Of a stretch of DNA of 64,000 nucleotides, positions 1 to 64,000 are shown piece by piece. Origin of the DNA: Carallia brachiata (Eukaryota; Streptophyta; Magnoliopsida; Malpighiales; Rhizophoraceae); contig JADCRB010000021.1 of the NCBI GenBank assembly GCA_021464245.1, positions 1,469,305 through 1,533,304 of the forward strand. Direction: 5' to 3'. Under the pieces are notes generated by a model, which saw only the letters and a program-made list of their open reading frames with translations, searched no databases and was not told the origin of the DNA. Within the stretch, counting starts at the first letter, position 1, and each line of letters starts with the position of its first letter. Made by a program: the position numbers and the translations under genes.

Positions 1-1929
1 TGAAGCTCCTTCTTGGTGCATTTCCAGAAGATGTTGACAGATCTTCGGAGTTGGAGGAAAAAGGAGACTGGTAGATAAATCTATTTTTGTTATACCTTGA
101 CAGGGAAATCGTTGTATGAGAACACCTATTTTGTTGTGAGCTCTATGGTTCAGGTGCTTGCAAGCCTTTGATAGTTTTTTTTTTTTTTTTGAAGGTGAAT
201 TAGTATGCTGCCAATGGGTGTCCATGATGAATTTGGTACATTATGCTTATGTTCATACTCATTGCTTGTTACTATGAAAGTAAGTTCAACTCTGATTTGA
301 TTATGCCGAAATGAATAACTATTGCCCGCCTAAGTGAGATTCCCTTGCCCTCTCCTCGTAACTGGTTTCATACATGAATCAAGCTTTGCTTTGCTGCTGA
401 TGCTTGATAGCCAGGCAGTTTTACAAGGATCACAACAAGTTTTCTGCCCTTGAAAAAATTGGTGCGAAGACAGGTAAGGGATCTTGAATTTGGGAGATGG
501 AACCCAAAAACTGCCATTAAAACTGCTCTTCTTTGGTAAAAACTTGGATGCTATATATTGTATATATCATTATGTTATACACTTTTATATTACCTTTTCT
601 TTTCTTCGAGATGCAGTGGATATGAACTTTTAGAATATGGAGCTCATTCTTTGTGCATTTTCAGAAGAAAATGGCAGATCTTTGGAGGAGAAGGTATTCT
701 TTCCATTTCATTAAAATTTCTCTCTGTCTCTCTCTCGCACGTGCGCTGTGGCGCGCACACACAACACACACCATACACACAAAAAACTTTGAGGCGATTT
801 TTTTCCTTTATTTTCTTCCATCTTTTGCCATTAATGTCTCTTTACCGTTTTCTTTTTGTTATTTTTCTTAAGTGCATATTGGAATAATTGCAAGTTTTCT
901 TGGTTTGCCGATGTTAGCTGAGAAGGTTAAACAAAGAATGCCTCAAACCCTGTAAATCACGTGTTATATATCTTGAAAACACAGTAACACCTTTTCTTCT
1001 CCCCATAACCTTCCTTCCATTTTCCATTGGTTGTTCACAAACATTTGAAGTTTTTACCATGACAAGGGTTGGTGGGATACAAGCTTGTCTGGGCTTCTCT
1101 TAATGATACTTGCGCAAAACGGGTAAAGCACAGTTCTGCTTCAAATTCACACACTGGTATGCAATACCTCCAATGTCAGCAAAGTCATAATATATAACTT
1201 TTTCCAAATATTCATATCTGTAATTACTAATGAATTTTGATGTATAACTGTGGCACCACTTTAACGTTTTCCATTCCGCGATGTGAGGAATCTGCAGAGG
1301 AATGACAGTATCCTCATCGTGACGTGATTCAAGCTGGCATTATGTTCCATCCTTTTGTTTTCTATCCCATGCTATTTTATTCCCAAACAGGTATGTATTT
1401 ATTTCTGTTGCAATATATGCATGGCATTTCAATTTACATCAACTTTGTTCTCATTCTTCACTATAGAAACCTATTAACATGCATATCTGTGTTCTCTTCA
1501 ATTGGATTATGAAAATGCCGTTTAGCTATTTGTCTTGCTGGTTGTATTTTTCTTGTAGATGACTTTAAAGCCTCAAATTACCCTTGGTTAGCAGGTCTGA
1601 GAATATGTGTAGATTAATTTGTCCTCTTTAATATACGGTCCTACCAGTGCTATCTTGAATGTTGTCTTGTCTCAAGTGCAAATTTTTTTGTCAAAAACAT
1701 ATGATTCATTCTGAACGACTTTCTTTTGCATTGTTTCCTCCCAGTGTTCTAATAGAGGTTATGGACTTTGATGTCCCAACTGATCATTTCTGATTAATGA
1801 TGGTTTGATGTTCTCCAGATTCTTAATGAAGATGATTTGTTGATGACAGATGGGGATGTGGCGCCATTCTCTTTGCATTTCCTGAAGAAGTTGGCAGAAT
1901 TTTGGAGGATAAATATTCTTTCCATTTCA

Positions 1930-1961
<32 letters not shown>

Positions 1962-2580
1962 GATTTGTGTGCTCTCCTTCTTCTTCTGCAGGGCTTGCAA
2001 TATTCAAAAATTTTGGTAGGTGTCATCGACTGGCCTTCAGCTCAGCTACTATAAGGGGTTGGATGGGCATCATAGGGCTACCAGACGCTTGGAAATATGC
2101 AAGCATATTTGAGCATGTCAAATTGATGCGACGTGTTTGGAGGTATGATCGTCACTTTATTTTAACAAACTCAAATCATTTTAATTCTTTTTTACATTTG
2201 TCTTGCAGAGATTAAATTAGGATGATTTCTGGATTACCTTTTGATGGTCCTCCTACTTCAGTAGTGCTGAAATTTGAAATCAACACATCTTTCAGGGAGT
2301 CAAACTGATTGTGATCCAATAGCCCCTACATTTGCACAATTATTTCAGACATCATCTTTAATTATTGTATCTGGTCCAACCACAGCATGTGGAGATATTG
2401 TCTGCATCCACATTTTCCATTTGTTTCCTGTTTTGCTCATTGGTATTACATGTCTTTGCTTTCAGATCTCTAATCCATTTCTTTGCCCAGACAAAACAGG
2501 ATCATGCAGTCTACAAGCTACAAGCTCACAAGTGTTCATGAGTTTCACCTTGCACTCTCCTGTTATCTTGGTATAGAATT
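1..2580 (+). other. decayed exon-like sequence, no intact gene
   Basis: No open frame longer than about 109 codons is present and no protein family was recognised. Three short stretches (about 10-75, 640-720 and 1850-1935) resemble each other. Each can be read on the + strand as a peptide of the form F-A-F-P-E-E-V-G-R-x-L-E-[DE]-K, and the last two are followed by the same CT-rich run that starts CCATTTCATTAAA. A further exon-like stretch lies at about 1991-2142, between TTCTGCAG and a GTATGA donor-like site. This looks like the decayed remains of a gene with a repeated exon. Orientation and identity are uncertain. Confidence 0.3.
1939..1961. repeat. (TC)n microsatellite
   Basis: A pure TC dinucleotide run lies directly after the third copy of the exon-like segment described for the left end of the window. 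Confidence 0.9.
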
Positions 2581-5360
2581 ACACGGTAATTTCTTTTCTA
2601 CGCACCATCAAACTGATCTTTTTTCTCTTTAGCTGAAGGTGAAGATCCTAGTTTTCCCCATTCCGATTATAGAAGGAACTATGGAAGCTTCTCCTCCTTA
2701 TTTATTTATTTATTTAGTTTTTTCTTTTCAATGCAAACTAAAACTTGATTCACACTCACGAGCTCAAATGCTTACAAGGAACAATAACAATAAATGGGAA
2801 TATAAACATTCACATAATCACATTGATTCTTCATTCTTGTCTAGAAAGACTATTCATCCATGTCGGCCTGTCAACCATCTTTTTCGTTGTTAAACTTAAA
2901 TAAAACTTAAGCTTCCTGTTCCGATTAGACTGGACAAAAGCACAAACTGTGTTTAGCAGCGGCTCTGCTTTGATCTCCGTCATTCTGATACCATTTTCTG
3001 GGTAGAATTGCCATAAATCTCTCTTCATGCCTTTTTATTTTCCCGTTCTCCAATTAGAAATCCTTTTGATCCCTTTTGTAAGGATGGGTGACCGCCTAGT
3101 GTTTGTTGAATTCTCTTGGCTGCATTTAAATTCTGTTTTAATTTTGTTTTCTGAGTTAGTAGTCTGGATTTGAGCTTGTTAAAAGGAATTCTGCATTCCT
3201 ACTCACGTCTTCCTGAACCAGACGCTGCATTTTCCTGACGCTGTGCCTCAGTGTCAGTAAGAATCATTAAATTCAAAGTGAAATAATTTATGAAAATAAT
3301 AAATTATTATAATAACGGCTTCCCAAAATTTATTTTCTATTTTTCAAGTTGAACTTTTTTGTTAGGACTAAAGGTGTAAAATTAACATGTAATTACTCGA
3401 TACATTCAAAGATTACCAAATATAGAGTTTGGGATGAGATTGATGTTCAAACTTTACCTTTCATAATTAATAATCCATCATAATTTAACCAAATCAAAAA
3501 AATAATATAAATAAATATATATATGCTTAACCCGCTCCATTTTACGCATATGTTTGTCTAAGGTGCTCTTTGATAGCCTTTGTGTCCGGGGACCACATGG
3601 GCCAGGTTTAAATTTCTCAGCCGGCTTGTTTTAAAACCAATATTTTTAGTCAAACGAAGACTTAGTCAACAAAAACACATGTTTATGCCCTTTTGTTTTT
3701 TTAGGGATTTCTATTTTAATTTTTTTTAAGTAAATATAATTTATTTAATATTAAATTATATAATAAGTAGAGTCTATTTAAATAAAAAAATTAAAAATAA
3801 TATTTAAATAATATTAGATTATGATTTAATTTTATTTTCTTAAAAAAAGAGAAAATTGGTAAAATGAAAAATCTTGTTCGAGAATCTTAACAGAATTTTG
3901 TTATGCTTTCTAATTCTACCTGCTTACCAAAGAAAACAACCTCTTCTCAACATTCGTTTACATTTTAAATTGTTATCAGGTTTTTCTATACATGAATTCA
4001 TGTACTTCTAGATTAGAAAACTATAAGTCTATTTGTTGGGTACGGATGGGAAATGAAATAAAGAAAATGAGAAAGCAACTGTATGTTTATTTGATTTAAA
4101 ATTAGATGGGTGGCTGAATTGTAAATAAAAAAATTTTATTTCTCAATTATTATATGTACGTATTTTTTCCATCTCCGCACAACGATATGAGAATTGAATT
4201 TCAATAAATTTATTATTCAATCTCCCACCCAAACCCAAGAAAATTCTCTTCGACTTAATCGCACAATGTTCATGTGTCTTTCTCCTTCTTCCTTGTAACT
4301 TCATTTTCAATCATAGCTTCAGGACATTTCAATTTATTGCCATTGTGTAGTGTTGAAGCCACATCTCCTGAATCATCAACATCTGATTTAATAATTCAAC
4401 AACGACAAGTATACCAGCTAGCCCGCCATTAAAGATGGTACAGCCCAACAAGTTTGTCTGTTACTTCAAATAACTCAAATGGCTGTTGTTTCAAGAAATG
4501 ATCAACTTCTTTCATAACAGACATATTTGTTTTCTTGATCCCAATTTAGGACATCAACTTCAGGTTCAACAAAATAAGGGAAAAAGAAAATAGGAGTCCT
4601 TAATTAATTAAGAGCAGGGATTTATTTTCAAGTCTCAAGTCTGACGTTTACTTTCTTGTATCTCAAGAGAATGTGTGGCACTTGCGAATGAGCCAATTGT
4701 ATATGTTCAGACATAAGAGAGGGTATCTCTGAACCACCATTTTTGTCACATCTATGAACCATCTTCAGATCTGGGCATTCAAACAAAAACGACAAATGCG
4801 CAACTCCCGTCATATGACATCATGCTATAATATATTATATCATGTAATTACCTGTGTGTTTTTACTTTGATATTGAAATGTTGAGAATTTAAATTATAGT
4901 TGAATTGTACACTGTATTTAAATTATGTCACTAGACAAATAAATTATCAAGTGGAATATTTCTATTGATTTTTAAATTTTTTTTGATGGAAACAAAGCTA
5001 CCATTACAAAAATTGAAACGTTTGAAATTCATAATTCACAAAACATTTATGATTTAAATGGTTAACCAATGGCTGAGAATTAAATGGCTTGCATTTCATC
5101 CTTCAATATGATATGAAAAACACACAACAATTAGGCAGACAAATCTTACTGTAGATCGTGACAAGTTATTAATTTATGGTTTTGTCAAGTCAATATTCAT
5201 TCTAACCAATGATACATTATAGAATTAAAAAAAAGACGTCATAGTGATGGTGATTAGGCATTAACAGAAAGAAAGCAATTGATAGCGAGGGCAAATTGTA
5301 GATTAATTATCCCAATAAAAAAAAACAGAATAAGTTAATCAGAAACAAATAATAATAATG

Positions 5361-5393
<33 letters not shown>

Positions 5394-5780
5394 CTTAAGA
5401 TTTCCCGACGTGGCAAGATCATAAGCGATGGGAGCACAGTGGGAAATGTGGGGAGAAAAGTAGAGGACGAAAAAGACAAAAATTTAACCCCGATTTTCAG
5501 TGGGGCCAGGAGGGCAGAAGCAGAGTGCAAGTTTCTAGACCGCAATGAAGGGCAAATCCGTAAATAGATGAGTCAATTATACGTAAAAATAGACCAAAAA
5601 AATAAAAAAAATTACTATATAATATTATAATTTACCAATCATATTTGTTTTAATTCATTAAAAAAATCTGTCCTGTAAAAAAAAAAGAAAAAACCTCTTA
5701 AAAAGTTCTGACAGAGCTGTCTGAACCTTGGATGACGTCAATTAATTAATTTTATTTAATTTTTATATTAAATTAACAAG
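2581..5780. other. AT-rich intergenic sequence
   Basis: No gene was recognised. An ATA/AAT trinucleotide run lies at about 5350-5392. A 61-codon minus-strand open frame at 4628-4813 has a leucine-rich, cysteine-containing texture (for example L-F-E-C-P-D-L-K-M-V). It could be a worn piece of a leucine-rich-repeat gene, but it has no start or splice context and is not called. Confidence 0.6.
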
Positions 5781-5810
5781 AATTAATATATGTTGTGTAC
5801 GTTGGAATGG

Positions 5811-6716
5811 ATATATATATATGCGTGTGCTTTTTCGGTATATGTTCTTGCAATCTGTTTTGGTGGGCTTTTTCTAATCTAGTTGGGTTTCCTCTTTTCT
5901 TCTTTTGTTTTCTTTCTTTTCAAGTTTTGCTCATTGTGTGTATGTCTTCTTGATTATCTTTTCTCGGTGAGCTTTTTTCCGTTCTGTTTTCTTTCTTTTC
6001 CTTTTCTTGATGATTTTACCAAATTTTGCTTATTTCAATGTTCTTTTGAATCTTTCTTTTTGTGGGGCTTTCTTGATTTTGTTGGGTTTTCTTTCTTTCT
6101 TTATTTTCTTTTGGAATCTTGCTTTTTCTTGGGATTCTCTTTGTTTGATCTCTTATCATTCAGTAAGTCAACAGTTGTGCTTTCTTGGTCTGTTCTTTGC
6201 TTGCTATGATCTCTGGCCAAGTGTTTGTTTGTTTCTTTTTTGGGTTACTTGTGTGATTCTAGTTATGCTCTCATTCCATGTTTCGTTGTTGCTCGATTTC
6301 TAGCATTAGATTCTCTAGAAAAGGTAAATTTCGAGTTTCTGTATTGATTTGCTCTTACTTTTATTTCTCTCCTGTATCCTGTATCGGTCATTATTCTTTT
6401 TTTTTTATTATTCTTTTTGGGGTTTTTATGTGTTTCTTGATAATCTTGAATTGGCTTCTGGTGGTCTGATGAGGCCAGTAATGGATGACTATTCGACGTG
6501 GATCTGAATTAGTATTGTATTAGGCTCCTTATTGCAAATTGCAAGCTTGAAGTAGTCAAGGGCTGAACTTTGTAGGGACTTTATGTATAAATCTTGTGTC
6601 TTGTTTATGAAGATTCATGTGGTGTTTCATAGGGATGTGGTTTTACTTGAAGAAAGTGTCATTTAATGATTCTTTCTTGGGTGTTTGTAGAATTTGGCAA
6701 TTGAGAAGGAAAGAAA
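5811..6716 (+). promoter_or_regulatory. promoter and intron-containing 5' leader of the ANTH adaptor gene
   Basis: A TATA-like alternating AT run sits at about 5811-5822. It is followed by a long T/C-rich leader. A probable 5' UTR intron runs from the donor after 6323 (AAAAG|GTAAATT) to the acceptor TTTGTAG ending at 6690. The last leader exon is then only 26 nt long before the ATG at 6717. Leader introns of this kind are common in plant housekeeping genes. The transcription start itself cannot be placed. Confidence 0.5.
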
Positions 6717-9700
6717 ATGTCCGGAGGTGGAACGCAAAAAAGCTTGAGAAAAGCACTTGGAGCATTGAAGGATACCACCACGGTCTCATTGGCTAAAGTC
6801 AATAGTGATTATAAGGTAACCAGTTATAAGTACCTAACAGATCATACGGATCTTACAATGCTTATATCAACATGGATTTGACTTGTTATCTTTTTTGGCT
6901 GGACTTTACTGCTGTAGGAATTGGACATTTCTATAGTCAGGGCCACAAATCATGTTGAACGACCGACGAAGGAAAAGCATATTAGAGGTAGATCTCTTCT
7001 ACCCTTAGCTAGCTTCCATTCAAAATGGAATTGTCTGTATATGTACATAGTTTTAGATGTGCTACAGAATAAGTAATTAAGCTATGTGGAGGCTTATGTC
7101 GTTTCTTTTATGTTAATCTTTCCAGCAATTTTTGCCGCCGTTTCAGCTACAAGGCCTCGAGCTGATGTTGCATATTGCATCCATGCTCTTGCAAGGAGAT
7201 TATCAAGGACACATAATTGGGCGGTATAATCATCATGTGCATTCCATTCTTTCACTATAACGTGTCAGTTTTGTCTCAATAATGACAAAGATTTAGAGGC
7301 TTTTTCAGAGGCGAACTCTTGAATTGCATATTGGAAATAGAAGTCTGTAATAGTTTATTAGGAGGCTTTGAATAGTTTTGTTTGCATTTCATTTATGCTC
7401 ATTACGTGATAATATGTCAGTTAAATTGGGTGTACTAAATCTGTATCATTATTAGTGGCCAGACTCGTCAGTTCTGAATTCTAGTTGATAGTCGTCGTGG
7501 TCTTGGTCCTGATGATGGCTTTAGTGCATCTCTCAATCACAGAGATCTTGCAGTCTGTGGTTAAAATTATGGATAGTTGTTTCATCATATTAAAATCAAT
7601 ATATCCATAGTGCATTATTTACAGACTTTCGTGTTCCTTTACGAGATAAAATATATGCCTTTTATTTGTATTCAAATCTACATGCCATTTGACTGCAATC
7701 TGATTGAGTGTCTATGAAATGTTTTTTAGGTTGCTTTAAAGACTTTAATTGTGATTCATCGTGCTTTGAGGGAAGTTGATCTGACTTTTCATGAGGAGCT
7801 CATCAATTATGGAAAAAGTAGAAGCCACATGCTAAACATGGCACATTTCAAAGATGATTCCAGTCCAAATGGTAGTTTTTTCTTTCCTCGATCAGATAAT
7901 TACTCTTGTTAAATGATTGGTTATGTTCTGTTGTTATATGCTCTCCAGCTTGGGATTATTCTGCTTGGGCTCGCTCTTATGCATTATTTTTGGAGGAGAG
8001 GCTGGAATGCTTTCGTGTTCTGAAGTATGATGTAGAGACGATCAACCTGTAATGGCTTTTCTTCTTCTTCCTACTTTTTTCCTTCCCGTATTTTTTTTTT
8101 TGTTAAAATTTTGTGATTGCTTGTCTGAAAGAGCAGTTACTATTCTATTCACCACTTAACTCTTTTGTATGAACATAACCAAAAGTGTACAATCACTCAT
8201 ATGAAGCATGGACCATGCCATCTTCAACTTTTGAGCATTAGTTTTTGGTGCAACCGAGAAGGCAATTTTGAGACAGGCATACATTGAATAGAACTTTGTG
8301 ATATGAACTCTTTCTCACTCTTTAAAGAAGAAAAGGGAATTTTTTGTGGTAAAGGCTTTAGTGGAAATTTTCTTGGAAAATTTGGTTTTCAATCAATTGT
8401 CATGTTGCTTGAAATAGCTACTATTATAACTATCCCTGGCATTTTCTGGATTCAGTTTTACTTGTGGACAACTCATGCCTTTTGGTGAACTTTGTTTCCA
8501 TTATAATTGTGTAATTAAAACCATTGACAGACTCACTCACCTTCGGAAAGGAGCTAAATCCTCACAAGCTCATGCATCTTCCAATATAGGGCTTCTTGAT
8601 CTATCTAGTTGGAAGACTATTGCTGTAACTTGTTTTTGGCATTTGCCATACTTCAATAAAATATAAAACTAGATACTGAGTACTCAAATGATTTGCTGTC
8701 ATGAGAGTGATTATAGAACTTGGATGCAGAGGACAAAAGAACTGGACACTGCTGAATTGCTGGAACAGTTGCCAGCCTTGCAACAGCTTCTTTACCATGT
8801 TCTTGGTTGTCAGGTGATGTGTGATTCAACTAAACTAATCTGGTTGTTAAATGTAGTGGGGCCTTATTGTTAATCATCATGCCCCTTAGGCCTTGGGCGA
8901 CAATGGGCTTCACTACACTTTCCTTTTGTCTACAGCTTTTTGCTCTTCATTTTCCCAGTTTGTTTTATACTCTTATAAATGGCAAAACTTTTATGTACCA
9001 TATGTGCAGCCGCAAGGGGCAGCAGTTAATAACTTTGTTATTCAGATAGCACTGTCATTGGTAAGTTCACTTCTCGCTGGTTGTATTCTTTACTGGCTTA
9101 ATGTGGATTTTGTTTCTGATTGATCTAGTTTAGTATCTCTGTCTCAATCAACAATAGGTTGCTTCGGAAAGTGCAAAAATTTATCAAGCCATAAGTGATG
9201 GTACTGCCAATTTGGTTGACAAGGTATGGAATGATCCTCTTCTGAAGCAGAAACTAGGAATTCTGCAAGTCATACATATCACCACTGCTTAATTGATGAC
9301 AGTTCTTTGAGATGCAACGGCACGATGCTATCAAGGCTTTGGAAATTTATAAGAGGGCTTGCCAGCAGGTAAGTTCTGTTGAGAATAACTCTGAAATGAA
9401 ATTCAAACATAATTTGTGATGGTGTGGCTTATCTGTTTTCATCCCCATGCTACACTGTGGATGCAGGCTGAGAGACTTTCAGAATTTTATGAGATTTGTA
9501 AAAGTATGGACATTGGGCGTGGGGAAAGGTTTATTAAAATTGAGCAGGTTTATGTTCTCACTTGGGTCTTGGTGCACATATTCCCTTTCGATCTCTTGTT
9601 TGTCAGACAAAGTCTTTCCTGATCTACTTTTTGTTGATAATGAAGCCTCCCGCATCATTTTTGCAAACCATGGAGGAGTATGTCCGAGAGGCCCCATGGA

Positions 9701-11159
9701 TGTCGACATTCCGCAAGGATCAGGTACATGTTGCTTCTGGTTGACGGGTTTACTTTAAAAGGAGAGAACAAACAAGCCAAAGAAAAAACAAAAAAAAACC
9801 AGCAACATATAATTGGCCATGAGAAGCTATGCAGACTGTCCAAAATAAGCTCATTTGTGTATCCAGACAAAATTTATCTGGCTGGTCAATTGATGAGCGA
9901 GAAATCTTGTGATATCAACCTTGTTTCCTTTTGTTATCTTAAAAGGGGCACAGTACTAATTATAGTACATGGGATGTTAATGACCGCCACTTGCTAAGGC
10001 ATGAATCAAGATGAAACGATGCATGATGCACGTGTTGCTGAAGCACACTGAAAACTTACCTCTCTAGTGGTTTATGGTGATCTTTTCTGCCTAATAAAAT
10101 TGCAGCATTTGGATTTGTTTTTGATTTGTCCTTTTGCTTTTTGCGATAATTTCCATGTGATAATTTACCATCTGATGTAACAGGCCGTTGACAACAAAAC
10201 TGGTTCTCTCAAGGAAGTTCTGGCCATAGAGTACAAAAAGGAACAGGAGCTGAAGGAGGAGCCTGCACCGTCTCCACCTCCACCTGAACCGGTAAAGGAA
10301 GAAGCACCGGCTATTGCACCACCTGAGCTGTTGGTAAATCCAAAAACCTAATGATCACATGCAGCATATGCTGTCTCTGAGAATATTGTGAAAGGACATA
10401 TGAATTGCACTTTTTCCTTCCCCTATGGTTGCTAGTTCTTGGATGATCCTGTTCCAGCTGCTGCTTCAGAACTGGACGATAAAAATGCCCAGGCTCTGGC
10501 TATTGTTCCAGTTGGTAAGAACGTTCTGATTGTCTAATCTAACAATTAAAGCCGCTTGGGCGGTAATCTTCATGTTTGCCGTGTTTCTGGCGTTGCAGCT
10601 GATCAACCAAGTACTAATGCTCCAAGCCAAGCAAATGGAACTGCAGGCTGGGAATTGGCTCTTGTTACGGTTTCAAGTTCAAATGACAGTGCTACGGCTG
10701 CAAGCAAACTGGTACCTTTACTGTGTTGCTTTCAAATGACAGGCTGACTGTTTTTTATGTTAACTAGTGTTTTAACTTGTTCTGGATGAAAAGGCGGGAG
10801 GGCTGGATAAACTTACACTAGACAGTCTCTACGATGATGCAATTAGACGAAACAGTCAGCCAGTAAGCTACAATCCTTGGGAGCCACTACCAATGACCGG
10901 TCCAATGATGCAAACAACAGCACATGATCCTTTCTTTGCCTCCAATGGGGTGGCTGCACCACATTCTGTACAAATGGCAGCAATGGCCTATCAACAACAG
11001 GTCTTTATGTTGCAACAACAGCAGCAAATGATGATGATGGGCCAACAACAGCAGGCGGCTTTGAATCCTTTTGGCAATCCATTTGGAGCCAGCGCTCATT
11101 CATATGGATCAGGTATGCCACCTGTTCAAGCATACAATCCTTCCTCCGGATTTATATAG
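6717..11159 (+). CDS. PICALM3: ANTH-domain clathrin assembly protein (AP180/CALM family, PICALM3-like)
   Basis: Monomeric adaptor that binds PI(4,5)P2 through its ANTH domain and recruits clathrin and R-SNARE cargo at the plasma membrane or trans-Golgi network. Fifteen coding exons are seen: 6717-6815, 6918-6987, 7126-7223, 7730-7871, 7949-8048, 8730-8813, 9010-9060, 9158-9223, 9303-9368, 9467-9547, 9646-9723, 10184-10333, 10436-10514, 10599-10711 and 10794-11159. The protein is about 547-551 residues. The N terminus ([19 protein letters not shown]) and the motif [17 protein letters not shown] mark the ANTH domain in roughly the first 280 residues. The C-terminal half is Pro/Glu- then Gln/Met/Asn-rich with NPFGNPFG (NPF) repeats, typical endocytic docking motifs. 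The exon lengths sum to 1643 nt, one short of a full frame. The mismatch is at the exon 5/6 junction, either a missing base near 8040 or use of an acceptor at 8716. The match to Arabidopsis PICALM3 is from memory of the family. Confidence 0.92.
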
Positions 11160-13090
11160 CTGCTGCATCCCCAAAAGAACACATTCCTCGCCTGGAAACG
11201 TTGGCCGGTTTTTTCGGGTTCTGAGACGAAGCTAGAGGACTAGAAAGCAGTGTACAAATCTTGGTATGTGCAGTATCCAGTTAGAAGAAGATCCTTTCCG
11301 TGATAATTAGTGCGAGTCAAGGTGTTGAACTCAGTGATTATTTGCAATGATGGAGGTTAATAATACCTACATTTCGGACAAGTATAGGTTTTTTCAACCT
11401 GCTTTGTTGTTCATATTGCTTAGGCAGGAAACATTTCCCTTATTGTCTATACTTTCTTAAGCTTTACCCTGTCAAAGTATATTCTGTGATTATCATATCA
11501 CCGCGTCTATTTAGCGTGCAAACATTCTACAATTCCTTGTCTGATGCACAAAAATAAAAATATATTCACCAAATTTCGTTCCTGGGAGAAATTAATTAGG
11601 CCATATGTAAATGATAAAAACTTGTAATTAATGATTATAAGCTAATTATCGACATTCCCTGATGAGTGATGGTATATAGCACGAAAATTGCATCATAGAA
11701 TTTTTTGAAATACACAATTATGGAAAGGATTATCCACTTTTTTGATACTATTAAACCAAAAAAAGAAAAAAGTAAAATTTTTTTTCATAATTGTAAATTT
11801 TGAAATATTTCATAATTATATTTTCGTGATATATCATTATTCTTTGCTAATTAAAAGGAGCAAACATACTGCCTGGCGTTGCCTGTTTGTATAAATTAAA
11901 ATGTACGCCCCAAGAAATTTAATTTTAATTGAGATACATGATAATCATTGAGTCAGAAAACAAAAGAATGGTTAGATTTATGGCCGCAAACAAAATGTAA
12001 ATGAATTTGAGTTAAAGGGTTTGTGAGACTGCTGAATTTTAGTTAATTTAATTTAAAAACGATGCTCAAGTTTACTTCAAGTTTTAATTAATTTAATAAT
12101 AGAGTCAAACTTAAAAAATGAAAGAAGATCTTAAGACTGTCAACTACCAGTAAACTCTTTATGGAGTCGATAGAAATTTGAACATGTAAAATACTCATCC
12201 CGTCTTGGCAAAGAAAAAGAAAATCAGAGAGCTTCAAAGCTTTCTCAGTTCAATAACCGCAGAAACTAGAAAGCAAATATAGAAAATTCGAGGGAAACAA
12301 AAAGGCTAAAGAAAAAGGCAATGTCTGGCCCTTCAGGCCCTGTTTCGCGGGTTCTTGACCTAAACTAACGTTTCGGGCATTATAAGGTCTTCTGTTATCA
12401 TGGGTAAGATCCTACTGATAAAACAGTGATGTACAGTAATGTATGTGAGTGCGGACCTTACTTGAGTAGTGAGAGAAGTATTCTCTCACCACAATAGATA
12501 GGGTTCAAATCTCCACCTAATTTTTATATCTTTCTCTCTTAATGTCCAACTATGAGTTTTCTAACCATTAGGTTGCAGATAGAAAAAAAAAAAAAAAAAA
12601 AACAGTGATTTGATTTATAGTTAAATTTCTTAGAGTTTTCAGATATCTTGTGTGCTTCCTTTTTTAATTTTTACCATTTGAGAGAATTCTCATTTATCCT
12701 AAGCATTTGATCTACGAAAAGACCGCATCAAGCTACTGAACTAGCATTTGAAGAATGACTTTGTGCCAAATGGTGTTGTAATTTACGCTTCTGGGCAGCA
12801 GCTTTTGCATCTCACATCTATGTTTTTTTAGTTTTCCTTGCTCATAAAATAATTAAAAAACCAGGAATGCAGGGTTCAGATTCCTGAGCTGGGCTGGTCT
12901 ACGAAAAACCGAAAAAGTCAGGCATGTAAAACTAAGTCCTTTCCTCAATGACAAAATCAAGAGGAATCACTACTAAAAAGTTGTGCAACAGGAAAGCAGG
13001 GAGCGGCAGTAGCATTTCAGCCCCATTTGGTGATCCCCTTAAATTTAGAGGCTCCAAAGTTTTCCAGGATAGCTGTAATAAACAACAGGA
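11160..13090. other. intergenic: 3' UTRs of two converging genes and AT-rich spacer
   Basis: The first 300 nt are probably the 3' UTR of the upstream adaptor gene. The last 150-200 nt are probably the 3' UTR of the minus-strand MATH gene. A poly-A run lies at about 12583-12601. No other gene or RNA was recognised. Confidence 0.6.
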
Positions 13091-16000
13091 TCAAGGGCTA
13101 TAACTAAAATTGCTTGCTCGTTGTCGGATGGCTCGAATGTCATTCAACCCTTCTTCATGGATGCGTGCCAGTGTCTCCAATTCTTTGAACGATAGTTCTT
13201 CCAAGCCGACACCATAGAGGGGAGCATGTTGTGAGAGCTCTTCTCGAAGTGCATCTTCTAGAGATCGAATGTAATTCTGCAAAAGATGAGATAAATTTTA
13301 GTTTTAAAAACACACTTTATTCAATGCAGTAAAAGTTTTTTAGGCTAAAAGTTTGCATTTGTTTTGGGGTTCATCTATAGCATAACTGAGAATGTGTTGC
13401 TCATAACCATGTGTAAAATAAAGTAACCAACTTACTGAAACCCAAGAAGGTTGATGAATAAAACAGACCTGGCAGGCATTCAATTTTGCTTCTATACAAT
13501 CAATGTATGATCTGCATTGTGCAAGCTCCTCTTCCTTCTCCTCTTTGATGGCTGTAATATGTTCAAGTTTCTCTTTCAGCTGCCCAATTTCATCCAATAG
13601 CTTCTGCTGTGTCTTCTCTTGACCCACTATTTCTGAAGCGTATGTCTTCAATTTTTCTTCGATATAATCAATGTTTGTTCTGCAGCGTGCTAGCTCCTCC
13701 TCCTTCTCCTCTTTAATGGCTGAAATATGTTCAACTTCTGAAGCGTGTTTTTTAGATCCCTCTTCCGCTCAGCTTCTACATTTCTTATTTTTGCAATCAG
13801 ACCTTTGTTCTCTTCAAGTATCGCCTGCATAATTAGACATTCCAGTGTTAAAATCATTTTAACTACCAGTAACTTTCAGCATGTTCAGCCCACAGAATTG
13901 AAGTAACAATGCTAGACTGTTAAAAGATGAACACTCTGAAGTTGATTCATAGTTACTAACAGTTAACTAATCAGACTGTAACCCTGTTGATAGCTGTCAC
14001 CCACCAGATGGGCAAGATTTCAGCTGCTGATGAATAAGGCGATTGAAAGTAATTAGATGACAGAATTGTACCAAATTTGCACGATTTTTTTAATGCTTAG
14101 GTCATAATTAGGATCCTCAGTTTACCATGCAGTGTTTCACACAAAGGAAAGCAAATCTTACTTGCTGATCTCCTTACCTGTCAGTGACTAACATCATCCT
14201 TGAGGAAATTCTAGACTAACATCATTATTTTACTATGATTTAAGAGCTGCACAACTAAGAAGTAGAGAATGGCATGAAACAGAATAATTAATGCTCCAGT
14301 ACAATATTAGCAAAAAGCATCATCATTTCATCAACGAACCTAAGTAGACAACTTGTATTTCATGGTCCGTGGCCATATATGTCTCTTAAAAACTCAAAAA
14401 AGCTTCCTATAATTAATGTAAAATCATTACACAAACTTGGAGTTACATTAATCCCTGAATTGGAAAGTGTGATTGCCGAAAATTCACTGTTAGAATACTG
14501 ATATAGTAGGTGGATATGGGCCAATGAGTAGATAGGCCTAGTCTATTGGGCCTTACATGGCTAATAGTGATTAATTAGTTAGATAAACACTTATTTTTCT
14601 CATGATTGTGAAAAACAAGGGATAACAGAATCGAAAAAAATTGGCTGGCGGAGGCCGGTAGATAAGAGAAGTGTCAATAATTCAATAATACGGATTATTT
14701 TTATAATGTCGTTAATTTTTTTTGTAATAAAAAATAACGTGATAATTTTTTATACTATATATTATTAATATTATTATAAAAATAATCAAAATCATTACAT
14801 TATTAATACCCTTTCTCACCGCCTCCTTCTGTTGCTATAGCTGGACCCTAACAAAATATCAGAACCGCATGTTTACAAAAAGACTGGTCAGTCAAGCTCT
14901 CATGTTTTCCGGAAAAGTAACCGCATTACAGAATGCATGGATAATATGGCTTTTACGCTTGATTGGGGCCTGCACTTGTTTGCAGAACCACCAACGGGAG
15001 ATGTCTCACTGCTGCAGCAAGTGGCCTAGGAATGTAGCTACATAGATGTTTTCTTTCTTTATGGTCTAATACCTCCATACTGACCAAAAAAAGAAGAATG
15101 TCAGTTTCTTTCCTTCTCCAGTTCTTCTTCTCTCTCTAGAGTTCTTCTTCTCTCTCTAGATTCTCTCCCTCTAATTACGCTCTTCTCTCTCTCTTTCCTC
15201 ACCTTAATCCCTAATTTTCCTCTTAATCTCTTTGGGTCCTAACATCCACCCAGTGAATCAACTAGCCTATAACTGTAACTGCATTAAGACGCTTCTCTAG
15301 CTACCTTGGAGACCTTAGGTCATGAATTTTTTTTTATTATGACAGCTTAAGAAACTGCCGCACTCACATTCAGATCCACAGAAGAATAAAATTTAGGGTG
15401 ATAAGTCTTCACGAAAGAGCAAAAGATAACAACTCCAGATACAAAGATATAAGCTCACAGTCAGAACTAGATAACAACTCCAGATACAAAGATATAAGCT
15501 CACAGTCAGAACTATGTCACACATAAGTACCTTCAATTCATCACATTTTTGCGAAAGCTGTTTCTCCATATGGCGAAGGCACTCTTGATGATCCTTTTTC
15601 TCCATGGAAAGCTGTTTCTCCATATGGTGAAGGCACTCCTTTTTCTCCGCGGAAAGCTTCGCAAAACGATCTGATTGAAGCTTCAGTTCAGACTGGAAAA
15701 TTTATTCCAAAGATCAGTCACTAAAATCGGGTGCAGATTGCATATTTTACTAGCTAAATCATAAAAAAATATCAGGTACCTGGTAGTTGCAGATAGTAGC
15801 CTCAGATTCGGTCAGCCTAGTCTCAGAGTCGGTCAGCCTAGCCACAGATTCGGTCAGCGTAGCCTCAGATTCAGTCAGCCTAGCCTCAGATTTGGTCAGC
15901 CTTTCTGACATAATTGCCTTCTCTTTACGAATGCCTGAAAGTTCTACCTTGTGCCTTTCTGACATAATTGCCTTCTTTGGTCCGCCTAGCCTAGCCCTCG

Positions 16001-19000
16001 GATTTGGTCAGCCTTTCTAACATAATTGCCTTCTCCTTACGAATATCTGAAAGTTCAGCTTGCTTTTGTTCTTCAATACAAATAATTTCCTCCTTGATGG
16101 TACACAGTTCGTGCCAAATATTGGAATAGTCAGTTTTCGCCTTGACAGCAACATCCTTCATCATGCTAAGAATTGGTCCGACCAACTTGCATTCCCTGTG
16201 AACCAAGGAAGTCAATATATCCAGATGAATTTGGGAACGATGGTCTGAAAGGTTTGTGGCATGGTCAACTAAGATTCCCAGCATCCTCCTGCGGTACTTT
16301 CCCCAGAAAATAGTCGAAATTGTGTATCATAGAACACCTTCAAAAAGCTGTGCACTTTAGGATTTGTGGACTGGGACAATGTTTCAGCAAGAACAAGAAT
16401 GGAGGAAAATACTTTCTCAAGGTATAAGGAAGTTGAGTTCCTTTCTGTATCTTCATGACCACAATTTTCAGTCAAAGGTATTGGATTACTTTGAGTAAGC
16501 CTTTCCATGACTAAGGCCACGATAACATCCTCAATATGTCCATGAACAATACCTTGCTCAAAAGCATGGGAAGCTTCCATAGCAAGGGATGGTGTAGCCA
16601 GCATATCAATCAAGATAATGGTATCAGAAAAATGATAATGTGAATGAATAAGTGACTCGTCTACTGCATGCAGGAAGTTGATTGGACATCTCTCTTTCTT
16701 CATTCACAAACAATTGTCTAGGGTTTGTTACGCAGTTTGTGTCAAGTGCAAAAACAAAATCAATTTCTCTCAGCATCACTTCGGCAATCTTCTGATAACG
16801 ATTTATAGTTTTTCGCAGAATATCCAACAAATAAGGTGATACATCCACTCCAAAATTTCCCACCCTTGCACGAATAGCTCTGGCCTGCAAGGAAAGTTTA
16901 TAGCAAGTCAATGAAAGAAAATGCTCCATAAGATCATCCAATTCTAGATTTTTGGCCTCATACATACAGCTTGAGGAATTTGCTGGCAATGAGATGCAGC
17001 TGCAAACAAGAAGTCAATAGTATATCCCAGCACTTCATTGTTTGAGTCTTCTAAAAGTGGACAAGCTTCATAAAAGATGAGTTCCCAAACTTCATTGTCC
17101 AGTATGAATCTATTAATAGCTGTAAGAACCTGATGAAGCAGATCAGAATAAATATTAAAAAAATAATCATTTCGGACTGTTGAAAATCAATATTGATCAG
17201 ATTCTGAACTCAAATTATTTTAAAATGAAAGATTCCATAGAAATATGGATAATAAATTATTTTTGTTTCTGATTCTCATTTGTTCATGTTTTGCATTTTT
17301 TTTGTCTTGTAAAAAGGGTACTGGGAAAGGTCGATCAGAGGGACCATGAGAATATAAGTGCTTTTCAAAAAAGGTACGTAGTGTAGGGGAAGAAGTAAGA
17401 AATTGCGTAGCTCGCCCCAGCACACCCCCTCTCTGGAACAGGAGGATGAAAGGAACAAACAAGACCCTCACACAGGCGAGCATCTTTAGTGGACATAGGA
17501 ATAAGGTTGGGCGGTCAGATATTATATCAGGTTCTGAAATTGGATATTCAGTGGACAGAAAGGGCCCCGGCTCTTGACAAACCTGACTCTTTGCAACAAT
17601 GTAATTCTTCTTGACTAAATTAAAAAAGCTCAACAGAGCAGGTGAGAGATGGAGTTATTATACTGAAGCACAGAAAAAAGGGATCTTTGAAATGTGACAT
17701 TCCTACTTAGTATGTGTAACATTGGAATCAGGAATTTCTCATCTTCAGCAAAAACAAGCCCAGAGTGGTAACCTGATAAAGGAAAGTTGAGCTTGGGTGT
17801 GCAAAACAACATTGTTTGAGACTAGAGAAATAGGATTGCAGGACAAAAGTAAAGGAACAAAGAAGGTAAACCATTTGAGTGAAATGTTATCAATATGTTG
17901 CACCAAACACAGGATTTCCTCCAAATCATGTGTTTCTTAATAACCCTTGTTATCTTCCAAATGAGGGGAGAAAAAAAAATTCTCAATCACGGTTGGTCTG
18001 CACCGAGAGGTTGCTTCAAGTAATTTTCTATTTGCGCTAGTTGTGGATGAAGTGAGAGGACATATTCACAATGATGATTTCCTGTAATGTGTTATTTACA
18101 GATGAGATCATCCTAGTAGACGAGATTAAGGAAGGGTTAGACTGTAAATTAAAACTATGGAGGGTAACCTCGGAGTATAAAGGTTTGGGTTGAGTCGCAC
18201 AAAAACAAACTATGCATTGTAATTTTAGCAATGCTGGGAACGAGATAGAACACACTATTAGACGACATGGTGCAGAAGTCCTAAGTGCAATCAATTTGAT
18301 TATTAAGGCTTTATAATTCAAAGGAATATAAATATACAGGATGATATTTTCATAGGATAACATCTAAATGACTGAAATGGAGATGTGCGATTGCAGTATT
18401 GTGTGACCACAGTTTCGTGTGAATGCGAAATTCCCATTATAAAAAGGTAAATTTATTGAGTAACGATTTGTCCAGTGATGCTAAATCCCCTTTGTCAAGT
18501 TTTTTCTACAAACATTAGAAGAAAAGGATGGAAATACTAAAAACAATGTCTTACACTTGTTTTCAGGGCAGGCTCTGCATCAACCTTTTGAAGTTGATGT
18601 AGAAGAGCAGAAGCAGCAAGATGATGCTCCGAATGGTTGACTAACTTGGGTAGCAAAAAAACTAGATCTGCTTGCAGATGTCTAGGTGAATTTTTCAGTA
18701 AAAGAAAAACCTTCTTTGCAGATTGGGATCTTTGCATTGGCTCCGAATGCAGTTGTGGAACAGGACCATCTACAGACTTAAGTGAACTAACTATAGTTTG
18801 TAGGAGCTCTTCAGATGGCTCTGGCCATTTAACCTACATAACAGCAATCATCAATTTAGTAACATATAACTGTAAAATGAAAGCTTCAATAGCAGTATTT
18901 CCAACCTCAAAAGCTTGCTTGGATATGTAGTCAGCAGGATGTCTGGAAGATGTTTGTCCAGACATCAGATTCTTGGGCAGATCACTTCTGCTCACAACTG

Positions 19001-22000
19001 AGCATCCAACAGCAGATGGGCCAACGCTGCTGAACTCCTCATCTACCAGAGAACTCGTACAAACCACAGGTCTAGTTGACAAGCGAGGTTCAGATTGGCA
19101 AGCAGATGTACAAATAAGTGCAGAAGGATTTGAACTAGCATCAAAAGAGACATTACTAGAAGAATTTGACGGTTGGCAGCACTTAATTAGAATATCTAAA
19201 AGCAAATTATTTATCATCTGTTGCAGAACTTTAATTCCTGTAGTAATATCAGTAAGATTCTTCTTAGATTCATCTGTCCCATTGTCTACCTTCTTCCCAA
19301 ACATGCTACCAAAAAATTGGTCTTGGCATAGCAGAGACTTAGCTTTAACCGGGTCATCAAGGAACAGACGCATTCCAACCAGAAGTCTAGCTACTGCACT
19401 AGCATCCATCAGGTTTGTCAAATTTGCAAGTAACTGCCCTGAATTATCACAGTCTGAAAGGTAAAGTCCCGTACTCTCAAGAAGCATTTTAAGAATCCCC
19501 TTGCCCTCTTCAGAGTCATAAATTTCCGTGATGTCAATTGGAATGTCATCCTGATCACAGTCCAAAGCCAAACGCTGATAACGAAAAAGCTGAAATTAAG
19601 CCAGTAATAGATGTAACATTAATGGTGAAGGTGACTGCAATAAACAATCTGCAAGTACTTTAAAAAATTGTGGGTGTTTGCTAAAACAAAAGGCAGACAC
19701 TCACTGAACAAGACTAGATTTTCACGACCTCTTAATAAGTGAAATAAGGAAAAGGAAACAATAAAGAACAGTTTCTTTCAGATAAGGAATAAAAAACCGT
19801 TACTTTGGGTCTCTTATTACACTTATTACTTGGGCAACATGGACAAAATTGTCCGTACACCGCCCCCTCCCCCCCCCCCCCCCCCAAGAGGGGCCCCAGG
19901 GATTTGTTTTTCTGCCTCTTTACTTATTACACTGATTATTGTTTCCTGTCTCTATTAACAGGAGAGAAAAAGTTCACCAAAAGCCAATTGCATAGTTTAC
20001 CTTTCTTTATTTTATTGCAATCCTCAGAAACTTTGTACAGAATGAGTCCTAAAACATCGTTATAATCTAATTGATACCATACTAAACACACAATAGTCAC
20101 TGCATCAACTTTCGCTAAAATTCATTTGCCACTGACAAGTAATTTTTCCCATGGAAGCTCAATTACTATTAAGTGCCACTAAAAATGAAGGAAAAGGTTT
20201 GTGGAGATTATCAAAGCCATGATTACTAACCTCAGGCTTTGATAACTCAGGACAGCAATTCAGGATGTCACAAGCAAAATACACTGCATCATGAACAACA
20301 AATCCAGCATTTGGTCCAAGCATGTCTGTCACTTTCATAAGCTGTACGTTGGAATTAGTACTATTCTTCATGCATAGAGAAGATTCCTTCCACACGCTTT
20401 TGGCAGGATCCTTATGATTCACCACAGAAATCCTAAACCAAAAACTCAAATCGCAATCATCCACTGTCGATGGATCCCTTTCCAAGCACATGAATACATT
20501 TTCAGATGACTCATAGACTCCTGCATTACAATGACGAACAAATGAAGTGGTCAGAAATAAAAAATCATCACCCATATGATGCTACACATAAAACCAATAT
20601 TACTTGACCTGCTGTAACAACTCACCAAATCGAAGTTTGCATCCACCAATTTGAAAAAATTCGCTGCATATTTTGAGGGTTGTTGCCATCTTATCTGCCA
20701 TCATATCTTTTAAGGATAAGATGTTTTCAACCTTCCATGAAATTTGCTTTCCTTCTGTACTTATGTCAATCGGGTGAAATTTAGCATCACTGTCAGTAAT
20801 ATCCCTCACAATGAATGTCTCCTTCATTATTCGGACATCGGCAGTGAAGATAACAGTTCCATGATCAAGGTAACCAGAATCCCGATCAAAGAGACTGGTG
20901 AGGGTCATAAATTCAGACCAGCCCCAGTCTTTTGTGGCTTTGGAGTAACGGTTCTGAGATTCTTTCAAGATACTTTTATCTGCTGTCTTGTGATTCACGA
21001 CCTCTAACCGATAAAAAACACAAGAACTATCCCCATTGGATGTGTTTCCCTGATCCCAAACTTCAAGGAATAGTGAAAGGTGGAGTGGCTTTTGCGCTTG
21101 TCCTGGTACCAACAAGATCAAGAAATAGTCACATCAGGTTTCTGCTTTTTAGAAACTTTCATCTACTTGGCTGTAAGATATTCAAATGAACTACAAGTAC
21201 GTTCTTCCTTTTCCAATAACTGGACGATCGTGTCACCACATAGTTCAGTTATTCTGACACCATGGTTTAGAATCAGTGAACTCACCTGGTCCTTGGATCA
21301 GGCTGCCTGTGTAGCTGAAGATTGAACAAAACATTCCGAACAGAATAGCACAGTGTCATTTGGTTCATTATTAAATGTGAAACGGGACATGAATGTGCTA
21401 TTTTTCTTTGTTTGTTACATGAATATGCGATTTTGTTCAGGCCATGAAATAGTTGCAGGCCACACTCAGTTAATAATGGCTATCCTTAAAATATATATAC
21501 ACAACTAAAAACAAGAATCAGTGGAGGGCTACAAAATTACCTCTAGGATAAACTTGCAGACGAAAATTCAGATTTCCAATCTGAAACTTGTTGCTGATTA
21601 TGACCAGACCTGAAATCTTCTTCCTCTTCAAAACATCCTTCAGCTTGGCAAAATTCTCAATCTTCCACACAAATTTTCCACTGCAACCATCATGTTTTTT
21701 TACCACATCAACGGTGCCCTTACTGCCAGATGAGTTCCCAACCCTAAAGACATAATCCCTGTCTCGAAGGGCATTGAAGGACACGCTGATCACCATGGTA
21801 TCCTCTACCAAATACCCTTTGCCAATAAAATCAGACATGGTCATGAACTCATTCCAACCAAGACTGCTGTCGCCTTCATTCGCACCCTGTACGCTAAACC
21901 GCCCATAACCATCTTTCTGAAAATGGTTACCCCCCAGATTTTGATTCAACAACGAAACTCGAAACAAACACCAACAACCCCTATCATGCAACGGAAGCTT

Positions 22001-22750
22001 GTCTGTTTCCTTCACCTCCAAAAATACAGACAAATACTCAACTCCATTAACCACAGATCCATACAAAAGAATCCTGAAATTAGCCTCCCCAAACGAAAGT
22101 TGGGGCTAACTATCTTCAATTTTGTAATCATTTCTTTGAACAACCCAAAATTCTTTATCGTCCAGGTAACCTTACCATCATACACATGCGATTTGCATCA
22201 GCACTATCCCCGGAAACAGACATCAGATCGTTCAAAATACAAATATCAGCACAAACAAGCAAAGAACCATTTCTCAAAACCCGGAATTCGGGTCTAAAAC
22301 AGTCTTGGAAAGAGCAAAATCAGACCATCCAATAGATTTCTTGCTCTTGGTGAATCTATAACCGTTTTCCCGACACAAAGACTGCTTATCATCCAAAAAA
22401 TTAACAATCTTGATCCTATAACAAGCATAGGAATCAAAACTGGATCCACGGGGATTATTAATTACGAGAAACAACGAAATGGTTCCGGGCAAGGCCACAG
22501 CATCGCCTTTTGGGTTCATCAAGAACCGAAAATCAAAACCACCCACTTCAAAATAAGGGCTGCTCAAGGCCTTGGCCTTGATGTTAGGGAAATCTGGGAT
22601 TTCCCATTTGCACAGAGAGGAGTAGTCGGAGCAGCGGTCCACAGCGACGGAAGAAGAATCCCCCGCCGACGTGGATGCCCCCACCGCCGCCGCCGCCGCA
22701 GGCTGCTTTTGAGCTTTGGGTTTTGAGGCTTTTCGCTTGTCGTTTGGCAT
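13091..22750 (-). CDS. large four-MATH-domain (TRAF-like) coiled-coil protein; frame broken at seven points
   Basis: Resembles the plant family of Arabidopsis At2g25320 (from memory). MATH domains bind partner proteins; the exact role here is not known. Ten exons on the minus strand: 22750-21541, 21102-20626, 20520-20231, 19574-18906, 18833-18555, 17129-16968, 16884-15780, 15692-15531, 13824-13469 and 13276-13091. Corrected for small indels they sum to 4899 nt, about 1632 residues, near the family length. In order: an Ala-rich N terminus, four MATH repeats (each starting with a [KV]W-I/V-xNF-like strand, in exons 1-3), an all-helical middle with RLALDCDQDDIPIDITEIYD, then a Ser/Glu/Lys-rich coiled coil ending with SQHAPLYG and ARIHEEG. 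All splice sites are canonical and their phases agree. Frame breaks lie at about 22276-22279, 22175-22176, 22087-22090, 16686-16701, 16293-16294, 15995-15997 and 13748-13753. As given the reading frame is not translatable. Either the sequence has indel errors or this copy is a young pseudogene. Confidence 0.85.
14488..15244. mobile_element. candidate solo LTR (copia-like) in an intron of the MATH gene
   Basis: The segment begins TGTTAGAATACTG and ends GGGTCCTAACA, so its ends are the inverted hexamers TGTTAG/CTAACA with the expected TG...CA. It is flanked by TTCAC (14483-14487) and TCCAC (15245-15249), a plausible 5-bp target duplication with one mismatch. The right part is rich in CT repeats, as in many plant copia LTRs, and includes a 20-nt tandem duplication at about 15119-15158. 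No internal retroelement sequence is present, so a solo LTR left by recombination is the simplest reading. Confidence 0.6.
14665..14818. mobile_element. MITE-like inverted-repeat element nested in the solo LTR
   Basis: Left arm starts GAGAAGTGTCAATAATTC and continues through GGATTATTTTTATAAT. The right arm is its imperfect inverse (ATTATAAAAATAATC ... TATTAATACCCTTTCTC). The whole is about 154 bp, AT-rich and non-coding. An element of similar length with the same AGAAGTGTCAATAAT terminus lies at 47978-48137, so the two appear to be one family. Confidence 0.5.
15426..15515. repeat. 45-bp tandem duplication in an intron
   Basis: Two near-identical copies starting ATAACAACTCCAGATACA, at 15426 and 15471, lie in the intron just downstream of exon 8 of the minus-strand MATH gene. 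Confidence 0.9.
15800..15904 (-). repeat. in-frame 21-bp minisatellite in the MATH-gene coiled coil
   Basis: Five copies of a 21-bp unit (+ strand CCTCAGATTCGGTCAGCCTAG and variants) lie inside exon 7 and encode seven-residue repeats of the type LTESEAR. Seven residues is one heptad, so copy-number change would lengthen the coiled coil without breaking phase. A sixth diverged unit and repeated KEKAIMSER-type blocks lie just upstream in the protein (about 15905-16050). Confidence 0.85.
17220..17600. other. compositionally distinct block in a MATH-gene intron
   Basis: Within the 1.4-kb intron between exons 5 and 6, the part from about 17380 to 17600 is clearly richer in G+C than the surrounding intron. 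A minus-strand open frame of 137 codons (17220-17633) spans the block. No family was recognised. It could be a transposon or organelle-derived insertion, or chance. Confidence 0.3.
19860..19890. repeat. poly-C tract in a MATH-gene intron
   Basis: A run of about 18 consecutive C residues at about 19868-19885 is followed by AAGAGGGGCCCC. It lies between exons 3 and 4. Such tracts are hard to sequence, which bears on the frame breaks in this gene. Confidence 0.85.
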
Positions 22751-22868
22751 TTTTTTGGTTTCGTCTTTTTTTGAAATTTTTTTTCTTTTTTTTTTTTTTT
22801 TTGGCTTTCAGTTCCTAAATCTCTACTCAGTTCTCTCTCTCAATATCAGTTTGCATGTGAGATTTGAT

Positions 22869-23150
22869 GTGTATATATCGATGTATATATAGAGAGAGAC
22901 TGTGAGGGTTTTGGAAGAGGAACTGAGATGTTAGGTGTGGATTTTTGGCCAGTGGAGAAGGAGGGAAAAACTGAAAGGCCAGCGGTGGGGCCCACAGAAA
23001 ATTAGTTGGATGATTGTGAGGATGACACGTGGCCATAGGTGTGAGTGGGAAGCAAGAAACTTTTTAGAGGCCGTTGGGAATGGGGGGAAGCGTTTCTGGC
23101 CTTTTCTGACACAAAAGTCAACTTTATTCAAACACGTCTTCATCCACGTG
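22869..23150 (-). promoter_or_regulatory. probable promoter of the MATH gene: TATA run, site-II/TCP-like motif, two G-boxes
   Basis: Upstream of the minus-strand ATG at 22750 there is a TATA-like run at about 22871-22892. The palindrome GTGGGGCCCAC lies at about 22985-22995; it contains GGGCCC and resembles a TCP or site-II element. Two CACGTG G-boxes lie at 23026-23031 and 23145-23150. The leader next to the ATG is A-rich on the coding strand. The motifs are seen; their function is inferred from known bZIP/bHLH and TCP binding preferences. Confidence 0.5.
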
Positions 23151-26073
23151 GACGACAATATCTGATGATGGAGCAACAAACTTCGTCTTCCAGTGTCAGT
23201 TTCAAAACAATTTTTTTCAAAAACTTTAACAAAAATTAAATATAAAATAATAATATAAATTTATTATTTAAATTAAATTTATTAATTATATTAAATTTAT
23301 CATTTAATTAATAATTAAAATTTAAATAGTGAGTTTATATTTTTATTTTGTATCTAAATTTTACATGAATATATATTTTTTTAAATACTAAATATCAACT
23401 TTTAAGTAATATTAATATAACAACAAAATAATATAAATTATTAAATAAATAAAAAATTTTAAAAAAATAAATTAATTATTAAATAATGTTAGATAAATTA
23501 CGTAATTATTTTATTATTACTTAACATTAAGTTAGATAATAAAATTCAGTTTTCTTAAAAAAAAAAAAAGAAAAAGATTATTGGTCAATGGTTCTTGAGT
23601 GATCAGCCAAGTCCAGCCGGGCAAAGCCAGATTAGTTCGAATTTATTATGTATTTTAAGGAAATGAAATTGGATACTTGTTGCCAGTTTATGGTGGATAT
23701 AGATAATTCACATCAACAACGATATATCATACATAAAAATTAATGTTGAAATCACATGAATTCTTAATTTTGAACAAGAGGAAAAAAATTGACTAGGGTC
23801 GGGTGAATTGAATACCATCAAACGATAATGCTTGATTTAACATTACTCTTCATTTATACGAAAAATTCAAATTAGACTTGTGCGTTACTCAAATTTTGAA
23901 TATTTATTAAAAAGTGTTAACAGGAATTTAACAAACATATTTTTAAATCTAATAATTCATTTGATGTTATAAAAGAACTGTCAAGATTATATTAAATTCA
24001 CAGGAAAAAAAATAGAAAGAAAACAAATCTTATTTTGGAATTGACTTCATTAACAATTGAAGAGAAAAATATAAGATACCTCCAATTGAGAAACTATTTT
24101 GAGAATAACCGGTTGAGTAAAATTTAAATTATTTTGAGTTGTTGGTCATTATTATTAGATTAGTTTACCTTAAAATCTTTTAAAAAGTCAGATTTCAACT
24201 TTTCTTCTTTTTCCATGCAGAGCCTATTACCAACTTTGGAACAGGTTATTCACTTTCTCCTGGCTGTGCCATAATGCAGAGATGCTCTTACCAAGTATAG
24301 AAAAATTAGTTAGGTGAAATAATTACTTTCTTAAATTGAAAAATAATTACTTTTTCCTGGCTGTACCATAATGCAGAGATGCTCTTACCAACTATAGAAA
24401 AATTAGTTAGGTGAAATAATTACTTTCTTAAATTGAAAATTTTAGATTAGAGAGAGCAAAAGAATGAGAGGATTATTACGCACAATCACCTTTTATTTCT
24501 TTTATATAATTACAAATTAAAAAATAAGATGTAATATTTTTAACGATAAATTTGTAATATAATTGATTTTTATTTATGACCATTCAATCAAAAATCAGCA
24601 GGTGGTACTTTTAATGATAAATTATAATATAATTGATTTTATCTCTTTTAATGATCAATTAATATATATCACGTATGATTATTATAAAAAAGAAAATAAA
24701 AAGTAACTACGTATACCAATCCTCCTCAGAGAATAATAATGCAATTCAAATATATTTGATTTTTATACTATGAAAAAAGCATTAGATGTAGTAAAATCAT
24801 ATCAATGGGCTAGATATAATTTAACTTGATAAAAAGAATTTTTTTTAAACTCCACTAAAGAATTAAAATTTAAACCAAACACCAAAATCATCCTAAAATT
24901 AAGTAAACTATGTCACACGACACAAGCCATTTTAACTTAGAGTACTGTTATATTTCTAAAAAAATAGGTATCTAAAAAAGTATTTGAATACAATTAATTA
25001 AATTTAATGTACAACTAATGAGATTATAAGTGCGATTAAGTATAAAAAAAATTTATAATTAATTATACTTACAATTTAATTAATTATACATTAAATTCAA
25101 CTAATTATATTTATTCAGTTTTTTTTTTTTTTTTTGACTCCTTTTGTCAAAAGCTGTAACTTTTCTGTTTAACTTAACGAGAATGATTGACTTTCTACCA
25201 GATTTGACAATATCAATGTACAATACTATTAACCCGATAAAGTGGCTTATTATATTTATTAAACAGTATTTTTTTAAGAGTTTAATTATATTATTTAAAT
25301 TTAAATGGTAATAAAATAGTTATAAAATTTATCTAATAATATTTATGCTTATTTATTTATTTTTATTTTTAATTATCTAACAATTTAAATTATTTTATTA
25401 TTATTTTGTTACTACCTAAATAATACCATTTAATATATTTTTTTAACCAATTAAAAGGGTTGGAAGTTATCATAATTACCATATTTATAATTTCATTGAT
25501 CAATTAACAACCTATAGATTTACAAAACAAAATAAATAAGGTATCATCCTCTTGTATTTCACAAATTTTGTTTTGTTAATCGTTTCCCTCAGTAATCCTT
25601 TAGCTCAAGAATCATACTGTGTCCTGGCAGGAATTTAGTACTTAGGTCTACGAATATGAAACTGCATTTTCATTGCATATGGAAAAGAAAAGAAAAGAAA
25701 AGGACTTCTAAATGGATGTATCATGTACAAGCTGCCTTTGTCCCAAATGTACAAAAATTCAAATGTGGAAACTCAAAATTATAAAAGCCATAGACAGACT
25801 ACAAAGCAAATATGGAACAATACATCATTTACTTCTACAATGTTACTTCCATCTATTAAGTACAATCATATTATACCAAGTATAACATAACAGTTTCGTG
25901 GACCAAAAAAAAAAAAAAAAGTCTCGGGTTTTTCTGTTTTCCATCTGTTTTTTTAACCCGAAATCTAAAAGGATTGGAAGAGGAGCACTTCGAACCCAAA
26001 ATTGGGACCTCCACCGGAGGCATAACTTGGACCATTTGGTCCACAAAGAGCTCTAAAAAGGTCTCTTTTCTTA
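23151..26073. other. very AT-rich intergenic sequence
   Basis: No gene was recognised. The region is dominated by A/T runs and TTAAT/ATTTAA motifs. It includes a 97-bp tandem duplication (reported separately) and probably the VAMP711 3' UTR near its right end. Confidence 0.6.
24251..24446. repeat. 97-bp direct tandem duplication
   Basis: The sequence starting CTCCTGGCTGTGCCATAATG near 24258 recurs 97 bp later as TTCCTGGCTGTACCATAATG, with only a few differences. It lies in non-coding sequence. Confidence 0.9.
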
Positions 26074-27655
26074 CTACAAGCAAGAGGGAAGCAAGGGACC
26101 ACTACAAACGTAGGCGAGCACAAGGTAAATTACGATCACGACAAACAATATCAGTGCCAACCTGCAAGAAAATAACGAATTCAGCATCAAATCAAGTATG
26201 TTTTTGAGCATTAACAATAAAAAAAAAACATTAATGATTTGGGATTTTTTTTTTTTTTGAAGTTAATTTACTTACGTGAACTTGACATTTCTCCACCAGA
26301 CAGTGTTTCTGTAACGACGACTCTGCCGTCTAAAGCGAATGGTATTTCCTTGGAAAGCAGCAGTTTTTTCCACAAGCAATGCCAAGCGGTCGCCCCTCTC
26401 TAATACTTTCTCAATATTGTCTATCATGACACTCCTCACCTACGTTTATCACATGAACATTGACTCAAATTAACAAATGTTACGATGATCCTCGCCAATC
26501 GAAAAACCCCAAAATGAAAACCAGACAGAACAACAACAAAGCCTTTGTTAATCTGATCAGATTTAATTCGAATCGGCTACATAAAAGAAATCTCTTTCTC
26601 CCAATGTCTATTCTTAGATATACTTGTTCAAAAAGGATGACAAGCAATGTTGACATGAGCTAAAGGAAATCTAGAATCTATGAGTCACTCGTTTATGTTA
26701 AAGGGAGAATACATAGCAATTAAAGGAGTAACTTACTTGGCTCATTTCGCCTTTTAAACGGTTCAGTCTATCTGCGCTTGGGTCATTTGAATAATGGTCC
26801 ATCTGTTGGCTTAGAATCCTGGAGAATTCATCGTTCATGGCATAAGCAGCAGCTGAAACAATGGCTCGACCGTATGTCGTAACAAATCTTTGGTGAATGT
26901 CCTCAAGAAATGCAAAAGGAATTCTCCCTGCAGTAACACACAAATTTCCGATTCGCGATTATTCACTATGTTGATTCAAGCCAATCAAAACATTGCAAAA
27001 GCAACCCGCAAAACGAGATAAAAGTTCAACATGGATAGGCATTTTTTTTTTATGCGAATTACATTGCCCCCACCTAATCTGATTTGCGTACCTATTGGAT
27101 CCTTTGCGGGACAGCTCTTATAGTGCTGTTTTGTTTATAAACAAGATTCGAATTTAAGACATTTCTTAAAGAGAATCAAATTTCTTATCACTCGAACAAA
27201 TATATATTAGTAATATAAAAATGTATATTGAGATACGAAAAACATACGGTTTATTCAAGAATATTCAATTTTTTTTTTTTTCAATTTATGCATGCCCTAA
27301 TACACCATAATATGCGTTCAACATGTTTTCTTGAAATTCGGAATCATCTGTATATAAATATATAGAAAGATTAATGTTAGATATTAATTAAGGAAAAGAA
27401 AACTAATATAACAAAAGGTAAATCGTAAAACTAACGTCCAAAGGCATCGTCGGCCATGCAAAGAACGGTGAGACCATCGGTCTTCTTAACATGAAAGATA
27501 TAGCGATCGTGAGAATAGGAGGAGTTGCTGTCTTCGTTGCCGCCTGGAATTTTTCCCAATATCTGTCTCGCCACCGCGCCAGCGTTCATCTGGGTAGTGC
27601 TAAACTCCGCCAACACCACCTGCCCTCTCGCCACCATTCCGTACAATATCCCCAT
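26074..27655 (-). CDS. VAMP711: VAMP711-type longin R-SNARE (vacuolar/late-endosomal)
   Basis: Vesicle-associated membrane protein that pairs with Q-SNAREs to fuse late endosomal carriers with the tonoplast; VAMP711-713 members mark the vacuole in Arabidopsis. Four exons: 27655-27436, 26927-26737, 26439-26276 and 26161-26074. They total 663 nt and give 220 residues, the usual length. An N-terminal longin domain (about 1-115, starting MGILYGMVARGQVVLAEF) is followed by the R-SNARE helix (about 125-185) with the central Arg in VLERGDR. A single C-terminal membrane anchor (LALILFVVIVIYLVLAYV) precedes a short lumenal tail ending in PSCL. The last exon is short and read in a different frame from the longest local open frame; the phase (AC|G) fixes it. 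The leader just upstream of the ATG is a GA/CT microsatellite. The gene is intact. Confidence 0.95.
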
Positions 27656-28765
27656 CTCTCTCTCTCTCTCTCTCTTTCTAAGTCCCTCCCAGTCAAAGGA
27701 TTAAGGACCAAGAAAGAAAGAAAGAAAATCTGTACCCTGTTGACGATTAAACAGAAGAAAGAAATTCAAAAGCAAATTCGGCTTTAATTTGGAGGTTTTA
27801 TTATGGGAATATAAACGTTGTGGTGGTGGCTGTCCGAAAACGAGAATCCTGCAAGCCTCTGCTGGGAATCCAGCCGTTCCATGTGCAGAATCCTAATTAT
27901 ATCCGTTGGAGTTCGGTTTGGATTTCTTTGTAACAGGAGATTTATTTTAGCCCACAACTTAAGCCCAACAACTTCGTTGCCTATTTTTGTCAGTCCTAGT
28001 TTGGTCGGGAAAGCTTCTCATTCGCTCTAGTACAACAAAATTTAATAGTCTCTTTTTACTTTATATCTTTATCTTTAAAATTTCATATCATAAGAAAATG
28101 ACGTAAAATTTATGAGAAGAAAAAAATTTTGTGATTTTATTTAAATAATTTTAAATTAAAAATAAAATAATTTGAATTATTAAATAATTAAATTTATTAA
28201 TAAAATAAATTATTAAATATAGTTAAATGGAAATGTGTAATAATTTATTATTATTTATTTAAAATATCATAGTATTGCTCCCGAGAAAAAAGAGATAGTG
28301 ACCGCGATTGTTTCACTAACAACGAAATGACCTTTCCAATAAAGAAAATTTAGTAATAATAATAAAATTTTGACACGCATACAAGAATGAAAAGCATTAA
28401 AGCTAAATAATTATTTGATTTATGAAGTGAATTTAATTATGTTTTGATGGTTATAAGTTTCAAAACCCACATTAGCAAAGACTAAAGAAGATGAAATAAA
28501 TCTCGTTCTAATGAGCATCAATATTATTAACACAAAATAAAAGTTCTAAACTTGTCACTCTCTCCTTTTCACAGTCCACCTCTTAATTTGTTTGAAATTT
28601 TTATTAAGAATTTAATTGGTATTTTATTTTATAAAAATATTGTGTTTTAATCTGGGTTTTGTCTTCCTTATAAACTAAAAAAAAAAAAAAAGAGGAGTCA
28701 TGGAAATCATTTATTACACCATAGTTAAAACCGATGCAGTCTTCAACAAGCTTAATTTTGACTTG
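27656..28765. other. intergenic: VAMP711 leader/promoter and 3' side of the next gene
   Basis: The first part holds a CT microsatellite (about 27655-27677), then AT-rich sequence. No gene was recognised. A poly-A run at about 28677-28690 lies close to the downstream gene's stop codon, probably in its 3' UTR. Confidence 0.6.
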
Positions 28766-30434
28766 TCAAGGATAAGGAAGGGTGGCAATATGGTTGTGTG
28801 CAACAGTTCCAATCCAAAGCTTCCCTTGTACCTCTCTAACTTCACTCACCAACTTCATGACTACACCTTTTCTATCCTCAAGAACCTCCAAAATCTCACC
28901 ATTCTCATTGAACAAAGATATTACTGTGTACATTCTCATCCCCATCACCCTTGCTAAGAAGCTCATTTTGGCTGGTAATCGAAAATAGATGTTTCTCATC
29001 CATGGATTCCGCGAAAGAATTTCTTGTGCTGCAGTCCTGCAACAATCTATTGCCACCCAGAATTGGCCCTTCTCATTTACTCTGACATTGTCTGGAAAAC
29101 CTGGCAGGTTGGCAACAACTCCCACTGTTCCTGTTTTTGGACCCTCCAGCCAGTATTTCATCAACCTGTCAGCATTAGCAGAAACAAAGTCAGCATTTTT
29201 TTAACAAAAAAGAAAAATTTTAACAATTTGATCAACAAATTTGAAATAAAGGGTAAGCAGGGATGTTACCTGCAATTTGTTGTTTCAGTGAAGAGGATGA
29301 ATTTCTGGTCCCTGGATAGCTGAACCCCATTTGGAAATGCTAAACCATCCAACACTAAATGAGTTGTTTTAGTAGGAGGATCATATCTGAGAAGCCTTCC
29401 AGTGGATTCTCCCTCCAACAATATGAAGAAATGGTCCCTGGAAAAAAAAAACAAACAAACAAACAAACAAATTTTTATCAATAACATCAAGTTTTCATAA
29501 GAGGGAAAAGCACAAATCTTCCACATGTAGATCGCTTACACTCTGTCATATCTCTTGCTAGTGTCTGTAAAGAAGATGGACCCATTGCTATGTATGTCAA
29601 GGTCATTTGCAAACAGTATTGGATCCCCTTGCACATGAGTTGCCAGGGGAGTGGCAAGTCCTCCTTCAGGTCCAACTACCAGAAGGCCATAATAGGCATC
29701 AGCGATGTACAAATTTCCTGTGGCTTTGTCGAACCTCAGGCCAAGTGGGCGACCACACCGTCTCTCGTGCTTCCACTGCTTCGCCGTGGTTGAGTCGATG
29801 CCTTTAGCACAGAACTTCTCTGACCTTTCCAACCAATCTCCCCATATAATTAGCAAACACCAATTATTATTAACCAAAATTCATATACAAACTGCCCCTT
29901 TTTTTTTTATTCGTCCTTTCATTGAAAATTTCACATCCTGTAGTATATAAGATGTTGATCAGAAAGCTCAGGCTATGCTTGATTGTCATAGATTAATATA
30001 GTTAAAATATTTGGTGGGCATAATTTTTAGTTGTTTTGATTATGATAAGTAAATGGCAGAACTTACCAGTTTGCAGTCACAATTGCAAAAGTTTCCCATC
30101 CTAGCTCCTCACCCATCCATCTAACAATGCGTCCATCAGCCAACCCTGTATAAGGTCCACGTCCCAAACTATCGAACTCCAACGATTCAGGGCCAAAAAC
30201 TTTATCAACAAACTCCAATTTCCCATATCCTAATCGGCTCCTGTTGTCTCTAGGCCAGCTTTTCATGACTGGCCTATAAGGTGCAATGTCGTGCTTCACA
30301 GGCTTGAAGTCATGACCCCCAAGTGGCCCCATTTTGAGAGGATCCAGTGTAACGAGACCTAAGATCAAAGTAAGGAGAAGGAGAAGTGAATGCTGCAACA
30401 AGGTTCCATCTTTGACTGAGATTTTCCTCTCCAT
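28766..30434 (-). CDS. strictosidine-synthase-like protein (SSL, six-bladed propeller)
   Basis: Member of the plant strictosidine-synthase-like / adipocyte plasma-membrane-associated-protein-like family. Most members do not make alkaloids and their substrates are unknown, so only the fold is asserted. Four exons: 30434-30067, 29824-29540, 29437-29270 and 29165-28766. They give 1221 nt, 406 residues, with consistent phases. A hydrophobic stretch at about residues 12-30 (LLQHSLLLLLTLILGLVTL) is a signal anchor or signal peptide. Hallmarks of the family follow: GPESLEFD, YTGLADGRIVRW, CGRPLGLRFD, LYIADAYYGL, NDLDIHSNGSIFFTDTS, GRLLRYDPPT, LAFPNGVQLS and LPGFPDNVR. The start was set at the ATG coding MERKIS; the frame is open further upstream but has no other ATG. 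The gene is intact and transcribed in the same direction as the neighbouring VAMP711 gene. Confidence 0.9.
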
Positions 30435-33256
30435 TCCAGGATCTTTTGTCAGAGAGAATGCTTCCAATGTGTAATAGAAGAGAAGTACCCAAACTGGTTG
30501 GAATGCAGATGTTAAGTTCCTTAATGTAAGAAATCTTCCAAGGTTATTACAACTACTATAAAATGCTTACCAAATTTCCAACTCAACTATCACAATTCGT
30601 GCATTCTTTTCAACCTTGGGAAGTAGGTTGTCTATTGTTGGCCATGTTTTTCGCATTCTCTCTTATTGTATAGAGAAACAAACCAAAGTTACAATTTCCT
30701 TGTAATCTACTCACATGGGATTGTACAGGTTTTGCAAAAAAAAGGTATAGAAAGACCATGCATCGATTGCATGAATGGATATTTGTTGAAGATGTAAAGA
30801 TGAATCTTGCACATTTAATAAGAGCTAGCATAAATTTCCAGGAATATTATGAAATTAATTTCTTATTAAAGACTCTGTCACTGCAGTTAATTTCTTCTCA
30901 TGTTACTTCAATTTGCTTGACAAAATTGTTATACCATAATAGTACAATATGTGTTTGCGTTTGACACGTGTCAGATTAACCACGGCTATGTGATAAAACT
31001 CATTATTCTAGATGGCGATCTTCTTGATACTGCACAAAATTTAGAATTTTACTGTTCTGTTGCTTTTTTTTTTTTTTTTTTTTTTTTTGTGCTGCATAAC
31101 CTGCGCTGCATAAGATGGCCCGAGTACACAGTGGGTTCTCAGTTTTCACTGTTATGATTGATGGGCTCACCGTAATGTTTGAAACTTTAAATACATTCGG
31201 AATGGAGCGATGGACTTTGGAGAAATTACAAACCAAATAGCCCAACCCAACTCTCCAAGGCTCACTGGCCCATAATGATCCTTTCACTCACAAGTTTGGT
31301 CCATTGTTCCGGCCTGTCTAGGCCCAAGGTGTGAAGGAACGACACCTAAAATCTTAACGCCAATCAATTTTGAAAAAAAAAATTAATTGAAATGAAATGT
31401 GAAAAACCTAGTTTAATCAGTCGATGATAGTTATTTTTTTATTATGAAAAAAAATTATTATAAGTATGTTAGTTATTGAATCTGTGAGTTGAGATTAGAG
31501 TAATTCCTATGTGTGTGCCTCATTCAACCTAACTTATAATAAGTGATCAACTACCTAAATACAATTAGACTTGAGCGGGCCTGCCCCAAATTGACCACAG
31601 CGATTGCTGAGTTTAAAACCAACTTGTGCAAGTATAGTCAAACTGGCGGTTACTTGCTGTGAAACCTTTACTACCCTTTGAAGTCCTACTTGGATCGGTT
31701 CAGATTAGTCAGCCCATTGGACTGGACATTAGATGGTCTCAGACTGAATAAAAAAAAAGGGCAAAGTTTTTAAAAGGTTATTGCTAGAACTCGAATCCGA
31801 ATTGAAAATGGAAAAGATTGTCTAGTTTTTGTCAAACTACCACTTCAAGTGGTAATCGATGATAGTTTGTTATTTTGAAAATTAAGTTAACTGAATCAAA
31901 CCCATAAATCTAGTTTAATAAATTTTTATAAATTTCCAATTAATCTTAGAATAATCTCATTAATTTTTTTTATATTCAATAAATGACAAAGTAATTTTCG
32001 TCACTTGTTATTCATATTATTATTATTATTTTTTTTTTTTTTTTGCGGAAAAAATTCTAACTTAACATTTTCCACCACACACCACCTGCGATTATTGTAT
32101 TCATTTTGTACTGGATTTCCTAAGAATAATATCATATTCATCTCATATCTCATGCAGTGGCTCCGTGGATGTACTTTATCCGGCAATATGATCCTAAGCG
32201 AACCACGACCACCAGGTCAGATATCAAACCACACGTAGGTGTCCATTTTCAGCCATTGGTTTTCAAAGAGAAGATCTCTGTGGTCAGATTCTGCTGGCCG
32301 TCATGTGTGTCGAATACAGCCGTCACACACGACAAAAACCGATAACTATATACAGATTCGTTGATGCAAGCCTGCAACAATTTTGGCTCCCGTTAAAAAA
32401 AAAAAAACGTGAGATTATATATGTATTAAATGTGGTGGAAATAAGATATAGAGGTTACCTCGGTTTAAAGATTTGATAATTGGTATATTCAGTAAAAAAA
32501 AATTTTTCGTCTAAAAAAAAACAATGTTGAGTTCGCATGTACCAAAAAATTTATTATTGAGCTTGATTAGTTTTTCTTTGTTGTATAAAATTGTTAATTG
32601 TTTGAATAAAAAAAAATCATATTATTTTATTTTTCACTAATAACTATTTCCTTTTTATTAATAAATCACATACTAAGATTACTGTGATTTTATTTATGAG
32701 TGAAATTAAGCGTTTTTTTTTTTAATCTATAAGAAAACTCATACAAGAAAGCTTCTCTTACTTACCACTACTCACATTTCTACACGTTTTTAACCGATGA
32801 CACACAAATCAAAGAAAGGTTCTTACAGATCTACCATGCGGATATTATTACCACGAGAGCAAACAAATCATGCAACAAATATTGGAACATTGATGCTTGT
32901 CGCTTATATCATTGCAGCAGGTCTTAATTGATTGATTGATAATACATTTATTAAATCTCCTATAAGAAAATCTCGCTAGCAGCAACATTACCCATGTGGG
33001 TTGTTTTCGTTTTTTCCATTGATCTTACACAACTCAAGCTCTCTGATTATTTGATCTTTCAAAGAATGCCATGATTTGGTGAGGAAAGGATATTATTGCA
33101 AGTATGTGTGCGTGACAGAGAATGTGGAGGGGTAAGGGAGGAGGAGAGAGAGAGAGAGAGAGAGAGAACCGACCAATCACATCAAGGCGAATAAATCAGA
33201 GTCACGGATCTACAAGACTACAAAACAATCCAGCAAGCCAGCCAGCCTCTCAAAAG

Positions 33257-33288
33257 GTAACCCTAACCGTAACCATAACCATAACCAT
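33257..33288. repeat. short telomere-like CCNTAA hexamer run
   Basis: Consecutive hexamers of the form CCCTAA, CCGTAA, CCATAA, CCATAA appear in the stretch GTAACCCTAACCGTAACC and onward. One unit matches the plant telomere-related hexamer core; the others are one base off. Confidence 0.6.
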
Positions 33289-33423
33289 GCATTGAACATA
33301 CAGGGATGCCCAATTGCCCATTCATTTTTCTTTGTTTCTTAAACCCCATTCCCCATAGCACATGCTTGCCTTGCTGTAGTCTTACCACATGCATCTATCG
33401 GGTGCTCATTCTGGGTCCTAAAA

Positions 33424-33505
33424 TATGCTTTCTCTGATTCCATAATTACAAAGCATATATATATATATATATATGCTTTGTAATTATGGAATCAGAGAAA
33501 GCATA
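33424..33505. repeat. perfect 82-nt palindrome (41-nt arms, AT core)
   Basis: The left arm begins TATGCTTTCTCTGATTCCAT at 33424. The right arm ends ATGGAATCAGAGAAAGCATA at 33505. The two 41-nt arms match base for base with no spacer, and the centre is a TA/AT run. A GA microsatellite follows about 20 nt downstream. Confidence 0.95.
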
Positions 33506-33523
33506 GATATATGTATATATATG

Positions 33524-33566
<43 letters not shown>

Positions 33567-34053
33567 GCAAGTGGTAATTTGGTCTTTGGATATGTCAAAT
33601 AATGACCACCAGCATTCAATCAATTATTGGACAAATAATTGTATTCATTTAGCCTTCCACGCTGACATAACTATAGTGGCATCTTAAATGTACTTGGGTT
33701 TTCCCTCTATAACTACAAATTTTTTCGAGATCTAGATGGATGTTGGAAAATCTAATTTTATTCTGGTGACGCTCCAGAACAGAGAAGTAGTCTCGAGTTT
33801 AAATTCATTATGCAAACAAACTCTCCATTAAACACCATACTTAATAGCTTTGTGGCCACCCAAGCATTGAAATTGGGAACAACAAATATAGAATTTGAAC
33901 TCTAAATTTCACTTATAGCTAATCATTCATTACCAATTCAATCAGACAAAAAAAAAAATAAACTGTGCATTACTTCAATCATATAATCAGTGAATCGATT
34001 TTTGTGCATGTCGGCACACTGACATTGTCGACAATTGCTAGGGAGGAAAGGGC

Positions 34054-34250
34054 ATGGGTACACTTCCAAAATTTTTTACCTTATGTTTTTGTCCGAATTA
34101 CGACGAATTTTTTACTTTCTGCAATGACAGTTTTATGGTTTGTAACAAAAAAAATTGTTTTCTTTTTTTATTACAAAAGGCTAAAACATTTGTCACAGAA
34201 AGTAGAAAATTTGTTGCAATTCAGGCAAAAAAATTCGGATAAAACATTTG
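34054..34250. repeat. imperfect long inverted repeat (foldback/MITE-like)
   Basis: The left half (about 34070-34150, with TTTTGTCCGAATTACGACGA and TACTTTCTGCAATGACAG) is imperfectly complementary to the right half (about 34165-34245, with CTGTCAC... read in reverse from TTTGTCACAGAAAGTAGAAA and GCAATTCAGGC). The 130-codon open frame across it is an effect of the fold, not a likely gene. Confidence 0.5.
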
Positions 34251-35554
34251 AAAACTCTACTTTTTCCGGGGAGGAAATGGGGGGCAGGATAAAAAGAAAG
34301 GTCCAAAGTTGCTTTTTTAGGAAGTCACTACTGATAATGATATGTCTGAATTCATGATGTCCTAAAGTCTTTTCACTTCATGCATAGGATTTGATAGTGC
34401 AAATGCATCTCTAACTGTACGTTAAGTGAATCGCCATTTTATAACACGGTGGTCGGAATTCAATGGCGCGAGACGATTCGAACCATACAATGCCTTTGGC
34501 TAGACGTACAGAAATTGACTACTCATAGGCATTCCGCCAGATATTGCACAATGGGATCAATGTAGTATATCTTATATTATCATATCGTATTCTATGTACC
34601 AAAGTGTTTTGAAAATTAGTCGTGCAGACCCACATAGTGACTGCGATTTTCAGTTTTGCTGGAGGTTTACAGGTATAAATATGTGCAACTACACCAACAC
34701 TATACTTAAAAGAGGTGATATATATCAAATAGAATAATTGTTACTTGCGCTAAAGAACTTTGTACGTGGATGATTACCTTAGGAATCATATCGGTAATGC
34801 CGAAAATTCAAAAGAAAAAAAAATATATTTCTTCTTTTAATGGCACTAGCCACTAGCCAACGTTATTTGATAGCTTGTGTTTGATCGTTAGGTATGCAAC
34901 GTAATTTAGATGCCATGAATAAGAATTCACTTCGTTGTAAAAAAAAAAAAAAAGTGACACTAGCCACTGGTAAAACCTGCTAAGCTTGTATTTTTGGGGC
35001 AAGCATTAATACATGTGTTTCTTGTGTGATGCTTGATATATTGAATGTAATAAAATTGATAATTTTTTAATAATATTGATAATTTTTATTATATAAATTA
35101 AAAATTATAACTTTTTATTGTAAATATTATTCATTTTATTATAAAAATTATCTAATTTATTATAAAAATTATTTATTTTGCTATATTCAACATACTAATT
35201 GATGCCAAAAAAAAAAAAAAAAAAAAGACACACAAACTTGTTCTCGTCCAATAATTCAAATATTGGCACTGATGAATGAGAAACCTTTAATGATAACAAA
35301 AGTGGGTTGAAAAGTTAAAAAAAGATGGCCAATGTCCGTTCTAAATCTAAATATTTTACCACAAGCGAGTAAAATGGTTTGACCTTTTAGTTTCAAGTGT
35401 TGTTTCCTAGAAACCCATAATTAAATATTTAATACTATTGGCCCTGGCAAAACCCAAAGTCTATTAAGGATAGACACAAATATAACAATATGATGCAGAT
35501 ATAATAATGTATTAATTTTAAAAGTATTAAGTTATGAATATGATTCAAACACGC

Positions 35555-35588
<34 letters not shown>

Positions 35589-37102
35589 CAAATTTTATAA
35601 ATTTTATTTATTTAAAAACACTCAAAAATATATTTATATAATTATCAAAAATTTTAAAAAAATTTTATCTATAAAATATATCGTAAAGTCTTTTGTTTTT
35701 TGTTATGAATTATTGAAATAAAAATATAAGATTTGCAATCAATTTGATTTTTTTTATTAAAGTTGAAAATAAATTAAAATCTGAACGTTTCAAAAGTTAT
35801 TAATAAGTAATAATATTAAATTATGGTTTTTAAGATTTTTTTATTCATTAAAAAATAATTATAAAAATATTCAAGTATGTCCATAACATGTCAGACACTT
35901 GTACTTCTCGTATTATTTAACACACGAATCCAAAATTTTTTCAAAAAAATTTTTTTACCGAATATTTTGAATCATATTCAACATGTGTCTGCTATATATT
36001 CGTATCGGACACACATCTAACACAACACACAGTACTTTCAAATTTAGGTGTTTCTGTGCTTCATAGATTCAGACAATCAAAGACTCAATGATCTACTGGG
36101 GAGGGAGGGGGGATGCGGGTGGATCGATGGATCGGAATTATGGCTGAAGAACAGAACACATTACGAAGTTAAGCAAAAGATGTATATTTCCCACAGACGA
36201 GTTTTGAATTATTTAGTCTGTAAATTTCCTCCATGGGATGGTCGTACTTGTAATAACTAATACTAAACAATAAGATTAATATAATACCCAAAGATTAGGA
36301 AGAATTTTGCATTAACATTTGTTAAAAGAGTTGGTGCTGTACCATTTTCTCCAAGGGTTCAATGTTCAAATTTCTTTTTTTCTCAAGTTTCTATTTAAGA
36401 TGTTGGAGATGTTATCCTTATCTTCTTTTGAATTTTTTTTATTTTATTTGAAAGTTTTTTTTTTAATAAGGATGATATTAGTTTCTATAGTAGATTATTT
36501 TTGAATTAGAATTAGAATTTGTGATACAAAATATTTCCATATAATAATGTGAGATGATTAATGAAAAGTAGAAGAATTCTTTTGATCTCATTCTTCTTAG
36601 TGCAATATATATTTGCAGCAAGCTTCCAAAACTATCAACATTAAATGATAATGTTAAAATCTTAATTACTGGACCACATATTTCAATGCTGCATACACAC
36701 AGATTATTTAAAATGTTAGAAATAATTTTATAAGATACCATCTTACCTGAAAACTTAATTACTTATGCAAGAGCCAGGAATGAATTATGATCATCGTATA
36801 AATTCCAACATCATAGACCAACTAAGGTATGGCCTCCTGGTATTTCTTTTTTTTTTTTTTTTTTGGTTTTGGGGGGACGGGGGGCCCAATAAGTAAGATA
36901 GCCTTCTGCCTTACAACCCTCAGGCTAGCTTTTCATTAATCTAATACATGTACTTCATTACATATGTCAGAAAAAGATTAGCCAACAATAACAGCAGGAA
37001 TATATATATAAAGTGAAAAAAAGATATATTCTTTCGTATATATGGCATATACAGTTGCCAACTAGCAAAATTTGGCAGCTCCCGTTGATCCCTACCCACG
37101 TT

Positions 37103-37271
37103 CACGTGATGTGCTTCTAGGGTATTTTTTTTTTCTCTTTTTTTGTTTTTGTTTTCTTGCACTTCTCACTCTCACTGTGCCTATAATAACATCTCACTCT
37201 TTACACTATTATGCAGTCTCTCTTTGTTTCAAGTTCCAACACAAAAAAGAAAGAGAGAAGGTCATCAAAAG
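37103..37271 (+). promoter_or_regulatory. proximal promoter/leader of the proline-rich protein gene
   Basis: A CACGTG G-box lies at 37103-37108 within TTCACGTGATG. A TATA-like CTATAATAA stands at about 37181-37189, about 85 nt before the ATG, leaving a short leader. The placement is by motif only. Confidence 0.45.
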
Positions 37272-37874
37272 ATGGACTCCTCCAAAATTTCAGCTCTTCT
37301 GCTCATTTGCATGCTCTTCATATCTTCAGCAACACCAATTCTTGGCTGTGGCTATTGTGGAAGGCCCAAACCAAAACCCAAAAGCCCCAAGTCCCCAAAG
37401 GGTCCCATTACTCTCCCTCCAGTCATTGGGAAGCCACCAGTGACTGTGCCTCCAATCACTGTGCCTCCAATAGTTAAACCACCAGGGATAGTGCCTCCAA
37501 TCACTGTCCCTCCAATTGTGACGCCACCGGTGACTGTCCCTCCGGTCACAGGTCCTCCGGTGGTGACGCCATCGCCAAAGGGAAAGCCATGCCCTTCCCC
37601 ACCAGCACCTCAGCCAACATGCCCCATTGATGCACTAAAGCTCGGTGCTTGTGTAGATCTCCTTGGTGGGTTAGTGCACATTGGTCTTGGTGACCCAGTT
37701 GTTAATCAGTGCTGCCCACTTCTCCAAGGACTTGTTGAGCTTGAAGCTGCTATCTGCTTGTGCACAACTATCAGGCTGAAGCTTCTCAACCTTAGCATCT
37801 ATGTCCCACTTGCTCTTCAACTCCTTGTCACTTGTGGCAAGACCCCGCCTCCTGGTTACACTTGCACTCTTTAA
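37272..37874 (+). CDS. hybrid proline-rich protein (HyPRP, 8-cysteine-motif cell-wall protein)
   Basis: Secreted cell-wall protein of the DC2.15/14-kDa proline-rich type. Single exon, 200 residues. A signal peptide (about 1-25: MDSSKISALLLICMLFISSA, then an ILG-like cleavage region) is followed by a Pro/Lys-rich then (P-P-[IV]-[TV]-V) repeat domain at about 30-105, with units such as PPITVPPI and PPVTVPPV. The C-terminal 8CM domain, related to lipid-transfer proteins, has the full pattern C, C, CC, CLC, C, C (TCPID, GACVDLL, NQCCPLL, ICLCT, VTCGK, YTCTL). HyPRPs are implicated in wall structure, defence and cold response; the role here is not determined. A possible 3' UTR intron ends at a TTTGCAG near 38339. 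The gene is intact. Confidence 0.93.
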   Translation: MDSSKISALLLICMLFISSATPILGCGYCGRPKPKPKSPKSPKGPITLPPVIGKPPVTVPPITVPPIVKPPGIVPPITVPPIVTPPVTVPPVTGPPVVTPSPKGKPCPSPPAPQPTCPIDALKLGACVDLLGGLVHIGLGDPVVNQCCPLLQGLVELEAAICLCTTIRLKLLNLSIYVPLALQLLVTCGKTPPPGYTCTL

Positions 37875-40800
37875 ATCCAATTAAGTTAAGTATTTTATTT
37901 CATCTATAATCTCAAATGTCATTTATTCAGTCCAAATTTTTAGTAACTTAATTACTTTGATTAACCAAATTCGAATTGTCCTGACCGGCTGATAACTGCA
38001 TATGCTTATTATTGACATTATTCGTATATCTTATTGTCAATGACAAAATTAGGCCTGCCTGCTCATATATCTTATTGGTCAATTTGTGGATCAACACTTT
38101 GTCATATTTGAAGCAAAAAAAATTAACGTTTGATTTCCCAAAGTCTTGCTAAACTTGCATTACTTATTAGTTGACATTTGACTCCAATAGCATTAGAGAT
38201 TAATTTTCCATTTATATATATATATATATATATATTATAAACAAGAATTAAATTGCTAAAGCTATATGCTGGTCAATTAGTCATACCAATTGCTCGTTAA
38301 TTTACATGTGTTTCATGAAGTGATACTTATGTTTGCAGATTGCCTGATCCATGGATGCAAGATGAAGTAGATCGACATGCGAGGATGTCGAGCCTTCCTC
38401 CTTTCCCTCTTCTTTCTTTCTGTTGATTTGTATTTGATGATGTTTGACTCGTTGTACACCATTTATTTTTGTAAGATTGTACGTGTGGTTTGTTGTTTAG
38501 GCAAGGAAGAAATCAAGAATGTTTCTCCTTCTCATCACTTTAAATATTGCTATCTTTTTTAAATAACTATATATTGCTTTCTCAAATAACAAAAATTCAT
38601 TAAATACAGAATAGAAAGTTACATAAGACATAAGTCAACATTAAGTATATATATCCTCTCATACTCAAACCTATTGTGTAGAGTAGACAAAGCATCTATT
38701 CTTCCCACCGTATATCTAAGAGTATTTCTACGAGTCATGTAAGCTAAAAAGATGAGTAGATACTTAGTGTAACCACATCTAAATAATTATTTATTTTTTT
38801 ATTTTTTTAAATTCAATTATTCATTGATTTATATCACTTTTATCTCAACTAATATACATCCAATATTAGAATCGCCCCAATTTAATTAAGGAAGTTGAAG
38901 AGGGTCTCGTATATCAAATTCCACTTAGTTGTAGCACATTAACGTCGGTTAGAGAGAGAGAGAGAGGGGTCGTGTTCAAGGGGCTGAGGGGGTGGGTTGG
39001 CTGGTTTTTGGCTTTCTATGTGCTTTTGTCAATATGATAATGACGCCTTTATAGTCCCATCGATTTTCCATCCATACTCCATATGTTGGACTATAGCACT
39101 GCAACTTTTTTTTTTTAGGGGTTTTGATGGACAGTGTGTCACAGTAGCTTTTGAATGGCGACACATTTCTATAAGCAGTATTGCCAATATATCTATGGGC
39201 GCCTAGTCGCTAAGACTTTGAGCAGAACCAGAACAATAATTTGATAGAGGAATCTTTCCCTACGAAACACAGAGCCTGACTGGGCCATACACTATACATA
39301 GCAAACGTTTAAAAAGGTGAATTATATTGGGTAATTATGTAAGTACATATCAAAAGAGAATGAATTTCATTATTGGTAATGTATAATTATCGACCAGCGT
39401 CTCACTTGTATTAACAGTGCTAAAATCTTGTGCCCATGTAACAGAGTTCTAAGTTATTAGTTAATTTGATATCTTAATTGATCTGATTACACGCCAATTG
39501 CTTCACGGATGAAAGATTCTCTTGTAGTAAAGAAATCAAAGAGATCCCTCTATCCTGATTCTCTCACTTATCGCTGGATTACCAGTTTCAAATAACAAAA
39601 AAAAAAAAATCAAGTTTAATGATGTTTTTAGGGACATCAAAAAATGGTATGACTAAACAATTTTGTTTTAAACATGTACGTTAATTTCTTTATCATATTG
39701 TGTTAATGAATTTTGCAACAACAGAAGATTCACTATTGCTAAGAATGATGTCATGATCCTATCTTTCAATATGTGAACCTCCCCGTAGTTTAAAAAAAAA
39801 AAAAACATAATTAAACTGAATGACTCCCTTATTTATTGGACTTCAATGGATAAGGATTCGATACTTTAGTTTTTGTCTTGTGGTTTGCTTTTCCCTTCTC
39901 AAAGCACATGTAGCACCATTATCAGGACAACACCCACACAAAAAAAAAAAAACAAAACAAAAAGGCATTATAAATTATGCATATGAAGTGACCAAACCAA
40001 AACCATGAGCACCGAATTCCGCTGACTGGGTACGGACACTCCTGAGAGATTTTTTTTTTTCCCTTCTTTGGTTCAATTTCTGGTGTGCTATGAATGGTGC
40101 CGTATGTCGAGACTTGTATCTGTGTACTTCCCATTGATATTCATGGCCAAAAAAGCAAAGATTTTCGTCGTTGCTATGTCTAATTTTGAACTTATTTTGT
40201 AGATTACTGTTTTTTGCTAACTGTCCCTTTATTGAAACCAAGGACCACTTCGGAGTGGTGGCACATGACCCTGTTTTGTCTTTTAATTGGTGTCCATTTC
40301 GAGTTTATTGAAATCCAGATATCCCTTGGTGACATCCGGCGTACTTTACAAACACAACTAAGCTCAAATTACCATGTTGCCAAGAGAAATTCTTTCAAAA
40401 CACAGTTTGCAATAGAAACTTGTCCAATTTAATTTAGGGGCTCTTATTCCTCTTTTGGTTCCTTCGGTGAGACGTTGAGTTCAGAAAGATTCTTCTTAAA
40501 TTTCATAACACTTAGCTTTGCCTGCTAAACAGGAGAGCCTGATTGGGGCTTACATTACTGATTCTTTGTGTTGGGTCCCTCGTCTGTACCATACTTTTGT
40601 GCCATACTGGTCCTGCTTTAGCGCGTGAAAGTTTCACATGTCTAGTTTCAATTGTCATGTTTCATGCTGCACGACTTCCTTTTTCTTTCCTAATACAAGC
40701 CAGGGGCATAAATCCTTTGCCGTCAGGAATCCTGTTTTTTACCTCAAGGCTCAAGGACAGCCAATTGCTATGTGCAAAATCAATGACAGTACAGAGTAAG

Positions 40801-41299
40801 GCACAAGTGGGAGCCATTTAGCAAATCAATCATAAAATGAACAAAGTGAGTTACAATAGTGATAAACTCATACAATAGAGATGCCTATGCCCACTTCCTG
40901 GAAGCTGCTTGATTACTTTAGCACCTCAACAGACATTTGCCACATGTAAAAATAAAGTGATTGTCTACAAACATTTTGAAAAGAAAAAGGAACAATGACA
41001 CCTCGAGGAAACTTGATTGATAGCTGAAAATTTCCTTCCTTCTGTCTCCAATCTCAAGAAGCGGAAAAGGGGAACTATCAATAGGTGGGCTTTCGCTCTA
41101 TTCAAAACACTCAGCCACACCAATTAATAGGCCCCAGATCTGAAACATAAATGAAGAGGGGGAAAAAGAGGAAGAAAATTTATTTTCTGAATTGGACTAT
41201 ATGTATGTTACAAATCCTGCAAAAGGATTGCTGATCTAACCACTAGCTAGAACGGAGAAGTGAGCCGGACACATGAATTAGAAGCCACTGATACAACCA
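37875..41299. other. intergenic between converging genes
   Basis: The left part probably contains the 3' UTR of the proline-rich protein gene, possibly extending to about 38560. The right 200-300 nt are probably the CNOT10 3' UTR. An AT microsatellite lies at about 38215-38236 and a short GA run at about 38951-38967. No gene was recognised between them. Confidence 0.6.
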
Positions 41300-44200
41300 T
41301 CAAGATCTATTCAATTGTACACTGCTTGGTACAAACCTGACCAGACTACATTGCTTTAACTTGGAAATAGCAGCTTGAGAATTGCCGAACATTAGATCCA
41401 CGTAAACTGCAGTCAGAATCGCTTGAGGACTGTCAGGTAAAATGGACAATGCTTGCGTCACAAAATGGTGTGCTCGCTCAAGGTCACCTTGCAATGCATA
41501 CAATGCTGCAAAATTTGCATAAAGCGCTCCACGTGCCTCTTCTGGCTTGAGGAACACAAGACCTTGCGAGTCTTCCACGGAAGAATTCCTGACAGGAATA
41601 GATCCTCCACTTAATTCTTCACAATCCAAGGTTTTTTCAACTCGCCATTGGTCACAGTCCTCCCGACTGAACGGCACACTGACATTATCTCCTTCAGACA
41701 AGTAATTTGATAAATGCTCACCGGCTTCTTTTGGCTTGTTCAGCCAACAGAGGGCCTCTGCAGCATATACATGTCCGAGAAATACATAAATTCTAGAACA
41801 TTCTGCAAGTTCCAAGAGAGATTTTGCAGTGGACAATGCCTTCTCAGGATTATCCAGCTCCAATTCTACATATGCTAAGTTAGCAAGAAGAGCCTGCTTA
41901 ATCATATGATTCTCTCTCCCACGAACATCTTCATAGTAAGAGACAGAGATCTGCAGAGTCTCCTGACTTGTCCCTCCTTTCTGCTCTTTTGCATCCCCGT
42001 TTGAATTAGCTTGGCTTAAGCCTGCTGATGTGGCCGATGGTTTGCAATCAAGCCCAGTTAAATGCTTGTGGTTTACGTTTTTGAAAGATCCTGTTTCACT
42101 TGACTCATTTTCCTCCAAAGACAAATCAGAAGGCAAACCTGACTTCAAATAGTCCAATATGGAGGAGTCCAATAAATGCAAAGCATTGAAGAGACACTGA
42201 CGGGCGAGGGACAAAGACAGCTTGGGGTGGCCATCATTGCCTAAAGACAAATTCTCCCCTTCAAAATAATCCCTGCATCCGTTTTTTAGAAATCCATCTT
42301 CAATAGCAAGATGCCTCCATTTTCCCTTGCCAATAACACGAACTAAAATTTCCGATTGGTCTGACAGAGCCCAACCAGATTTTAGAAGTCCCTTCTCTAA
42401 AGCCATCAAGCAGCATTCAGCAAGTCGCAGCCACAGGATAGGCCGATTGTAGAAAACTAAACTTGCTTTCTGGAAACAGCGAGCAGCCAATATGGGTTTC
42501 CCACAAGCCAACTGCTGCACACCGCAATTATATACGATGATGAGAGATTTATCCTGTGAGAACGTTAACAGCTTTAGAGGTTTATCCTTGCTAAGAGACG
42601 AACTACTTGTCAGTGCCTTGGAAAAGAGGATGGATGATGTATGGTGTTTCCCAAGCTGAAAGTAAATGCACCCAAGATTGTTGAACATGCTTGAAATTCC
42701 CACTTCAGTGCGATTACTTGATGCCATCAACAGCTTGATGGCTTTACGGTGGTTTCCACGAGCGTATTCAAGCTGAGACTTCAAGAGGAGAGCCATGGAT
42801 GAGTCCCTTCCACGTGCAATATTCATAGCAAGCTTGACTTCGCGCTTTGCTTGCTTCAAATTTCTACTCAGAAGCAAAAATCGGACCTTGTAAAGCTGCA
42901 ATTTAAGCTTCAGATCAACAGTAGACAAAGACCCATCTACCAAGGGCTTTGAAATATCGTTTGAAGATGAAAGACCAACTGCCCTAGCCAAGTTCTGTCC
43001 ACCAATGTCAAGTGAAAACATCGTTTCATAATCCAGTGTGTCTTCTGATAACGATAAACTTCTTGATAAAGAACTTTCCAAGGCAATTCCACCAGAAGCC
43101 AAATCTGCATTAGGAGCATCCATCGCCGATGAGCTGCTCGGAACCGAGGAAGACTTTGCAGCTAAATTTGAAGATTGTTGCTGTACTGCGCTGCCATTAT
43201 CACCTTGACTCACAGAGCCAACACCAAAAGCCTTTTCTAGATAAATTAAGACATCCTGAGAGAGGGTAAGTATAAGGTCAATTAAGATATACCAGTACAA
43301 AAAGAAAACAATACACACAAACAGAATACATCTGATGAACCATCAAAGTTGCTTAATCAACAGAGACAGAATGCGCCTAACAAGCAAAATTTTAAGATGA
43401 TAAGACTAATGGTTCTGTTATGCACTAAGTTAAACTCAGGAAATTTAATTGGGGTTGGCTACATATATCTAATCTCACCATTTTGTTCTGTTATGCACTA
43501 AGTTACTTGTAAGGCCTACTTGTTCTGAATCAATCCTAACTAAAGATTCCCAAGTCAACCTAGGTTTTCTTCTTCCTCTCCTCTCACCATCCACCTGGGT
43601 TTGATCGCCCCTCTCAATTGAAGCTTTGGCTGGTCTGTCCAAGCCAACACAGATGCCAATCCCTCAAGAGAACCTCTATTGCAGATTCAAAGCAACTCTA
43701 TCAAAAATAAGATAGCCAAACTCAGGAAATTTTGTTAAGTAGTAAACACTTTTTGATTGCATTTTAGTATATACACAAAGGAAGCATTCAATGCAAGATT
43801 GTTAGTCCCTACAAGGCTACAATTGATAAAGAATAAAAAACACATTTTTACAGGGAAATTCTCACTGACTCTCCTGCTTTTTGTAAGCTTTGAAAAGAAC
43901 AGAGCCATCACTTTCATCACTTTGAGGCAGTTTCTGTTTTGAAAATCATTTAGTTGTAATTCATGTACTAGCTATAGTTGGAATTTTCATCATCTCAAGG
44001 AAAGGAACAAGAACGCCACCAACATAGCCAAAGATATTTAATAAAAGTTCTTCAAAATAAAGCAGCAACATTTTCCATTGACACAGTTGCCAATCATTTA
44101 AGGAATGGAAAAAGGGAACAGAATGCATGCAAATCACGAGCATCCTCGAAAAAAAAAAAATCTATACCATAAAACATATCTACGATAATAGTTTAGCAAC

Positions 44201-47200
44201 ATTATTTCGCTTTAACTTACAGCAGATTTGGCAGCGTCCTGGCAAGCAAGAGCAACATCCAGCAACAAAAGACAAACACGAAGTGCAATTGTCTGTACAT
44301 GTATGAAAAAAAATTAGAACACAAGGTACATCAACCAAAACAAAATAATTAGAGATCATAATAACTATACCTCATCGATGGGTTCAATATTGTGGTACAA
44401 TGGTTCTAAAACTGACATTGCCTTGATATATTCATGAAGGTGAAACCAAATAATTGCCTACAAAAGGTAAAATTGTCAACCCATATTGCATAGGGCTCTA
44501 AAAGCAAACCAAGAAACCAATAGGATCTATCAAGGGAACTTACCATGTTCAGAGTCACCACAGCTGGGTCAAATTCATCCATGTAAACAAGAGTAGCACT
44601 ATTAGTGGCAGAAGAATGATGTGCCATTGGACCACTACCTCTAGTCCCCGAATTAACTTTATTCCCAACATTACTAATGACCTCCACCTGTTCACCTGAG
44701 GCATGAGCAAGCTCTTCACTCTTTTTCTGAACCAACACCAAGAAAAGAAACATAGAAGACAATGTCAAAATACACTCCAGATGCCAAATTTTATGGCAAA
44801 ACATGAAGTATAGAACTTTTCATAACATTGTTCAAAATTATCCTACAGATTATTACATTCAACTCTCACAACCAGAAGCAGATGCGGTTGGAGTCCAATG
44901 GCCTTGAGGTATTGGAGTAAATTAGCTTGTTATTTGTATTTTACAGGCTCTATGCCCTCCAATGTACCAAAAGGAACTGTTCCCCCCTCTCCCCCCCCCC
45001 CCTCCAAAAAAAAAGGCACAGCTCTGTTGATCCAAGATTAGTCTCCATCAACAATTTTCACAGTGCCATCTTACATCATTGGAAGGCAACCGTTAGTGTG
45101 ACAGTAAGATTACCCCATTATGATCTAGAAGTCATAGGTTTGTGTCACGAAAACAACCTCTCTGCAAAAATAGGGGAAAGACTGACTACATCTGAACCTT
45201 CCATAGACATCACAGTAATGTAGTGATGTAGCCTGGTGCACTGAGACACCAATCTTTCGTTATTTGATCACCAACTTTCACACAATTTAGGTTATTCTCT
45301 TGCCATTCAAGTTGCGGGCAGCTAACATAGAAGTATCAGATGCAAGGGCAACAAAGGCAAACCAACTCATTAAATTAAAATTCCTATTGCAATTCTAATC
45401 ATGGCTCCAAGGTCCCATGTAAACCACAGACATAGTCATTGACCATAAGGCATAGATGGTCGATATGATTTCAATGAGGGAAACTCATCTATTTAGTATG
45501 AGACTGTGGTTCTTACAATAAACTCAATTTATTGCATATAATACATAAACAAATCAATTTTGAGCAAAGTATGATATTAGTTAGGCAAACTAAGTTCTGT
45601 ATAAAATGGCACCAAAGTGCTATTGATCATTTTACATGGATTATCTCTTCAAACCAATGCTTTATTGTATTTTTGAATCAATATAGCACCAATCAAATGA
45701 AGAAGGATTTTTATCATATATTCTTCAAAAGGTGAACAAATATTATTAATAATCAGTCACAGTCCCTTCATTCTCACAACTCCCAAACTGAGAAAAACAT
45801 CAATGTCTGCTCAGGTGGACATTAAACATAATTTACTAGCAGGAAAAAGAACTAATTCATAAATTAAGGCAAATATAATTACAATATTTGAGTACTTAAA
45901 TCGTAATTGTCACTGAATAAGCTACAATTTAAGCCACTAATGTGTTGAGTGGACAACAACAAATACCCATAAAACCCCCTTTGTTTAGATCACAATCGAA
46001 ATCAAGCTTCTTCTCCTAAATCAATGGCAATTGCTTGTTGATTATCTATATAATGGAACTGGAGTCCCCAAGAAAATTTCATCAAAGCATGACATGTATA
46101 GAAGTAACAACTATTGGGCCCGTATACCTAGCATATGATGCTATCCAGTTTCAGCATCCTTATTTGGCCTCCAGGATCCACCTATTGTTTAATGATCAAC
46201 GAGCATACTTGTTTCAGAAATGAGCATAAAAAAAAATCCCCATCATGTTGGCCCACAACAGAGCCCAAATGTTTTCAAAGGAACAATAAAAAGTTTGAAA
46301 AGTTTATGATGCCAAACCTTGACATTATTGAGTACATCGAGCAACTTCTTCAGGTCTGAACAACCATCCCGGAAGTATTCAGCAATTGCAATATTATGAA
46401 GGACCTAAATAAATATAATTACTATTTAAAATTATTAACTTGCAGTCAATACCAATATTCAAACAGATGCAAGAGTCTGGGATATCATGTTTATATTACA
46501 TGGCATCATTACGCGGCAGAAAGTATCAATTCATGCAAGTTATGTAAAATAATATTTGACATGCCATAAAGCTAACAATCTGCAACAGAATTAAAGATAT
46601 ATTTAAACAAATGTGAAAGCCATACCATAAATAACATGGTTTCTACTTTACCACAGTAGAAGTCAAAGAGATCAATGGAAAACTCCAAAGCTAGAACATC
46701 TAAACTCCACCATTTTCTCAAGCAAAATAGTTGGTCCAAAACTGCACGTATTCTAATGTCCCTCCACTAAATCATGTATCAGCCTAACCCTAGAACCTTG
46801 GCTTCAACCAATGCACAGATCCTTTATTACCCTTACTCAATGCTCTTGCATGTTTTTTTAACTCCAAAAAAAAATCTCGGAACTTCAAATTTTCTTGCCT
46901 TTCCAAGTCAATTGAGAAAACCTATGCAAATTACTAAGAAACTGTAACTCAACAACAACAACATCAACAGTCAACTAGCACAATTGACACCAATTGACCT
47001 AGTTCTAATCAAATTAAGCAACAAACAGAACTATAGTAGCGCAGCAGCAGCAGTTTCAAGTTCAAAGCAATTCTTTCCGATGAGGCAACCTATCAGTCTG
47101 TACGCATCACAAGCAGATAAAAGTAAACGAATGTGCAATGTGTATAATACACTTACTTTTGGATCGCCTTCTTTCTTCTGCTTGAGCTGGTTCAAAACCT

Positions 47201-47369
47201 CGAGGCACTCGGGAAAACGGCGGGACTGGAAGTGCAGAGCGGCGTCCTTGGCAAGAGCGGCAGTGACGGAGAGCACGGCGTCGTCATCGGCCGACAAGGC
47301 GCCGCCGGAGGACGGCTCGCGAGCGGGGGCCGGCGAGGGTTGCGACGAGGACGAGTCTCGGGAGTCCAT
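41300..47369 (-). CDS. CNOT10: CCR4-NOT complex subunit 10 (CNOT10-like TPR protein)
   Basis: TPR-repeat scaffold subunit that, with CNOT11, forms a side module of the CCR4-NOT mRNA deadenylase in other eukaryotes. Six exons: 47369-47157, 46404-46318, 44726-44544, 44457-44371, 44292-44221 and 43255-41300. They sum to 866 codons with the stop, giving 865 residues. Every intron falls between codons. Sequence marks include an acidic/Ser/Pro N terminus, helical TPR pairs such as AALHFQSRRFPECLEVLNQL and HNIAIAEYFRDGC, the exon 6 FNNLGCIYFQLGKHHTSSIL and the C-terminal LYANFAALYALQGDLERAHH. The final exon is a single open frame of about 650 codons with no breaks, so the gene is intact. The ATG was chosen because it opens the only exon continuing in frame into the TPR region. 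Introns 2 and 1 are the largest and hold no other gene that I can see. Confidence 0.93.
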
Positions 47370-50300
47370 TTATCAGATCGAAACGAATCGGAGGGGAAAA
47401 GAGAAACGGTTTCGAATCTCAGCAGGCAATCTATCTATAAATATACGGTACATTAATCTATTTAGATTAGATTAGGTGTATAAATGTAAGCCCTTCTTTT
47501 GAAAAAGCGAAAAATTGTAAGGTCACGTGAAAAATGAAAAACCCTAACCGAAGAGGGAAAAATTGAAAATCTGGGTCTGGATGGAAATGACTAGAGGGAC
47601 GAAGAGAGAGAGATCAAAAACAAACAAGTTTTGAGTAAAAGAGAGTCAAAGAAGAAGGCCCCCGGGGCTTTGGGTATCTGTACAGGACAGATTGTTTGTG
47701 CTTTAGTGGTGCGTGGGATTAAGGTTTTCAGCACCAGAGGATAAATTAATGGTAAAGTATAAGATTATATAATTACATGTAAGTAATAATAGATAATAAT
47801 GTATTTCAGTTGATGGTATCTGATTTCTTTTTTTTTTTCAATTCATTGTTCATATTAGTTTGATGTTATTTTCAAACTATTTTAATGAAATCCAAAACTT
47901 TTTTCAATAAAAAATTTGATACAACAGATCTTTTGAATTTATAAGACACAGGCACGGGTGTGCGGACAGAAGAAATTGGTCAGAAGAAGTGTCAATAATG
48001 CAACGGTATTACTGATTTTTGCAACAAAATTAATAAAATATGGAACAAAAATCATCGCATTATTTTTTGTTGAAGAAAAAATTAACGTTGTTGCAAAAAT
48101 AGTCTTTATTGTTACATTATTGACACTTCTTCTGTCCTTCTCTCTCTGGTCACCAATCTTTTTCCATAAGACACGGGCCTTTGTCTGAATTGTGGTGTGA
48201 TGGATTATTTTTGAGTTTGAAAAATGTTAATAGTAGGAAAATTTTGATTTAAAGATGGATGATAATAAATTGTTAATTTTAAATAATAATATTTATAATA
48301 TTTTATTATATAAAATATAAATATTATTATTTAATTTACAGTTTTTGATGCTAATACCGTGCTTTTTTTTTGCTGGATCTCTCCGGAGATGTTTCAGAAT
48401 GCATATCGTGGTCACTGGAGAGCAAACGGAGGCAAAGCCAAAAAAACTTTCTTTTTTTTATGAGGTCTCATTACACTCTATTGGATGTAAAATTATTTTT
48501 CACTCTTGGTACTAAAGTTGCACTTCGTACAAAAATTTAAAAATAAGAACTTGTGTTATTATGATAGTTCTGCCACAAAATTGTAAGTGCTTAACATATA
48601 ATATAATATAATTACAATTAATGAACCACCCGCTCTTGGCCTTTATGTTTGGTTCATGCCTTTGGGGCGGCCAAAAGAACGAAGGTCAGGGGTTCAAGGG
48701 TTGGTACTGCCATGCTTTCGCTGTCGCTTTCATAACCAAAAAGATAATTACAATTAATGACAGAGGCAGTAACCCAAAATCAATGGAAATAGCTACGGAA
48801 ACAAAGCATAGATGGCATTAATTAAAACTCGAGCAAGGCTTAAGCCTTCGATTTTTTTTTTTTGAAAAGCATTTTTGCAACAGCCAACAGATCACTTAGC
48901 ATAGTTTTTCAGGAAAGTGAAAACCCTTCTTGACGAGGAAAATTATCATTAAAAATTATCAGACTTAACTCAAATAGAGATATTGAAAAAAAAATTATCA
49001 TTAAAAGATATCAAACTCAACTCAAATAGAGGTATTGAGTTGAGAATGATCGATTGAATTTAATATCTACAAAACGAAGAACGGTTACAGAGGGTTAACA
49101 GTCTCTTCAACGTTAACACTTTGATAGTTAAATCAATACTAGCCTAAAGAAATAGTGTTTATAGAGTGAGAGGTGTTTATGAGTATTTGACTTTTGGAAT
49201 GTACAGATAAAGAACTTCCTATTTATAAGGGTATATAAAAGGGATGCTAACGTATGGGTCAATAGGGCCGTGACACTATAACGTGCATTGAACCTAATGT
49301 AGTGGTGGACATGACAGAATATGAGATCTAAAGAACTAACACTTAATAAGGCCAAATTATTTCTTACCACTTGCATAGAAAGATTTACATAATCCAGATC
49401 TCTTCCATGATCAACAATTCCATAAACAAAGGAAGAACCTGATCAAGATTCTTGCAAATTTTTGATTCAGCTCAGTGGTACGGTCAAAATTTAAATCCAC
49501 CAACCCATATAACATTGAGCACACATCCTTGTGGGAGCCATTTGTTGAACGAACACATCAACTTTGAGCCAAAAAGAACATTACAGTAAGATTCAAAATT
49601 GAGCTCTTAAAGTGATTTCCACACGTCTATCACAAATTCAAAATCGATCTTTCATGGCTTATTCTTTGATGGAAGTGAGAACACACAGCAAAGCGGTGAC
49701 ATACAGTAAAACAACCAATGCCGTTTATCTCTGGTTTTGTCTCCAGTTTCAACAATGAAAGATCCTTCACGCTATCAATGGAGTCCTTCAAACTGTTGGA
49801 TGCCATTGCTATAGACAACTCTAAGCAACTATGATCCACGTTTTTATACAATAATAAAGGACAACTAGATGCATGGCTAAGCAAATGCACATGCTTAATA
49901 CACCTTCTGACCGTGGGCAAAAGTATTTAGACTTTGTAATGGAGCAGGTGTATGAATTGAATGTATCAAATCTTCTGCAGATCTTATGGAGATGGAAACA
50001 AGAATAAAATGTTTGCATGGATTTACACCACACCCCAAGTATTGCAAATGGACTGCAATTTACGAGTGTGCAAGTTATAATAAGTACTGGATTAAGTGGA
50101 AGAACTAAAATAACTCAAATCATGTAATATTTCCTTCATTTTTGTGACCATAATGACTATTGCCAATGCCTCCAAGGCACAATGGTGGCACCATAAACTA
50201 CAATTCCAAGGGGAGAATCTGTAAGAGAGAGAAGAAGAAAAAAAAGAAGTCGAAAACAACTGCTTTACACAGGCAATCAGCACGTGCAACAAACATTACA

Positions 50301-50422
50301 GAACAATAATGCCTATACCAACAACCCCGATCACGATTTGAGAGAAACTGTGGCCAGAAAAAAAAAACATTCATCCTAGTTCTAGTGACCCAGATGTCAA
50401 TGCCTTGTTTTCTTTATTGCAG
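47370..50422. other. intergenic: CNOT10 leader/promoter and AT-rich spacer
   Basis: A minus-strand TATA-like run (TATATTTATAG) sits at about 47436-47446, upstream of the CNOT10 ATG. Beyond it are a MITE (separate entry), a local duplication of about 55 bp at about 48945-49045 and AT-rich sequence. A minus-strand open frame at about 49630-49815 starting MASNSLKDSIDSVKDLSLLK was seen but not recognised. Confidence 0.5.
47978..48137. mobile_element. MITE with terminal inverted repeats of about 55 bp
   Basis: The left end GGTCAGAAGAAGTGTCAATA and the right end ATTGACACTTCTTCTGTCC are inverted copies of each other. The similarity continues inward past TTTTTGCAACAA for roughly 55 bp per arm. Total length is about 160 bp and there is no coding capacity. 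It shares its terminus with the element nested at 14665-14818. No clear target duplication was found. Confidence 0.65.
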
Positions 50423-51740
50423 ATTGTGTCTCTGTCGATACTTTTCTTTGTGTTTGCGTGCAATTTTGCTCTTGGTTTGCTGCCTTACATCGCCAATTAT
50501 GCAAACATTGGGGGTCTTGTATAAGGACTGCTACTTGGATTTGTGCTTTCATTCACCCCTGAGCTAAGACAGGAAGTGCAGAGTAATGAACCAGGCATGC
50601 ATACATGATAATATTGTTAAGAGTTTCTTCAGCTTGAAGCAGAAACTAGACAGGCCACTTCCAGGGAGCATCTCTCTTCTTCTTTTTACTCTTCTGCTAG
50701 TTTTTCTTCTTTGGACATCAAGGTTCTTACCTTTGCTTGTAGATTTTGCTGTTGTCGGGCTGTAAGCTTATCTTTTTTGCGCAGGCTTGCTGGGTTTCTT
50801 CTGGTGGTATTCCTGGGCATAAATATAAGCCAGTATAAAAAAATATCTTGATGGGAGACCTGCTGAGAGGTCTTTCACCGTCTTTCAGAGTTTTATTCAG
50901 GTCGATCAAAATTAATCAATTCATTGAACTGAATATTAGATAATTTTAGGTTAAAAAAATATATATATAAGCCAGTATTGCCAGTGGTGTAGATATCTTG
51001 ATTGCATGCCTTCCAAAAGGTTGACCTGCAATGACATGACAACACAATGTGAGGTACAATTTAGTCATAGCGCTTCCTTTCAAGTTCCTTAGGAAGCCAC
51101 TTGATTGGCAGCAAAAGAAGAATAAAGGAATTGCAATGCCGAAAAAAATTCCAATATCTTTAATTCTTGTTTCTAAAAACTTTGGAACATGAATGGTCTA
51201 GGAAAAACTGTAGGTTTTTGTTGTAATCTTAGAGCACTGTTATATGTTCGGACAAAAAAGTATTTGAAATATTACTCGAATGCAACTGATTGTATTTCAT
51301 TTGCAACCGCTTGAATTTCAAGTGTAACCAAAATTAAAAAGAAAAAATTACTGTTATTTTTTTACATATTAAATCTAATTAGTTGTACATCAAATACATT
51401 TGGTTGCATTTGGACAATATTTTGGACACTCTTTTATCTAGAAATGTAACTTTTTCCGTAATCTTATATCGGACACTCCATTACTTATTTATATTGGCAC
51501 TTCTATCATTTTGGCTAAAATGTCAACCTATCGGTGACTTTATTGTCTCTGTGGACTTCAAATTAACTGCATGGCTATTCGTTTATGTAGTGAATTGATA
51601 CTAATGTGTACGTACAATCACACTCTAATGCCAAGGGAATGGTAATTGCAGATGATGGAAAGCGAGACAGGGTTGATTTTGACATGTATTGGCAATGGAA
51701 ATTCCAGGCTTTCTGGCCTATGCCAACATTTCACAATCAA
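50423..51740 (+). pseudogene. rhomboid-like protease pseudogene fragment
   Basis: After an acceptor-like TTTATTGCAG the frame reads a membrane segment and LLPYIANYANIGG, the plant rhomboid signature. It continues in frame after one TAA stop (50522-50524) with GLLLGFVLSFTPELRQEV. A frameshift near 50605 leads to a KSFFSLKQKLDRP stretch and another membrane segment ending at a stop at 50763. A further piece at about 51649-51715 (ESETGLILTCIGNGNSR) matches the type of C-terminal segment found in plant RBL proteins. The residue that would be the catalytic His in the H-x-x-G-G motif is Asn. The catalytic Ser exons were not found. Stop, frameshift and missing exons make this a pseudogene. Confidence 0.55.
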
Positions 51741-52100
51741 GGACGTGGGATTTGTGTACTATGATATGCTCGTGAAAGAGTTGCCTTTCATACCGTTGCT
51801 CCGTTCATTCATTCAGGCATGTGGTGGTGATGCAATGAACCGGGAGAAGCTTGAAACTTAATGTCAATACTCTTTAATTATTGAAGACCAAAATATTAAC
51901 TTTAAAGAATTTTTTGGAAAGTCTTTTTTTTTTAAATATTATTGAGGACCAAAATATTAACTTTATTATGTTAAACTGTAAAAATACTAAATTCTCTATT
52001 TATACTATATGGAAATTAACCCACCTTTTTCTAAAAAAATTTTTAAAAATCAAGCAAACCTACTTAGTGTATAATGCTTTTAATTTTAATTAAATGTTTT
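51741..52100. other. AT-rich spacer
   Basis: Nothing was recognised beyond the tail of an open frame ending at 51861 and a local repeat of GAGGACCAAAATATTAACTT (about 51885-51965). Confidence 0.6.
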
Positions 52101-53860
52101 TTAATGGATCTTTTAATTGGGAGGGCAGGAAATCCTCATCAAATAGGGATTTAGCCATAACGGCTATAAAATGGGCATTATTAATGGCGATAGAGAAAAC
52201 TTCACAATTGGGTTAGGCATGAAATCTTCTATAAATGGCCGTTGATACTCTCAGTTTCTATTTCTCACTCAAAAATCCCCACCTTCCTCTCCGTTTCTTC
52301 TCTCTGTTTCTTCTTCTTCTTTCTTCTTCTTCTTCTTCTTCTGGGTTTTCTTCTTAGAATTCTGGGTTTTCTTCTTCGAATGCTTCGAATTCTTCTTCTT
52401 CCTCGAATTCTTCTTCTTCCTCTTCTTCGAATTCTTCTTCTTCTTTTTCTTCGAATTTCAAGAAAAACAAAAACTTGGGCTTGAGGTTTGAAAATCGGGA
52501 TTTCAAGCTTGAAAGACGCAAAAGGGTTGCTTCCAGGCCAAGGTTCTCTGTTTTTCTTTCTCTTTAATTTGCTTTTTCCATTATTATTTAGGGGTTTTTC
52601 TTTGTTCTCTTCTCTTTGTTCTGGTTTCTTTTTGGTTATCACTCTTTCTTAAAATCTGGGTCTTTTATAATTGTTTTTTTTATTAGAGATAAGCCGTTGA
52701 TTCTTTGTGTTTCTATTTCTCACTCAATTCAAAAGATCAAGATCCCCACCTTCTCTGATCTTTCTTACCGGACAGACAGACATTACTTCTCCAAGCAAAG
52801 CTCTGTTTCTTGATGTTTTTTTTTTCTCTTGCTTTTCTTCTTATTGGTCGTCTTCTTCTTCTTCTTCATCGTCTAGCTTTTCTTCCTTCTCTTTTTCTTT
52901 GAGCTTCAAGAAACATGAGAAATTGGGTTTCGGGTTCCGAAATTGGGATTTCAGAAATTGGGATTTCAGAGACGCATTCGGTCTTTTCTCTTTTAATTTG
53001 GTTGTTCAATCTTTGATGGATTCTTCCTTGTTCCCTTTTCCTTAGTTTCCCTATTTTTCTTTTGATATTTTAAGGTTTCTTTTTGGTTCTCACTCTTTCT
53101 TTAAGTCTGGGTTTTTGTTACTATCTTCTTTTTTCAAGAATTGAAAACATTTTGATATCAAAAGTTTCAGAATTCAAAAAGGTATATGCATAGGAGGGCG
53201 TCCTGTATTGTGTTGGATAAGTATTTTCTTAAGCTGGACTGAAATCTGTGGCTTCACCATTTTACTTAGATATTTAGATTGTTCATAAAATATTGTTGAA
53301 TGAAATATGATAGTGTTAAGATCTCCCATGAAATCAACGGCTGTACTAATGAAGTTTAAATTCTTAATTGGGAGAACAAGAAATCCGCATCAATGGGGGA
53401 TTTAGCCATAACGGCCATAAAATTCGCATTAACGGCTAGTAGTAATATCGGAATTCACATTGGGTTGGGTATGAAATCCGCATCAGCGGGGGAATTCAGC
53501 TTTCTTCATATATTATTTTATTATAAATATAAATATATATATAAATAAGCTGTTGATTCTCTCTGTTTCTATTTTTCTTGACCTTCTTCTTCTTCTTCTT
53601 CTTCTTCTTTTTCTTCTGGGTTTTTTCTTTTCTTTTCTTCTTCTTCCTTCTCTGGGTTTCTTCTTCTTCTTCTTCTATGTTTTCTTCTCCTTCTCCGTCT
53701 ATTATCTTTTGCTTGGTATTTTCTGGTTTCTTTTTTGCTCTCACTCTTTCTTAAAATCTGGGTCTATTTTTTTTTCAAGAACTGAAAACATTCTGATATT
53801 AAAAGAATCAGGATTCAAAAGGGTAAAATAGGAGGGTGCCCTGTATTAGCTGGTCAAGAG
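52101..53860 (+). repeat. self-duplicated leader-like segment with CT/TTC-rich tracts
   Basis: The block starting TTAATTGGGAGG at about 52114, which contains GGATTTAGCCATAACGGC, recurs at about 53370. A TTGATTCT...GTTTCTATTTCTCACTC block appears at about 52240, 52697 and 53548. A GGTTTCTTTTT...CTCACTCTTTCTT block recurs near 52622, 53072 and 53723. Each is followed by TTC/TCT-rich sequence that gives false Ser-rich open frames. The spacing suggests stepwise tandem duplication of a promoter/leader-like unit. No intact coding region follows. Confidence 0.6.
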
Positions 53861-54297
53861 TTTGTTGATCTTTCCACTTGTAAAGTCACATGATAAATCA
53901 TGAAATCTTTAATTACTTAGTGATCACTGTTATGCGTAATGTGTTATTTTCTTTAAAAAAAAATTTACCTTTTCTTTTTTGTTGCCAAGTGTATAAATAC
54001 AGACGTGTGTTTTCTTTCATTTTCATAGGAGGAAATTATAGTTTTTACTACAGCAAATTATCTTAGTTTGATGCTAATTATTGTAAATGGTTTTGACATT
54101 CCTTTTTGACATTCCTTTTTTTATGCTTGACAGATCCTTTTTTAATGCTTGACTGTCAATACACAAGCATGTTTTATGAGGTGGTAAACTTTGCTTGTTA
54201 TGGATTAACTGGTAATAGTCACTTCTTAACAGCTGGTTAAATGAAACACTATTAGATGGAGTTATCTTTGCTAAGTCAAAATTGAGAATATTCCTTT
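53861..54297. other. spacer flanking the retroelement array
   Basis: Non-coding sequence. The last five bases before the LTR (CCTTT, 54293-54297) would be one copy of the target-site duplication; its partner is outside the window. Confidence 0.5.
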
Positions 54298-54675
54298 TGT
54301 TGGTCCCGAAATTACCCAAGAGGGGGGTGAATTGGGTAATTAAAAAACTTATAGCAAAATAAATAAACTTGAATAAATAAAAATATGATATGAGAGATAA
54401 GTGAATCGTGTGCAAGTGATAAAAACAAACACAAAAGAATAACTAATTTTAATCGTGTGTGTTTGTGAAAGAAATCGAGATAAACAATATGTGCCACGTG
54501 TGTGTTAATGAGCAATGATAATGGGAGTTAAAGGAATAGAGAAATCAACACGAGTGATTTATAGTGGTTCGGCTTATCCCCAAGCCTACATCCACTCCCC
54601 AAGATCACCCTTGGGAATTTCACAATCCAGTATCAATCTTCTTCGCGGGTGAAGATTAAACCCTTACAACACTTT

Positions 54676-54789
54676 GGTCACCTGACCAAGAGCACACAAG
54701 CTCTTTTTTTCAATCACACAAAGGTCACCTGACCTTTCTCACAATCACTTGATGGTCACTTGACCACAGTCACACGAAGGTCCACGACC
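54676..54789. promoter_or_regulatory. cluster of four GGTCA...TGACC palindromes in LTR A
   Basis: GGTCACCTGACC at 54676-54687 and 54723-54734, GGTCACTTGACC at 54754-54765 and GGTCCACGACC at 54779-54789. Each has dyad symmetry or near symmetry, and several contain a TGACC W-box-like core. The same cluster, slightly altered (the first palindrome has lost a base), is present in LTR B at about 59512-59625. Confidence 0.5.
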
Positions 54790-55153
54790 TTATAAAGATT
54801 CACAAAGCTTTCACACAAAAAGAACAGATTTCTCACTAAAGCTCACTTTCTCCCTTTCTCTCTTCACTTATGGCTTCATTCTCTCTTACAAAGATTACAA
54901 AAAAAAACTTGCTCTCCTCTCTTTCTTTTTCTAGCACTCAATACTTACACAATAAAGCTCACAGCACATATGCAAAGAACACTTAAGAGAGATTAAGAGA
55001 GAATGAGAGGAATGGAGAGGGATGAATGGAGTCTTGGTGGAGACACCTATTTATAGGTGAAGGAGGGTGTAGGGGCTGCTGCAAGACATTAATGAGGGCT
55101 GATTTTACAGCCAATGGATCCCCAAAAATCGTGGTATTTAAAGATGATTATAC

Positions 55154-56245
55154 CTTGACAGATTTGACAGCTCTTTAGAAAATCATTCATATATCTATGT
55201 ATATAACTCCAAATTGCGTCCCGATTCATGCGTTTGAAAGTAGACATCCAGAGCTTTCCATCCATATAAATATCATGGCCTGATTCCACTCCAGCTAGCC
55301 GTGGTGCTTTCTGGAAGTTGACTGATCCCGCTGGACGGGACAGGCTGTACACCCTTCAGTATTTTGGCAATATCTCCTTCTAAAGAAATCCAATTTGTGC
55401 GATTCTGGTCAATTTAGAAACTAGACAGAATTATCTTTGTATGCATATAAGGTTCAACAGCTAATTCTTTCCCATTTGGTAGTAATCAACTCTTAAAGTA
55501 GACTGATCCTGTTAGCCTTGACAGATTGAGCACCTTTCAGTTCATAGACCATAACTTCCTCCACAAATGTCCAATTGAGATGATTCTTGAGAATTTGGAA
55601 AGTAGACAGAATTATCTTTCCATACATATAAGATTAATCACATGATTCTTCTCCAGCTGTCCATAGTGATCTCTCAAAGTAGACTAAACCAATGTATCTT
55701 GACAGCTTGCCCATAGCTTCCATTTTTGCCTGATAACATTCTATAGGAATATCCAATTAATGTGATTCTACATTATTGGAAAACTAGAATCAATCAGCTT
55801 TCTATCCATATATAGCTTGCCACAAAATTTTGCTCCATCCGATCATTACAGCTTCTAGAAGTTGGCTTATATAGAATGTCTTGACAGCTTGCACATGTTC
55901 CACCTTATTGCCCATAACTTCTTCCACACAACTCCAATCAATGTGAAAATTATTCCATTTGAAAGTAGACTCAATATGCTTTCCAATGACATATAGCTTG
56001 GCATGTAATTTATCCTAAGCAATCCGCAACATTCTTTGAAAATGTACCCATGCGTTGTGTTATCACAGCTTGAGTCCTCATTACTCTTTTAGTCACAACT
56101 TGCTATACAGAACTCCAATTGTCACGATTCTAGTGGCGTTGGAAACTAGACTCCTCTAGCTTTCCAACCATGTATGGCTTGTCATCTAATTCATCTCTAT
56201 GTTAACAAACGAGCCTTTGAAAGTTGACTGTATAGGATGATACTT
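55154..56245. repeat. six tandem repeats of about 181 bp inside LTR A
   Basis: Using the GACAG box as anchor, repeats start at 55157, 55339, 55520, 55701, 55883 and 56064 (CACAG in the last). The intervals are 182, 181, 181, 182 and 181. Each unit shares, in order, CTTGACAG, CCATAACTTC, a TCCAATT...GATTCT block, TTGGAAACTAGAC, AGCTTTCCAnCCATATA and AAAGTTGACT, with considerable divergence between units. LTR B has the same array with anchors at 59983, 60165, 60346, 60527, 60707 and 60888. Confidence 0.85.
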
Positions 56246-56347
56246 GAACTGAATAGAACCAATATCAGTAGTTATCTTGTGCTTGCATTTCTTCCATTCC
56301 AATTTATGTATGTTTAATTAAAAACCTTTAACTGCACGCTTAAATAA

Positions 56348-57226
56348 GAGTACCATGCTTCTCCCCCTTAATATATCAAAAGGTTCTCCCTTTTTGCTCA
56401 ACTAAGCAACCATATATTCTAAATGATATCATCACTCAAGATTGGCGCATAGATAGATAAAAAGATTAAAAAAGCAATTTGACTCAAGTGCATATGATCA
56501 TAATGAATCTCAAAAAATAAGTTACATCAATTTGAGCATGTAGAGAATTCAATCCTGCAATGCGATAATTGATGTAATTTCCTTAGAGGAAAATGTCTAA
56601 ATGAAACCTTAGGGGACTCATACAATGTAATCTCAAGAATGTAAGAACCAATCAAACAGTCACAGAGATAGTATATCATGTGACCTAAAAAATATATACT
56701 CAAATGCTGATCTCGCGAGGATAACGCAACGATGCTACAAAAATTGCAATATATGGTAATGACACGTGATAGTCGATGAATCAAATCTATATATATATAT
56801 ATATATAATCTCTTTTCTCAAATAGCAAAAATCATGCCAAAGAGTTCACTTCTAATTTCACATGAATGAGACATGACATGTAAGCAAACAATACAATAGA
56901 TAGAAATGATCAATAAAAAAGTGTCTCATAATATATGCCCATAAAAATCATATTCTCATGAAAATGACGTGCTCCCCCTTTCTATTGCAAAATATGCACT
57001 AATGTAGTAAACATTTACTCCCCCTAGCTAATATGGAACATGCATGAGATTTTAGGGGTAAAATGAATCATAACTGCAATCTTCAAGTAAGAATATGAAG
57101 CCAATAAATAAATGAGAATGCCATGAATGTGAGACTAAATACTTCAAACCTTGTAAGATATGTCTCATTTTTTTTTTTTTTTTTGAGTTGGATGGCGATA
57201 CAACTCTTCTCCACCTACAAAACAAT
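56348..57226 (-). other. non-coding internal region of retroelement copy A
   Basis: Lies between the gag stop and the LTR, where an autonomous element would have its pol genes. There is no protease, integrase or reverse-transcriptase signature in any frame. It contains CTCCCCC tracts (polypurine on the element strand) and a poly-T run at about 57169-57184. Confidence 0.75.
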
Positions 57227-59042
57227 TTAAGTAGGAGCTTTTGGTACCCAAATGTATTTGGGTCCTTTGGTGTTAGTTTTAGTGTCTTTTGCACTCACAA
57301 AAGAATATCTCATGCTTTGAATGCTTTTTCTAATATTGCATGAGTATGCCATATGACCATAATCTCCACAATAATGACATCTAACATGATATTTCTCTTG
57401 AGAAAATGAATGTTCATGAGATGCTTGAATGAAGTTATACATATGAGGCCTATATTTATGAGAAGATAATATAGATGAATCATAAATTGGTATTTTTGGT
57501 GATGAATGATCATGCCACGATGGTTGTTTAATAGAATAGTGAGGCTTATTATAACGTCGTGATGAATGAGCATACATAAATGCGTGATTGTTGCTTTTAG
57601 AAGTGGATGCTTGTGCATTTGTATTAGCAGCCTTGATTTGGGTTTTATGTGAGTGAAAACCCAATCCAGTTTTATCATTGAGTGGCCTTTGATATCCAAT
57701 CAATGAATCAAGCTTTTCTTTCCCCTTAACAAACTTTAAGAGGGAAATTCGGAGGTCTTCGTTTTCTTTTTTAAGGTGAACATTTTCCTCCTTTAGCTTG
57801 TTTAAAGCAATATGGTGACCTTTTTGCGAATCTTCACTTTCATTTTTAAGTGATTCATTTTCGCGTTTTAGGATCTCATTCTCAGTTTCCATTGCTTTGA
57901 AGCGAGCATTGAGATCACTAAATTTGGCTGCTTGTTTAAACATTTCTTTATTCATACATTCAAGCATATTCATCATATCATCATCATACGAGTCACAGTC
58001 AGAGTTTACCTCATTATCTTTTCCCATGAAGCACATGTAATTGGCTTCCTCATCAGAGGACTCGTCGTCTGAGTCGCTGGAATCGTCCCAAGTAGCTTTG
58101 TAAGCTTTTTTGGTCATCTTCTTCTTTCCCTTTTTCTTACTTGGACAATTAATTGCAATATGTCCAGGTTTGTTACATTCGTAACAAACAATTTCCTTTT
58201 TTTGACTATCACGTTCGGGCGAATGCTTGAGTAGCTTTCGACCAAATTGTTTTTTCTTTCTCAAAAATTTTGAGAACTTTCGTGCAAGCATTACGAACTC
58301 TTCTTGGTCTTGCTCATTGAATAAGCAATCGTCATCGTCCTCTTCATCATCATTCTCGACTTCTCTTCTAGTCGAGATGGAGGATTTGAACGCGACGCCT
58401 TTCTTTTTCTCCATAGTTCTCTTTTGCATGTCATCTCGTAGGTGAGTAGTGAACCCACCAACTCGTTCAACTGCAAGGTGTTTAGATCCTTTGACTCCGA
58501 GATTGCAACAGCTTTTGTATCCCATGACTCTGGAAGGGATCTTAACAATTTTTTTACTAGCTCTGCATTATCAAAGTTTCTTCCAAGATTCCTCAAAGAA
58601 TTAACAATTTTAGTAAATCTGGAATACATGTCAGTAATATTTTCATCATTACTCATTTCAAATAATTCATATTCACGCATCAGAATATTAATCTTACTGT
58701 CTTTAACTCGAGTGGTGCCCTCATACGTCACAACAAGAGTATCCCATATTTCTTTTGCTGATTGACACAAGAGATACGACTATATTCCTCGGGAGTCAGG
58801 GCACAATAGAGCAAGTATTTGGCTTTTGAATTTGTGTACTGAATTTTGGCTTCTTCGGGTGTGTACTCACTTTCGGGTTTGTCAACAATGACTCCATTTT
58901 CAGTTTTTGTAATTCTTCTAGGACCTTGGGAAATGACTGGCCAAACAGTAGGATCATAGCTTTGAAGATACATGGTCATTTTGTTTTTCCAATAACTGAA
59001 ATTGGTGCCATCGAAAATGGGAGGTCTAAGAGGATTTGGCAC
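57227..59042 (-). pseudogene. Ty1-copia-type gag of retroelement copy A (two frameshifts)
   Basis: Begins at the ATG 87 nt after the primer-binding site and ends with GPKYIWVPKAPT and a stop. The N-terminal part has the copia gag signature (FDGTNFSYWKNKM, then AKEIWDTL). It is followed by a basic/acidic linker, zinc knuckle CYECNKPGHIAINC (CX2CX4HX4C), an acidic Asp/Ser stretch, a Glu/Lys/Asn-rich coiled coil, and a second knuckle CHYCGDYGHMAYSC. Frame breaks at about 58764 (two A instead of three in copy B) and about 58424 (T4 versus T5) are one-base homopolymer losses. From 58424 to the stop the frame is open. No pol follows. Gag would form the particle that packages the element's RNA. Confidence 0.85.
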
Positions 59043-59117
59043 CCTCGGGGTGACACATGGGTTGAAGGGAAGTCATGGATCGACTCTTGGTGGTAAAACC
59101 GATAATTCAGAGACAGA

Positions 59118-59129
59118 GCTCTGATACCA
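59118..59129 (-). other. primer-binding site (initiator tRNA-Met type)
   Basis: On the element strand it reads TGGTATCAGAGC, the standard plant copia primer-binding site complementary to the 3' end of initiator methionine tRNA. It begins two bases after the LTR end (59132), which fixes the LTR boundary and the minus-strand orientation. Confidence 0.9.
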
Positions 59130-59131
59130 AT

Positions 59132-61237
59132 TGTTGGTCCCGAAATTACCAAGAGGGGGGTGAATTGGGTAATTTAAAAACTTATAGCAAAATAAATAAA
59201 CTTGAATAAATAAAAATATTATATGAAAGATAAGTGAATCGTGTGCAAGTGATAAAAATAAACACAAAAAAGAATAACTAATTTTAATCGTGTGTGTTTG
59301 TGAAAGAAATCGAGATAAACAATATGTGCCACGTGTGTGTTAATGAGCAATGATAATGAATGAGTTAAAGGGATAGAGAGATCAACACAAGAGATTTATA
59401 GTGGTTCGGCTTATCCCAAGCCTACATCCACTCCCCAAGATCACCCTTGGGAATTTCACAATCCAGTATCAATCTTCTTCGCGGGTGAAGATTAAACCCT
59501 TACAACACTTTGTCACCTGACCAAGAGCACACAGCTCTTTTTCTCAATCACACAAAGGTCACCTGACCTTTCTCACAATCACTTGATGGTCACTTGACCA
59601 CAGTCACACGAAGGTCCACGACCTTATAAAGATTCACAAAGCTTTCTCACAAAAAGAACAGATTTCTCACTAAAGCTCACTTTCTCCCTTTCTCTCTCAC
59701 TTATGGCTTCACTCTCTCTTACAAAGATTACAAAAAAAAACTTGCTCTCCTCTCTTTCTTTTTCTAGCACTCAATACTTACACAATAAAGCTCATATGCA
59801 AAGAACACTTAAGAGAGATTAAGAGAGAATGAGAGGAATGGAGAGGGATGAATGGAGTCTTGGTGGAGACACCTATTTATAGGTGAAGGAGGGTGTAGGG
59901 GCTGCTGCAAGACATTAATGAGGGCTGATTTTACAGCCAATGGATCCCCAAAAATCGTGGTATTTAAAGATGATTATACCTTGACAGATTTGACAGCTCT
60001 TTAGAAAATCATTCATATATCTCTGTATATAGCTCCAAATTGCGTCCCGATTCATGCGTTTGAAAGTAGACATCCAGAGCTTTCCATCCATATAAATATC
60101 ATGGCCTGATTCCACTCCAGCTAGCCGTGGTGCTTTCTGGAAGTTGACTGATCCCGCTGGACGGGACAGGCTGTACACCCTTCAGTATTTTGGCAATATC
60201 TCCTTCTAAAGAAATCCAATTTGTGCGATTCTGGTCAATTTAGAAACTAGACAGAATTATCTTTGTATGCATATAAGGTTCAACAGCTAATTCTTTCCCA
60301 TTTGGTAGTAATCAACTCTTAAAGTAGACTGATCCTGTTAGCCTTGACAGATTGAGCACCTTTCAGTTCATAGACCATAACTTCCTCCACAAATGTCCAA
60401 TTGAGATGATTCTTGAGAATTTGGAAAGTAGACAGAATTATCTTTCCATACATATAAGATTAATCACATGATTCTTCTCCAGCTGTCCATAGTGATCTCT
60501 CAAAGTAGACTAAACCAATGTATCTTGACAGCTTGCCCAAGCTTCCATTTTGCCCAATAACATTCTATAGGAATATCCAATTAATGCGATTCTACATTAT
60601 TTGAAACCTAGACTCAATCAGCTTTCTATCCATATATAGCTTGCCACAAAATTGTGCTCCATCCGATCATTATAGCTTCTAGAAGCTGACTTATATAGAA
60701 TGTCTTGACAGCTTGTACATGTTCCACCTTATTGCCCATAACTTCTTCCACACAATTCCAATCAATGTGAAAATTATTCCATTTGAAAGTAGACTCAATA
60801 TGCTTTCCAATGACATATATCTTGGCATGTAATTTATCCTAAGCAATCCGCAACATTCTTTGAAAATGTACCCATGCGTTGTGTTATCACAGCTTGAGTC
60901 CTCATTACTCTTTTAGTCACAACTTGCTATACAGAACTCCAATTGTCACGATTCTAGTGGCGTTGGAAACTAGACTCCTCTAGCTTTCCAACCATGTATG
61001 GCTTGTCATCTAATTCATCTCTATTTTAACAAACGAGCCTTTGAAAGTTGACTGTATAGGATGATACTTGAACTGAATAGAACAATATCAGTAGTTATCT
61101 TGTGCTTGCATTTCTTCCATTCCAATTTATGTATGTTTGATTAAAAACCTTTAACTGCACGCTTAAATAAACATATTAGTAATTCTCAATGTTTTGTAAT
61201 CATCAAAACCGAATAATGAAACCTTAGGATCTCAACA
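59132..61237 (-). mobile_element. LTR B of the tandem retroelement, full length (2106 bp)
   Basis: On the + strand it starts TGTTGGTCC and ends ATCTCAACA, giving inverted TGTTG/CAACA ends. It is bounded by a primer-binding site on one side and a polypurine tract on the other, so it sits as 3' LTR of the upper copy and 5' LTR of the lower copy at once. It contains the repeat of about 181 bp (about 59980-61070). Confidence 0.9.
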
Positions 61238-61251
61238 TTCTCCCCCTTTTT
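61238..61251 (-). other. polypurine tract of the upper retroelement copy
   Basis: On the element strand it reads AAAAAGGGGGAGAA directly before the LTR start TGTTGAG. Similar CTCCCCC tracts (+ strand) recur near 61320, 61380, 61981 and 62028, a multiple-tract arrangement known from Sirevirus-type copia elements. Confidence 0.8.
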
Positions 61252-62235
61252 GATGATGACAAAACATTGATGCAAATAATAATATAGTCAAATGTAAAAG
61301 GCAATGCATCAATATATTTCTCCCCCTTTTTGTCAGAAATCAAAAAGGGTCTATAGACAAAAAAGAGTACCATGCTTCTCCCCCTTAATATATCAAAAGG
61401 TTCTCCCTTTTTGCTCAACTAAGCAACATATATTCTAAATGATATCATCACTCAAGATAGGCGCATAGATAGATAAAAAGATTAAAAAAGCAATTTGACT
61501 CAAGTGCATATGATCATAATGAATCTCAAAAAATAAGTACATCAATTTGAGCATGTAGAGAATTCAATCCTGCAATGCGATAATTGATGTAATTTCCTTA
61601 GAGGAAAATGTCTAAATGAAACCTTAGGGGACTCATACAATGTAATCTCAGAATGTAAGAACCAATCAAACAGTCACGAGATAGTATATCATGTGACCTA
61701 AAAAATATATACTCAAATGTGATCTCGCGAGGATAACGCAACGATGCTACAAAAATTGCAATATATGGTAATGACACATGATAGTCGATGAATCAAATCC
61801 ATATATATATATATAAATCTCTTTTCTCAAATAGCAAAAATCATGCCAAAGAGTTCACTTCTAATTTCACATGAATGAGACATGACATGTAAGCAAACAA
61901 TACAATAGATAGAAATGATCAATAAAAAAGTGTCTCATAATATATGCCCATAAAAATCATATTCTCATGAAAATGACGTGCTCCCCCTTTCTATTGCAAA
62001 ATATGCACTAATGTAGTAAACATTTACTCCCCCTAGCTAATATGGAACATGCATGAGATTTTAGGGGTAAAATGAATCATAACTGCAATCTTCAAGTAAG
62101 AATATGAAGCCAATAAATAAATGAGAATGCCATGAATGTGAGACTAAATACTTCAAACCTTGTAAGATATGTCTCATTTTTTTTTTTTTTTTTGAGTTGG
62201 ATGGCGATACAACTCTTCTCCACCTACAAAACAAT
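61252..62235 (-). other. non-coding internal region of retroelement copy B
   Basis: Counterpart of 56348-57226, but it retains the part next to the LTR that copy A lost. No pol domain is visible. It includes an AT microsatellite (about 61801-61814) and several CTCCCCC tracts. Confidence 0.75.
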
Positions 62236-64000
62236 TTAAGTAGGAGCTTTTGGTACCCAAATGTATTTGGGTCCTTTGGTGTTAGTTTTAGTGCCTTTTG
62301 CACTCACAAAGAATATCTCATGCTTTGAATGCTTTTTCTAATATTGCATGAGTATGCCATATGACCATAATCTCCACAATAATGACATCTAACATGATAT
62401 TTCTTGAGAAAATGAATGTTCATGAGATGCTTGAATGAAGTTATACATATGAGGCCTATATTTATGAGAAGATAATATAGATGAATCATAAATTGGTATT
62501 TTTGGTGATGAATGATCATGCCACGATGGTTGTTTAATGATAGTGAGGCTATTATGCGTCGTGATGAATGAGCATACATAAATGCGTGATTGTTGCTTTG
62601 AAGTGGATGCTTGTGCATTTGTATTAGCAGCCTTGGTTTGGGTTTATGTGAGCGAAAACCCAATCCAGTTTTATCATTGAGTGGCCTTTGATATCCAATC
62701 AATGAATCAAGCTTTTCTTTCCCCTTAACAAACTTTAAAGGGAAATTCGGAGGTCTTCGTTTTCTTTTTTAAGGTGAACATTTTCCTCCTTTAGCTTGTT
62801 TAAAGCAATATGGTGACTTTTTGCGAATCTTCACTTTCATTTTTAAGTGATTCATTTTCGCGTTTTAGGATCTCATTCTCAGTTTCCATTGCTTTGAAGC
62901 GAGCATTGAGATCACTAAATTTGGCTGCTTGTTTAAACATTTCTTTATTCATACATTCAAGCATATTCATCATATCATCATCATACGAGTCACAGTCAGA
63001 GTTTACCTCATTATCTTTTCCCATGAAGCACATGTAATTGCTTCCTCATCAGAGGACTCGTCGTCTGAGTCGCTGGAATCGTCCCAAGGAGCTTGTAAGC
63101 TTTTTGGTCATCTTCTTCTTTCCCTTTTTCTTACTTGGACAATTAATTGCAATATGTCCAGGTTTGTTACATTCGTAACAAACAATTTCCTTTTTTTGAC
63201 TATCACGTTCGGGCGAATGCTTGAGTAGCTTTCGACCAAATTGTTTTTTCTTTCTCAAAAATTTTGAGAACTTTCGTGCAAGCATTACGAACTCTTCTTG
63301 GTCTTGCTCATTGAATAAGCAATCGTCATCGTCCTCTTCATCATCATTCTCGACTTCTCTTCTAGTCGAGATGGAGGATTTGAACGCGACGCCTTTCTTT
63401 TTCTCCATAGTTCTCTTTTTGCATGTCATCTCGTAGGTGAGTAGTGAACCCACCAACTCGTTCAACTGCAAGGTGTTTAGATCCTTTGACTCCGAGATTG
63501 CAACAGCTTTTGTATCCCATGACTCTGGAAGGGATCTTAACAATTTTTTTACTAGCTCTGCATTATCAAAGTTTCTTCCAAGATTCCTCAAAGAATTAAC
63601 AATTTTAGTAAATCTGGAATACATGTCAGTAATATTTTCATCATTACTCATTTCAAATAATTCATATTCACGCATCAGAATATTAATCTTACTGTCTTTA
63701 ACTCGAGTGGTGCCCTCATACGTCACAACAAGAGTATCCCATATTTCTTTTGCTGATTGACACAAAGAGATACGACTATATTCCTCGGGAGTCAGGGCAC
63801 AATAGAGCAAGTATTTGGCTTTTGAATTTGTGTACTGAATTTTGGCTTCTTCGGGTGTGTACTCACTTTCGGGTTTGTCAACAATGACTCCATTTTCAGT
63901 TTTTGTAATTCTTCTAGGACCTTGGGAAATGACTGGCCAAACAGTAGGATCATAGCTTTGAAGATACATGGTCATTTTGTTTTTCCAATAACTGAAATTG
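62236..64000 (-). pseudogene. Ty1-copia-type gag of retroelement copy B (partial, several frameshifts)
   Basis: Same protein as copy A. The N-terminal half (63049-63975) is a continuous frame through the first zinc knuckle and is intact at both places where copy A is broken. The C-terminal half is interrupted at about 63091-63103, 63040, 62816, 62739 and repeatedly around 62540-62645, mostly by single-base losses. The start codon, primer-binding site and next LTR lie beyond the window end. Confidence 0.85.

What the first reader, a model, noticed from the sequence alone, without database searches (positions are those of the whole stretch)
55154..56245. LTR built from six tandem repeats with a regular period of about 181 bp
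The GACAG anchors are spaced 182, 181, 181, 182 and 181 bp in LTR A and 182, 181, 181, 180 and 181 bp in LTR B, although the units have diverged strongly. The period is in the range of plant satellite monomers and nucleosome spacing. A satellite-like array forming over half of an LTR could be a source of satellite DNA, a phased-nucleosome device, or a multi-copy enhancer. Constant spacing with divergent sequence hints that length has been kept.
Basis: partly seen in the sequence, partly recalled or inferred. Interest (0 to 1): 0.75.

Follow-up and report, generated by a model that had tools for sequence, protein, structure and literature searches.

The report
Six-unit promoter array in a retrotransposon
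A plant retrotransposon carries, just upstream of its own promoter, six old copies of a 181-letter unit whose wording has drifted far apart while their length has hardly changed, which makes it a natural test of whether spacing rather than sequence is what matters in such DNA.

Summary
LTR A (54298–56347) and LTR B (59132–61237) each hold six units of 180–182 bp. Within LTR A the units are 50–67% identical, with 0–2 gap columns per pair. Profiles from five units find the sixth at E 9e-19 to 7e-36.

The element lies on the minus strand: a gag-only copia-type LTR retrotransposon, no pol found. The array fills 52% of LTR B and lies in U3, 95 bp upstream of a TATA box. The window holds two tandem elements sharing LTR B.

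In the host genome 40 of 273 candidate places were scored; all are this array. Of 46 arrays in the fetched stretches and window, 43 have six units and 3 are cut short; units group by position, so the array is frozen, not turning over. Insertions are young (LTR pairs 0.2–1.1% apart); units are about 100-fold more diverged.

Unit length is kept far better than neutral decay predicts, unless reverse transcription rarely makes indels. I favour a spacing-constrained U3 promoter region, with moderate confidence. A satellite source is not supported by the copies seen; nucleosome phasing is untested. Diverged relatives could not be searched: the genome server stopped answering.

The parts
54293..54297 (.). 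target site duplication CCTTT, left side; the right copy lies beyond the window after the third LTR (L009)
54298..56347 (-). LTR A (3' LTR of the first element); lacks the first ~70 bp of U3 and the adjoining PPT, about 190 bp missing relative to LTR B
55047..55056 (-). TATA box CTATAAATAG of LTR A, 95 bp downstream (element strand) of the array
55152..55333 (-). unit 1 of the 181-bp array, LTR A (182 bp)
55334..55514 (-). unit 2, LTR A (181 bp)
55515..55695 (-). unit 3, LTR A (181 bp); identical over all 181 bp at 24 of the 40 scored genome places
55696..55877 (-). unit 4, LTR A (182 bp)
55878..56058 (-). unit 5, LTR A (181 bp)
56059..56240 (-). unit 6, LTR A (182 bp; anchor reads CACAG)
57227..59072 (-). 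gag region of the first element, broken into overlapping frames (gag PF14223 piece, zinc knuckle PF00098 piece); no pol domain in the six minus-strand ORFs of 70 aa or more that lie wholly in this internal region
59118..59129 (-). primer binding site TGGTATCAGAGC, 2 nt after the 5' LTR (taken as initiator tRNA-Met, recalled)
59132..61237 (-). LTR B, 2106 bp, TGTTGAGA...GACCAACA; 5' LTR of the first element and 3' LTR of the second
59873..59882 (-). TATA box of LTR B
59978..61064 (-). six-unit array of LTR B: 59978-60159, 60160-60340, 60341-60521, 60522-60701, 60702-60882, 60883-61064 (182, 181, 181, 180, 181, 182 bp)
60863..60953 (-). about 90 bp (element LTR positions ~285-375, unit 6 into unit 5) without a variable column in 39 distinct full LTRs; coordinates approximate
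61238..61251 (-). polypurine tract next to LTR B, AAAAAGGGGGAGAA
63049..64000 (-). gag of the second tandem element, running off the window (PF14223, PF00098)

Best explanation
Shown: an old tandem array of six units of 181 +/- 1 bp sits in the U3 region of a young gag-only copia-type retrotransposon family, 95 bp upstream of the TATA box. In the copies sampled it is present whole (3 of 46 cut short), keeps six units and keeps each unit's identity by position. Inferred: the array is the element's upstream promoter region. A founder unit was multiplied in the ancestor of the family. The copies then drifted in sequence while lineages with altered spacing were lost, because a repeated one-nucleosome-sized or helically in-phase spacing of short boxes (around TTGACAG, ACTCCAATT, GGAAANTAGAC and GCTTTCC) helps U3 recruit transcription factors or stay accessible. 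Function through spacing is the inferred step; it has no expression or chromatin evidence here.
For: Six units recovered by leave-one-out profiles. Mean Jukes-Cantor distance between units 0.66, yet lengths of 181-182 bp in LTR A and 0-2 gap events per pair. In simulations six lengths stay within 1 bp in 0.02% of runs at an indel:substitution ratio of 0.1, and in none of 20,000 at 0.3. The ratio in 11 LTR pairs of the family is 128:153, or 82:156 without homopolymer indels. Position upstream of TATA. 43 of 46 arrays have six units (3 cut short), and 6 of 6 unit positions are monophyletic among 42 distinct arrays. In 39 distinct full LTRs a 90-column stretch of unit 6 and the edge of unit 5 has no variable column (permutation P 0.001). 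Conservation between units looks concentrated in boxes (not tested for significance).
Against: Permissive gap penalties put 0-17 gap events in the same unit pairs, so only net length is firmly known; LTR B lengths range over 2 bp. LTR-pair indels reflect host decay plus possible assembly errors, and may not be the right yardstick for reverse-transcriptase mutations. In recent decay the array takes indels about as often as the rest of the LTR (54 per 70 substitutions against 74 per 83). Apart from the one invariant stretch the array is not more conserved within the family (90-bp bins pi 0.0006-0.0251 in the array, 0.0073-0.0275 outside). Single copies have unit lengths of 174-184 bp, with outliers of 137 and 215 bp in unit 6 (possibly alignment-end effects). 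No GC nucleosome/linker profile (p 0.38). A survey of 282 species found centromere-repeat monomer length not conserved (PMC4053949, passage), which weakens arguments from a nucleosome-like length.
Confidence: 0.42

Rival explanations
1. Frozen relic without a spacing function: the array arose by slippage or template switching in an ancestor and has been copied since. Its lengths look constant because most changes in an active lineage are reverse-transcription errors, which are mainly substitutions.
For: Apart from one stretch, the array evolves no slower than other LTR parts within the family. Units are strictly positional with no exchange seen. No RNA structure, Rfam or coding signal.
Against: It needs a very low indel share (a ratio of 0.02 gives a 4% chance of lengths within 1 bp). 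Conservation looks clumped, with invariant columns such as ACAG, TCCA, AAA-TAGA and CTTT. A 90-column stretch is invariant in 39 LTRs.
Confidence: 0.33
2. Captured satellite: the LTR took up a short stretch of an older host satellite whose roughly 181-bp monomers had already diverged at constant length.
For: The period and the divergent, equal-length monomers resemble some centromere satellites (171 bp in human and 178 bp in Arabidopsis are quoted in PMC4053949, passage seen). A weak internal sub-repeat at lag 77 (permutation p 0.0005) points to an older, compound monomer.
Against: All 40 scored places for the whole array, and the 80 matches of unit 3 in 40 scored places (unit 3 and its neighbour side by side), fit this LTR; no long array appeared. 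Only 40 of 273 and 40 of 228 candidates were scored, so it is not excluded. The same survey reports that monomer length is not conserved among centromere repeats.
Confidence: 0.12
3. RNA element: the array acts in the 3' end of the genomic RNA (U3 of the 3' LTR), for example in stability, packaging or template switching.
For: U3 is transcribed at the 3' end (established for LTR elements); plant LTR elements with 3'UTR arrays exist (Ogre, PMC7004042, passages).
Against: RNAalifold on 10 unit sequences predicts no pair; no Rfam family. By eye the GGAAAG...CTTTCC inverted motif is not kept in every unit (sequences).
Confidence: 0.08
4. Remnant of coding DNA: the units descend from an integrase zinc-binding (H2C2) segment of another retrotransposon.
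For: The unit 1 ORF 55092-55355 (-) matches PF17921 at E 2.9e-4, 21.3 bits, below the 25.5 cut-off; the LTR B copy at 4.8e-4.
Against: Seven other array pieces scanned on the element strand (four of LTR A, three of LTR B) match nothing in Pfam; frames broken by stops, such as the unit 6 core, were not scanned. No codon-position pattern (p 0.38 whole unit, 0.74 core). No protein relatives. The period is not a multiple of 3.
Confidence: 0.03

Closest known systems
Tandem repeats between pol and the 3' LTR of Ty3/gypsy Tat elements (Ogre, Retand) and the satellites derived from them (PMC7004042 and PMC11963269, passages seen)
   Same: Short tandem arrays inside plant LTR retrotransposons, dispersed with the element
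   Different: There the arrays lie in the internal 3' region of gypsy elements and are described as hypervariable and family-specific; here the array is inside the LTR of a copia-type element, six units in the uncut copies seen, strongly diverged and of constant length
CRM1TR and CRM4TR, tandem repeats derived from maize centromeric retrotransposons (PMC3648361, passages seen)
   Same: LTR sequence involved in tandem repetition
   Different: There a long LTR-UTR segment became a genomic tandem array; here the repeats are inside the LTR and no outside array was seen
Retroviral U3 enhancer repeats, e.g. multimerised LTR repeats in PERV (PMC8625113, passages seen)
   Same: Repeats in the LTR that can serve the promoter
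   Different: Those change copy number on passaging, and more repeats go with higher expression; here the copy number is constant in the copies seen and the units are long and diverged
Retrosat2, a rice element with LTRs over 3.2 kb (PMC3485330, passages seen)
   Same: Long plant LTR with repeated regulatory signals, which its authors suggest give redundancy
   Different: Its tandem repeats are seven copies of a 6-bp motif in R; its U3 is 244 bp, with no long-unit array in the passages seen
TR-GAG, gag-only non-autonomous LTR elements (definition recalled; term seen in a search listing)
   Same: LTRs, PBS, PPT, gag only
   Different: An LTR array is not part of the definition as I recall it

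Membership tests
Ty1/copia-type LTR retrotransposon | TG...CA LTRs and 5-bp target duplication | tested here: met
   20 insertions could be read at both ends (12 two-LTR elements, 2 tandems, 6 solo LTRs); 19 have identical 5-bp flanks and one (L030) differs at one base. Four two-LTR elements (L010, L012, L015, L016) and solo L024 carry TA instead of TG at the outer U3 end
Ty1/copia-type LTR retrotransposon | copia-type gag with zinc knuckle | tested here: met
   PF14223 E 1.2e-33 and PF00098 E 1.3e-5
Ty1/copia-type LTR retrotransposon | pol order PR-INT-RT-RH | tested here: not met
   No pol domain in the six minus-strand ORFs of 70 aa or more lying wholly in the first internal region; so at most a non-autonomous relative. 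Other copies were not scanned
TR-GAG non-autonomous element (definition recalled) | LTRs, PBS, PPT and a gag domain only | tested here: met
   for the window's elements
TR-GAG non-autonomous element (definition recalled) | mobilised by an autonomous partner | not tested
   The gag search of the genome did not complete
Satellite DNA | long homogeneous arrays outside mobile elements | tested here: inconclusive
   None among 40 scored places; 233 of 273 candidates not scored
Satellite DNA | copy-number turnover and homogenisation of units | tested here: not met
   43 of 46 arrays have six units, 2 are cut by the fetched stretch and 1 is in a truncated LTR; 6 of 6 positions monophyletic in 42 distinct arrays
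U3 multi-copy enhancer | repeats upstream of TATA in U3 | tested here: met
U3 multi-copy enhancer | repeats raise transcription | not testable with these tools
   No expression data
Phased-nucleosome array | nucleosomes positioned once per unit | not testable with these tools
   No MNase data; sequence proxies weak

The most novel reading that the evidence does not exclude
A retrotransposon promoter built as a ruler: selection has kept six near-nucleosome-length steps upstream of TATA, perhaps for tens of millions of years, while the sequence on the steps drifted to about half identity, so U3 works largely by spacing (nucleosome or helical register) rather than by sequence.
Probability: 0.2. 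Interest if true: 0.75.

Novelty: new variant of a known kind. Interest (0 to 1): 0.42.

Why it matters
Why many tandem repeats have nucleosome-like lengths is an old question, hard to study in large satellites because their units are homogenised. Here the units are few, old, not homogenised and copied as one block into at least 40 places, next to a defined TATA box. If the length constraint holds in related families, this is a small testable promoter in which spacing and sequence can be separated. If reverse transcription alone explains the lack of indels, that is a useful caution for claims of length constraint in LTRs.

Tried and rejected
Satellite seed: no support in the copies seen, not excluded genome-wide. 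Coding origin: PF17921 in unit 1 only, below cut-off; no codon-position signal; no protein relatives. NCBIfam and PDB gave nothing useful. RNA structure and Rfam: none. Nucleosome proxies: 10.07-bp AT-dinucleotide power is 9.1, fourth among 60 harmonics of 181; unit phases run from -59 to +58 degrees, which homology alone can give; GC profile p 0.38. Viral and prokaryote collections: no relatives. In-print check: literature searches listed no plant LTR array of this kind in the titles, abstract starts and passages I saw; I looked into seven of the listed papers by passages and one on pig retroviruses, and opened none whole.

Counts that left rows out: the 11 LTR pairs do not include LTR A against LTR B (29 substitutions, 11 indels over 2029 aligned bases); one of 43 six-unit arrays was dropped as identical, and the two arrays cut by fetched stretches lie in the overlap with L034 and L035, where they are whole; one search leaves out gappy alignment columns.

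Full report
Check of the observation. Because GACAG also occurs off register, I tested the units over their full length. Ungapped self-identity of the array peaks at lag 181 with 0.504; the best lag between 100 and 299 in any of 1000 dinucleotide shuffles reaches 0.335. blastn aligns the arrays one unit on over 515–527 bp at 66–67%. A profile from five units of LTR A finds the sixth in both LTRs, 6 of 6 times, at E 9e-19 to 7e-36. No seventh unit was found in the window; in a scan without speed filters the best other window hit has E 5.5. Tandem Repeats Finder does not show the array in the rows listed (5 rows not shown), as expected for units below about 70% identity.

Anatomy. The element is on the minus strand. 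LTR B is 2106 bp long, from TGTTGAGA to GACCAACA, at 59132–61237. Two bases after it comes TGGTATCAGAGC, then gag, then a purine tract AAAAAGGGGGAGAA next to the other LTR. ORFs match copia-type gag (PF14223, E 1.2e-33 in the second copy) and a zinc knuckle. The six minus-strand ORFs of 70 aa or more lying wholly in the first internal region show no pol domain, so this is a gag-only, non-autonomous element. On the element's strand the array occupies LTR positions 174–1260 and a TATA box (CTATAAATAG) begins at 1356. The array is therefore U3 sequence upstream of the promoter. LTR A lacks about 190 bp at its U3/PPT junction.

Tandem elements. The blocks 54298–59004 and 59132–64000 repeat each other. 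A third LTR lies just beyond the window, and the whole LTR-internal-LTR-internal-LTR set is flanked by CCTTT on both sides. A second such tandem, on contig C85 (L019 and L033), is flanked by GTGAT. Recombination between LTRs is a known way to such tandems (PMC12628747, passage seen). A title in the reference list of PMC3485330 (the cited paper itself not seen) says that longer LTRs in Ty1 lead to tandem multimers, which is a lead for elements with 2.1-kb LTRs.

Family members. In the host genome (337.5 Mb in 164 contigs) the 40 best of 273 candidate places were scored. All are this array: 38 over all 1092 bases, one over 1–1004, one over 149–1092. I fetched 28 loci. With the window they hold 46 arrays: 43 with six units, 2 cut by the ends of the fetched stretch (whole in overlapping loci L034 and L035), and 1 with five units in a truncated LTR. 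After dropping one identical array, 42 remain. A tree of their 252 units has six clades, one per position, 42 of 42 in each, with support 0.59–1.0. Units have thus not been exchanged, gained or lost in the sampled copies. Target duplications of 5 bp are identical in 19 of 20 insertions readable at both ends, and one differs at one base. Six of the 20 are solo LTRs (L024, L026, L027, L030, L031, L032).

Age contrast. LTR pairs of ten two-LTR elements and of one pair in the tandem differ by 0.24–1.10%; LTR A against LTR B, not in that set, has 29 substitutions in 2029 aligned bases, 10 of them in unit 4. Units differ by a mean Jukes-Cantor distance of 0.66. With the often used LTR rate of 1.3e-8 per site and year (recalled), that is roughly 0.1–0.4 million years for the insertions and about 25 million years for the units.

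Is length kept? Pairs of units carry 59–90 substitutions (mean 79) and 0–2 gap events in the multiple alignment. The 11 LTR pairs carry 153 substitutions and 128 indel events; without homopolymer indels the count is 82 to 156 substitutions. In a star simulation with the observed indel sizes, the chance that six units stay within 1 bp is 0.0002 at an indel:substitution ratio of 0.1, 0.003 at 0.05 and 0.04 at 0.02. So length is kept unless indels are very rare in this lineage. There are cautions. Looser gap penalties allow up to 17 gap events in a pair. The LTR-pair ratio may contain assembly errors. In these recent pairs the array takes indels about as often as the rest (54 against 74, with 70 against 83 substitutions), so dead copies show no constraint. 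And reverse transcription may make few indels, for which I have no control, because related families could not be searched.

Constraint on sequence. Across 39 distinct full LTRs diversity in the array is like that outside it (90-bp bins), with one exception: a 90-column stretch from LTR position about 285, in unit 6 and the edge of unit 5, has no variable column (276 of 2108 columns vary overall; permutation P 0.001). The permutation ignores shared descent and gappy columns, so this is a lead: part of the array may be held by sequence, not spacing.

Tests that gave nothing. There is no consensus RNA fold in 10 unit sequences and no Rfam match. There is no codon-position pattern, and no protein relatives of array translations. 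The unit 1 ORF matches the integrase zinc-binding family PF17921 at E 2.9e-4, below the curated cut-off. Seven other array pieces on the element strand do not match, so I treat it as chance or at most a lead. GC content shows no nucleosome/linker pattern, and the 10-bp dinucleotide signal is not distinct. A weak inner similarity at lag 77 (permutation p 0.0005) suggests that the unit itself arose from a shorter duplication.

Reading. The position in U3, the constant number and length of units, and the boxes of conservation make a modular upstream promoter region the best guess, with spacing kept better than sequence (0.42). The strongest rival is a frozen relic whose equal lengths reflect the mutation spectrum of reverse transcription (0.33). 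Satellite capture (0.12) and RNA function (0.08) are less likely, and a coding origin is unlikely (0.03).

Known and new. Tandem arrays in plant LTR elements are known, mainly (in what I saw) in the internal 3' region of Ty3/gypsy Tat elements, where they are hypervariable and can seed satellites (PMC7004042, PMC11963269, passages). Enhancer repeats in LTRs are known from retroviruses (PMC8625113, passages), and repeated regulatory signals from the long LTRs of rice Retrosat2 (PMC3485330, passages). Among the papers my searches listed I saw no plant LTR with a fixed, strongly diverged, equal-length array; that is a limited check. I rate it a new variant of a known kind.

Noticed in passing
54293-64000 and L009:1-2300; L019 and L033: Two tandems of two gag-only elements sharing an LTR, each between one pair of 5-bp target duplications (CCTTT; GTGAT).
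   Followed up: yes
about 60863-60953 (LTR B): A 90-column stretch of unit 6 and the edge of unit 5 without a variable column in 39 distinct full LTRs.
   Followed up: partly
56343-56366 versus 61162-61360: About 190 bp present at the LTR B/internal junction (LTR end, PPT and a second PPT-like purine tract) is missing at LTR A.
   Followed up: partly
55696-55877 versus 60522-60701: Differences between LTR A and LTR B cluster in unit 4: 10 of the 16 substitutions in the array, perhaps a conversion patch.
   Followed up: partly
55092-55355 (-): Sub-threshold match of the unit 1 ORF to the integrase zinc-binding family PF17921.
   Followed up: yes
L010:850, L012:1085, L015:7660, L016:1011, L024:4087: Several copies have TA instead of TG at the outer U3 end of the LTR, yet show good 5-bp target duplications.
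   Followed up: no
L011:484-5061: Two LTR copies in opposite orientation close together on C106.
   Followed up: no
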